Under the pieces are notes generated by a model. That model did no database searches and was not told where the DNA came from. It saw only the letters and a program-made list of their open reading frames with translations. The translations under genes and the position numbers were made by a program. 40,448 bases of DNA, taken from NCBI GenBank assembly GCA_006218055.1, contig VBWD01000014.1, positions 1-40,448 on the forward strand, read 5' to 3'. The DNA comes from Gallionellaceae bacterium. GTDB taxonomy: Bacteria; Pseudomonadota; Gammaproteobacteria; Burkholderiales; Gallionellaceae. Every line of letters starts with the position of its first letter. Within the stretch, counting starts at the first letter, position 1. Positions 1-40,448 of the stretch are shown here, in pieces.

Positions 1-300
1 GCTGGCAGCGCTAGAAGAGAATGACGGTTCAGGCCAATCGGTCTCGCTGGCGCGAGATTCGGTTTCAGGGGCTGGAGTCTCGTTACTGCTACTGGATGAG
101 GCTGGCTCGGAGCTACTGCTACCGCTATAGGTCTGGTTGCCGTTGTCGTCTTCGCGTTCGAGGAATGGGTTCTCGTCCAACAGGCGCGCAGTCTCTTGAT
201 TGATCTCTAGCGTGGAGAGTTGTAATAACTTGATAGCCTGCTGCAACTGCGGCGTGAGTAGCAGTTGTTGTGATTGCCTGAGTTGGAGAGCTGGTTTCAT
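1..300 (-). CDS. rpoN: RNA polymerase sigma-54 factor RpoN, N-terminal part (cut by window edge)
   Basis: The reverse strand from the ATG at 300 encodes a protein that begins [20 protein letters not shown] and continues with the [13 protein letters not shown] region. This is the classic glutamine-rich region I of sigma-54, which contacts the activator ATPase and core polymerase. Only the first 100 codons are present. They run into an acidic, serine-rich linker (region II) at the window edge. The gene follows lptB on the same strand with a gap of about 30 bp, the usual betaproteobacterial order. RpoN directs transcription from -24/-12 promoters, and one such promoter is seen at 6674-6689 in this window. 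Identity is certain; the 3' part is not visible. Confidence 0.95.
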
Positions 301-329
301 TACGGATGTTTGGTGATGGACGGCGCTGC

Positions 330-1052
330 TTATAACTTGAAGTGCTCGCCCAGATACACCTTCCTCACGCCCTCATTATAGATGATTTCTTCGGGCTTGC
401 CCTCCGCCATCACTGAACCTGCGTTGATGATGTAGGCGCGGTCACAAATCCCCAACGTTTCCCGCACGTTATGGTCGGTGATCAGTACGCCGATGCCGCG
501 TTCCTTGAGAAAGCGGATGATCTTTTGGATGTCGATGACCGCGATAGGGTCCACGCCCGCGAAAGGTTCGTCCAACAGGATGAAGCGCGGATCGGTGGCC
601 AGTGCGCGGGCGATCTCCACTCTGCGCCGTTCGCCACCGGACAAGCTGATGGCTGGATTGGTGCGGATGTGGGTGATGTGTAAATCGTTGAGCAAAGCTT
701 CCAGGCGTTCCATTTGCTCTTCTGGCGTATAACCGTGCAGTTCGAGAACGGACTGGATGTTCTGTGTCACCGTCATGCGGCGGAAGATAGACGCTTCTTG
801 TGGCAGATAGGCCAAGCCTAGGCGCGCACGGCGATGGATAGGCTCATGGGTGACATTCTGACCATCAATAGTGATTTCGCCGCCATCAGCGGCTACCAAG
901 CCAACGATCATGTAGAAGCTGGTGGTCTTGCCTGCGCCATTGGGGCCGAGCAAGCCGACGACCTCGCCGCTATTCACGGAGAGTGATACGTCTTGCACGA
1001 CGGTGCGGGAGCCGTAGCGTTTCTTGAGTGAGGTCGTGCGTAGTTCACTCAT
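330..1052 (-). CDS. lptB: LPS export ABC transporter ATP-binding protein LptB
   Basis: A 240-residue ABC ATPase. The Walker A motif GPNGAGKT lies at residues 36-43, the signature LSGGE at 137-141, and Walker B with the catalytic glutamate (FILLDEP) at 157-163. Length and sequence are those of LptB, the cytoplasmic ATPase that powers LPS extraction by LptFG and its passage to LptC and LptA. The start overlaps the lptA stop by 4 bp, which implies translational coupling. The position between lptA and rpoN is the standard one. lptF and lptG are not in this window. Confidence 0.97.
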
Positions 1053-1666
1053 GGCTGTGTCGTTTCCGTAGCTGGGGTGTTCAAAGTTGGGCTGGGCTGG
1101 ATCGCCAAGCCATCTTGTTTGGTTGTGGTGCTTCTAGGTTTATCGTTCTTGGGCTGGATCACGGCGCGCACCCGGTCTTTGTTGGTGGTTTTGTCGCCAG
1201 CGACTGGCGGTTTCCCGCGTGCTTGGAATATCTCGGTCTTACTATTGTAGGTGATGAAATCGCCCATCACTTCATCCTGCCCACGCTTCACGCGTGCGTT
1301 CTTAAAGAAGTCCACCTTGTCAGCGCGCGTGTCGTACTCGATGCGCTCACCGAATCCTTCGGCATATTCATTGGCGTCTTCCATTTTCTGGCGGAAGCTA
1401 GCGGGTGCGCCTGAAGCTGTCATGTGTTGATAGCCTTGCTTGTCTTCCACCACGACGATCTTTTCAGCCACGATGCGCAAGGTGCCCTGCGTCAGCTCGA
1501 CATGCCCTTCGAAGGTGCTGACCTGTTTGGCGTCATCTAATGTCATGCTGTCCGAGACGAGATGCAAAGGCTTGTCTCGGTCGGCAGTCTCTGCATGAGT
1601 ATTGGCTACGACGCAAACGAGCAGTAGTGCAAAGAGGTGAGGAGCGAGATTATTTATTGGCTTCAT
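1049..1666 (-). CDS. lptA: LPS transport periplasmic protein LptA
   Basis: A 205-residue protein with an N-terminal signal peptide ending near residue 25 (ANTHA). An OstA/LptA beta-jellyroll domain follows, with the hallmark stretches [22 protein letters not shown] and [11 protein letters not shown]. LptA forms the periplasmic bridge that carries LPS from LptC to LptD. It overlaps lptC by 17 bp and lptB by 4 bp, so the three are co-translated. The C-terminal 40 or so residues are lysine-, threonine- and proline-rich and look disordered; such tails vary within the family. Confidence 0.95.
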
Positions 1667-2234
1667 GTTTCGCCCTGACTTGGGATAGTAATTTCACGGT
1701 GCGAGCTTGGTTGTCGAACAGCAAGCCGACTGCGCTGACGACGTTCTTCTTGTCATACATCAAGACGGGACGATCTGTATCTGCCACATCCCGATTGGGG
1801 GCGATGTGTAGATAATCGGTTTCGAATCGCATCTCGTTCAAGGTCGCCGGATCGGTGCGGGAAATGACGACGTCATCGCGCATGAATAGATCCTCGCTGT
1901 TGCTGCTCAGTGTGCCTAGCTTTGCCGTCATGTTCACGGGCGGCTGATTGACTTTCACGCTGACGAAATTGGGCATCTGCAAGTGCGTGGTGTCATCGTC
2001 CGAGAAATGCCACATCTTTTCGGCAGACAACGTTGAGCGAGGCAGGCCTTGTTGGTCCAGCGCCGTGGAAGACAGCTTCACGATAGTGAAATCGACATCA
2101 TGCCTGGCTTCTTTTGCGAGAGAGGACAGCGGTTGCACCTGCAGGCTTAGCCAATAACTGGCTAGCAGCAAGCCCAGCAACGGCAATAGTGGCAGCCAAG
2201 AGCGTAGTTTGCTGGTGATGCGCTGTGTGTTCAT
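1650..2234 (-). CDS. lptC: LPS export protein LptC
   Basis: A 194-residue protein with one N-terminal membrane segment (about residues 13-33, leucine-rich) and a periplasmic LptC/OstA-like domain. Sequence conservation in this family is low, so the call rests on length, topology, the YLHIAPNRDVADTDRPVLMY region and the position between kdsC and lptA. LptC receives LPS from the LptBFG transporter and passes it to LptA. The start lies 3 bp from the kdsC stop, and the 3' end overlaps lptA by 17 bp. Confidence 0.92.
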   Translation of the reverse strand: MNTQRITSKLRSWLPLLPLLGLLLASYWLSLQVQPLSSLAKEARHDVDFTIVKLSSTALDQQGLPRSTLSAEKMWHFSDDDTTHLQMPNFVSVKVNQPPVNMTAKLGTLSSNSEDLFMRDDVVISRTDPATLNEMRFETDYLHIAPNRDVADTDRPVLMYDKKNVVSAVGLLFDNQARTVKLLSQVRAKHEANK

Positions 2235-2237
2235 CGC

Positions 2238-2759
2238 TTACTTGAGGTAGGGGGCGAGTTGATTCGCCAAAGTGCCTTGTGCTGCCATGATGAGCTCGCA
2301 CACTTCACGCACGGCACCACGCCCCCCTTCGCGTTGGCTCACATAATGTGCGTGGTCGCGCACCAGTTGCGGGGCGGCGGGCACGCTAAGCGCCAAGCCG
2401 ACACGCCGCATCACAGGCAGATCGATCACGTCATCGCCCATGAATGCAGCCGCCTCCGGCGCCAGCTTTGTTTCTGCCAACAACGACTGCATCGCTTCCC
2501 ACTTGTCGTCCACGCCTTGATACAAGCGATTGATGCCCAGATTCTTAGCGCGGAGTTCGACGCACTTCGATCTGCGTCCGGTGATGATGGCAAGTTCCAC
2601 GCCAGATGCACGCAACATCTTCAGGCCGTGTCCGTCGAGCGAGTTGAAGCGTTTGAATTCATCTCCTGAATCGGACAGGTACAGCCCGCCGTCCGTGAGT
2701 ACGCCATCCACATCGAAAGCGACGAGGCGAATGGATTTGATCTTGGGGGGGAGTGGCAT
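2238..2759 (-). CDS. kdsC: 3-deoxy-D-manno-octulosonate 8-phosphate phosphatase KdsC
   Basis: A 173-residue HAD-superfamily phosphatase of the small KdsC type, with no cap domain. The nucleophile motif DVDGVLTDG has its two aspartates at residues 16 and 18. The motif ITGRRS follows, and the metal-binding GDDVIDLPVM near the C terminus. It dephosphorylates Kdo-8-phosphate to Kdo, the inner-core sugar of LPS. It lies directly downstream of kdsD (3 bp gap) and upstream of lptC, so synthesis of Kdo and transport of LPS are encoded together. Confidence 0.97.
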   Translation of the reverse strand: MPLPPKIKSIRLVAFDVDGVLTDGGLYLSDSGDEFKRFNSLDGHGLKMLRASGVELAIITGRRSKCVELRAKNLGINRLYQGVDDKWEAMQSLLAETKLAPEAAAFMGDDVIDLPVMRRVGLALSVPAAPQLVRDHAHYVSQREGGRGAVREVCELIMAAQGTLANQLAPYLK

Positions 2760-2762
2760 GAG

Positions 2763-3749
2763 TTAGATGACCTTGGCCTTGAGCAAGTCGTGCATGTTCA
2801 GTGCACCAACGACCTTCTTGTTCGTATCCACCACCAGCAACTGGCTGATGTTGTATTGCTCCATCAGTTGTACCGCCTCGACCGCTAGCGCATCTGGGCC
2901 GATACTGCGTGGGGTGCGTGACATCACCGAAGCGACAGGGGTGGTGCTGAAATCCACTTTCTTTTCCAGCGTGCGGCGCAGGTCACCATCGGTGTAGATG
3001 CCGAGCAAATGGTGTTTCGCATCCACGATGGCCGTCATCCCCAGACCCTTGCGCGAAATTTCCAGCACTGCATCAGCGAGTGTCGCGGTGTCGGACACAC
3101 TGGGGATGCTGGCATTGGTGTGCATCACATCACGCACGTGGGTGAGCAAGCGACGCCCCAAACTGCCACCGGGGTGAGAACGTGCGAAGTCGGCCTCGCC
3201 GAAACCTTTTGCATCAAGCAGTGCGACAGCCAGTGCATCGCCCAGTGCCAGAGCGGCGGTGGTGCTGGCAGTCGGAGCCAAGCCCATCGGGCAGGCTTCT
3301 TGAGCAACTGCGCCATTCAGATGTACATCGGCTTCGCGTGCCAAACTGGATTCCGGCTTGCCGGTCAGCGTGATGAGTTTTGCGCCCTGTCGTTTGATGG
3401 TGGGAACGATAGTGAGCAACTCTTGGCTTTCGCCAGAATAAGAGATACCGATGAACACATCCTGCGAGGTGACCATGCCAAGATCGCCGTGACTTGCCTC
3501 ACCGGGGTGGACGAAATAGGCGGGTGTACCCGTGCTGGAAAGCGTCGCGGCGATCTTGCGTGCAATATGCCCCGACTTACCCATGCCGCTCACAATCACG
3601 CGGCCATGACAGGCGAGGATGAGATTGAGTGCCTTCAGGAATTGATCGTCGATGCGTGCCACGAGTGCCTGCACAGCAGAGGCTTCGATGTTCAAGACTT
3701 GGCGTGCGAGGTCGAGCGCGTGGGGCCCGGCAGTGATGTTTTTATCCAT
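2763..3749 (-). CDS. kdsD: Arabinose-5-phosphate isomerase KdsD
   Basis: A 328-residue protein with an N-terminal SIS sugar-isomerase domain (SGMGKSGHIARKIAATLSSTG; SYSGES) and two C-terminal CBS domains beginning near residue 205. It converts ribulose-5-phosphate to arabinose-5-phosphate, the first committed step toward Kdo. It is the first gene of the minus-strand kdsD-kdsC-lptCAB operon. A perfect TATAAT lies only 7 bp before the ATG (3757-3762), so a transcript from it would be leaderless or nearly so. No convincing -35 is visible. Confidence 0.96.
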   Translation of the reverse strand: MDKNITAGPHALDLARQVLNIEASAVQALVARIDDQFLKALNLILACHGRVIVSGMGKSGHIARKIAATLSSTGTPAYFVHPGEASHGDLGMVTSQDVFIGISYSGESQELLTIVPTIKRQGAKLITLTGKPESSLAREADVHLNGAVAQEACPMGLAPTASTTAALALGDALAVALLDAKGFGEADFARSHPGGSLGRRLLTHVRDVMHTNASIPSVSDTATLADAVLEISRKGLGMTAIVDAKHHLLGIYTDGDLRRTLEKKVDFSTTPVASVMSRTPRSIGPDALAVEAVQLMEQYNISQLLVVDTNKKVVGALNMHDLLKAKVI

Positions 3750-3756
3750 GCGGCAA

Positions 3757-3762
3757 ATTATA
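3757..3762 (-). promoter_or_regulatory. Candidate -10 hexamer for the kdsD-lptB operon
   Basis: A perfect TATAAT on the minus strand ends 7 bases upstream of the kdsD ATG. There is no good -35 at 16-18 bp. If used, transcription would begin at or next to the start codon. It could be chance. Confidence 0.35.
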
Positions 3763-3823
3763 GCAGCGGCTCTTGTTGCCGGAACGATTTTGCAAGCGCA
3801 CCAACTTGAGGCATCATCGGGGC

Positions 3824-5794
3824 ATGGATAGCTCCTTACATCTTTTGCTCATTTTGCTGGCCGCCGCCGTTGGTGTGGTGGTGCTGTTCCGCCTGTTGCA
3901 TCTGCCCGCCATGCTCGGCTACCTCATCGTGGGCATCTTCATCGGCCCGCATGCGCTGGGCTGGATTCCCGACGCACCGGAGACGCGACATCTCGCCGAG
4001 TTCGGCGTGGTGTTCTTGATGTTCAGCATCGGCCTCGAATTCAGTCTCGCCAAATTGCGTGCCATGCAACGGTTGGTGTTCGGGCTGGGTACAGCACAGG
4101 TGGGGCTCACCATCGGATTGGTGATGCTCGCGTGCTTGGCATTTGCAATGGATTGGCGCGCAGGTCTGGCATTGGGCGGCATCTTGGCGATGTCCTCCAC
4201 GGCTATCGTCAGCAAGATGTTGGTCGAGCGTGCCGAATTGAACGCGCCGCACGGGCAAAAGATCATGGGCGTATTGCTGTTCCAAGACTTGGCTGTGGTG
4301 CCACTCATCATCGTCATCCCCGCACTTGCGCAAAGCGGCGGTGATCTTAGCGGCACCATCGCAATCGCCATGTTCAAAGCGGCAATTGTGCTGTCTGCGC
4401 TGCTCATATTTGGCCAGAAACTATTGCGCCCGTGGTTCCATCTGGTCGCGCAACAAAAATCTTCCGAGCTGTTCATGCTCAACGTGTTGTTGTTCACCCT
4501 CGGTATGGCGTGGCTCACGGAATTGAGCGGGCTGTCGTTGGCGCTGGGTGCTTTCGTCGCAGGTATGCTCATCTCCGAAACGGAATATCGCTATCAAGTG
4601 GAAGAAGACATCAAACCGTTCCGTGATGTCCTCTTGGGCTTGTTCTTTGTCACCATCGGCATGATGTTGGATATTCAAGCCGTTCTCGTCGGGTGGGGGT
4701 GGATACTATTGTTGCTGCTCATCCTGTTGCCATTCAAGGCGTTGGTAGTGGCGGTACTGGTGCGGGTCTTTGGTGGAAGTTGGGGCTCTGCGTTGCGCAC
4801 AGGTATTGGCCTGGCGCAAGCGGGCGAGTTTGGCTTCGTGTTGTTGACGCTGGCGGGGGGGGTGAGCCTATTGCCTTCCGATGTCATGCAGAACGTGCTG
4901 GCCGCCATGCTCATCTCCATGCTCATCGCGCCCTTCCTTATCCAGTATTCCGAAGCCATCGTGCGTCGCTTTTCGCCGGAAGAGTGGGTGGACCGCGCCA
5001 TGCAGATGCACCAAATCGCCGTGCAAAGTATGGCGACCAAACAACACGTCATCATCTGCGGCTATGGCCGTAGCGGGCAATCGCTGGCTAAATTCCTGCA
5101 GGCGGAAGGCATCGGCTTCATCGCCCTTGACTTGGATTCTCGCCGCGTGAAAGAGGCGAGTGAAGCGGGCGAGCGCGTCGTCTATGGCGATGCGGCAAAG
5201 CATGAAGTGCTGCAAGCCGCAGGCTTGATGCGCGCCAAGACGCTCGTCATCACCTATGACGACAAACATTCCGCCCTCAAGATATTGCATCACGTCACCA
5301 AGGCGCGTCCCGATCTGCCGGTCATCGTGCGTACGGCCGACGACACCAATGTGGATGCCCTTAAAAAAGCGGGCGCGACTGAAGTGGTCGCCGAGGTGCT
5401 GGAAGGCAGCGTCATGCTCGCCTCACAAGCGCTGCTGATGGCGGGCATCCCCTTGAGCCGCGTCGTGCGCCGAGTCCAAGAAGCGCGCGCCAAACGCTAC
5501 AGCATGTTCAGTGGCTACCTGAAGACACCGCAAACTGAGATTGGTGACGACACCGAACAGATGCAACCTCGTTTTCATAACGTCATGCTGAGCGAGACAC
5601 ACGCTGCCGTTGGCAAACGCTTGGGTGAACTCAAGCTGGAAGAACTGAACGTCGAAGTGAACGGCGTACGTCGCCACAACATGTTGGGGAACGAACCCTC
5701 TAAAGACATGGTGTTGAAAGCGGGTGATGTGCTGTTGCTGCTAGGACAGCCGGTGACGCTGGATGCGGCGGAGAAGCGACTGAAGGAGGGCTGA
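3824..5794 (+). CDS. Kef/CPA2-family monovalent cation:proton antiporter with RCK domains
   Basis: A 656-residue protein. About the first 385 residues form 12-13 hydrophobic helices of the Na+/H+ exchanger fold (EFGVVFLMFSIGLEFS and GLAQAGEFGFVLL are typical CPA2 motifs). A cytoplasmic RCK_N/TrkA-N Rossmann domain starts near residue 406 with GYGRSG, and an RCK_C domain covers about residues 585-650. The family exchanges K+ or Na+ for H+ across the inner membrane under nucleotide or glutathione control. The ATG at 3824 was chosen because a family-like N terminus (MDSSLHLLLILL) starts there; an upstream ATG at 3773 would add 17 unrelated residues. It is divergent from kdsD. Whether it is KefB, KefC or YbaL-like cannot be decided. 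Confidence 0.93.
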   Translation: MDSSLHLLLILLAAAVGVVVLFRLLHLPAMLGYLIVGIFIGPHALGWIPDAPETRHLAEFGVVFLMFSIGLEFSLAKLRAMQRLVFGLGTAQVGLTIGLVMLACLAFAMDWRAGLALGGILAMSSTAIVSKMLVERAELNAPHGQKIMGVLLFQDLAVVPLIIVIPALAQSGGDLSGTIAIAMFKAAIVLSALLIFGQKLLRPWFHLVAQQKSSELFMLNVLLFTLGMAWLTELSGLSLALGAFVAGMLISETEYRYQVEEDIKPFRDVLLGLFFVTIGMMLDIQAVLVGWGWILLLLLILLPFKALVVAVLVRVFGGSWGSALRTGIGLAQAGEFGFVLLTLAGGVSLLPSDVMQNVLAAMLISMLIAPFLIQYSEAIVRRFSPEEWVDRAMQMHQIAVQSMATKQHVIICGYGRSGQSLAKFLQAEGIGFIALDLDSRRVKEASEAGERVVYGDAAKHEVLQAAGLMRAKTLVITYDDKHSALKILHHVTKARPDLPVIVRTADDTNVDALKKAGATEVVAEVLEGSVMLASQALLMAGIPLSRVVRRVQEARAKRYSMFSGYLKTPQTEIGDDTEQMQPRFHNVMLSETHAAVGKRLGELKLEELNVEVNGVRRHNMLGNEPSKDMVLKAGDVLLLLGQPVTLDAAEKRLKEG

Positions 5795-5841
5795 TTCTCG
5801 ACGCTTTCGTGATCCTCATTAGGACGGGTCGCGTGCAATAA

Positions 5842-5869
5842 AAAGGCCCGCTGCGAACAGCGGGCCTTT
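5842..5869. terminator. Bidirectional intrinsic terminator between antiporter and pilin-like genes
   Basis: A 12-bp GC-rich stem (AAAGGCCCGCTG with its complement) surrounds a 4-base loop. Read on the minus strand it is followed by TTTTTATT, so it terminates the pilin-like gene. On the plus strand it lies 47 bp after the antiporter stop with only a short T run. Confidence 0.85.
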
Positions 5870-5893
5870 GAGTGTCATGTCGGGCGATTCGTA

Positions 5894-6616
5894 TTAAATT
5901 CCCATGCAGACGGTGTAGGTGCTTGCATCATCAAGTGAAGTTGCCGCAACAATTGGAGTGCCAACAGCCGCTGCCGCAGGTCCTGCCATCATCGAGCCGG
6001 TATCGGAATTGCCGTCATCCATTTGCGTATCCAACTGTTTTGCGAATTTCCCCAATATTCCAGGTGAGCAAATGATATATGAGCCACGAATAGCAAGAGT
6101 GCCGGCATTATTCTTGATTGGGGTAGTGGTTGTGCTGCTAGTGCCGCCTTGGATGCCAATTTCACCTCCGACCGCATTGACAGGCATATATCCTGCACCG
6201 GGAGTCGTGGCGCCTGGAGCCAAGCCAGCCATGCGAATATGCTGCCAGAATAAAACCGTTTCATCAGTTGCTGTAGTTGAATTCCAACTTCCGTCCAATA
6301 CGCCATTGGCTACACATCCGGCATTTCCCGTGGCGGGCGTACATACGACACCATTCAGTCCTGTCGTTGGGGTGGTTGCTTCGGTAGCGCCGGTGACATG
6401 ACTGGCCGCAGCTCCGTCGTCACCTGGTATCGCGCGGAACTTGTCTTGGTATCCGTAGATAAATACAGGAATGTTCTTGAAATCAGTCGCAATGTTCTTA
6501 ACCTTCGCGCTGTTGATCAGTTCTTGGCCCTTCATCACGCCGCCGAGCAGCAGGCCGATAATCACCAGAACGATGGCGATTTCGATTAAAGTAAAGCCGG
6601 ATTGATTGCGTTTCAT
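5894..6616 (-). CDS. Type IV pilin-like / pseudopilin protein
   Basis: A 240-residue protein with a class III (prepilin peptidase) signal: a short basic leader MKRNQSG, then FTLIEIAIVLVIIGLLLGG, the hydrophobic N-terminal helix with the conserved Glu at position +5. PilD should cleave after the glycine and methylate the phenylalanine. The rest is glycine-, threonine- and alanine-rich with several cysteines and no domain I recognise. Such proteins are major or minor pilins or secretion pseudopilins. The ATG at 6616 was chosen because GGAGGA lies 5 bases upstream; an upstream ATG at 6634 would add six residues before the leader. The gene stands alone, with a sigma-54 promoter upstream and a strong terminator downstream. 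Confidence 0.88.
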   Translation of the reverse strand: MKRNQSGFTLIEIAIVLVIIGLLLGGVMKGQELINSAKVKNIATDFKNIPVFIYGYQDKFRAIPGDDGAAASHVTGATEATTPTTGLNGVVCTPATGNAGCVANGVLDGSWNSTTATDETVLFWQHIRMAGLAPGATTPGAGYMPVNAVGGEIGIQGGTSSTTTTPIKNNAGTLAIRGSYIICSPGILGKFAKQLDTQMDDGNSDTGSMMAGPAAAAVGTPIVAATSLDDASTYTVCMGI

Positions 6617-6673
6617 TTGTTCCTCCACTTTCAATGTTCAGTGTTTGGTTAGTTTGTATTACGCCTGCTATTA

Positions 6674-6689
6674 AGCAGAACCTGTGCCA
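6674..6689 (-). promoter_or_regulatory. Sigma-54 (-24/-12) promoter of the pilin-like gene
   Basis: On the minus strand the sequence TGGCACAGGTTCTGCT matches the sigma-54 consensus TGGCAC-N5-TTGCW with the exact GG-to-GC spacing and one mismatch (CTGC for TTGC). The expected start of transcription is about 12 bases on, roughly 45-50 bases before the ATG at 6616. Pilin genes are classic RpoN targets, and rpoN itself begins at position 300. Confidence 0.75.
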
Positions 6690-6709
6690 GGCTGTTGAAA
6701 TTGGTTGAA

Positions 6710-6731
6710 CAAATTCAATAACAATTTGAAT
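6710..6731. repeat. AT-rich inverted repeat upstream of the sigma-54 promoter
   Basis: The arms ATTCAA (6713-6718) and TTGAAT (6726-6731) surround a 7-base spacer; CAAATT (6710-6715) and AATTTG (6723-6728) form an overlapping pair. The element lies just upstream of the -24 box and could bind a regulator or bend DNA. No specific protein can be named. Confidence 0.4.
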
Positions 6732-6826
6732 GCAAAAGAATTATTTATTAATTCCCTATCGATAAATCCGTGGGTAAAAAACATGGATGACGTGATTTAG
6801 ACGAATTCAAGACAAGAAATGACGAG

Positions 6827-8632
6827 ATGTTGACACAATTCTTTTCGCAATTTGTGCAATCGAGCCGCTGGCTCTCCATCGCCATGCTGGCTTTCTTGCA
6901 CGCAGCATTTTGGATGGGTATCGATAGCGCTTGGGCGCGGCCGCTCCTTTTGGCGCATCTTGGATTGTTCATGCTGTGGCAACCTCTGTGGCGTAGCGAG
7001 GCCAGGCTGAGTTGGGGCAACTCTGCGCTCATTTTGCCCCTTAGTTTAAGTGCGCTCTTGTGGCTGAACTGGTGGGTGTTGGCTTTTTGGGTCAGCGGAT
7101 TGTTCGCCTTGGTCGGAGGCCGGGTTTTTACCTTCCACTCACGTTGGCAGCGGGCGTTCTATTTGTTCCTGATGACGTACCTGTTGGCGGTGCTGTTGCT
7201 ATACATCGCGCCACACCTGTTTGGATTGCCAGACTTTCACGAAGTTACAAACAACCTCCTTAACTTCGGACTTCCATTTTTGCTGCTCATCATGGCAGTA
7301 CTACCCATCGAGCGAGATGCCTCGGACAACGTGCAGGCGGTGGATTTTATCTATGTCTTGCTGCTGTTCACCCTGCTCATCCTCCTTATATTAGGCAGTT
7401 TGGCTTTTATGACTTTAGGGCGTGTCGAATACTTGGTTGCCTTGCTACGCACCCTGTTCTTGCTGGGCGCGGCATTGATGGTGTTGGGCGTGCTGTGGAG
7501 TCCGCGCTTGGGCTTTTCAGGCTTGCAAGCCAGTTTTTCGCGCTATGTCCTCTCCATCGGTACGCCGCTGGAAGAGTGGTTGAAGCAGATTGCCCTAGCC
7601 GCCCAGCAGGAGCAGAATCCCGCCACCTTTCTTGAGCACGCGACTAACTATTTGATCGAGATGCCTTCCATCTCTGGCATATCTTGGTGGTGTGCAGAAG
7701 GTCATGGCGACTCGGGTGTGTCCAGTCACTACCGGGTCGAGCTGGAGGAAGGGGATCTGGTATTGACCTTGTTCACTCACAAGAGCGTCTCGCCGACCGT
7801 GTTATTGCACATGAAACTGCTGGTTCAGGTGCTGGGCCATTTCTATCAGGCCAAGCGTCGTGAGCAACGCCTGCGCGAGATGACGCGTCAGCAAACCATC
7901 TACGAGACAGGCGCGCGCCTGACGCATGATCTCAAGAACATGCTGCAATCCCTGTTCGCGCTCACCTCCGTTGCGCAGCACGATTCTGCAAAAGCCCAGC
8001 CCATCCTAAAGAACCAGCTACCCGTCCTCACCCAACGCATCGAATCGCTACTAGCCAAACTCAAAGCGCCAGGAGAAGACGAGGAAGAAATCAAGATGCC
8101 GCTCTCTACGTGGTGGGAGAGCGTAAAGCAGCGTAATCAGCATCGGGATATCGAATGGGTGACGGGCGATGGGAAAACCAGCCCTCACCCTAACCCTCTC
8201 CCAGAGGGCAAGGGAATCAGAGCTGTGGGAGCGACATCAAGCCCCTCGCCCTACGGGAGAGGGGTTGGGGTGAGGGAAACATCGTCAAAACCTTCACCTA
8301 TCCATGCCAACACCCAACTCATCCCCGCCCCCATGTTCGACTGCGTACTCGACAACCTATTAGAGAACGCCAGCAACAAACGCCTGCGCGAGTCAGGTAT
8401 CCGTATTGAAGTAAGGCTCACCGCTGAGCCATTGGGGTTGGAAGTACGCGATACCGGTAGCGCCGTGCCCAAAGGTATTGCGCGCAACCTACTGCGCACC
8501 GTCGTGCCTTCAGAAGATGGCTTGGGCGTCGGCATGTACCAAGCCGCCCGCTGGGCACAACAGATGGGCTATCGTTTGACGCTTAAAGAGAATCGCGAAG
8601 GAGCGGTCAGATTCGAGCTGAAGCCAGCGTAA
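6827..8632 (+). CDS. Membrane sensor histidine kinase with an in-frame repeat insertion
   Basis: A 601-residue protein. About residues 10-225 form several hydrophobic helices, a linker follows, and the phosphoacceptor box THDLKNMLQSL lies near residue 365. The ATP-binding N box (DNLLENAS) is near residue 508 and a GLGVGMYQAARWA G2-type motif near 565. The DLKN form of the H box resembles the PrsK-type kinases of PEP-CTERM/exosortase systems more than the HEIRNP box of PilS. Between the two catalytic modules, about residues 452-484, is a translated copy of the palindromic repeat found in hrpA (8182-8277). No response regulator gene follows. It is divergent from the sigma-54-driven pilin-like gene, so it may govern that gene, but this is speculative. 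Confidence 0.9.
   Translation: MLTQFFSQFVQSSRWLSIAMLAFLHAAFWMGIDSAWARPLLLAHLGLFMLWQPLWRSEARLSWGNSALILPLSLSALLWLNWWVLAFWVSGLFALVGGRVFTFHSRWQRAFYLFLMTYLLAVLLLYIAPHLFGLPDFHEVTNNLLNFGLPFLLLIMAVLPIERDASDNVQAVDFIYVLLLFTLLILLILGSLAFMTLGRVEYLVALLRTLFLLGAALMVLGVLWSPRLGFSGLQASFSRYVLSIGTPLEEWLKQIALAAQQEQNPATFLEHATNYLIEMPSISGISWWCAEGHGDSGVSSHYRVELEEGDLVLTLFTHKSVSPTVLLHMKLLVQVLGHFYQAKRREQRLREMTRQQTIYETGARLTHDLKNMLQSLFALTSVAQHDSAKAQPILKNQLPVLTQRIESLLAKLKAPGEDEEEIKMPLSTWWESVKQRNQHRDIEWVTGDGKTSPHPNPLPEGKGIRAVGATSSPSPYGRGVGVRETSSKPSPIHANTQLIPAPMFDCVLDNLLENASNKRLRESGIRIEVRLTAEPLGLEVRDTGSAVPKGIARNLLRTVVPSEDGLGVGMYQAARWAQQMGYRLTLKENREGAVRFELKPA
8182..8277. repeat. BIME-like GC-rich palindromic repeat, copy R1 (inside the histidine kinase)
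   Basis: The left module CCCTCACCC...CTCCCAGAGGG and the right module CCCCTCGCCC...GGGGTGAGGG are near reverse complements joined by a linker of about 25 bases. It is read in frame as SPHPNPLPEGKG ... YGRGVGVRE. The same unit recurs five times in hrpA. Confidence 0.9.
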
Positions 8633-8680
8633 GAGAAGGAAAGCTGAACTAAACTCCTGCCACATGTTGAAATAATCAAA

Positions 8681-8696
8681 AATCATCACCATGATT
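8681..8696. repeat. Inverted repeat, possible operator of the decayed toxin-antitoxin pair
   Basis: The arms AATCAT and ATGATT with a 4-base spacer lie 24 bases upstream of the antitoxin remnant's ATG. This is where ribbon-helix-helix antitoxins usually bind to autoregulate. Confidence 0.4.
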
Positions 8697-8720
8697 AGAT
8701 CGATTAGCAAGGAGCTTAAA

Positions 8721-8981
8721 ATGAATACAAAAGTACTTACCGCACATGTGCCGATTCCACTTATAGAGAAGATCGATTAAGTCGCCACCCGAATGGAGCG
8801 CTCTCGGGGGTGGATCGTCAAACAGGCCCTAACTGCGTGGATTGATCAAGAAGAAGAGAGCCGTCGAGTGACAGTCGAGGCGATGGCTGACATAGAGGCG
8901 GGACTAATCGTCGATCATCAAGTGGTGCAGGCTTGGGCGGATAGTTTAAGCACCGAAAAACCACTGCCAGTGCCACGCTAA
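8721..8981 (+). pseudogene. Ribbon-helix-helix (CopG-like) antitoxin broken by an in-frame stop
   Basis: From the ATG at 8721 (GGAG 8 bases upstream) the frame reads MNTKVLTAHVPIPLIEKID and then hits TAA at 8778-8780. The same frame continues as VATRMERSRGWIVKQALTAW with a typical antitoxin C terminus ending at 8981. The whole 86-codon frame is antitoxin-like, so the stop is best explained as one C-to-T change (CAA to TAA). The downstream toxin frame overlaps by 1 bp (TAATG) and is also broken. An internal restart at 8793 would lack the DNA-binding strand. Confidence 0.8.
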
Positions 8982-9165
8982 TGGCGCTGGAATGGACTAG
9001 TAAAGCGCTGTCTGATCTGTTCGGGCTTCATGAATTTCTCCCCCGCTAAACAGCCGCCGCATCGACTGTGCAATCGTTAACAGCCGCGCCCACAAAACTA
9101 CTGGTACAACCCCGCATTGGAGAAAAGCTGGAAGAGTTCGAGCCGCGAGAGGTTCGGCGCAATCT
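8981..9165 (+). pseudogene. ParE/RelE-family toxin remnant, stop codon and truncation
   Basis: The frame starting ATG GCG CTG GAA TGG reads MALEWTSKALSDLFGLHEFL, a normal ParE start, and stops at codon 23. Downstream, still in frame, come QSLTAAPTKLLVQPRIGEKL and EEFEPREVRRNLV, the conserved ParE middle. The C-terminal strands that normally follow are missing: the family-like sequence ends near 9165 and is replaced by a palindrome and the end of the opposite toxin gene. It is a decayed toxin with no likely activity. Confidence 0.75.
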
Positions 9166-9169
9166 GGTG

Positions 9170-9191
9170 TTGTTGGGTTTCAGCCCAACAA
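9170..9191. repeat. Small hairpin at the junction of two toxin-antitoxin loci
   Basis: The arms TTGTTGGG and CCCAACAA enclose a 6-base loop. It lies just past the stop of the minus-strand toxin, but neither side has a T run, so it is a weak terminator candidate at best. The sequence resembles GTTGGG...CCCAAC hairpins common between genes in proteobacteria. Confidence 0.5.
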
Positions 9192-9196
9192 ACGCT

Positions 9197-9496
9197 TCAC
9201 GTATGTTTGCGCGACTGGTGAGCGACTGCCAGCACGATCACCTTGGTGGCGGTCAGTTTGTAGATGATCGAGTAAGGAAATTTTGTGAGCACCAGCTTGC
9301 GTGTTCCCTCGCGCAACCACGGTTTGCCAGTCATGGGGAATTCGATCAGGCTTTTCCCTGCCAGTGCGATATGTTCAAGCACACGAGCTGCTGCGATAGG
9401 ATTGTCATTCGCGACGTACTCTTGAATCGATAGAACGTTTTGCTGTGAGCGGATAGACCACTCAAGCTGTTTTTTTATTTCCACAGCGCGCGTCAT
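9197..9496 (-). CDS. RelE/ParE-family toxin
   Basis: A 99-residue protein. It has the ParE pattern: an amphipathic start with EWSIRSQQNVLSIQEYVA, then DNPIAAARVLEHI, FPMTGKPWLREGTRKLVL and a final FPYSIIYKLTATKVIVLAVAH core. The family either cleaves mRNA at the ribosome or poisons gyrase. The ATG at 9496 was chosen because it gives a family-like N terminus; the frame overlaps the 3' end of the antitoxin gene by 35 bp, so the two are translationally coupled. No internal stop or frameshift is seen, so it should be active. Confidence 0.87.
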   Translation of the reverse strand: MTRAVEIKKQLEWSIRSQQNVLSIQEYVANDNPIAAARVLEHIALAGKSLIEFPMTGKPWLREGTRKLVLTKFPYSIIYKLTATKVIVLAVAHQSRKHT

Positions 9497-9707
9497 TAAT
9501 AGACTTCCAAAATTCTTCGGTCGTAAGAACCCGTCCCGCCGCCACGTCGGCCAGTCCCGCATCCACCTGTTCAAGCAACCACTCTTCGTAGTCCAGCCTA
9601 TCCATAACGGCTTGCTTGACAATGGATGCGGGCGTTGTGCGCGTACCCGCCGTGACTTTATCCAGACGTTTGAGCAGAGATTGAGGTAGGTCAATTGAGT
9701 GATTCAT
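9462..9707 (-). CDS. Ribbon-helix-helix antitoxin (CopG-like)
   Basis: An 81-residue protein. The N-terminal part (MNHSIDLPQSLLKRLDKVTAGTRTTPASIVKQAV) is a ribbon-helix-helix DNA-binding domain; the acidic C-terminal part is the toxin-binding tail. GGAGGG lies 6 bases before the ATG at 9707, which fixes the start. It precedes and overlaps the toxin gene, the usual antitoxin-first order. It probably represses its own promoter. Confidence 0.87.
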   Translation of the reverse strand: MNHSIDLPQSLLKRLDKVTAGTRTTPASIVKQAVMDRLDYEEWLLEQVDAGLADVAAGRVLTTEEFWKSINDARCGNKKTA

Positions 9708-9840
9708 GGCAAGCCCTCCAAGGTTATAGCTACGTTGCGCAGATTTTACACCCGCACCGAACAAAGCGGGAAAGCCAAACCTTCCCCGTTCGTGCTGCAC
9801 CCGCAAGGGGTAGGCCGTGGCTGCCTCGAAGAGGTTCTCG

Positions 9841-9895
9841 CACCCTTTGGGTGTAAGGGGCTTCGCCCCAACAGCGCACGCTCAGTAGCGCTGTT
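9841..9895. repeat. Three consecutive small hairpins
   Basis: CACCC-TTT-GGGTG lies at 9841-9853 and GGGGC-TTC-GCCCC at 9857-9869. The arms AACAGCGC and GCGCTGTT pair between 9870-9877 and 9888-9895. They are packed end to end with 0-3 bases between them. Confidence 0.7.
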
Positions 9896-9912
9896 TCTTG
9901 CGCGTATCAAAG

Positions 9913-9935
9913 CCTGTCCTGAGCCTGTCGAAGGG
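9913..9935. repeat. Widespread interspersed repeat containing CCTGTCGAAGGG
   Basis: The sequence CCTGTCCTGAGCCTGTCGAAGGG is a repeat seen between genes in many bacterial genomes; when translated it gives the familiar artefact peptides containing PVLSLSKG or PEPVEG. One copy is visible in this window. Confidence 0.6.
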
Positions 9936-10034
9936 CTAGCTCCTACAGACCTTCCTTAGGCGCCTACTCCTACCCCCCCGAAAGGAATAGAGCCCATCCG
10001 CGTCGCCATCCCCCAAAAGGAGAACGCCAAAGTG

Positions 10035-10052
10035 TGTTGCAAAACTGCAACA
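10035..10052. promoter_or_regulatory. Perfect inverted repeat, candidate operator upstream of the cytochrome-porin
   Basis: TGTTGCA and TGCAACA are exact reverse complements separated by 4 bases. The site ends 15 bases before the -35 hexamer, a position suited to an activator. The binding protein cannot be identified from sequence. Confidence 0.5.
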
Positions 10053-10067
10053 AGTCAGACAAACCTT

Positions 10068-10097
10068 TTGACACCCCCCGTCTTACTTCGCTATGGT
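10068..10097 (+). promoter_or_regulatory. Sigma-70 type promoter of the cytochrome-porin gene
   Basis: A perfect TTGACA (10068-10073) and TATGGT (10092-10097, four of six) are 18 bp apart. The transcript would have a leader of about 70 bases to the ATG at 10175. The poor -10 with a perfect -35 would suit activation by a factor bound just upstream. Confidence 0.5.
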
Positions 10098-10174
10098 GCG
10101 CCCCGATGGTTAATTGACTCAAGTCAAAAATCATTCAATTGGTTAATCCCGCAAATATATTTCGAGGAGAAATA

Positions 10175-11407
10175 ATGAAGAAAGTAGCTCTCTCACTGGC
10201 ATCCGTGCTGGCAGCAGCAACATTCGCACAAGAAGCTTCCGCTATCCCATCGTTTGCACGTCAAACCGGTATGGCTTGTAACGCATGTCACCAACAACAC
10301 TTCCCAGTCCTGAATGGTTTCGGTCAAGCTTTCAAAGCAGCTGGCTACACCATGATGGGTTCGCAAGAAAAAGTTGAAGGTGAGCACATCTCTCTGCCAG
10401 CGACACTGAACGGCTCTATGTTGTTGAAGGCACGTTATCAAATGTCCACCACAACTGGCGCAGCAGCTGACGCAGTTGGCGGCGACACAACAAACTCTGG
10501 CCAATGGCAGATCCCTGACGAATTCAGCCTGTTCTTCGGCGGCCGCGTTGCTGACGCTGACGCAATGAAGATTGGTTTCATGTTCGAAGGTAACACTGCT
10601 GGCGCTATGCTGGTTGCTGGCCTGAAAGTGCCAGTCGTGTTCGATCTGGGTTCCGTCAAGCTGATGGCTATCCCTTACCTGACCGACGCTTTGGGCGCTT
10701 CTTACGGTTTCGAACAATCCAGCACAGGCGCGGTTCGTGGCGTGCGTTGGGCTGAACACCGTAAAGACATCTCTGCTCAGCAATACCTGAACACTGATGG
10801 CGCTGCTACTGGTTTCGCGTTCGTTGCATTGCACGAAATGGGTTATGTCAACTTCTCACGTTATGCTCCAGCATTCTCTGCTGGCGCTGGCGCTGCTCAG
10901 ACTTTGACAGCTAACTACCTGCGCGTTGCTGTGACTCCAACCATTGCTGACTGGGCGATCAACGCTGGTGTGCAATCTTGGTCTGGTACCGTTGTTGCTG
11001 GTGGTGCTGGTAACGCAACTGACATCAAGCCAACCGCAACTGCAATTGACTTCCAAGCATTCGGTAACGTGGCTGGTATGGAAACAGGTGTTTACTCCAC
11101 TTACGGTAAGACAGCTACTGATTCTTCTTCTACTGCTGGTTTCAATGCTGACCGTAATGCATTCACCGTTGGCGCAGACGTGAGCGTAATCCCTCACATC
11201 TTGCACATCGGCGCTGCAGTACGTACCGCTACTCGCAACGCTTCTACAACGAAGCTGAAAGACAACTCTATCACTGGCACAGTGGTGTATGACTTGGCTC
11301 AAAACGTTGCACTGCACGTTAACCACTCCATCCGTTCCGGTGACGTGGCTGATGCTGGCTCTACCGAGAAGAATCTGACAACAATGATGTTGGAAGCAGC
11401 TTGGTAA
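10175..11407 (+). CDS. Fused monoheme cytochrome c-outer membrane porin, Cyc2-like
   Basis: A 410-residue protein. A signal peptide ends at ASA (residue 23). Just after it comes FARQTGMACNACH, with the heme c motif at residues 35-39, then HFPVLNGFGQAFKAAGYT, a stretch conserved in fused cytochrome-porins. The rest is made of alternating beta-strands and ends in a terminal Trp (MLEAAW), as outer membrane barrels do. Cyc2 proteins of this design oxidise extracellular Fe(II) and pass electrons inward. Other fused cytochrome-porins exist, so Cyc2 itself is not proven. The ATG at 10175 has GAGGAG 5 bases upstream; an upstream ATG at 10139 would add a non-signal tail. Codon use is strongly biased (GCT, GGT, CTG, ACA) unlike its neighbours, as in highly expressed genes. 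It is monocistronic with its own promoter and terminator. Confidence 0.8.
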   Translation: MKKVALSLASVLAAATFAQEASAIPSFARQTGMACNACHQQHFPVLNGFGQAFKAAGYTMMGSQEKVEGEHISLPATLNGSMLLKARYQMSTTTGAAADAVGGDTTNSGQWQIPDEFSLFFGGRVADADAMKIGFMFEGNTAGAMLVAGLKVPVVFDLGSVKLMAIPYLTDALGASYGFEQSSTGAVRGVRWAEHRKDISAQQYLNTDGAATGFAFVALHEMGYVNFSRYAPAFSAGAGAAQTLTANYLRVAVTPTIADWAINAGVQSWSGTVVAGGAGNATDIKPTATAIDFQAFGNVAGMETGVYSTYGKTATDSSSTAGFNADRNAFTVGADVSVIPHILHIGAAVRTATRNASTTKLKDNSITGTVVYDLAQNVALHVNHSIRSGDVADAGSTEKNLTTMMLEAAW

Positions 11408-11474
11408 GTTAAAGCTCACGTAGGATGAGTTAAGCGCAAGCAAGGCTCATCACACAAAAGCTAGGCAGTAAATG

Positions 11475-11506
11475 AACAGGGGAGACTTCGGTCTCCCCTG
11501 TTTTTT
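11475..11506 (+). terminator. Strong intrinsic terminator of the cytochrome-porin gene
   Basis: A 12-bp perfect stem (AACAGGGGAGAC and its complement) closes on a TTCG tetraloop and is followed by six T. It lies 67 bp after the stop codon and fits the view that the gene is heavily transcribed on its own. Confidence 0.93.
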
Positions 11507-11578
11507 GTGCTTGTGTCTTATTGCGTCAGGCGCGGGTATAGGCAACAATGCGCCATCCGTTGTGGGAAGGAATCAAAC

Positions 11579-11824
11579 ATGAATATCACCGTAGAGCAGA
11601 TTGCCGAAGAAGCGTTATCTTTGCCGAGCGAGGCGCGGGCATTGTTGGCGGACCGTTTAGTGGAAAGTCTTGATCCGGCTGAAGATGGCTATATCCGCCA
11701 GTTATGGCTAAAAGAAGCGCGTCGTCGCATTGATGAGGTGCGCAGTGGCGAGGTGGCAACAATTTCAGGTGAAGATGCTTTTGCCCAAGTGCGTGCGGCA
11801 ACTCTATCCGCCTGTGTTGCGTAA
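11579..11824 (+). CDS. Addiction-module antitoxin-like protein (Unstab_antitox family)
   Basis: An 81-residue protein with the family pattern: LSLPSEARALLADRLVESLD, then a helix with WLKEARRRIDEVRSGEV and an ending ISGEDAFAQVRA. In the family (TIGR02574/PF09720) this protein precedes a RelE-type toxin. Here the next gene, 21 bp on, encodes a retropepsin-like protease, and no RelE gene is present. The ATG at 11579 has GGGAAGG upstream; the longer frame from 11507 would begin inside the preceding terminator region. It is either an orphan antitoxin or the partner of the protease. Confidence 0.82.
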   Translation: MNITVEQIAEEALSLPSEARALLADRLVESLDPAEDGYIRQLWLKEARRRIDEVRSGEVATISGEDAFAQVRAATLSACVA

Positions 11825-11845
11825 TTACATTCTGGGAGAGAATAA

Positions 11846-12235
11846 ATGGGCATTACCTACGCAGACTTAAGACTAGCCAACGACGGGCGAGATGATCTTG
11901 AAGAAATCGATGCGAACGCGGTGGTTGACACTGGCGCGATGCACTTGTGCATCCCTGAACATATTGCAATGCAGTTGCAACTCAAGGCGCGCTCACAACG
12001 CGAGGTGCAAACGGCTGATGGGAAATCGCACATGGTCGATTATGTTTCACCAGTACGCATCTCAATGCTAGGTCGTGAGTGCACTACTGGCGCGCTTGTG
12101 ATTGGCAATCAGGTATTGCTGGGGGCTATCCCAATGGAAGATATGGATTTGATCGTTGAACCAGCACGGTTGAGGGTGAGTGTGAATCCGTTAAGCCCCA
12201 ATATTCCCTTGTCGCTTGCTAAGGGGCTGAAGTAA
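11846..12235 (+). CDS. Retropepsin-like (clan AA) aspartic protease
   Basis: A 129-residue protein. NAVVDTGAMHLCIPEHIA carries the catalytic DTGA motif near residue 29, followed by a flap-like strand region and LVIGNQVLLGAIPMEDMDLIV, the hydrophobic second motif of bacterial retropepsins. Such single-domain proteins must dimerise to make an active site. There is no signal peptide or membrane segment, so it should be cytoplasmic. GGGAGAG lies 7 bases before the ATG. It follows the antitoxin-like gene closely and is likely co-transcribed with it. Function is unknown; a housekeeping role or a toxin-like role are both open. Confidence 0.82.
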   Translation: MGITYADLRLANDGRDDLEEIDANAVVDTGAMHLCIPEHIAMQLQLKARSQREVQTADGKSHMVDYVSPVRISMLGRECTTGALVIGNQVLLGAIPMEDMDLIVEPARLRVSVNPLSPNIPLSLAKGLK

Positions 12236-12272
12236 GTCAGAAGCATTCAATCAACAAGTGAGCGCGATACAG

Positions 12273-12278
12273 TAAAAT
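12273..12278 (+). promoter_or_regulatory. Candidate -10 hexamer of hrpA
   Basis: TAAAAT followed by the GC-rich run CGCGCGCC ends 8 bases before the hrpA ATG. A near-identical TAAAAT-GCGCGCC lies upstream of glyQ. No clear -35 is seen, and use of it would give an almost leaderless transcript. Confidence 0.35.
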
Positions 12279-12286
12279 CGCGCGCC

Positions 12287-15200
12287 ATGAATCCCGCACT
12301 ATCCAACATCGCACAGCGTCGTCTGGCGCGTATCCAACAACTCTCCGCAATCGAATATCCCGCTGATTTGCCTGTGGTGGCGCGGCGTGAGGATATTGCG
12401 CAGGCTATCGAGAAGCATCAGGTCGTCATCGTGTGTGGTGAGACGGGGTCGGGTAAGACCACGCAATTGCCCAAGATATGTTTGAGCTTGGGGCGTGGTG
12501 TGTTGGGCGTGATTGGACATACCCAACCTCGACGTGTGGCGGCGCGTTCGGTGGCGGCACGCATCGCGCAAGAATTGAAATCCGAATTGGGTGGGTTGGT
12601 CGGCTACAAGGTGCGCTTCAACGACAAGGTATCGCCCGACACCTGCATCAAGCTGATGACCGACGGTATTTTGCTGGCCGAGATCCATCACGATCCACTG
12701 CTGAAGAACTACGACACGATCATCATCGACGAAGCGCACGAACGCTCGCTCAACATCGATTTCCTGTTGGGTTATCTACGCCAATTGCTGCCGCGTAGGC
12801 CCGACTTGAAGGTCATCATCACCTCGGCGACGATTGATGCGGAAAGGTTTGCGAAGCATTTTGCAGCAAGCTCCCTCACCCCAGCCCTCTCCCAGAGGGA
12901 GAGGGTGTTAGTGCAGAGTGAAGGGGTTAGCCCCTCGCCCTCTGGGAGAGGGGTTGGGGTGAGGGAGAGTTCTTCAACCATTCCAGAAACACTCCTTACA
13001 CATGCGCGAGAATTGCGCAAAAATTCAACAGATGCAGAGCAGCTACTGTGGAATTTGCTGCGCGATCGTCAGGTGCTCGATTCCAAATTCCGTCGCCAGC
13101 ACCCGCTTGGTTCATACATCCTAGATTTTTATTGCCACGAAGCGAAACTTGCCATTGAACTGGATGGCGGCCAGCATGGTGACGATGCGCAACTGAAGCA
13201 TGATGAAAAGCGCAGTGTTTGGCTGAAAGAGCAGGGAATCACTGTGCTGCGATTCTGGAATAACGAAGCATTGGCGAACACGGAAGGGATGCTTCATGTT
13301 GTGTATGAGTGGTTGAGCGCAAATGGTCCAGCTTCAAAACCTTCCCTCACCCCAACCCCTCTGATGGAACTACTAGCCAATCGACTAAGCCCGCAAGCGG
13401 GCAAGTCGCTGGTTATCCCAGAGGGCGAGGGGCTAAAACCCGCCCCCATCATCCAAGTCTCCGGTCGCACCTATCCGGTCGAGGTGCGCTACCGACCACC
13501 GCAGCAGAACGAAGAAGGCGATACGCAGGACGTGCCGCAGGCGATCTGTAGCGCGTTGGATGAACTATCCATCGGTGGCTTGCGCGGCGACGTGCTGGTG
13601 TTCCTGCCCGGCGAGCGCGAGATACGCGACACCGCCGAGGCGTTGCGCAAGCATCAGCATAAAGGCATCGAGATATTGCCCTTGTATTCGCGCCTTTCCA
13701 TCGCCGAGCAGGATAGGGTGTTTAAACCTGCTGCGGGTATGCGCCGTGTGGTGCTGGCCACCAACGTGGCGGAGACTTCGCTCACTGTGCCGAATATCGG
13801 TTATGTCATCGACAGTGGCTTGGCGCGCATCAATCGCTACAGCGTGCGGCAGAAGGTGGAGCAGTTGCGCATCGAGAACATCGCGCGCGCGGCAGCCAAT
13901 CAACGTGCAGGGCGTTGCGGTCGCGTGATGAGCGGCATCTGCATCCGTCTCTACGAGGAGGCAGATTTTCTGTTGCGCCCCGAGTTCACCGATGCGGAGA
14001 TTTTCCGAGTGTCGTTGGCGACGGTCATTTTGCGTATGAGTGCGTTAGGTCTCGGAGAGGTAGAGGCATTTCCATTCATCGAGCCGCCCGGTTCGCGTGC
14101 CATCGCCGATGGCTATCAATTACTGATTGAGTTGGGGGCGATTGCTGAGAGTGTTCCCTCACCCCAACCCCTCTCCCAAAGGGCGAGGGGCTTTGAACAA
14201 GCGCGGACTAAACTCCCTCTCCCACTGGGAGAGGGCTGGGGTGAGGGAACACTCCCTGCAAAAACCAACACTCGCCAACTCACCCCCCTCGGTCACGAAC
14301 TCGCCAAGTTGCCGCTCGATCCCAAGGTGGCGCGCTTGCTGTTGGCGGGGCGGCAATATCACTGTCTGAACGAGATCCTCATCATTGCCAGTGCCTTGGC
14401 GCTGCAAGACCCGCGTGACCGCCCCGCAGAGCGCCGTGAAGCCGCTGATGCCGCGCATCTGCGTTTCAATGACGAGCGCTCGGATTTCCTCGCCTACATC
14501 AAATTGTGGGCGTGGTTCCAAGAGGCCATTAAGCATAAGAAGAGTAATAAATTGTGGGCGCAGGAATGCCGCGAGAAGTTTTTGTCGCCCATTCGTTTGC
14601 GCGAGTGGCATGAGTTGCATCAGCAGTTGCATGCACAGGTGAGCGAGATGGGGTTGTTTGGGGTGGGCGCTTCGTCGAACAAGGATTCCCTCACCCCAAC
14701 CCCTCTCCCAAAGGGCGAGGGGCTAAAAACAGAGCGCCACTCTAGCTCCCTCTCCCCCGGGGAGAGGGCTGGGGTGAGGGAACACTCTATCAAAGTGAAG
14801 TCGCTCGTCGAGTCCTCTCAACCTGCCACCTACGAACAAATCCACAAAGCCCTGCTCACCGGCCTGCTCGGCAACATCGGTTGCCGCTCCACCAGCGAGC
14901 CGCACTACCTCGGTCCGCGCGAGATCAAGTTCTTCATCGCGTCGAATTCGGTGTTGGCAAAGAAGGGGGCGAAGTGGGTGTTCGCGGCGGAGATCGTGGA
15001 GACCACCAAGTTGTTCGCACGCTGTATGGCGCGTATCGAACCGGAATGGCTGGAAGAGGTGGGCGCACATCTCATCAAGCGTAGCTATTTCGACGCGCAC
15101 TGGGAGAAGAAGGCGGCGCAGGTGGCGGCGTGGGAGCGCAGCACGCTGTTCGGATTGCTCATCAACCCCAAGAAGCGTGTGCATTACGGGCCGATGAATC

Positions 15201-16930
15201 CGCAAGAGTCGCGTGAGGTGTTCATCCGCCAGGCGCTGGTGAACGGTGAGTTCAATACCCTCGCGCCGTTCTTTGCGCACAACCAAAAGATGATCGAAGA
15301 CATCGAGGCGTTGGAACATAAATCGCGCCGTCCCGATGTGTTGGTGGATGACGAACTCATCTTCGCGTTCTACGACGCTCGCATCCCCGCAGGTATGCAC
15401 AACGGCGCCGCCTTTGAGAAATGGCGCAAGGAAGCGGAGCGCGAGCAGCCAAAGTTGCTGTACCTCAAAAAAGACGATTTGATGCGCCACGAGGCGGCAG
15501 GCATCACCACCGAACAGTTCCCGCCGCAGATGTTGATGAACAACGTGAGCTACGCGCTGGCGTATAACTTCGCTCCCGGCAAGAGCGACGACGGCGTGAC
15601 GCTCACCGTGCCGCAAGCCTTGCTGAATCAGGTGTCGGTGGCGCGCTGCGAATATCTGGTGCCGGGGGTGCTGGCGGAGAAGGTGGCACAGCTGGTGAAG
15701 TCGCTGCCGCAGAAATTGCGCCGCAACTGTGTGCCTGTGCCCGAATTCGCCACCTTCTTTGTGGGGACGGTGAAGCCATCCGATACGCCGTTGTTGCAAG
15801 CCTTGGCGCGTTTCATCCGTGAGCAAAGGCAGGTCGAGGTGCCTTTGGATGCGTTCCGCTTGGAACAGTTGCCGCCCCATCTGCTGATGAACTTCCGCGT
15901 GGTGGATGAGCATGGAAGACAATTGGGGATGTCGCGCAATTTTGCGGCGTTGCGGGGGGAGTGGGCGATTTCAACGAGCCCTCCCTCACCCCCCGCCCTC
16001 TCCCGTGGGGAGAGGGGGCCAGATCGGCGCGTTGATTCTAACCCCTCGCCCTCTGGGAGAGGGGTTGGGGTGAGGGAAGATTTGAAGCGCTCAGTTAGCT
16101 GGGACTTCGGCGATTTCTCTGCGACCCGCACCGAGCAACGCGCAGGCCAGACCATCACGGTGTTCAACGCTTTGGTGGATGAAGGCGATGCGGTGAGCTT
16201 GCAGAGTTTCGATACACGCGAGGAAGCACAGGCGGTGCATCGTGCCGGTCTGCGTCGTTTGTTCATGCTGGCGCTGAAAGAGCAGGTGAAGTATCTGGAG
16301 AAGAATCTGCCCGGTTTGCAAGCGATGGCGATGCAGTTCTTGCCTTTCGGTTCGCAACAGGACTTGCAGCGGCAGATCATCGTGGTGACCTTCGATCGTT
16401 GCTCGCTCAACGAGCCGTGGCCGGAGACTGAGAAGGCTTTCACCGAGCGGTGCAAGGATGCCAAGGGAAGATTGAATCTGGTGGCGCAGGAGATCACGCG
16501 CTTGGTCGCGGCGGTGCTGGCCGACCACCATACTTTGCAGAAAACCTTGCCCCAGTTCAAAGCGCATACGCAGGTATTGCAAGACATTAGAAACCAGTGC
16601 GAATGGCTATTGGGTAAGGAGTGGGTGGGGCGCACGCCCTACGAGCGTATGCAGCACATGCCGCGTTATCTGAAGGCCATCAATGTACGGCTGGAAAAAT
16701 TGAAAGCGAATCCGGCACGTGATGCACAGAATATGGCGCAGCTGAATCCGCTGTTGCAGCAATGGGGGCGCAAGCTGTCTGCACAGCAGGGCGAAGTGGA
16801 TGCGCGGCTGACGGACTTCGGGTGGATGGTGCAGGAGTTGCGCGTGTCGTTGTTCGCGCAGGAATTGAAGACGCCCGTCATCGTTTCCGTCAAACGATTG
16901 GAGAAGATGCTGGCGGAGATGAGCAGGTAG
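12287..16930 (+). CDS. hrpA: ATP-dependent RNA helicase HrpA with in-frame repeat and DUF559 insertions
   Basis: A 1547-residue DEAH-box helicase. Walker A GETGSGKT is at residues 51-58, DEAH near 148 and TSATID near 179. The second RecA domain resumes with PIIQVSGRTYPVEVRYRP near residue 386 and includes QRAGRCGR near 538; the HA2, OB and HrpA-specific C-terminal regions follow. HrpA remodels mRNA and ribosomes. Five copies of a GC-rich palindrome (R2-R6) are translated in frame, all between conserved blocks. Between R2 and R3 a DUF559 domain of about 110 residues is also translated. Removing the extra segments leaves roughly 1260 residues, close to the normal 1300. The frame is open throughout, so a product is possible, but the 190-residue insert between the two RecA domains may disturb activity. 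Confidence 0.92.
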   Translation: MNPALSNIAQRRLARIQQLSAIEYPADLPVVARREDIAQAIEKHQVVIVCGETGSGKTTQLPKICLSLGRGVLGVIGHTQPRRVAARSVAARIAQELKSELGGLVGYKVRFNDKVSPDTCIKLMTDGILLAEIHHDPLLKNYDTIIIDEAHERSLNIDFLLGYLRQLLPRRPDLKVIITSATIDAERFAKHFAASSLTPALSQRERVLVQSEGVSPSPSGRGVGVRESSSTIPETLLTHARELRKNSTDAEQLLWNLLRDRQVLDSKFRRQHPLGSYILDFYCHEAKLAIELDGGQHGDDAQLKHDEKRSVWLKEQGITVLRFWNNEALANTEGMLHVVYEWLSANGPASKPSLTPTPLMELLANRLSPQAGKSLVIPEGEGLKPAPIIQVSGRTYPVEVRYRPPQQNEEGDTQDVPQAICSALDELSIGGLRGDVLVFLPGEREIRDTAEALRKHQHKGIEILPLYSRLSIAEQDRVFKPAAGMRRVVLATNVAETSLTVPNIGYVIDSGLARINRYSVRQKVEQLRIENIARAAANQRAGRCGRVMSGICIRLYEEADFLLRPEFTDAEIFRVSLATVILRMSALGLGEVEAFPFIEPPGSRAIADGYQLLIELGAIAESVPSPQPLSQRARGFEQARTKLPLPLGEGWGEGTLPAKTNTRQLTPLGHELAKLPLDPKVARLLLAGRQYHCLNEILIIASALALQDPRDRPAERREAADAAHLRFNDERSDFLAYIKLWAWFQEAIKHKKSNKLWAQECREKFLSPIRLREWHELHQQLHAQVSEMGLFGVGASSNKDSLTPTPLPKGEGLKTERHSSSLSPGERAGVREHSIKVKSLVESSQPATYEQIHKALLTGLLGNIGCRSTSEPHYLGPREIKFFIASNSVLAKKGAKWVFAAEIVETTKLFARCMARIEPEWLEEVGAHLIKRSYFDAHWEKKAAQVAAWERSTLFGLLINPKKRVHYGPMNPQESREVFIRQALVNGEFNTLAPFFAHNQKMIEDIEALEHKSRRPDVLVDDELIFAFYDARIPAGMHNGAAFEKWRKEAEREQPKLLYLKKDDLMRHEAAGITTEQFPPQMLMNNVSYALAYNFAPGKSDDGVTLTVPQALLNQVSVARCEYLVPGVLAEKVAQLVKSLPQKLRRNCVPVPEFATFFVGTVKPSDTPLLQALARFIREQRQVEVPLDAFRLEQLPPHLLMNFRVVDEHGRQLGMSRNFAALRGEWAISTSPPSPPALSRGERGPDRRVDSNPSPSGRGVGVREDLKRSVSWDFGDFSATRTEQRAGQTITVFNALVDEGDAVSLQSFDTREEAQAVHRAGLRRLFMLALKEQVKYLEKNLPGLQAMAMQFLPFGSQQDLQRQIIVVTFDRCSLNEPWPETEKAFTERCKDAKGRLNLVAQEITRLVAAVLADHHTLQKTLPQFKAHTQVLQDIRNQCEWLLGKEWVGRTPYERMQHMPRYLKAINVRLEKLKANPARDAQNMAQLNPLLQQWGRKLSAQQGEVDARLTDFGWMVQELRVSLFAQELKTPVIVSVKRLEKMLAEMSR
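12873..12965. repeat. BIME-like palindromic repeat, copy R2 (hrpA, left of the DUF559 cassette)
   Basis: A complete left-plus-right unit: CCCTCACCCCAGCCCTCTCC ... GGAGAGGGGTTGGGGTGAGG. It is read in frame as SLTPALSQRER ... SPSPSGRGVGVRE. Its right arm contains AGAGGGG (12947-12953), then 5 bases and a GTG (12959), which could start translation of the DUF559 segment alone. Confidence 0.92.
12959..13330 (+). mobile_element. DUF559 endonuclease-like cassette inserted in frame in hrpA
   Basis: From the in-frame GTG at 12959 the translation begins VRESSSTIPETLLTHARELR and continues with TDAEQLLWNLLRDR, KFRRQHPLGSYILDFYC and LAIELDGGQH, ending near YEWLSANG. This is the full DUF559 domain, a small Vsr/PD-(D/E)xK-like nuclease fold, with the D in ILDFYC and the E in AIELDGGQH as the expected metal ligands. 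DUF559 normally occurs as a stand-alone protein of about 120 residues and is not part of HrpA. Here it is framed by repeat copies R2 and R3 and interrupts hrpA exactly between RecA domains 1 and 2. It may be made as part of HrpA, independently from the GTG, or both. Confidence 0.8.
13344..13434. repeat. Half copy of the palindromic repeat (R3), with a second palindrome nested in it
   Basis: The left module only: CCCTCACCCCAACCCCTCT, then an unrelated insert, then CCCAGAGGGCGAGGGGC. Without the insert it matches the left halves of R4 and R5. It bounds the DUF559 cassette on the right. Confidence 0.85.
13374..13415. repeat. Second palindromic element nested inside R3
   Basis: The left arm TAGCCAATCGACTAAGCCCGC and the right arm GCGGGCAAGTCGCTGGTTA pair over about 18 positions with a 2-base loop and small mismatches. 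It adds a frame-preserving segment read as part of MELLANRLSPQAGKSLVIP. Confidence 0.7.
14156..14247. repeat. BIME-like palindromic repeat, copy R4 (hrpA)
   Basis: A complete unit, CCCTCACCCCAACCCCTCTC ... GGGAGAGGGCTGGGGTGAGG. It is read in another frame than R1 and R5: SPQPLSQRARG ... LPLPLGEGWGEGT. It lies between YQLLIELGAI and LTPLGHELAKLP, a loop position in HrpA. Confidence 0.92.
14688..14780. repeat. BIME-like palindromic repeat, copy R5 (hrpA)
   Basis: A complete unit read as SLTPTPLPKGEG ... LSPGERAGVRE. It interrupts a poorly conserved linker after VSEMGLFGVG and before the YEQIHKALLTGLLGNIG block. Confidence 0.92.
15983..16076. repeat. BIME-like palindromic repeat, copy R6 (hrpA)
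   Basis: A complete unit read as PSPPALSRGERG ... NPSPSGRGVGVRED. It lies between the RNFAALRGEW block and the VSWDFGDF block of the HrpA C-terminal region. Confidence 0.92.
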
Positions 16931-16961
16931 AATCACGGTATCGAAGGAAGAGGGCAGGAAG

Positions 16962-18458
16962 ATGTCAGTCAAAAAAGTGGATGTGCTGTTGGTCGGTGCA
17001 GGGGTGATGAGTGCGACGCTGGGCAAGTTGTTGGCGCAACTCGACCCGTCGCTCAAGATATTAATGGTGGAGCGCCAAGCCAAGGTGGCGAATGAGAGTT
17101 CACACGCACTGAATAACGCGGGCACGGGCCATGCAGGTTACTGCGAGTTGAACTACACGCCCGAGATGCCGGATGGCAGCGTGAAGATCGACCGTGCGTT
17201 GGAGATCAATGCGGCTTTCGAGGTGTCCTTGCAGTTCTGGTCATATCTGGTGGAGCAAGGCTTGTTGCCGCAGTCTGAGAAGTTCATCAATCCCGTGTAT
17301 CACCAGAGCTTCGTGCACGGTGAGACGAACGTCGCTTTCTTGCGCAAACGTTTCCAAGCCTTGCACACGCATCATCTGTTCGAAGAGATGGAGTACAGCG
17401 AAGACCACGCGGTGTTGCACAAGTGGATGCCGCTGGTGATGCGTCACCGCGACCCGAAAGAAAAAGTGGCCGCGACGCAGGTGAAGCACGGCACGGACAT
17501 CGACTTCGGCTTCCTCACGCGCAAGCTGGTGAAGGCACTGTTGAAGTTGGATAACTTCGAATTGAAGTTGAGCCACACCATCAACAGTCTGAAACAGCAT
17601 GACGATGGTCGCTGGCATGTGCGTGTAACAGACAACCATACCGACAAGGCCAAGACCATCGACGCGGGTTTCGTGTTCCTGGGTGCGGGCGGTGGGGCGT
17701 TGCCGCTGTTGCAAAAATCCGGCATCCCGGAGGCTAAGGGTTATGGCGGTTTCCCCATCAGTGGACAATGGCTCATCTGTCACGATCCCAAGATCGTGCG
17801 CCAGCACACCACCAAGGTGTATGGCCGTGCGGCAGTCGGCGCACCACCGATGTCGGTGCCGCATCTGGATGCGCGCATCATCGGCGGCGAGTCGGTGTTG
17901 CTGTTCGGGCCGTTCGCCAGCATCACCACCAAATTCCTCAAAGAAGGCTCGGTGCTCGATCTGTTCTCTTCGCTGAAGTCGGCCAATCTGAAGCCGATGT
18001 TGTCGGTCGCGCGCGACAACATGGATCTCACGCGTTATCTGGTGGGCGAGGCGTTCAAGTCGCACAAGGAGCGCGTGGGGACTTTGCGCGAGTTCTATGC
18101 CGAGGCATCTGAGAACCAGTGGGAATTGGCGGCGGCGGGGCAGCGCGTGCAGATCATCAAAGGCTGTGACACCAATGGCGGCAAGCTGGAGTTTGGCACG
18201 GAGATCGTTACTTCTAAAGATGGCACGTTGGCGACTTTGTTGGGCGCGTCACCCGGTGCATCCACCTCAGTGCAAGCCATGATCGAAGTCATCGAGCGTT
18301 GCTACAAACAACGCATGAAATCTGCCGAGTGGAAGAACAAGATGAAAGAGATGATTCCGTCTTACGGCGAATCGTTAGACGACAACGTGGCCTTACTGCA
18401 CGAGGTGCGCAATCGCACGCTGGCTACGTTGGGGTTGGAGCATCGGGCGGGGAAGTGA
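16962..18458 (+). CDS. mqo: Malate:quinone oxidoreductase Mqo
   Basis: A 498-residue FAD enzyme. The dinucleotide-binding motif [13 protein letters not shown] is at the N terminus, followed by [20 protein letters not shown], a hallmark of Mqo, and [21 protein letters not shown] further on. It oxidises malate to oxaloacetate and passes electrons to quinone at the inner face of the cytoplasmic membrane, in place of or beside malate dehydrogenase. AGGAAG lies directly before the ATG. It follows hrpA by 31 bp and precedes maeB, so two malate-consuming enzymes lie side by side. Confidence 0.97.
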
Positions 18459-18498
18459 AGTATCAAGCGCCGCCGCCGCGAATGCCGATGTAGAGGGC

Positions 18499-18504
18499 TA
18501 TAAT
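18499..18504 (+). promoter_or_regulatory. Candidate -10 hexamer of maeB
   Basis: A perfect TATAAT lies 30 bases before the maeB ATG. The -35 region 17 bp upstream is GC-rich with no good match. Confidence 0.4.
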
Positions 18505-18534
18505 TCCGCCACAAATCACAAGCTCGACGAGGCC

Positions 18535-19731
18535 ATGATGGACAAGCAACTGCGCGAAGCTGCCCTGCAATATCACCGCCAATCTCCGGCAGGCAAAATT
18601 AGTGTGATTGCGAGCAAACCATTGCATACGGCGCGTGATCTTTCCTTGGCCTATTCGCCCGGGGTGGCGGCAGCGTGTGAACTGATCGTGGAGAATCCCG
18701 CCGAGGTGCGCAACATGACGGCGCGCGGCAATCTGGTGGCGGTCATCACCAACGGTACGGCGGTGTTGGGCTTGGGCAACATCGGCCCGCTGGCGGCCAA
18801 ACCGGTGATGGAAGGCAAGGGCGTGTTGTTCAAGAAGTTCGCCGGCATCGATGTGTTCGATATCGAGATCGCCGAGAATGATCCCGATAAATTAGTCGAC
18901 ATCATCGCCGCGCTGGAGCCGACCTTCGGCGGTATCAATCTGGAAGACATCAAAGCCCCCGAGTGTTTCTACATCGAGCGCAAGCTGCGTGAGCGCATGC
19001 ACATCCCTGTTTTTCACGACGACCAACACGGTACATCCATCATCGTCGGAGCGGCCTTGCTGAATGGATTGAAGGTGGTCGGCAAGAAGATAGAGGACAT
19101 CAAACTGGTGGCGAGCGGTGCGGGTGCGGCGGCCTTGGCCTGTCTGGATATGCTGGTGACGCTGGGTGTAAAGATGGAGAACATCGTCGTCACCGACATC
19201 AAAGGTGTGGTGTACACAGGGCGTGTCGAAGAGATGGACGACAACAAGGCGCGCTACGCCAAAGATACCAAGGCGCGTACTTTGGGTGACGTCATCGCGG
19301 ATGCGGATGTGTTCCTCGGCCTGTCTGCGGGGGATGTATTGAAGCCTGAGATGGTGAAGCAAATGGCTGAGCGTCCGCTCATCTTCGCCTTGGCCAACCC
19401 GACTCCCGAGATCATGCCCGAGGTGGCGAAGGCGGCGCGTCCTGATGCCATTCTCGCCACGGGTCGTTCCGACTATCCGAACCAAGTGAACAACGCCTTG
19501 TGTTTCCCTTACATCTTCCGAGGCGCACTCGACGTCGGCGCTGCGACCATCAACGAGGCGATGAAGTTGGCGGCGGTGCATGCCATCGCTGAATTGGCGC
19601 AGGCAGAGCAATCCGACCTGGGTACATCGGCCTATGGTGAAGAGAGCGCACCGTTCGGTCCTCCCCAAACCTTTCGATCCGCGCCTTATCTTGCGCATCG
19701 CTCCGGCCGTGGCAAAAGCGGCGATGGATAG
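18535..19731 (+). CDS. maeB: NADP-type malic enzyme MaeB, malic domain (frame broken before the PTA domain)
   Basis: The frame gives the complete malic enzyme part: [50 protein letters not shown] and the NAD(P)-binding [13 protein letters not shown], up to [20 protein letters not shown]. Normal MaeB continues through FG[13 protein letters not shown] into a phosphotransacetylase-like domain. Here, after APFGP, the frame leaves the family sequence near 19661 and stops at 19731 after about 23 foreign residues. The enzyme decarboxylates malate to pyruvate. The catalytic domain is intact, so the shortened protein could work without its regulatory half. ATG at 18535 or 18538 are both possible. Confidence 0.88.
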
Positions 19732-20797
19732 TGGTGTGGCGACGCGACCGATCACCGATATGCAGGCCTATCACGAACGTTTGAATGGCTTTGTGTATCA
19801 CTCGAACATGATCATGAAGCCCGTGTTTGATGCGGCAAAAAAGTCACCCAAGCGTCTGGTGTATGCCGAAGGAGAAGATTGGCGCGTGTTGCACGCGGTG
19901 CAGACAGTGGTGGACGAAGGATTGGCGTTTCCCATCTTGGTGGGGCGGCCAGAGGTAGTGGAGGCGCGCATCGCCAAACATAACCTGCGCATTCGCGCGG
20001 GTGTGGATTTTGAGTTGGTGAATCCCGAGAGCGATCCGCGTTACCGCGAGTACTGCGCGGAATATCACCGCTTGGTCGAACGTAAAGGCGTGACGCTGGA
20101 TACCGCCAAGCGCGAGATGCGCAGGCGCAGCACCTTGATCGCGGCGATGTTGGTGCGTATGGGGGCGGCGGATGCCTTGTTGTGCGGCACGCTATTCCAA
20201 CCCTTGATGCATCTGCTGTATATCGATCAAGTGTTGGGACACAGCCCCGGTAGCAATGTGTATGCGGCGATGAATCTGCTGCTGTTACCCAGCCATACTT
20301 TGTTCATCTGCGATACACATGTGAATCTCGATCCGACAGCGGAGCAGATCGCCGAGATGACCTTGCTGGCGGCAGCCGAAGTAAGACGTTTTGGCTTGGT
20401 GCCGAAAGTGGCTTTACTGTCGCATTCCAATTTTGGCAGTCATGACAATGCATCGGCACTGAAGATGAGTCGTGCACGCGAGATATTGGAACAAACCGCG
20501 CCAGAGTTGGAAGTCGAAGGCGAGATGCACGGCGATGCGGCGTTGTCGGAGGAGTTGCGCAGCGCGACCTTTCCCAACTCGCATTTGAAAGGCTGTGCCA
20601 ACCTGCTCATCATGCCCAATTTGGATGCGGCGAACATCGCCTACAATCTATTGAAGATGACAGCAGGCGAAGGCGTCACCATCGGTGGCATACTGTTGGG
20701 GGCGAACAAGTCGGCGCATATCCTGACGTCGACCGCGACAGTGCGTCGCATCGTGAATATGAGTGCTCTGGCAGTGGCTGGAGTGAGTGCCAGATAA
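19580..20797 (+). CDS. MaeB phosphotransacetylase-like domain, in the shifted frame
   Basis: Family-like sequence begins in this frame at about 19661 with [20 protein letters not shown], followed by [20 protein letters not shown] and the full PTA-like C-terminal domain ending INMSALA-type ([10 protein letters not shown]). This is the regulatory half of bifunctional MaeB and in that setting does not make acetyl phosphate. The first codons from 19580 are an out-of-frame copy of the upstream domain; ATG codons at 19724 or 19760 are alternative starts. Compared with the expected linker, a few codons seem to be lost around 19658-19663 with a net frame change. Whether a separate protein is made is unknown. 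Confidence 0.7.
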
Positions 20798-20812
20798 TGA
20801 ATGGAGAGCAAC

Positions 20813-21046
20813 ATGAACAAACAAGAAGTCGAACTATTGAGTCAAGAGGTCGAGATGTTGATGGCAGAGCGCGTACGTCTGCTCAAGGTGGTGGGTGCGG
20901 CGGCGGTGTTGGTGGCCAATGCGGATGCCGCTTTGCTGCAGCCGAATGCGGTGGTTGCGGCGGAGATGTTGTCTGAATTGTTGAACAGGTTGCCCGAAGA
21001 GACATTGCAGGATGCGTTGGAGTCGGTGCACGCGCAAACGATTTAA
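20813..21046 (+). CDS. Small hypothetical protein (77 residues)
   Basis: The ATG at 20813 has GGAGA 5 bases upstream and follows the maeB-frame stop by 15 bp. The first 30 residues are charged and heptad-like (NKQEVELLSQEVEMLMAER), suggesting a short coiled coil. A hydrophobic alanine/valine stretch and an acidic amphipathic end follow. I do not recognise a family. It sits in a tight same-strand run (maeB, this gene, patatin, birA, coaX), so it is likely transcribed with them. Confidence 0.65.
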   Translation: MNKQEVELLSQEVEMLMAERVRLLKVVGAAAVLVANADAALLQPNAVVAAEMLSELLNRLPEETLQDALESVHAQTI

Positions 21047-21058
21047 ACAAACTTGTCC

Positions 21059-22231
21059 ATGAAACGGCAAAAGATCGGACTGATCCTAACGGGTGGTGGT
21101 GCACGAGCGGCCTATCAGGTCGGCGTTTTGAAAGCCATCGCCGAGTTCATGCCGTACCGTTCGCGTATGCCTTTCGATGTGGTGTGCGGTACATCGGCGG
21201 GCGCGTTGAATGCGGTGACGCTGGCGGTGAATGCGCGGCATTTTCGCAAAGGCGTGCGTTACCTGCATAACATCTGGAACAACGCGCACATCAACGATAT
21301 CTACCGTTCTGATGTGATTGGGGTGGCTGCCAATAGTGGGCGTTGGGTCATGGGCCTGCTACTCAGTGTATTGGGTAGCAGGCGATACAACCGCGTATCC
21401 CTGCTGGACAATCGTCCGATGCGTACTTTCCTTGAGCGCACGCTTCCTTGTGAACTGATCCAGCAAAACATCGATGATGGTCTTGTGCATGCGGTGAGCG
21501 TCACTGCATCGGGTTATGGCTCGGGGCATTCGGTAACCTTCTATCAGGGTGTTGCCGAGATCAAGCCATGGAGACGTGCACGTCGCATTGGGGTACCGAC
21601 TCAGATCAGCATCCAGCACATGCTGGCTTCATCGGCTATCCCTTTTATGTTTCCCGCAGTGCATGTGAATCGCGAGTTCTTCGGCGATGGTTCGATGCGC
21701 CAGATCGCGCCGATCAGCTCGGCGTTGCATCTGGGTGCGGAACGTGTGTTGGTGGTCGGGGTCGGTCATGGTGCTGTCGAAGAGGAGGCTCGACGTGCAA
21801 AGATCGACAGCTACCCCTCATTGGCTGAGATCGCCGGTCATGCGCTGGACAGTATCTTTATTGATGGACTGGAAGTGGATCTGGAGCGCTTGAACCGCAT
21901 CAATCGCACCATCAGCGTGATTCCGGAAGAGCTGCGCAGCAGTGTGAACCTGCAACACGTCGAAGCCTTGGTGATCGCGCCAAGCCAGCCGTTGGAAAAG
22001 ATCGCGGAACGCCATCTCGCGAACCTGCCTTGGACGATCAGGTTGTTGTTGCGTCTGGTGGGTGTGATGCGAGGAAGCGGCGCGAATCTGGTGAGTTATC
22101 TGCTGTTCGAAAAACATTATTGCCGTGCGTTGATCGACCTTGGCTATCAGGATGCTTTCAAGCGCAGGGACGAGATACTGCTTTTCTTCGAGCAAGGCGG
22201 TGCGGCTACGTGCAATGACCTGTCGCAATGA
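21059..22231 (+). CDS. Patatin-like phospholipase family protein
   Basis: A 390-residue protein. The oxyanion-hole motif LTGGGARAAYQ is at residue 12 onward, the nucleophile elbow GTSAG near residue 48, and the catalytic Asp in FGDGSMRQIAP near 210 (DG in place of DGG). The family hydrolyses acyl ester bonds in phospholipids; bacterial members of this long type are usually cytoplasmic or membrane-associated. No signal peptide is seen. ATG at 21059 is the natural start (an in-frame TTG lies at 21053); no strong ribosome site is visible. The stop overlaps the birA start. Confidence 0.9.
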   Translation: MKRQKIGLILTGGGARAAYQVGVLKAIAEFMPYRSRMPFDVVCGTSAGALNAVTLAVNARHFRKGVRYLHNIWNNAHINDIYRSDVIGVAANSGRWVMGLLLSVLGSRRYNRVSLLDNRPMRTFLERTLPCELIQQNIDDGLVHAVSVTASGYGSGHSVTFYQGVAEIKPWRRARRIGVPTQISIQHMLASSAIPFMFPAVHVNREFFGDGSMRQIAPISSALHLGAERVLVVGVGHGAVEEEARRAKIDSYPSLAEIAGHALDSIFIDGLEVDLERLNRINRTISVIPEELRSSVNLQHVEALVIAPSQPLEKIAERHLANLPWTIRLLLRLVGVMRGSGANLVSYLLFEKHYCRALIDLGYQDAFKRRDEILLFFEQGGAATCNDLSQ

Positions 22232-23226
22232 TGCAGTCCGAGAATACTCCCCCCAAACCACTGACCTTCGCGCTACTAAAACAATTGGCGGATGGCGATT
22301 TCCATTCCGGTGAAGAGATGGGGCATAGTCTGGGTTTGACGCGCACCAGCGTGCATAACGCCTTGCAGGATGTGGCGCAGTTCGGTTTGAAACTACACAG
22401 CGTGCGCGGGCGTGGCTACCAATTGGCTCAGCCTCTCTATTGGTTGGAGGGGGAGAAGATATCTGCATATCTGGGCGAGGCGAGTGAGCATCTGAACTTG
22501 GTGATCGCGGAACATGCGGAATCGAGCAACGCAGTGTTGTTGGAGCGCGCACGCCATGGCGCGGTGAGTGGAAGCGTGTTGGCGGTGGAATGGCAGAGCG
22601 CGGGGCGTGGTCGTTTGGGGCGGCGCTGGCATTCCGGGTTGGGAGATGCGTTGACGTTCTCGCTTCTGTGGCGATTCGACAAGGGATTGGCTGCGTTGTC
22701 GGGGCTGAGCTTGGCAGTGGGAGTCGCCATGGTGCGTGCCTTGCGCGAGCTGGGTGTGAACGAGGCGGGATTGAAATGGCCGAACGATGTGTTGCTGCCC
22801 GACGGTAAATTGGCGGGCATCTTGTTGGAGGCGCAAGGCGATATGCTCGGCCCGAGCGCGGTGGTGATCGGTGTCGGGATGAATCTGTCGCTCCCCAGTG
22901 CGGCACGCAAACAAATCGATCAGCCGGTGAGCGACCTTGTATCCTGCGGTGTGCCTCTGCATGAACGTAATCGAGTGTTCGCGGTGTTGCTGAGACACTT
23001 GGTGTCAGTGCTGCAAGCGTTCGCACTGCACGGCTTTGCAGCGTTGCGCGCAGAGTGGGAGGGCTATCATCGCTTGCAACAATGTGCAGCGCTCGTGCAT
23101 ATGCCCGATGGTTCGCATATCGAGGGCATCGTGCTGGGTGTGGATGATGAAGGTGCGTTGCGTATGCGTACGCAACGGGGTGAACAGGTATTCCATGCGG
23201 GTGAGATCAGTTTGAGGAAAGCATGA
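22228..23226 (+). CDS. birA: Bifunctional biotin operon repressor / biotin-[acetyl-CoA-carboxylase] ligase BirA
   Basis: A 332-residue protein. The N-terminal winged helix-turn-helix (residues about 15-65: HSGEEMGHSLGLTRTSVHNA) is followed by the catalytic domain with SAGRGRLGRRWHS near residue 125, LKWPNDVLL and GILLEA, and a C-terminal SH3-like cap. It makes biotinyl-AMP, biotinylates acetyl-CoA carboxylase and can repress bio genes. Two start codons overlap the patatin stop (22228 or 22231). The stop overlaps coaX in the same ATGA manner, so the three are coupled. Confidence 0.96.
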   Translation: MMQSENTPPKPLTFALLKQLADGDFHSGEEMGHSLGLTRTSVHNALQDVAQFGLKLHSVRGRGYQLAQPLYWLEGEKISAYLGEASEHLNLVIAEHAESSNAVLLERARHGAVSGSVLAVEWQSAGRGRLGRRWHSGLGDALTFSLLWRFDKGLAALSGLSLAVGVAMVRALRELGVNEAGLKWPNDVLLPDGKLAGILLEAQGDMLGPSAVVIGVGMNLSLPSAARKQIDQPVSDLVSCGVPLHERNRVFAVLLRHLVSVLQAFALHGFAALRAEWEGYHRLQQCAALVHMPDGSHIEGIVLGVDDEGALRMRTQRGEQVFHAGEISLRKA

Positions 23227-23948
23227 TGTTATTGCTGGATATAGGTAATAGCCGTATCAAATGGGCGCTGGTGCAAGAGGGTAGCCAAGTCTCTCTTGGC
23301 GCTATCGATAATGCCGCGTCGGTTTCCCTGCAGCAAGCGTTCGCGCGTCTCCCCGTGCCGTCCCGCATCCTGGTGTCCAATGTGGCAGGTGAGGATGCGG
23401 CCAAGCGGGTGCGAGAGCTGGGTGTGGCGTGGGGGCGTTCGGTGGATTTCGTGAGTGCAAAGCCCGAGCAGTGCGGTGTGCGCAATGCATATGCACAGCC
23501 GCAGCGCTTGGGGAGTGACCGCTGGGCGGCATTGATCGCGGCTTGGCATGAAGTGCGAGGAGCATGTCTGGTGGTGAACTGCGGTACGGCAACGACGGTG
23601 GATGCACTCTCGGCGCAAGGTGAGTTCTTGGGTGGACTGATCTTGCCCGGCTTGGATATGATGCAGCGTAGTCTTGCTGCGGGTACGGCACAGCTTGAGG
23701 AAACGGAAGGTTCATTGAGCGATTTTCCTTTGAATACGGCTGACGCGATCCATAGCGGTGTGATAAGGGCGACGCTTGGGGCGATCGAGAGTCAGTTCTT
23801 GTTGTTGCGTTGCAAAGAAGCGGGCGCGCGCTGTGTGTTGAGTGGCGGTGCATCGACGAAAGTGATGCCGCATCTGTCCATGCCGTTCGATCATGTAGAT
23901 AATCTGGTCTTGCGTGGCTTGCAAATCATTGGGGAAAGTGAAGTATGA
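23223..23948 (+). CDS. coaX: Type III pantothenate kinase CoaX
   Basis: A 241-residue ASKHA-fold kinase. The phosphate-1 motif LLLDIGNSRIKWAL is at the N terminus, followed by GSDRWAALIAAW, VVNCGTATTVDAL and GLILPGLDMMQRSLA, and the adenosine motif VLSGGAS near the end. It makes 4-phosphopantothenate in coenzyme A synthesis and needs a monovalent cation. The birA-coaX-SPOR order is common in betaproteobacteria. Start at 23223 or 23226. Confidence 0.97.
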   Translation: MMLLLDIGNSRIKWALVQEGSQVSLGAIDNAASVSLQQAFARLPVPSRILVSNVAGEDAAKRVRELGVAWGRSVDFVSAKPEQCGVRNAYAQPQRLGSDRWAALIAAWHEVRGACLVVNCGTATTVDALSAQGEFLGGLILPGLDMMQRSLAAGTAQLEETEGSLSDFPLNTADAIHSGVIRATLGAIESQFLLLRCKEAGARCVLSGGASTKVMPHLSMPFDHVDNLVLRGLQIIGESEV

Positions 23949-24670
23949 CAAAGTGGGTGTTAGGTCTATTGTTGGTATTGAACATCGCGTTCTTCGCGTT
24001 GATGCAATGGGGCGGCGTATTGACGACGGATGCCGATGCGGTGGCAGTTCAAACGCCGTTCAATGTGGACAAGATTCGTTTGGTCGGCGATGCAACCCCA
24101 TCATCCTCTGTTATGTCACCGATGAGTGCTGCAGCTTCTACCAGTGCAACTTCTTTTGCGCCTGCGTCAATTCTTTCTTCCGAATTGGCATCCGTACCTA
24201 AGACGGGCAAACAATGTCTGGAGTGGGGGGAGTTCTCTGGACGCGGCTTGGCGGATGCGCAGGCAGGCTTGGCTGCATTGAAGTTGGGCGAAAAGCTGTC
24301 GCAACATATCGTTGAACATGCGGGGGGATTCTGGGTGTATATCCCGCCGTTGAAAAACCATGCCGAAGTGCAGAAGAAGATCGATCAATTAAAGAAGCGT
24401 GGCGTTGAGGACAACTTCGTTGTGCAGGAGGAGGGGCCGTGGCTGAACACTATCTCGCTGGGTGTCTTCAGAACCGAGGATGCGGCACAGAAATTCCATG
24501 AGAGTTTGCGCGAGAAGGGTGTGCGCAGTGCCAAGGTGGGCGAACGCATGAGCAAGCTAAAATTCACCGTGTTCGCGTTGAAGGATGTGGATGCCGCCAC
24601 GACTGAGAAGATAAAGGCCTTACAAAAGGGATTTCCGGACAGCGAGCTTAAATCGGCGGACTGTAATTGA
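23945..24670 (+). CDS. SPOR domain-containing protein
   Basis: A 241-residue protein. One N-terminal membrane helix (WVLGLLLVLNIAFFALMQW), a serine/alanine linker and CLEWGEFSGRGLADAQAGL lead into a C-terminal SPOR-like fold with GFWVYIPPLKNHAEVQKKID and NTISLGVFRTEDAAQKFHE. SPOR domains bind denuded peptidoglycan at the division septum. The start overlaps the coaX stop by 4 bp; this is the last gene of the maeB-to-SPOR run. Confidence 0.88.
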   Translation: MTKWVLGLLLVLNIAFFALMQWGGVLTTDADAVAVQTPFNVDKIRLVGDATPSSSVMSPMSAAASTSATSFAPASILSSELASVPKTGKQCLEWGEFSGRGLADAQAGLAALKLGEKLSQHIVEHAGGFWVYIPPLKNHAEVQKKIDQLKKRGVEDNFVVQEEGPWLNTISLGVFRTEDAAQKFHESLREKGVRSAKVGERMSKLKFTVFALKDVDAATTEKIKALQKGFPDSELKSADCN

Positions 24671-24739
24671 CAGGATGGGGCGAAATCGGGAGAATGCCGC
24701 CCTCTTTTTGGCTAAGTGACTTTGGCCTTGTAGGTTTCC

Positions 24740-24798
24740 GGTGATATAGCTCAGTTGGTTAGAGCACAGCACTCATAATGCTGGGGTCGGTGGTTCAA
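24740..24798 (+). pseudogene. Truncated tRNA-Met (CAT) lacking its 3' end
   Basis: The sequence gives a 7-base 5' acceptor strand (GGTGATA), a D arm (GCTC...GAGC), an anticodon arm with loop CTCATAA (anticodon CAT), a variable loop GGGTC and a 5' T-stem GGTGG followed by TTCAA. It then breaks off into unrelated AT-rich DNA. The 3' T-stem, the 3' acceptor strand and CCA are absent. It cannot fold into a working tRNA. Breaks inside the T arm are typical of tRNA genes used as integration sites. Confidence 0.85.
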
Positions 24799-24892
24799 CA
24801 ATATAAACAAATAGTTAGATTGAATTTATTTTTTGCTAGGGTGGAAATAGTACGACGAGTACTAATGTGTTCAAGTGAACCTAACACCAAAT
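24799..24892. other. AT-rich junction segment after the tRNA fragment
   Basis: No coding frame is seen. It contains the inverted repeat TAGTAC-GACGA-GTACTA (24848-24864) and a short GTTCA-AG-TGAAC palindrome near 24869-24880, and then runs into the terminator. It may be the edge of a lost insertion or a short structured RNA. Confidence 0.4.
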
Positions 24893-24922
24893 AAAAAACT
24901 CCAGCCGAAGCTGGAGTTTTTT
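24893..24922. terminator. Strong bidirectional intrinsic terminator
   Basis: A 13-bp stem (AAAAAACTCCAGC with GCTGGAGTTTTTT) closes on CGAA. It works in both directions because A-tracts and T-tracts flank the GC core. It stops the minus-strand small gene at 24945 and any plus-strand reading from the SPOR gene and tRNA fragment. Confidence 0.9.
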
Positions 24923-24944
24923 GTTTTCAACGACTGAATGATGA

Positions 24945-25037
24945 TCAGTCTGCGAAAAGTTGTTTCAACATCCACAATGAGAAACCAACTGCTACGAGTG
25001 CGGTACCGATTGCGGAAACATCAGCGATGAATGACAT
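24945..25037 (-). CDS. 30-residue single-span membrane protein, copy A
   Basis: From the ATG at 25037 (GGAGGAG 5 bases upstream) the minus strand encodes MSFIADVSAIGTALVAVGFS followed by LWMLKQLFAD and TGA. It is one hydrophobic helix with a short acidic start and a small charged end. A paralogue starts at 25322 with the same MSFIAD-xS-x-IG pattern. The strong ribosome site, the paralogy and a terminator 23 bp past the stop all support a real gene. I know no family for it. Type I toxin-like peptides and small subunits of respiratory complexes have similar size and shape. Confidence 0.72.
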   Translation of the reverse strand: MSFIADVSAIGTALVAVGFSLWMLKQLFAD

Positions 25038-25191
25038 ATTTTCTCCTCCAAGAGATTCAGGTTGAACATACCAACAAAAACTACAGGGGGAATCGTAGCA
25101 CATTCGCGACGTCTCGCAAGTGCGTAGACGATAGAGTACTTGACCAAAGAGCTGGGCCGATGGTCTATATGATGGGTGTGAAGATGAGGTG

Positions 25192-25218
25192 GTGCGAGAG
25201 GAGGTTTGCCTCCCGCAC
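25192..25218. terminator. Hairpin after small membrane protein copy B
   Basis: GTGCG and CGCAC, plus GGAGG and CCTCC, pair around a TTTG loop with a 3-base bulge. It lies 12 bp after the copy B stop but has no T run, so it may be a weak terminator or a processing site between the two small genes. Confidence 0.5.
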
Positions 25219-25229
25219 GTTAAGCTAGA

Positions 25230-25322
25230 TTAGTCTTTGATTGTTTGAATCGTGATCCAGATTGCGAATCCGACTGCAAAGATTGCGACGCCGATGGATG
25301 AAAAGTCTGCGATGAAGGACAT
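25230..25322 (-). CDS. 30-residue single-span membrane protein, copy B
   Basis: From the ATG at 25322 (GGGAG 9 bases upstream) the minus strand encodes MSFIADFSSIGVAIFAVGFA followed by IWITIQTIKD and TAA. Thirteen or more of 30 positions are identical to copy A, concentrated in the first 23, and the lengths are the same. A TATAAT on the minus strand (25402-25407) lies 80 bases upstream and could drive both copies. The codon-level differences between the copies mostly keep hydrophobic residues, as expected for a translated pair. Confidence 0.72.
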   Translation of the reverse strand: MSFIADFSSIGVAIFAVGFAIWITIQTIKD

Positions 25323-25508
25323 GCGGTTACTCCCGTGAGCTAGTTTATGATGGTTCTTGTGGGCGATAGGGCTAATTGAATAGTTGACTAAAGCTTTTTG
25401 AATTATATGAGTATATTTCTAGGTTATACGCACATCTTTGTTAAGGCTTATAGCTAAAAGGTTAATATTTTCCAATGGGTTATCGCAACTGATTTGCAAA
25501 GGCAGAAC

Positions 25509-26837
25509 GTGCAGAAAAAGCTCTATATAAAGACCTATGGATGCCAGATGAACGAGTACGACTCGGACAAGATGGCTGATGTGATGCAAGCCTGCGGAGA
25601 TATGGCGCAGGTGGATAGGCCCGAGGACGCCGACATCATCTTGTTCAATACTTGCTCGATTCGCGAGAAGGCGGAGGACAAAGTGTTCTCTGACCTTGGC
25701 CGTGCACGCGAGATGAAGTTAAGGAAGCCAGCGTTGTTGATCGGTGTGGGCGGTTGTGTCGCCAGTCAAGAAGGTGGCGCTATCCTCAAGCGTGCTCCCT
25801 ACGTGGATGTGGTGTTCGGCCCGCAGACCTTGCATCGTTTGCCGCAACTGATCGAAGACAGACTTGCCAGTGGTAAGGCTCAGGTGGATGTCAGCTTTCC
25901 CGAGATCGAAAAGTTCGATCATTTGCCAGCCACACAAACTACGCATGGGGCAGCCTTTGTTTCCATCATGGAAGGGTGTAGCAAATATTGCACGTTCTGT
26001 GTCGTGCCATATACGCGCGGTGAGGAGATATCGCGGCCTCTCGCGGATGTGTTGCGCGAGGTGGAGAAACTGACCGCACAAGGCGTGAGCGAGGTCACCT
26101 TGATCGGACAGAATGTGAATGCCTATCAGGGTGAGACGCCTGATGGTGACACGGTGGATTTCGCGTATCTGGTGCAAGCTGTCGCTGCGATGCCCAGCGT
26201 GCAGCGTTTGCGTTTCACCACCTCGCATCCGCGTGAGATGACACAGCGACTGATCAACCTCTACGCTACGACACCCAAGTTGGCGAGTCATCTGCACCTC
26301 CCCGTGCAGTCAGGTTCAGACAGGGTTTTGGCGGCGATGAAGCGCGGTTACACCGCGCTGGAGTACAAATCGGTGGTGCGCAAATTGCGAGTGGTGCGTC
26401 CTGACATCTCCATTACTTCGGACTTCATCATCGGCTTCCCAGGCGAGACGGAAGCCGATTTCGAAGCAACGATGAAATTGATCGACGAAGTTGGTTTCGA
26501 TGCCAGCTTCAGTTTTCTGTTCAGCCCGCGCCCCGGCACGCCTGCTGCCGAGATGCAAGATGACACGCCCTATGAGGCCAAGATGTCGCGCTTGCATCGT
26601 TTGCAAGAACGTATCGCTGCACTGGGTCAACAGGTCAGCGATGGTATGGCCGGCACGGTACAGCGTGTGCTGGTGGAAAACATCTCACGCAAGAGTGAGG
26701 CAGAGTTGGCGGGGCGCACAGAGAACAATCGAGTGGTGAATTTTGCGGGTTCGCCGGGGATGTTGGGGCGCTATGTGGATGTGCGTATCGCATCGGGAAC
26801 CTTGCACACCTTACGGGGGGAGTTGGTGCTGCAATGA
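25509..26837 (+). CDS. miaB: tRNA-2-methylthio-N6-dimethylallyladenosine synthase MiaB
   Basis: A 442-residue radical SAM enzyme. The N-terminal UPF0004 domain begins [19 protein letters not shown] with its cluster cysteines, the radical SAM motif CSKYCTFC lies near residue 157, and a TRAM domain closes the protein ([19 protein letters not shown]). It adds methylthio to i6A37 of tRNAs reading UNN codons. GTG at 25509 was preferred because AAAGG lies 6 bases upstream; TTG at 25494 is an alternative. It opens the miaB-ybeY-corC run. PhoH-like ybeZ, which usually separates miaB and ybeY, is missing. Confidence 0.95.
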
Positions 26838-27280
26838 ATGATGAAAACAAACTCTCGCTGTCAGTGCAGTTCGCCAGCAACGCGAAGAAGTTACCGACGC
26901 GCCCACAATTCCGCCGTTGGGTGAAGGTGGCGCTGCAGCAAGATGTGCAGATGGTGTTGCGTGTCGTCGATGAGATCGAGGGGCGCGCGCTAAATCAGAG
27001 CTATCGGGGTAAGGATTACGCAACCAATGTGCTGACGTTCGTGTATGACGATAGCGAGCCGCTATATGGCGATGTGGTCATCTGTGCGCCGGTGGTGGCG
27101 CGCGAGGCGAAAGAGCAAGGCAAAGATCTGCTTGCCCATTACGCGCATCTGACCATCCATGCCGTGTTGCATCTGCAAGGTTATGACCACGAGAATAAAC
27201 GTGACGCAGAGGAGATGGAGGCGCTCGAGACTGCGTTGATGCTCAAATTACGGTATCCTGCGCCCTATCTTATTCGTTGA
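26834..27280 (+). CDS. ybeY: Endoribonuclease YbeY
   Basis: A 148-residue protein with the zinc motif [11 protein letters not shown] near residues 115-125 and the upstream [16 protein letters not shown] block. YbeY takes part in 16S rRNA 3'-end maturation and ribosome quality control. The start overlaps the miaB stop by 4 bp; corC follows after 9 bp. Confidence 0.96.
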
Positions 27281-27289
27281 AGTTGAGTA

Positions 27290-28138
27290 ATGGACGGTAC
27301 AGAAAGTAGTAACAAACCCAGCCTGTTGGAACGGCTCTCCAATCTGTTGTTGCGTGAGCCAGAAGACCGCGAGCAGTTGGTCGCCCTGTTGCACAGCGCC
27401 TACGAGCGCAATCTGCTGGACGCTGATGCGCTCTCCATGATGGAGGGGGTCATCCAAGTCTCAGAGCGCCAAGTGCGCGAGATCATGATTCCACGTGCGC
27501 AGATGGATGTCATCGACATCAGCCAGCCGCCAGAAGAATTCATCCCTTACGTCATCGAGACAGCGCACTCGCGTTTCCCCGTCACCGATGGCGACAAGGA
27601 CAACATCATCGGTATCTTGTTGGCGAAGGACTTGCTGCGTTACTACGCGGGTGAGGAGTTCGATGTGCGCGACATGTTGCGCCCTGCCGTGTTCGTGCCT
27701 GAATCCAAGCGCCTCAATGTGTTGTTGCGCGACTTCCGTAGCAACCGCAATCACATCGCACTGGTGGTGGATGAGTATGGCGGCGTGAGCGGCATGGTCA
27801 CCATCGAAGACGTACTCGAGCAGATCGTCGGCGACATTGCTGACGAGTATGACTTCGATGAGGACGAGGACAACATCATCCGTCAGGATGATGCGCACTG
27901 GCGCGTCAAAGCGGATACCGAGATCGAAGACTTTAATGAAGTATTGGGAACGGATTTCAGCGATGAGGACTGCGACACTATCGGTGGCTTGGTGCTCAAG
28001 TCAGCGGGCCAGTTGCCTAAGCGCAATGACCGCATCCAGATCGGGGAGTGGCAGTTCACCGTGCTGCGCGCCGACAGTCGCAGGTTGCATTCCTTGCTGG
28101 TGGAACGTCTGCTGATAGAGGCGGATAAGAATGAGTGA
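27290..28138 (+). CDS. corC: HlyC/CorC-family protein with CBS domains (YbeX/CorC)
   Basis: A 282-residue protein. The N-terminal region is followed by two CBS domains (REIMIPRAQMDVIDI; FVPESKRLNVLLRDF ... VVDEYGGVSGMVTIEDVLE) and the C-terminal CorC_HlyC domain (ADTEIEDFNEVLGTDFSDED). It has no membrane-spanning DUF21 part, like E. coli YbeX. A role in magnesium/cobalt efflux or ribosome metabolism is proposed for the family. In many proteobacteria lnt follows directly; here lnt is about 2.1 kb away, behind three minus-strand genes. Confidence 0.92.
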   Translation: MDGTESSNKPSLLERLSNLLLREPEDREQLVALLHSAYERNLLDADALSMMEGVIQVSERQVREIMIPRAQMDVIDISQPPEEFIPYVIETAHSRFPVTDGDKDNIIGILLAKDLLRYYAGEEFDVRDMLRPAVFVPESKRLNVLLRDFRSNRNHIALVVDEYGGVSGMVTIEDVLEQIVGDIADEYDFDEDEDNIIRQDDAHWRVKADTEIEDFNEVLGTDFSDEDCDTIGGLVLKSAGQLPKRNDRIQIGEWQFTVLRADSRRLHSLLVERLLIEADKNE

Positions 28139-28166
28139 TGTAAAGGGATGCTGGATAATTGGGTTT

Positions 28167-28233
28167 GTCATTCACGCGTAGGCGGGAATCCAATTTAATG
28201 AAATGACTAGATTCCCGCCAACGCGGGAATGAT
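28167..28233. repeat. Inverted pair of GCGGGAATC repeats
   Basis: GTCATTCACGCGTAGGCGGG (from 28167) and CCCGCCAACGCGGGAATGAT (to 28233) are inverted, imperfect copies of the common ATTCCCGCnnnnGCGGGAAT repeat. It fills the space between convergent corC and the pseudouridine synthase and may also end both transcripts. Confidence 0.8.
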
Positions 28234-28250
28234 GGGTTGGTTCTTGGCTA

Positions 28251-28982
28251 TCAGAACGACTCATCCTCACGTAGATAACGCCACTGTCCCTGTGGCAACT
28301 CACCCAGCCTTACCTTGCCGATACGCACACGCTTCAATGCGGTGACGCGCAATCCCACCATCTCACACATACGGCGAATCTGACGTTTCTTGCCCTCGAC
28401 CAGAATGAAGCGAAGTTGGTCGTCATTCATCCAACTCACTTTGGCGGGCTTGAGTTTTTTACCGTCCAGCGACAGCCCGTGATTCAGCATCGCCAAGCCG
28501 TTGTTCTCCAACTTGCCTTGCACGCGCACGAGATATTCTTTTTCGATGGGTGAATCTTCGCCGATGAGTTGCTTGGCGACACGTCCATCTTGGGTGAGCA
28601 CCAACAATCCGGTGGAGTCGATATCGAGGCGGCCTGCGGGTGCTAGTCCGAGAAATTGACTGCGATGGAAACGATGCGGAGATTTGTCTTCTTCCCAGCG
28701 CGTGGATTGGTCGAACAGCAAGATGGCCGGTTTGTAACCTTCCTCAGCCTGTCCTGAAACGTAGCCCACAGGCTTATGCATCAAGATGGTGACGCGATCT
28801 TTTTGCTTGGCTTGTGCTGCTTTTTCGAGGGTGATCTTTTGAGTGGGTAAGATCTTGAAGCCGAGTTCGCTCACTATCTCGCCATCCACCTTCACCCAAC
28901 CTTTGGCGATGTAATCATCCGCCTCGCGGCGTGAGCAGAGTCCTTGTTCGGACATGAGTTTTGAAAGTCGTACTTTTTCCAT
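28251..28982 (-). CDS. rluF: 23S rRNA pseudouridine synthase, RluF-like
   Basis: A 243-residue protein with an N-terminal S4 RNA-binding domain (VRLSKLMSEQGLCSRREADD) and an RsuA/RluB/E/F-type catalytic domain. GRLDIDSTGLLVLTQDG carries the catalytic aspartate, and EKEYLVRV and RQIRRMCEMVGL follow. The MCE-x-x-G ending fits RluF (U2604 of 23S rRNA) best. The ATG at 28982 was chosen because AGGA lies 6 bases upstream and the S4 domain starts right after it. The RluB/RluE/RluF subtype is not certain. Confidence 0.9.
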   Translation of the reverse strand: MEKVRLSKLMSEQGLCSRREADDYIAKGWVKVDGEIVSELGFKILPTQKITLEKAAQAKQKDRVTILMHKPVGYVSGQAEEGYKPAILLFDQSTRWEEDKSPHRFHRSQFLGLAPAGRLDIDSTGLLVLTQDGRVAKQLIGEDSPIEKEYLVRVQGKLENNGLAMLNHGLSLDGKKLKPAKVSWMNDDQLRFILVEGKKRQIRRMCEMVGLRVTALKRVRIGKVRLGELPQGQWRYLREDESF

Positions 28983-28994
28983 TTTTATCCTAAC

Positions 28995-29079
28995 GGGCAT
29001 GGCAAGCTGCCACACCTAATAATGAAACTCGCCATGCCCATTTCCCCCTATCCAACTTTCCCCCGCAAGCGGGAGAAAG
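28995..29079. repeat. Two palindromes between the MarC-family and pseudouridine synthase genes
   Basis: GGGCATGGC (28995-29003) pairs with GCCATGCCC (29031-29039). CTTTCCCCCGC-AA-GCGGGAGAAAG forms a hairpin at 29056-29079, 25 bp past the MarC stop. The second resembles the CTCCCGCAAGCGGGAG repeat common in proteobacteria. Confidence 0.65.
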
Positions 29080-29103
29080 GGCAAACGAATCGCTATGCGA
29101 GTT

Positions 29104-29712
29104 TTATCCTAATGCGGGAAACAGCCCGCGTAATCCGCCCGCCATGAATTCCACAGCGATAGCGGCCAATAATAATCCCATCAAACGGGTGACGATGTTG
29201 CTGCCAATCCTGCCTAGTCGCCGCGACACCCACGGTGCGATGAGGAAGGTGAGCCACACGGTGAGACTGAGTGCAACGAGCACCAGCGCCATCACCCCAT
29301 AGTGTCCGGTGCCACTGCCTTTGTGCGCATCCAGGATCACTGTGCTGATAGCACCCGGCCCCGCGAGTAGCGGAGTGGAGAGCGGCACGATGGCGATAGA
29401 GGAGGTGGCATCGCCGTCGGTGCTGTCGTCTGGAGAGAGCTTGGGCTTGTCGCCGATGAGCATGTTGATGGACATCAACAACAGCAAGATGCCGCCCGCC
29501 GTGCGGAAGGAATGGATGCTGATGCCGAAGAATTCCAAGATCGCCTCACCCAACAATAGGGCGGCAAGCAGGATCACCAGTACTGAAAGCGAAGCCATGC
29601 GTCCCACTCGCTCGCGTTTCTGCGCCGTCATGCCCGCCGTGAACGCGATGATGATGGGGATGATGCCCACCGGATCGATGATCGCGAACAGGCTGATGAA
29701 TATCTTATGCGT
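29104..29712 (-). CDS. MarC-family integral membrane protein, start not normal
   Basis: A hydrophobic protein of six predicted helices with the MarC signatures FISLFAIIDPVGIIPIII, TAGGILLLLMSINMLIG, PLSTPLLAGPGAIS and TRLMGLLLAAIAVEFMAGGL. The family is of uncertain transport function. The first in-frame standard start is a GTG at 29670, but conserved sequence (KIFISLFAIIDP) runs upstream of it to about 29706, and no ATG, GTG or TTG is found in that frame for at least 40 codons. The N terminus overlaps the end of the upstream cyclic-nucleotide-binding gene in another frame. A rare start codon, a frameshift or a small deletion could explain it. The left boundary given (29712) is approximate. 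Confidence 0.75.
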   Translation of the reverse strand, partial: THKIFISLFAIIDPVGIIPIIIAFTAGMTAQKRERVGRMASLSVLVILLAALLLGEAILEFFGISIHSFRTAGGILLLLMSINMLIGDKPKLSPDDSTDGDATSSIAIVPLSTPLLAGPGAISTVILDAHKGSGTGHYGVMALVLVALSLTVWLTFLIAPWVSRRLGRIGSNIVTRLMGLLLAAIAVEFMAGGLRGLFPALG

Positions 29713-30146
29713 AGTCTGCGTGACAGGCTGATGGCGATGGCGCGGATGATGCGAGCGGCCATACGTGGGTGTTCTTCCAGCATCTTGTCCATTGCCTCTT
29801 TCGATAGCGTCAGCAGGATGCTGTCTTGCGCCGCAGAGCAGGTGGCAGAACGGCGTTCACCATCCAATACCGCCATCTCGCCGAATGCGCGACCATGCCC
29901 CAGCGTGACCATCTCCACCTGCTCCTGGTTCTGGTTCTCCTTGATCACAGCGATGCTGCCCTCATGCACGATGCACATGAAAGTGCCGACATCTCCCTCG
30001 CTGAAGACGACTTCCCCACGATTGATCTTGCTGACACTGAAATAATGCGCAGCGGCACGCAACTCGGCGGGCGGCAGGTGGTTGAATAGGTCGCAATCGA
30101 TCAGCATGGAGCTGATTTCATCAAGCAGGGCGGAAGGTGTTGCCAT
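29628..30146 (-). CDS. Cyclic nucleotide-binding domain protein with abnormal C terminus
   Basis: A 172-residue frame with a CNB (CAP-effector-like) domain: NRGEVVFSEGDVGTFMCIVHEGSI, MVTLGHGRAFGEMAVLDGERRSA and the following helix ending LSRRLR near residue 146. There is no helix-turn-helix, so it is a stand-alone sensor-type domain. The last 26 residues (serine/arginine-rich) are simply the MarC N-terminal coding DNA read in another frame. The normal end has probably been lost or displaced. Confidence 0.8.
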   Translation of the reverse strand: MATPSALLDEISSMLIDCDLFNHLPPAELRAAAHYFSVSKINRGEVVFSEGDVGTFMCIVHEGSIAVIKENQNQEQVEMVTLGHGRAFGEMAVLDGERRSATCSAAQDSILLTLSKEAMDKMLEEHPRMAARIIRAIAISLSRRLRIRYSSACSRSSIRWASSPSSSRSRRA

Positions 30147-30190
30147 GGCGCGATTCTGGGTGGGTTCTAATGGCGGCGGAAGTTACACCG

Positions 30191-30196
30191 TATAAT
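30191..30196 (+). promoter_or_regulatory. Candidate -10 hexamer of lnt
   Basis: A perfect TATAAT lies 29 bases before the lnt GTG, in the divergent gap with the cyclic nucleotide-binding gene. The -35 is weak. Confidence 0.4.
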
Positions 30197-30225
30197 CGGA
30201 CGAATCAACTTAATCCAAACCATTT

Positions 30226-31713
30226 GTGAGCAGACTCATCGCCTCCCCTTATTTTCACGCCTTCCTTGCGGGTGTTATCGCCGTGTTCGGCTTTGCCCCG
30301 TTCGGTATCTTTCCCTTGCCCATCTTGTCGCTCGCCGTGCTGTTCTGGTTGTGGAGTAAAGCAGAGCGTCCATCACAAGCCGCGTGGTTGGGGTTCACTT
30401 TTGGCATGGGCTTGTTCTGCTTCGGCGTCAGTTGGATCTACGTCGCATTACATGATTACGGATATATGCGTCCCATCTTGGCGGCATTGGCGACTGCATT
30501 GTTCGCGGCGGTGAATGCATCCATTCCCGCACTGGCCGGCTATGTGCAAGCCAAGTTCAATAGTCCGCTGACGTGGAGACTATTGTTGGTCATGCCTGCC
30601 ATCTGGACGCTCGCCGAGTGGGTGCGTAGTTGGTTGTTCACTGGTTTTCCTTGGCTCTCCTTTGGCTACTCGCAAGTGCCGCACAGTCCACTGGCAGGTT
30701 ATGCACCGATAGTGGGTGTGTTTGGGGTGTCGCTGATTGTGGCACTGAGCGCAGCATTGGGGCTGCTGATTTGGCACATGCGTTGGAACAAGCTGGGCAA
30801 GTCGGCGTTGGCTTGTGTGGCCGCATTGTGGATCGCGGGGGCGGCACTCAGTCTTGTCGAGTGGACGCAGGTTCAAGGCGAGTCACTCAAGGTGAGTCTG
30901 CTACAAGGCAACGTCGCGCAAGACACCAAGTTCAACGAAGATGCTCTGGCCGGCACGTTGGAGACCTACCGACGGCTAGCAGAGAGCAGTGATGCTCGCC
31001 TCATCGTCATGCCCGAGACCGCGATACCGCTGTTGCGTGAATACATCCCGGAAGGTTACCAAGCGATCTTGCGCGAGCATGCAAGGCAGAACGGTGGCGA
31101 CATCCTCATCGGCGTTTTTGAGCGCGAAGACGGGCGTTACTACAACAGCGTGTATTCATTGGGCGTGTCCGAGAGCCAACACTATCGCAAAGACCATCTC
31201 GTTCCCTTTGGCGAGTTCATCCCTTTGCGTAGCATGTTTGGCTGGCTCATCAATGAGATGCTGCAGATCCCGATGGGTGATCAAGCCAGAGGTGGCGAGA
31301 GTCAACTGCCCCTGAATGTCGCTGGGCAGAAAGTGGCAGTGGACATCTGCTACGAAGATGCTTTTGGCGAAGAGGTCATCCATGCGCTGCCCGATGCCAC
31401 CTTGCTGGTGAACGTCACCAACGATGCGTGGTACGGAGATTCCTTTGCCGCCGAGCAACACAATCAGCTGTCGCAGATGCGCGCATTGGAAACAGGTCGC
31501 ATGATGTTGCGTGCCACCAACACAGGTGTCACCTCAGTCATCGGAGTGAATGGTCGTGTGCAAGCCAAGTTGCCGCAGCATGAGGAAGGTGTGTTGACTG
31601 CGACCGTGCAAGGCTATGCGGGAAGTACGCCCTATGTGCGTTGGGGTAATGCGGCGATGTTATTTCTGGCAACTTTGATGCTGGTAATCGCTTGGAAGTT
31701 ACGGAACAGATGA
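30226..31713 (+). CDS. lnt: Apolipoprotein N-acyltransferase Lnt
   Basis: A 495-residue protein. About 6-7 membrane helices occupy the first 200 residues; a periplasmic nitrilase-fold domain follows with the triad Glu in MPETAIP (about 262), Lys in YRKDHLVPFGEF (about 322) and Cys in VDICYEDAFG (about 374). It adds the third acyl chain to lipoproteins such as LptM in this window. It starts with GTG at 30226; the ribosome site is weak. Its stop overlaps the next ATG. Confidence 0.96.
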   Translation: MSRLIASPYFHAFLAGVIAVFGFAPFGIFPLPILSLAVLFWLWSKAERPSQAAWLGFTFGMGLFCFGVSWIYVALHDYGYMRPILAALATALFAAVNASIPALAGYVQAKFNSPLTWRLLLVMPAIWTLAEWVRSWLFTGFPWLSFGYSQVPHSPLAGYAPIVGVFGVSLIVALSAALGLLIWHMRWNKLGKSALACVAALWIAGAALSLVEWTQVQGESLKVSLLQGNVAQDTKFNEDALAGTLETYRRLAESSDARLIVMPETAIPLLREYIPEGYQAILREHARQNGGDILIGVFEREDGRYYNSVYSLGVSESQHYRKDHLVPFGEFIPLRSMFGWLINEMLQIPMGDQARGGESQLPLNVAGQKVAVDICYEDAFGEEVIHALPDATLLVNVTNDAWYGDSFAAEQHNQLSQMRALETGRMMLRATNTGVTSVIGVNGRVQAKLPQHEEGVLTATVQGYAGSTPYVRWGNAAMLFLATLMLVIAWKLRNR

Positions 31714-31964
31714 GTTGGTGCTGCTACCTCCTCCAGTGCGCCGACAACACCCTCTACTGCGGCATCACCAATGACTTGGATAAACGCTTCGCTGCGCATA
31801 ATGCTGGCGAGGGCGCCAAATACACGCGTGGACGGGCGCCATTGAAATTGGTCTATCAGGAGGCTTGCGTCGACAAGTCCTCTGCGTTGAAGCGGGAGCG
31901 CGAAATCAAGTCTTTCACTCGTGCCGAGAAGCTGCTGTTGTGCGGGGTGACGCAGAAGGCTTAA
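31710..31964 (+). CDS. GIY-YIG nuclease-fold protein (YhbQ/UPF0213 type)
   Basis: An 84-residue protein: CYLLQCADNTLYCGITNDLDKRFAAHN is the GIY-YIG core, with GAKYTRGRAPLKLVY and KREREIKSFTRAEKLLL after it, as in YhbQ. The ATG overlaps the lnt TGA (ATGA), so translation is coupled; a TTG at 31692 would extend it into lnt. The natural substrate is not established; the family may act on nicked or structured DNA. Confidence 0.9.
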   Translation: MSWCCYLLQCADNTLYCGITNDLDKRFAAHNAGEGAKYTRGRAPLKLVYQEACVDKSSALKREREIKSFTRAEKLLLCGVTQKA

Positions 31965-31969
31965 ACCCG

Positions 31970-31975
31970 TAAAAT
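31970..31975 (+). promoter_or_regulatory. Candidate -10 hexamer of glyQ
   Basis: TAAAAT followed by GCGCGCC, 33 bases before the glyQ ATG. The same TAAAAT plus GC-rich discriminator occurs before hrpA. Such GC-rich discriminators are typical of stringently controlled promoters of translation genes. No -35 is clear. Confidence 0.4.
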
Positions 31976-32008
31976 GCGCGCCTTCATATATTTTGCAGGG
32001 CTTCATCA

Positions 32009-32926
32009 ATGAGCACCCTAGGTTCAAAACCGACGTTCCAACAGATCGTCCTGATCTTGCAGAATTTTTGGGACAAGCAAGGCTGTGCGCTTTTGCAGCC
32101 CTACGACATCGAGGTTGGTGCGGGCACTTTCCATACGGCGACTTTCTTGCGCGCTATCGGCCCCGAGCCTTGGCGTGCCGCGTATGTGCAACCTTCACGT
32201 CGTCCCAAGGACGGACGTTACGGCGAGAACCCGAATCGCTTACAGCATTACTACCAATACCAAGTGGTGCTGAAACCTTCCCCTGACAACATCCAAGAAC
32301 TCTATCTGGATAGCTTGCGCGCGCTGGGCATCAACACCAACGAGCACGATATCCGTTTCGTCGAGGACGATTGGGAATCGCCCACCTTGGGCGCTTGGGG
32401 CTTGGGTTGGGAGGTGTGGCTGGACGGGATGGAGGTCACGCAATTCACTTATTTCCAGGAAGTCGGCTCTCTCACTTGCAAGCCTGTGTTGGGCGAGATC
32501 ACTTATGGCCTAGAACGTCTGGCCATGTATCTGCAAGGGGTGGAGAACGTATTCGACCTCGTGTGGGCGAAGAACGGCGACACGGTGGTGACCTACGGTG
32601 ATGTGTATCACCAGAACGAAGTGGAGCAATCCAAATACAACTTCGAGCATTCCAACGTCGAGATGCTGTTCCGTCACTTCAACGAATACGAAGGCGAAGC
32701 CAAGCGTCTGATGGACACTGGATTGCCGTTGCCCGGTTTCGAGATGGTGATGAAGTGCTCGCACACATTCAACTTGCTGGATGCGCGTGGTGCGATCTCG
32801 GTGACCGAGCGCGCTGCCTACATCGGCAGGGTGCGTGCGCTGGCGCGCCAAGTGGCGCAGGCCTATTACGATTCACGCGAAGCATTGGGTTTCCCCATGG
32901 CTAAACAGTCGGAGAAATCCGCATGA
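32009..32926 (+). CDS. glyQ: Glycine--tRNA ligase alpha subunit GlyQ
   Basis: A 305-residue class II synthetase subunit: [60 protein letters not shown] and [20 protein letters not shown] are all standard. It pairs with GlyS in the alpha2-beta2 enzyme that charges tRNA-Gly. The stop codon is immediately followed by a 141-bp palindromic element that separates it from glyS. Confidence 0.98.
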
Positions 32927-33067
32927 GGTCGCCTCCAAAAATCCAAATTTCGTCGCAATACGGCGTTGCTCACAAAAAATCACTCCTTACATATCCAACA
33001 TATGCTGCGTCGCAATTTTTTGCTCGCGCCTTGTCTTGCTTAGAACTTTGAATTTTTAAAGGCGACC
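32927..33067. mobile_element. 141-bp MITE-like near-palindrome between glyQ and glyS
   Basis: It begins GGTCGCCTCCAAAAATCCAA at 32927 and ends with the inverted counterpart TTTGAATTTTTAAAGGCGACC at 33067: 8 bp perfect at the tips and about 24 bp with few mismatches. Complementarity continues inward (GCAATACGGCGTTGCTC...AAAAAAT against ATTTTTTGCTCGCGCC...TTGC), so the whole element can fold into one long hairpin. It starts right after the glyQ stop and ends right before the glyS ATG. There is no open frame in it. Confidence 0.75.
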
Positions 33068-35218
33068 ATGAATACCGAAACACTTTTGATCGAATTGCTC
33101 ACCGAGGAGTTGCCTCCGAAGGTGCTGGAGAAATTGTCGACCACGTTCGCTGACGAAGTGTTCGCCGCATTGCGTGAGCAGGCTTTGGTTGGAGATGCCA
33201 GCGTATGCACACCGTACTGCACACCGCGTCGTTTGGCGGTGAGCATCAGCAATGTCGCCGCACTACAGGCCGATCGCATCATCGAACGTAAAGGCCCGGC
33301 TGTTGCGTCAGGGTTGGATGCGGAAGGCAAGCCGACCAAGGCGCTGGAGGGTTTCATGCGTTCGGCCAATGTCACGCTGGCACAGTTGAGTCGTGTCGGC
33401 GAAGGCAAGGCGGAATGTTTAGTGGCACGTATCGAGCAAAAGGGTAAGGCGCTGGATGAATATTTGCAGGACATCATCATCCAAGCATTGAAGAAACTGC
33501 CGGTGCCGAAGGTGATGCGTTGGGGCGATTCCGAGCACCAGTTCGTGCGTCCCGTGCACGGTCTCACCATCTTGCATGGCAAGCGTGTGGTGATGGCGGA
33601 AGTGTTGGGTTTGCAAAGCGGCAATGTCACCAGTGGTCACCGTTTCATGTGCAGCGAGCCACGCATCACCATCGAACACGCCGACGATTACGAAGCTACG
33701 CTGGCACGTGATGGCCGCGTGGTCGCCAGTTTCGCCAACCGTCGCGACAGTATCGTGGCACGCCTGGATCAGTTAGCGGAAGACAATGATGCGATCTGGA
33801 TCGGTCATGCCAATTTCGATCTGCAAAAGTTGCTGAGCATGTCGAACGAAGAGCGCAGTGTGTTGAGCGGCCTGTTGGACGAGGTGACGGCGTTGGTAGA
33901 GTGGCCTGAGGTGTATGTTGGTGAGTTCGAGAAAGAATTTCTCGAAGTGCCGCAAGAATGTCTCATCCTCACCATGCAGCAGAACCAAAAGTATTTCCCG
34001 CTGTTGGATAGCAACGGCAAGTTGCTGAACAAGTTCCTCATCGTCTCTAACATGCAGGTGAGCGACCCGCATCACATCATCGAAGGTAACCAGCGAGTGG
34101 TGCGTCCACGCTTGTCCGATGCGCGCTTCTTCTTCAATCAGGACCGTAAGCAGAAGTTGGAGTCCCGTGTCGAGAAATTGGGCAACGTGGTGTACCACAA
34201 CAAGTTGGGTTCACAGTTGCAACGCGTCGAGCGCATCACCACGCTGGCAGGCATCATCGCGCGACTGCTGGGTGCTGAGAAAGCCGATGCGGAGTTGGCA
34301 GCACGTCTGAGTAAAGCAGACCTCATCACCGACATGGTGGGTGAGTTCCCCGAACTGCAAGGCATCATCGGGCGCTACTACGCGTTCCATGATGGAGAGA
34401 AACTGGAAGTAGCGAATGCCATCGAAGCACACTACCACCCTCGTTTCGCCGGCGACACCCTACCGCAGGGCGGGTTGGCATGCTCGGTCGCGTTGGCGGA
34501 CAAGTTGGAGACCATCATCGGTATCTATGGTATCGGCCAAGTGCCGACAGGCGATAAAGACCCGTTCGGTCTGCGTCGTCAGGCCTTGGGTATCTTGCGC
34601 ATCCTCATCGAGACACCGCTCGATCTGAATCTGCCTGCACTACTCAAAGCGGCAGCCGACAATTTCCCCGCGGGCATGTTGAGCGCCACCGTGGCAGCAG
34701 ATGTCGAAGGCTTCATGCTGGACAGGCTGCGCGGCTATCTGCGTGAGCGTGGTTTCGATGGTGCACACATCGAAGCCGTACTGGCCGTGTTGAATGGCCG
34801 CTTGCACGAGGCGATGCCACGTTTGCAGGGTGTACGTACCTTTGCGGCATTGGAAGTGGCCAAGGACCTGGCAGCAGCCAACAAGCGTGTGCAGAACATC
34901 ATGCGCAAGAACCAAGAAGAGTTGGGAGATCTCTCGAACACTGCGATCAAGCTCGATCTACTTAAAGATGATGCGGAGCGCGAGTTGCACCAAGCCATCC
35001 AAGACATCACGCCGATGGCGCGCAGCTATTTCGAGCGAGGCGATTACGCCAACAACCTGAAGACTTTGGTCACGCTCAAACCGTTCATCGACGACTTCTT
35101 CGACAAGGTGATGGTGATGGCGGAAGATAAGGCGCTACGTTTGAACCGTGCCGTGTTGTTGCAGCAACTCGGTAAGCTGATGAATCAATCGGCTGACATC
35201 TCGAAGCTTGTAGCATGA
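33068..35218 (+). CDS. glyS: Glycine--tRNA ligase beta subunit GlyS
   Basis: A 716-residue protein with the family opening TLLIELLTEELPPKVLEKL, HRFMCSEPRITIEHADDYE, the tRNA-binding HD-like and C-terminal DALR-type regions (RVQNIMRKNQEELG). Length is within the usual range. The ATG at 33068 is directly preceded by the palindromic element, whose end supplies AAAGG 5 bases upstream as the likely ribosome site. The stop overlaps gmhB (ATGA). Confidence 0.97.
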   Translation: MNTETLLIELLTEELPPKVLEKLSTTFADEVFAALREQALVGDASVCTPYCTPRRLAVSISNVAALQADRIIERKGPAVASGLDAEGKPTKALEGFMRSANVTLAQLSRVGEGKAECLVARIEQKGKALDEYLQDIIIQALKKLPVPKVMRWGDSEHQFVRPVHGLTILHGKRVVMAEVLGLQSGNVTSGHRFMCSEPRITIEHADDYEATLARDGRVVASFANRRDSIVARLDQLAEDNDAIWIGHANFDLQKLLSMSNEERSVLSGLLDEVTALVEWPEVYVGEFEKEFLEVPQECLILTMQQNQKYFPLLDSNGKLLNKFLIVSNMQVSDPHHIIEGNQRVVRPRLSDARFFFNQDRKQKLESRVEKLGNVVYHNKLGSQLQRVERITTLAGIIARLLGAEKADAELAARLSKADLITDMVGEFPELQGIIGRYYAFHDGEKLEVANAIEAHYHPRFAGDTLPQGGLACSVALADKLETIIGIYGIGQVPTGDKDPFGLRRQALGILRILIETPLDLNLPALLKAAADNFPAGMLSATVAADVEGFMLDRLRGYLRERGFDGAHIEAVLAVLNGRLHEAMPRLQGVRTFAALEVAKDLAAANKRVQNIMRKNQEELGDLSNTAIKLDLLKDDAERELHQAIQDITPMARSYFERGDYANNLKTLVTLKPFIDDFFDKVMVMAEDKALRLNRAVLLQQLGKLMNQSADISKLVA

Positions 35219-35745
35219 AGCTCATCATCCTAGATCGCGACGGCGTCATCAATTTCGACTCCGATCAGTTCATCAAGAGTCCGGAAGAATGGAAGCCCAT
35301 CCCTGGTAGCTTGGAAGCCATCGCGCGTTTGAACCAAGCAGGCTATCGTGTGGCTGTGGCGACCAATCAATCCGGCATCGGACGCGGTCTGTTTGATATG
35401 CCCACGCTGAATGCCATTCACGACAAGATGCACAAATCGCTGGCGCAAGTGGGAGGTCGTGTCGATGCGATCTTTTTCTGCCCGCATACCAATGATGCGA
35501 ACTGTGAGTGTCGCAAGCCTAAGAGCGGCATGATCGAAGAGATCGCCACCCGCTTCGGTGTGAGCTTGAAGGGGGTGCCAGCCGTGGGTGATTCCTTGCG
35601 TGACTTGGAAGCCGCTGGTCGTTTGGGCGCGCAACCTTATCTGGTGCTGACAGGGAAAGGCATTAAGACCCAAGCCAAAGGCGGACTGCCTGAAGGCACA
35701 TTGATCTTCCCTGACCTTGCTTCCGTTGTTTCGACCTTGCTATGA
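35215..35745 (+). CDS. gmhB: D-glycero-beta-D-manno-heptose-1,7-bisphosphate 7-phosphatase GmhB
   Basis: A 176-residue HAD phosphatase: LDRDGVINFD with the two catalytic aspartates at residues 7 and 9, ATNQSGIGRG, the zinc cysteines/histidine in CPHTNDANCECRKP and the metal-binding GDSLRDLEAA. It provides heptose for the LPS inner core, linking it in role to the kds/lpt genes at the left end. Overlaps with glyS and plsC (4 bp each) imply coupling. Confidence 0.96.
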   Translation: MKLIILDRDGVINFDSDQFIKSPEEWKPIPGSLEAIARLNQAGYRVAVATNQSGIGRGLFDMPTLNAIHDKMHKSLAQVGGRVDAIFFCPHTNDANCECRKPKSGMIEEIATRFGVSLKGVPAVGDSLRDLEAAGRLGAQPYLVLTGKGIKTQAKGGLPEGTLIFPDLASVVSTLL

Positions 35746-36446
35746 CACTCATCCGTTCGATTATCTTTCTGATTGCGCAATGGACGTTCACGCTCATCTA
35801 CGCGCTGTTCTCGCCGATCATGTTTCTCTTCGATCAGCACACGCGCTTTCGTTTTTTATCTGGTTATGCGCCCGGCACGTTGTGGTTGCTGAAGGTCATC
35901 TGTGGCATCCGCATGGAAGTGCACGGCGCAGAGAACATCCCGTCACATCCTTGCGTGGTGTTGAGCAAACATCAATCGGCGTGGGAGACGGTATCTCTGC
36001 AAATAGTGCTGCCCCCTCATGCATGGGTGGCTAAGCGCGAACTGCTGTGGATTCCTTTCTTTGGTTGGCTGTTGGCGTTGTCCAGTCCTATCGCATTGGA
36101 CCGAAGTAAAGGCAAAGAGTCGATGCGCCAAGTGTTGGAGAAGGGTAAGAAAAAACTGGCGGACGGTTTTTCTGTGGTGATGTTCCCGGAAGGCACGCGC
36201 ATCCCCTTCGGTCAGCGCGGTAAATACAAGCTCGGCGGCGCGATGTTGGCCGAACAAAGCGGGGCGATGGTGTTGCCAGTGGCGCATAACGCTGGGAAAT
36301 ACTGGGGTAAGAACTCCATTCGCAAACATCCGGGTACCATCATCATGGTGATCGGAAAGCCCATCGTCACGACGGGATTGAAAGCTGATGAGATCATTCG
36401 CCTGACCGAAGACTGGATCGAAGGCGAGATGACCAAGTTGGGTTGA
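35742..36446 (+). CDS. plsC: 1-acyl-sn-glycerol-3-phosphate acyltransferase PlsC
   Basis: A 234-residue protein with an N-terminal membrane helix and the acyltransferase motifs KHQSAWE (an H-X4-E form of the catalytic H-X4-D box, usual in betaproteobacterial members), FGWLLALSSPIALDR, FPEGTR and VAHNAG. It makes phosphatidic acid for membrane lipids. It overlaps gmhB and the next gene by 4 bp each. Confidence 0.93.
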   Translation: MTLIRSIIFLIAQWTFTLIYALFSPIMFLFDQHTRFRFLSGYAPGTLWLLKVICGIRMEVHGAENIPSHPCVVLSKHQSAWETVSLQIVLPPHAWVAKRELLWIPFFGWLLALSSPIALDRSKGKESMRQVLEKGKKKLADGFSVVMFPEGTRIPFGQRGKYKLGGAMLAEQSGAMVLPVAHNAGKYWGKNSIRKHPGTIIMVIGKPIVTTGLKADEIIRLTEDWIEGEMTKLG

Positions 36447-37183
36447 TGTTCGGTTCTTCACGCAAATCTGCAGTGCCCATCACGGTCGAGCAACGCACGA
36501 TACAACTGCTCGACATACCCATCCCCTACACCTTGAAACGCAGCAAGCGCCGCACTATTGGCTTGCGCATCGATGGCCGCGGCTTGACGGTTAGCGCGCC
36601 CTTGCGCGCCTCTGAAAAATGGCTGCATAGCGTGCTATTGGAAAAGGCGGGCTGGGTCGTTGAGAAGTTGGAGAGCTGGCAATCCAAGAAGGCGCCAGCG
36701 ATCGCATGGTGCGATGGTGCGAACATCCCATTCCGCGCCGAAACATTCCTTTTGCGTCTCACGCCCAAAGTGCGCGGCGCCACACCGAAATTACAGGAAG
36801 AAATTTTGCTCGTCCCCCTTGGTGAAGATGCTGACGCTGCGCGTATCGAAAAAGCGGTGACCGTGTGGTATCGCATCGAGGCCTTGCGCGTGTTCGAAGA
36901 ATGTGTGGCTTACTTCGCGCCGCTGATGAATGTGTCGCCACGCGAGATCAAGCTCTCATCCGCGCGAACGCAGTGGGGTAGCTGCACGGTACACAAGGTG
37001 GTGCGACTGAATTGGCAGTTGGTGAAGATGCCCTTGCATCTGATCGATTACGTAGTGGTACATGAATTGGCGCATCTGGTCGAGATGAACCACTCTGCCG
37101 CTTTCTGGCGTGTGGTGGAAAGTGCCTGCCCGGATTACAAGCAATGCCGCAAAGAGCTTCATTCTTACGGCATCGCCGAATAG
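36443..37183 (+). CDS. YgjP-like zinc metalloprotease (DUF45/SprT-like)
   Basis: A 246-residue protein. The zinc motif HELAHLVEMNHSAAFW near residue 205 and the preceding TQWGSCTVHKVVRLNWQLVKM are typical of the YgjP/M48-related family. There is no signal peptide, so it is cytoplasmic. Starts at 36443 or 36446 both fit. It ends the coupled run glyS-gmhB-plsC. The substrate is unknown; members are often near restriction-modification genes, but not here. Confidence 0.9.
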   Translation: MMFGSSRKSAVPITVEQRTIQLLDIPIPYTLKRSKRRTIGLRIDGRGLTVSAPLRASEKWLHSVLLEKAGWVVEKLESWQSKKAPAIAWCDGANIPFRAETFLLRLTPKVRGATPKLQEEILLVPLGEDADAARIEKAVTVWYRIEALRVFEECVAYFAPLMNVSPREIKLSSARTQWGSCTVHKVVRLNWQLVKMPLHLIDYVVVHELAHLVEMNHSAAFWRVVESACPDYKQCRKELHSYGIAE

Positions 37184-37203
37184 AGGTGGTGTGGTGAATC
37201 TCT

Positions 37204-37512
37204 TTAGAAGTGGAGATTCGATCCTTGCTCGGAAAATAGTGTCGTCAATTGGGTGAACAGATCACTGCCGTCGCGTTGGCTCATCCAGTCATCCTCACGG
37301 AAGGCAAAATGGAATCCTCCCGACTTGGCGGCTAACCATATCTCTTGATTCGGCACATGGCGGTTGATGATGATCTTGTTGCCGTTCTCGAATTCGATTT
37401 CCATCACGACGCCATTGCTGTCGTAATCGATGTCGTCATCGCTTTGGTCAAGCGTGTGCTCAATGTGCTCGAACACGCCGTCAGCCAGTTTGTTGAATTC
37501 ACTTTCAGTCAT
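37204..37512 (-). CDS. cyaY: Iron donor / frataxin-like protein CyaY
   Basis: A 102-residue bacterial frataxin: ESEFNKLADGVFEHIEHTLD, then the acidic ridge SDDDIDYDS, VVMEIEFENGNKIIINRH, EIWLAAKSGGFHF and a C-terminal helix. CyaY binds iron and modulates Fe-S cluster assembly on IscU/IscS. It is 9 bp downstream of a gene whose N-terminal domain is a diverged copy of the same fold, and both are likely on one transcript. Confidence 0.96.
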   Translation of the reverse strand: MTESEFNKLADGVFEHIEHTLDQSDDDIDYDSNGVVMEIEFENGNKIIINRHVPNQEIWLAAKSGGFHFAFREDDWMSQRDGSDLFTQLTTLFSEQGSNLHF

Positions 37513-37521
37513 CTCTTTTCC

Positions 37522-38835
37522 TTAACGTCGTCCGATCAGCATCATGCTGTCGCTTTGGCTCACTTGAAAATTACGCAGCACGTTGGCGCCGAGCAGATTG
37601 GTTTCCATATTGGGCATCACGGCCACGGTGATGTTCTGCAATACGAAGTTGCCGAGTGTCATGCTGGGAACGAGGGCGATGCAACCAGTTGCCGTTCCGT
37701 TCGCGGTTTGGAACTGTACCTCTTTGCAATTATGGATGCCTGCTTGTCGAGCGATGTCGCTGGAGATCGATGTGACCGATGCGCCTGTGTCCACCATGAA
37801 GGTGACGGGTACATTGGCGACAGTGCCGGGCAGGTAGAAGTGCCCATTGCTTTGTCGCTGCACCACCATGCTGCCGTCACCGGTGAAAGTGGGAGGTGGT
37901 AAAGGCGCTTCAGTAACGAGGGTCTTAACGAAGAGTTGGAAGTCCCCCATGTCTGCGCCAGAAGATTGCATGGCAAGTTGCATCGGTTTGTCCATCTGCA
38001 CGGTGAGTGACTTGTCGAATTTCATCAGATGTCCATCGGAGAATCCGCTGTGCGGATCGCACCAAGCATTGCCCACGCCAAACAGCATGTCGTATTGCCC
38101 TGCAGGTAGATGGAAGGTGGTTGTTTGCCTAGCGTAAACCAACACCGACAGGGATGGGATGACTGTCCTTGGCTCTGCAAGGATGAGCAATAACGGGTAG
38201 GCGTGGTCGTTCTTCAGCGTGACTTCTGCATCGTTCGGTCCATCGGCACGTAGGCCGTTCGAAAAAATATTGATGCTGCCGTTTGCGGGCAAGGACGCCT
38301 CACATTCTCGGGTGCCGTTGGCCGCGCCGGCGGTCATATGCTGGAGGTTTGTCGAAGCGTTTTCTTTATTAGCAGTGGCTGGCTGGCTGGGGCGTTGCGC
38401 GAGCCAAAAGCCTGCCAACACAGCGAACGCGAGAATGAGCAGGTTGCGCAGTCCATGACTTTTGTTGGGCTCTTTATCCAGGAAGGAGGGGGCGTCCGCA
38501 CGCTGTTTGGGAGCGCGGCCAGCCCTGGCATTGATCGGATTACTGGCGATGGCTTGTTCAATGAGCGCTGAAAGTCTTTGCAGGAGCTCGCTTTGGTCGT
38601 GCGCGCACCATGCACCGTTTTTGAGTTCAAACTCTGTGCCACCGGCGCGTGAGGCGAGCCAAACCTTGCCTGCATGAGAATCGATGTTGATCACGATGCG
38701 CTGCCCATCGGCAAATTCCAAGCGCAAGGCATTGCCATTTCGATCCTCACCGATGTGGGCGTCACGCTCACGCACCATCGATTCGATATGATCGAATAAA
38801 GCGCCAGCAAGGTCGGGGTGAGTGTTTTCCGTCAT
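37522..38835 (-). CDS. Frataxin-like domain / membrane segment / retropepsin-like protease fusion
   Basis: A 437-residue protein with three parts. Residues 5-95 resemble CyaY: LAGALFDHIESM, NALRLEFADGQRIVIN and KVWLASRAGGTEFELKNGAW line up with the matching blocks of the neighbouring CyaY, but with fewer acidic ridge residues. Residues 130-146 form one membrane helix. From about 200 on is a beta-rich segment with cysteines, then a retropepsin-like domain with VTFMVDTGASVTSIS (Asp at 349) and NLLGANVLRNFQV. By topology the frataxin-like part is cytoplasmic and the protease periplasmic. ATG 38835 was chosen because the CyaY-like domain starts there; an ATG at 38877 would overlap the lptM start. 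I know of no described protein with this order of domains. Confidence 0.85.
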   Translation of the reverse strand: MTENTHPDLAGALFDHIESMVRERDAHIGEDRNGNALRLEFADGQRIVINIDSHAGKVWLASRAGGTEFELKNGAWCAHDQSELLQRLSALIEQAIASNPINARAGRAPKQRADAPSFLDKEPNKSHGLRNLLILAFAVLAGFWLAQRPSQPATANKENASTNLQHMTAGAANGTRECEASLPANGSINIFSNGLRADGPNDAEVTLKNDHAYPLLLILAEPRTVIPSLSVLVYARQTTTFHLPAGQYDMLFGVGNAWCDPHSGFSDGHLMKFDKSLTVQMDKPMQLAMQSSGADMGDFQLFVKTLVTEAPLPPPTFTGDGSMVVQRQSNGHFYLPGTVANVPVTFMVDTGASVTSISSDIARQAGIHNCKEVQFQTANGTATGCIALVPSMTLGNFVLQNITVAVMPNMETNLLGANVLRNFQVSQSDSMMLIGRR

Positions 38836-38875
38836 ATAATCCGCAGCGCTAAAACTTGAAGAAAGAGTGTGAGAC

Positions 38876-39001
38876 ATGCGTACCGCCTGCATTATGTTGC
38901 TGTTGCTCGTCGCCTTGCAAGGATGCGGGCGCAAAGGTCCGTTGTTCTTGCCGTCCCCTGCAGCCTATAACGATCAATCAGTCCAAACAGAACGAGCTTA
39001 G
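38876..39001 (+). CDS. lptM: LPS-assembly lipoprotein LptM (YifL-like)
   Basis: A 41-residue lipoprotein: MRTACIMLLLLVALQGCGRK carries a signal sequence with lipobox LQGC, followed by the family pattern CGRKGPLFLP. LptM stabilises LptD during outer membrane LPS translocon assembly in E. coli. It lies directly upstream of lysA (6 bp), as in many proteobacteria, and is divergent from the frataxin fusion gene with about 40 bp between their starts. Confidence 0.9.
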   Translation: MRTACIMLLLLVALQGCGRKGPLFLPSPAAYNDQSVQTERA

Positions 39002-39007
39002 AAACCT

Positions 39008-40255
39008 ATGACTCCATACTTCAACTATCAACAAGACTACCTGTTCGTCGAAGACGTGTCCCTGAAGGACATCGCCGAGCGTTTCGGGACGCCCTGTTAC
39101 GTCTATTCGCGCGCGGCCCTGACAGATGGCTATCGTCAGTTCGCCGAAGCGTTCAGGAGTCGTGAGCATCTCATCTGCTACGCAGTGAAAGCCAATTCGA
39201 GCCTAGCTATTCTCAATTTGTTTGCCAAGTTGGGTGCGGGTTTTGATATCGTTTCCGGCGGTGAATTACAGCGTGTGCTGGCGGCAGGTGGCTCGGCCAA
39301 CAAGGTGGTGTTCTCGGGCGTAGGCAAATCGGAGGCGGAGATGAGAGCGGCATTGGAAGCGGGGATACTTTGCTTCAACGTCGAATCAGCACCTGAACTC
39401 GATAGATTGAATGCCGTGGCGGGAAGTATGGGCAAGGTCGCACCGATCAGCCTGCGCGTGAATCCCGATGTAGATGCCAAGACCCACCCCTATATCTCTA
39501 CCGGTCTCAAGCAGAACAAATTCGGCGTGGCCTACACCGAAGCTTTGGCTATCTATCGTAAGGCTGCGGGTATGGCGCACATCAAGATCACTGGGATGGA
39601 TTGCCATATTGGATCGCAGCTTACCGAGACCAGCCCGTTCATCGCAGCGGCGGAAAAGGTATTGGTGCTGGTCGACAAGCTGGCAGTGGAAGGTGTCGTT
39701 CTGGAGCATCTCGATTTGGGCGGTGGATTGGGTATTCGTTATGACGACGAGACTCCGCCGAGCATCTCAGAGTATGCAAAGGCACTGTTAACAGCCCTGC
39801 ATGGCCGTTCAGAAAAACTGATCGTCGAGCCGGGGCGCGTGCTGGTGGGCAATGCAGGCGTGTTGCTGACGCGCATCGAATATCTAAAACACGGCGAAGA
39901 GAAGAATTTTGCCATCGTTGATGCGGCGATGAACGATCTGATGCGCCCAGCACTTTATGACGCGTACCACGCCATTCTCCCGCTGCAGAAAAAGTTTGTG
40001 ACCAGTCACAGCTATGAAGTGGTCGGACCGATCTGCGAGACGGGCGACTTCATCGGCCGTGGGCGTGAAATGCCTGTAGAACAAGGCGATGTGCTGGCAG
40101 TGATGTCGGCGGGGGCGTATGGAATGAGCATGAGTTCGAACTACAACACGCGTCCCCGAGCGGCCGAGGTGATGGTCGATCATGCGCAGACCCACGTCAT
40201 CCGCGAACGGGAAAAAGTGTCGCAATTATTCGCTGCAGAAAAAATCCTCTCGTGA
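39008..40255 (+). CDS. lysA: Diaminopimelate decarboxylase LysA
   Basis: A 415-residue fold-type III PLP enzyme. The PLP lysine is in CYAVKANSS (residue 61), with HIGSQL, EPGRVLVGNAG and GPICETGDFIG of the substrate site after it. It converts meso-diaminopimelate to lysine, the last step of lysine synthesis. It is preceded closely by lptM. Confidence 0.97.
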   Translation: MTPYFNYQQDYLFVEDVSLKDIAERFGTPCYVYSRAALTDGYRQFAEAFRSREHLICYAVKANSSLAILNLFAKLGAGFDIVSGGELQRVLAAGGSANKVVFSGVGKSEAEMRAALEAGILCFNVESAPELDRLNAVAGSMGKVAPISLRVNPDVDAKTHPYISTGLKQNKFGVAYTEALAIYRKAAGMAHIKITGMDCHIGSQLTETSPFIAAAEKVLVLVDKLAVEGVVLEHLDLGGGLGIRYDDETPPSISEYAKALLTALHGRSEKLIVEPGRVLVGNAGVLLTRIEYLKHGEEKNFAIVDAAMNDLMRPALYDAYHAILPLQKKFVTSHSYEVVGPICETGDFIGRGREMPVEQGDVLAVMSAGAYGMSMSSNYNTRPRAAEVMVDHAQTHVIREREKVSQLFAAEKILS

Positions 40256-40282
40256 TTTTTCTCACAAAGATGCACAAACCTG

Positions 40283-40312
40283 TTGCGTAAAAAAAATATT
40301 CGCGCATAGAAT
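40283..40312 (+). promoter_or_regulatory. Candidate sigma-70 promoter for the gene at the right edge
   Basis: TTGCGT (40283-40288) and TAGAAT (40307-40312) are 18 bp apart. The transcript would have a leader of about 110 bases to the ATG at 40430. Confidence 0.5.
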
Positions 40313-40429
40313 GCAAGCACCGCGCGTGTTGGGAGATTTCAAGCAGTCGAAAGACGCATCGGGAGTGCAGTGGTTGCACGAAGAAAAGAAGTACCTGGTT
40401 AGTCCATCAAACTTTAATAAGGAATGAAA

Positions 40430-40448
40430 ATGGCAACTGCAGATACCA
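40430..40448 (+). CDS. Start of an unidentified gene (cut by window edge)
   Basis: ATG at 40430 with AAGGA 6 bases upstream, encoding MATADT before the window ends. Six codons are too few to name it. The clear ribosome site and the upstream promoter support a real start. Confidence 0.5.

Follow-up and report, generated by a model that had tools for sequence, protein, structure and literature searches.

DUF559 genes between intrastrand-triplex repeats: a candidate mobile unit present in frame within hrpA

In a Gallionellaceae bacterium, the gene for the DEAH-box helicase HrpA carries an in-frame insert which consists of a DUF559 nuclease domain between inverted repeats and is located between the two RecA domains. 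This insert is probably a copy of a mobile unit of about 0.45 kb, in which DUF559 would be the enzyme and two inverted copies of an intrastrand-triplex motif (boxC/PIT/TM; hereafter TM) the ends (TM-DUF559-inverted TM). In the genomes compared, DUF559 is flanked by inverted TMs, is present or absent together with TMs at the same site, is dispersed along with them and co-varies with these ends. We infer mobility of the repeat-DUF559-repeat unit from genomes because sites occur in empty, solo and loaded form, because several host genes are affected, and because dispersed copies have unrelated flanks. The assignment of DUF559 as the enzyme of the unit is suggested by association, namely by the enrichment of repeats at its flanks, the triplex rule, the co-variation, the repeat counts, and the fold of and selection on the protein. 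The RAYT-REP link was also first drawn by association.

The insert in hrpA and the repeats of the window

The features of the window (the whole 40,448-nucleotide stretch of DNA that was analysed) are listed in Table 1. The Pfam matches of its HrpA include, in this order, DEAD, DUF559, Helicase_C, HA2_C, OB_NTP_bind and DUF3418. Comparison with relatives in which the allele is empty gives a length of 191 residues for the insert, in agreement with the original prediction of about 190 extra residues between RecA domains 1 and 2. The composition proposed for it, a repeat followed by a complete DUF559 domain and a second repeat, was likewise recovered, except that the right repeat is interrupted by a 54-bp palindrome which had been missed. 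This right repeat is a single unit (13343–13437) that is not intact, and it is absent from the list of the triplex scan because the palindrome (13362–13415) splits it. The 31-base core pattern of the nested palindrome has seven matches with at most three mismatches in its own genome, and the palindrome is also present in three relatives (G050, G036 and G041). DUF559 is the sole Pfam domain between the repeat ends of the window, where no known transposase was found. The Pfam matches of the window's HrpA include no intein model and, at E ≤ 0.001, no Vsr domain (PF03852); the hrpA frame is continuous, which together with the lack of an intein match tends to argue against a self-splicing intron or intein as the carrier of the domain.

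The triplex scan detected ten TMs in the window, eight of them in hrpA. When folded as single-stranded DNA, the left pair and the three solo pairs in hrpA are 5.6 to 7.9 SD better than dinucleotide shuffles and the split right copy 4.4 SD, which is more than expected by chance. According to the triplex scan, the tails point outward in the solo pairs of the window and inward in most cassettes; therefore, the solo pairs are not simple cassette deletions.

Table 1. Features of the window relevant to the insert in hrpA and to its repeats.
Feature	Position	Strand	Basis
Single TM elsewhere in the window	8242..8276	+	Triplex scan
hrpA, DEAH-box helicase, host gene, 1547 aa	12287..16930	+	Single frame, open throughout
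HrpA RecA domain 1, Pfam DEAD, aa 38-184	12398..12838	+	Pfam
TM, outer unit of left inverted pair	12873..12905	-	Triplex scan, repeat search
Left terminal TM adjoining DUF559: hairpin, then purine tail towards the gene	12931..12965	+	Triplex scan, repeat search
DUF559 domain, Vsr/EDxHD-like nuclease fold, in frame, aa 237-343, E 2.9e-35	12995..13315	+	Pfam
Right terminal TM, inner piece: tail and hairpin start	13343..13361	-	Repeat families D4, I15
Small palindromic element, 54 bp, nested within right TM	13362..13415	.	Sequence reading, folding, genome pattern search
Right terminal TM, outer piece	13416..13437	-	Repeat families D5, I22
HrpA RecA domain 2, Pfam Helicase_C, aa 432-547	13580..13927	+	Pfam
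Solo inverted TM pair in frame in hrpA; several relatives empty there	14156..14247 (14154..14250 in folding)	.	Triplex scan, folding
Solo inverted TM pair in frame, hrpA linker where L074 and L076 carry DUF559	14688..14780 (14686..14782 in folding)	.	Triplex scan
Solo inverted TM pair in frame in hrpA	15983..16076 (15981..16078 in folding)	.	Triplex scan, folding
Single TM elsewhere in the window	29043..29079	-	Triplex scan

Triplex motifs at the flanks of DUF559 genes

Going by the sequence rule, the repeat of the cassette is a G/C-rich intrastrand-triplex motif, and the ends of the unit belong to the boxC/PIT/TM class. For the motif of E. coli, the published formula reads CCCTCNCCC N3-6 GGGNGAGGG N3 GGGNGAGGG (PMC4666352). 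Many of the copies that flank DUF559 fit this formula, and others follow the same plan with altered arms. Triplex folding of the E. coli motif was shown in vitro, and the published survey of these repeats ties them to genome instability and reports finding neither a mobility gene nor a link to flanking functions (PMC4666352). The original prediction had not recognised the repeat as a boxC/PIT motif.

DUF559 elements were taken from genomes of the same family, from named loci and from a phylum sample. The family counts of 122 to 125 rows contain one duplicate (L055 = L099), which was dropped in the triplex counts of 121; the set leaves out four matches above 88 bits (G080:C89, G027:C2, G045:C261, G097:C92) and 12 weaker ones. 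Seven weak matches (L092–L098) fall below the 60-bit limit, and L285 and L193 duplicate L197 and L085, respectively. The named loci are the best 80 of at least 573 rather than a random sample, and by their record titles they belong to Pseudomonadota, Chloroflexi, Gastranaerophilales, Nitrospirota, Desulfobacterales, Aminicenantes, Patescibacteria and others. For the phylum sample, 200 genomes were drawn, of which 68 had a match; it consists of 29 loci, in each case the best-matching one of the genome concerned.

To score inverted flanks, we aligned 250 bp of the left flank locally with the reverse-complemented right flank and took the best match. The minimum flank length was 60 bp for the comparison with spaced control positions, 100 bp for that with other ORFs, and 120 bp for the triplex scans. 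Among family elements, a score of at least 20 was reached by 88 of 122 DUF559 genes as compared to 3 of 161 other ORFs (90–400 aa) of the same loci; the corresponding values are 63/76 versus 8/158 for the named loci (best 80 of at least 573) and 19/29 versus 4/24 for the phylum sample. The enrichment of the repeat beside DUF559 genes which the original prediction proposed to look for is thus evident, and together with the empty sites described below it supports its view of DUF559 as the enzyme partner of a palindrome family in the manner of RAYT and REP. Against spaced control positions, the counts were 89/124 versus 33/919 (family), 64/79 versus 112/892 (named loci, best 80 of at least 573) and 19/29 versus 23/87 (phylum sample); the higher control rates in the latter two sets indicate that chance scores are commoner there. 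None of 26 true Vsr genes of the same family had inverted flanks, even at a score of at least 18.

We scanned the 160 bp next to DUF559 for a pyrimidine arm, a purine arm and a third strand with G-G, A-A or A-T triads, allowing at most one mismatch in each. A TM was present on at least one side of 115 of 121 family elements (89 of the 95 free-standing ones), of 70 of 76 named elements (best 80 of at least 573) and, as a weaker signal than in the other sets, of 18 of 29 elements of the phylum sample; 73 family, 52 named (best 80 of at least 573) and 10 phylum-sample elements had TMs on both sides. When counted by side, the TMs amount to 188/242, 122/152 (named, best 80 of at least 573) and 28/58, respectively, while single control windows of equal length elsewhere in the loci gave 35/1467 and 5/300. 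The same scan found no TM beside any of 24 Vsr genes.

Changes in the arms are matched by the third strand, and both vary together between taxa. Over 715 perfect hairpins, the own third strand forms 6.21 triads of 9, as compared to 5.58 with swapped tails (at most 5.67 in 500 swaps). When 35 distinct arms are considered, the values are 6.26 and 5.33 (maximum, 5.83), and this comparison is the fairer one because many of the 715 hairpins are related.

Empty, solo and loaded sites, and the rival explanations

Of 100 family genomes, 96 yielded hrpA; 30 loci were taken, of which 28 are readable across the insert site. Sixteen of these are empty and have a 31-residue stretch, nine carry DUF559, and three have other inserts, namely a repeat pair only (G041), a single repeat (G099) and an unrelated insert (G037). 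Relatives with an empty hrpA site, which the original prediction had suggested to search for, therefore exist, and neither of the two outcomes that it had named as refuting its view, a lack of repeat enrichment beside other DUF559 genes or the same insertion in all HrpA orthologues of distant taxa, was observed. The site is empty in G046 even though the RecA2 domain of this genome is 98% identical to that of the window at the protein level. Likewise, loaded G050 and empty G057 share 90.8% DNA identity over RecA2, which is the highest value of G050 among the genomes compared. The second hrpA linker is occupied by DUF559 in two other genomes (L074 and L076) and by a solo pair in the window. In the metG linker preceding the tRNA-binding domain, 29 of 30 loci were read: two have DUF559, four have repeat-coded peptides and 23 have neither.

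The notion that DUF559 is normally a separate protein needs to be qualified, as 26 family elements, that of the window included, lie in frame within a recognisable host gene. The hosts are hrpA (14; 12 at site 1 and two at site 2), metG (5), MmeI-like restriction genes (5), hsdM (1) and trpC (1). They were assigned by Pfam for the window and six others and by BLAST or reading for the rest, a few of them being cut by a contig end. Among the named loci (best 80 of at least 573), DUF559 is likewise found in long frames which by eye resemble metG (L211, L217), hsdM (L194, L197) and others. In a tree of 125 rows (one duplicate), all in-frame hosts except trpC fall into one clade of 34 rows, which also includes nine free-standing copies and whose support of 90/91 is under the star limit of the tool. 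Copies in metG, MmeI and a second MmeI-like group form one clade each, and those in hrpA one clade with two subtypes.

Several features suggest that enzyme gene and repeats behave as a unit. Of 134 elements with a TM on both sides, 120 have the nearest two TMs as an inverted pair (family, 64/73; named, 48/52 from the best 80 of at least 573; phylum sample, 8/9). In genomes with multiple elements, the best match of the left end was the own right end for 43 of 53 elements with a flank score of at least 18, with two ties. Similarity of the ends tracks DUF559 identity in 61 family elements outside shared hosts (rho 0.62; permutation maximum 0.15) and in 59 named elements (best 80 of at least 573; rho 0.34; permutation maximum 0.18). 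Only elements with flanks of at least 20 were used here, and all 300 permutations were exceeded; the co-variation partly reflects shared descent of entire elements. Four copies in G052 are 83–98% alike inside (by window) with flanks near 35%, and in another subfamily, of which eight copies were compared (two occupying a common site), homology begins and ends at the outer hairpin edges. On each side, three of the four G052 copies share about 30–45 bp beyond the TM, including an outer inverted repeat, and this subfamily may therefore be carried by something larger than the unit. Matches to two motif patterns, which include the flanks of the DUF559 genes themselves, have a median of 9 in 72 family genomes with DUF559 and of 0 in 28 without (Mann-Whitney, 2e-6). 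Repeat counts correlate with DUF559 overall (rho 0.61) and in genera g1 (0.63) and g12 (0.68), while no link was found in g8 (19 genomes) and none that is significant in g15 (8 genomes). Of the reversed-pattern controls, that of pattern C was near zero and that of pattern A uninformative because this pattern is nearly mirror-symmetric.

We count several observations against a mobile unit. No TM lies within 160 bp of 11 of the 29 phylum-sample and 6 of the 121 family elements, and motif matches are present in 9 of the 28 genomes without DUF559. No target-site rule was found for the unit; at hrpA, no target-site duplication is clear by eye, and next to the repeats additional residues set the filled and the empty alleles apart. 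Because copies cluster by host in the tree, the in-frame hosts may count as few events. In vivo footprints reportedly gave no stable triplex in E. coli (PMC4666352), and ycjD of this species has a TM on one side only (see below).

It is possible, although we regard it as less likely, that, in line with the second option of the original prediction, the TMs spread by another route and that DUF559 cuts resident TMs, with repair then copying DUF559 in between. Such homing is consistent with loaded and solo forms sharing linkers (site 1 and the second linker of hrpA; metG), with the varying number of TMs around DUF559 at a single hrpA site among relatives, and with the finding that the nearest solved structure outside DUF559, among the 50 best matches listed, is a homing endonuclease. 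However, dispersed copies with unrelated flanks, in which homology starts at the outer hairpin edge, resemble movement of the whole unit. Moreover, CGTC-like palindromes occupy the same hrpA linker in G057 and G078, and shared sites may merely mark tolerant linkers.

The situation in E. coli bears both on the mobile unit, which the location of ycjD near a TM supports, and on a further explanation. In strain K-12 MG1655, ycjD is annotated as DUF559, and a TM at 1351204–1351239, which is listed as number 9 among the 23 motifs of the published survey, is located about 167 bp away from it. By our own arithmetic (18 motif sites, 4.64 Mb) the chance of a TM so near ycjD is about 0.003. A degenerate hairpin overlaps the end of ycjD, and the stretch read on its other side contains no TM. 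Kinship of YcjD with Vsr is already in print (PMC1189080). Among 5426 genomes, 3365 have ycjD and 3350 the TM-bearing spacer (at least 80% covered), while some part of the spacer is matched in 5100. Many E. coli genomes without the whole ycjD spacer, which still match the part bearing the motif, thus seem to keep the motif elsewhere, so that the enzyme would be unnecessary for keeping old copies. In the two records inspected that have a broken fabI match an efflux operon adjoins fabI; this operon is called eefRABCD in a study according to which ycjD is located there when eef is absent (PMC12817139). Two further records have an IS beside or inside ycjD.

These motif matches in genomes without the ycjD spacer would suit a passenger role of DUF559, as a nuclease of the host or of defence lying between repeats which a different transposase mobilises, an explanation which we consider improbable. 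The outer inverted repeat beyond the TMs in the G052 subfamily points in the same direction, as does a Caulobacter DUF559 protein which has been studied as the mismatch-repair-like VsrA (PMC12907096). By contrast, the flanks are specific to DUF559 as compared to other ORFs and to true Vsr genes, enzyme and ends co-vary, and the association recurs in many phyla with differing motif sequences (named loci, best 80 of at least 573). Finally, an old domain fusion, by which HrpA gained a useful nuclease domain that was kept by selection, is in line with the open frame, the low dN/dS and the single clade of hrpA copies but was rejected as highly improbable because of the empty sites (among them that of the closely related G046) and the several hosts, hrpA itself having two insertion sites and the same cassette being present in metG, MmeI-like, hsdM and trpC genes.

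Putative mechanism, known systems and the candidate enzyme

For the mobile unit favoured here, the following course of events is conceivable. When single-stranded, be it on the lagging strand, during repair or during transcription, an end of the unit would fold into a hairpin with the purine tail lying back on it as a third strand. DUF559, with its Vsr/homing-endonuclease fold, might recognise and cut the folded end, and host repair would then bring the unit to another location. Single repeats and solo pairs could be short non-autonomous derivatives that are moved in trans. One subclade appears to live inside genes, where ends and enzyme would be read through in frame in linkers (hrpA, metG) so that the host protein can survive without splicing.

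It is tempting to extend this proposal, although arguments for and against seem to us evenly balanced: triplex repeats plus DUF559 may constitute a class of very small self-mobile elements that is spread over many bacterial phyla and in which recognition of the ends relies on folded three-stranded DNA. This would explain the origin of boxC/PIT in E. coli, with one lineage being intein-like in important genes but doing without splicing. The genome patterns suggest a novel type of tiny mobile element built on a long-known, unexplained repeat, and if DUF559 reads a DNA triplex, the ends of a mobile element would be marked here in a novel manner. Once DUF559 and triplex repeats are brought together, the questions about both can be addressed jointly in E. 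coli K-12, where the protein has 117 residues and an oligonucleotide of 36 nt would be used. Which proteins accompany untagged palindromes was the closing question of a survey of tagged REPs (PMC3733652). Among the best-ranked matches for broad queries of the open-access literature, no earlier report was found that joins DUF559 or YcjD with triplex repeats.

The repeat-DUF559 unit would work like a REPtron and belongs to none of the known families of mobile elements with which it was compared. REPtrons are described as having an enzyme gene between inverted palindromes, dispersed inverted pairs, a repeat type that tracks the enzyme type, and some repeats in genes (PMC3733652), all of which applies to the unit as well. 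However, their enzyme is an HUH (Y1) tyrosine transposase instead of DUF559 with its PD-(D/E)XK/Vsr-type (EDxHD-like) fold, and their ends carry a GTAG tag, whereas those of the unit have by eye no GTAG at the foot of the hairpin and possess a third, triplex-type arm. The boxC/PIT/TM repeats (Holder 2015, PMC4666352) are like the ends of the unit in plan, third-strand rule and occurrence as inverted pairs; yet in E. coli they are reported to be always intergenic and without a mobility gene, while here TMs frame DUF559 and occur in frame in genes. Rickettsia palindromic elements resemble the unit in their position within genes, many of which are reported to function in DNA repair or RNA binding, but RPE-4 and RPE-6 carry a CGTC tag and are of another sequence type than TM (PMC3733652). 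For CGTC repeats, the same source reports that no dedicated transposase was found.

By its Pfam title DUF559 is of unknown function, and the proteins with this domain usually go by the label uncharacterised or Vsr-like. Residues D45, E56, D58 and H62 are invariant in 38 aligned relatives and kept in DUF559 of the window; a regular expression for the active site missed 5/124 and 6/109 rows, some of them merely because the expression was over-strict. Median pairwise dN/dS values in five groups range from 0.05 to 0.11, those of embedded DUF559 from 0.05 to 0.08 (126 of 306 pairs were unsaturated and thus usable), which argues for selection of the domain as a protein, inside hosts too.

The structural model of DUF559 has a pLDDT of 87 and a pTM of 0.79. 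Among the 50 best matches listed, its closest fold is the solved DUF559 protein 3hrl, followed by the EDxHD homing endonuclease I-Bth0305I (Foldseek E 1.3e-4, TM 0.70; VIA Z 11.5, 2.9 A over 91 residues), whose genes, as here, lie within other genes. EDxHD homing endonucleases are described as having an extended DNA-binding region (PMC3943268), whereas DUF559 here is without such a region and is framed by repeats. E. coli Vsr, a mismatch endonuclease, has the same fold (Foldseek E 0.11; VIA Z 10.0 and 9.6; 1cw0, 2.2 A over 96 residues), but true Vsr genes are without such flanks. Enterotoxin B chains emerged from a PDB sequence search (E 0.0029 and up) and were taken as chance matches, being absent from the 50 best matches of either fold search. 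TnsA of Tn7 scored a Z of 6.6, too low to weigh, and mitoribosome chains score well in the fold searches. In a defence library, DpdF was matched with an E value of 7.7e-8 over 51 residues.

Palindromic inserts in hrpA and in the triplex repeats

The second linker of hrpA accepts several unrelated palindromic elements. Triplex repeats and DUF559 are found there in other genomes of the family, while in the hrpA loci L172 (genome G057) and L188 (G078) this linker holds GTCATTCC..GGAATGAC palindromes, which resemble REPs of the CGTC type. At the linker between the RecA domains, an insert of a third kind (KQPPNVGASLLANDGVEKIASKLAPTY) occupies, in L184 (G037), the exact site used by DUF559.

A 54-bp palindrome is nested in one triplex repeat of the window, and its core has seven matches in the same genome. 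The hrpA repeats of G050, G036 and G041 are split by the same palindromic element, as if hairpin repeats were its target.

Palindromes considered here
Feature	Location	Remark
54-bp palindrome	window 13362-13415	within right-hand triplex repeat
Palindromes flanking another DUF559 gene of the same genome	L003 1370-1480 and 1840-1960 (G000:C73)	

Further repeats around DUF559 genes

The DUF559 gene of L003 is framed by a seemingly different palindrome family (AAATCCCTCC..CCTCCC..GGGAGG); therefore, DUF559 partners may exist for further types of repeat as well. Comparison of four G052 copies (L141, L142, L149, L151) revealed an outer inverted repeat (TCTATGTGA..AGTGGGT) outside the triplex motifs, common to three of the four on each side. 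In this genome the repeat-DUF559-repeat unit is possibly carried by a larger element.

Sites of free-standing copies

The gene-embedded clade has nine free-standing relatives; the eight examined (L111, L115, L117, L120, L122, L123, L127, L129) all share one site, which by eye reads like the hypD/hypE junction. Depending on the E. coli lineage (L362-L366), the place between fabI and sapF is taken either by ycjD with its triplex motif or by the eefRABCD efflux operon.
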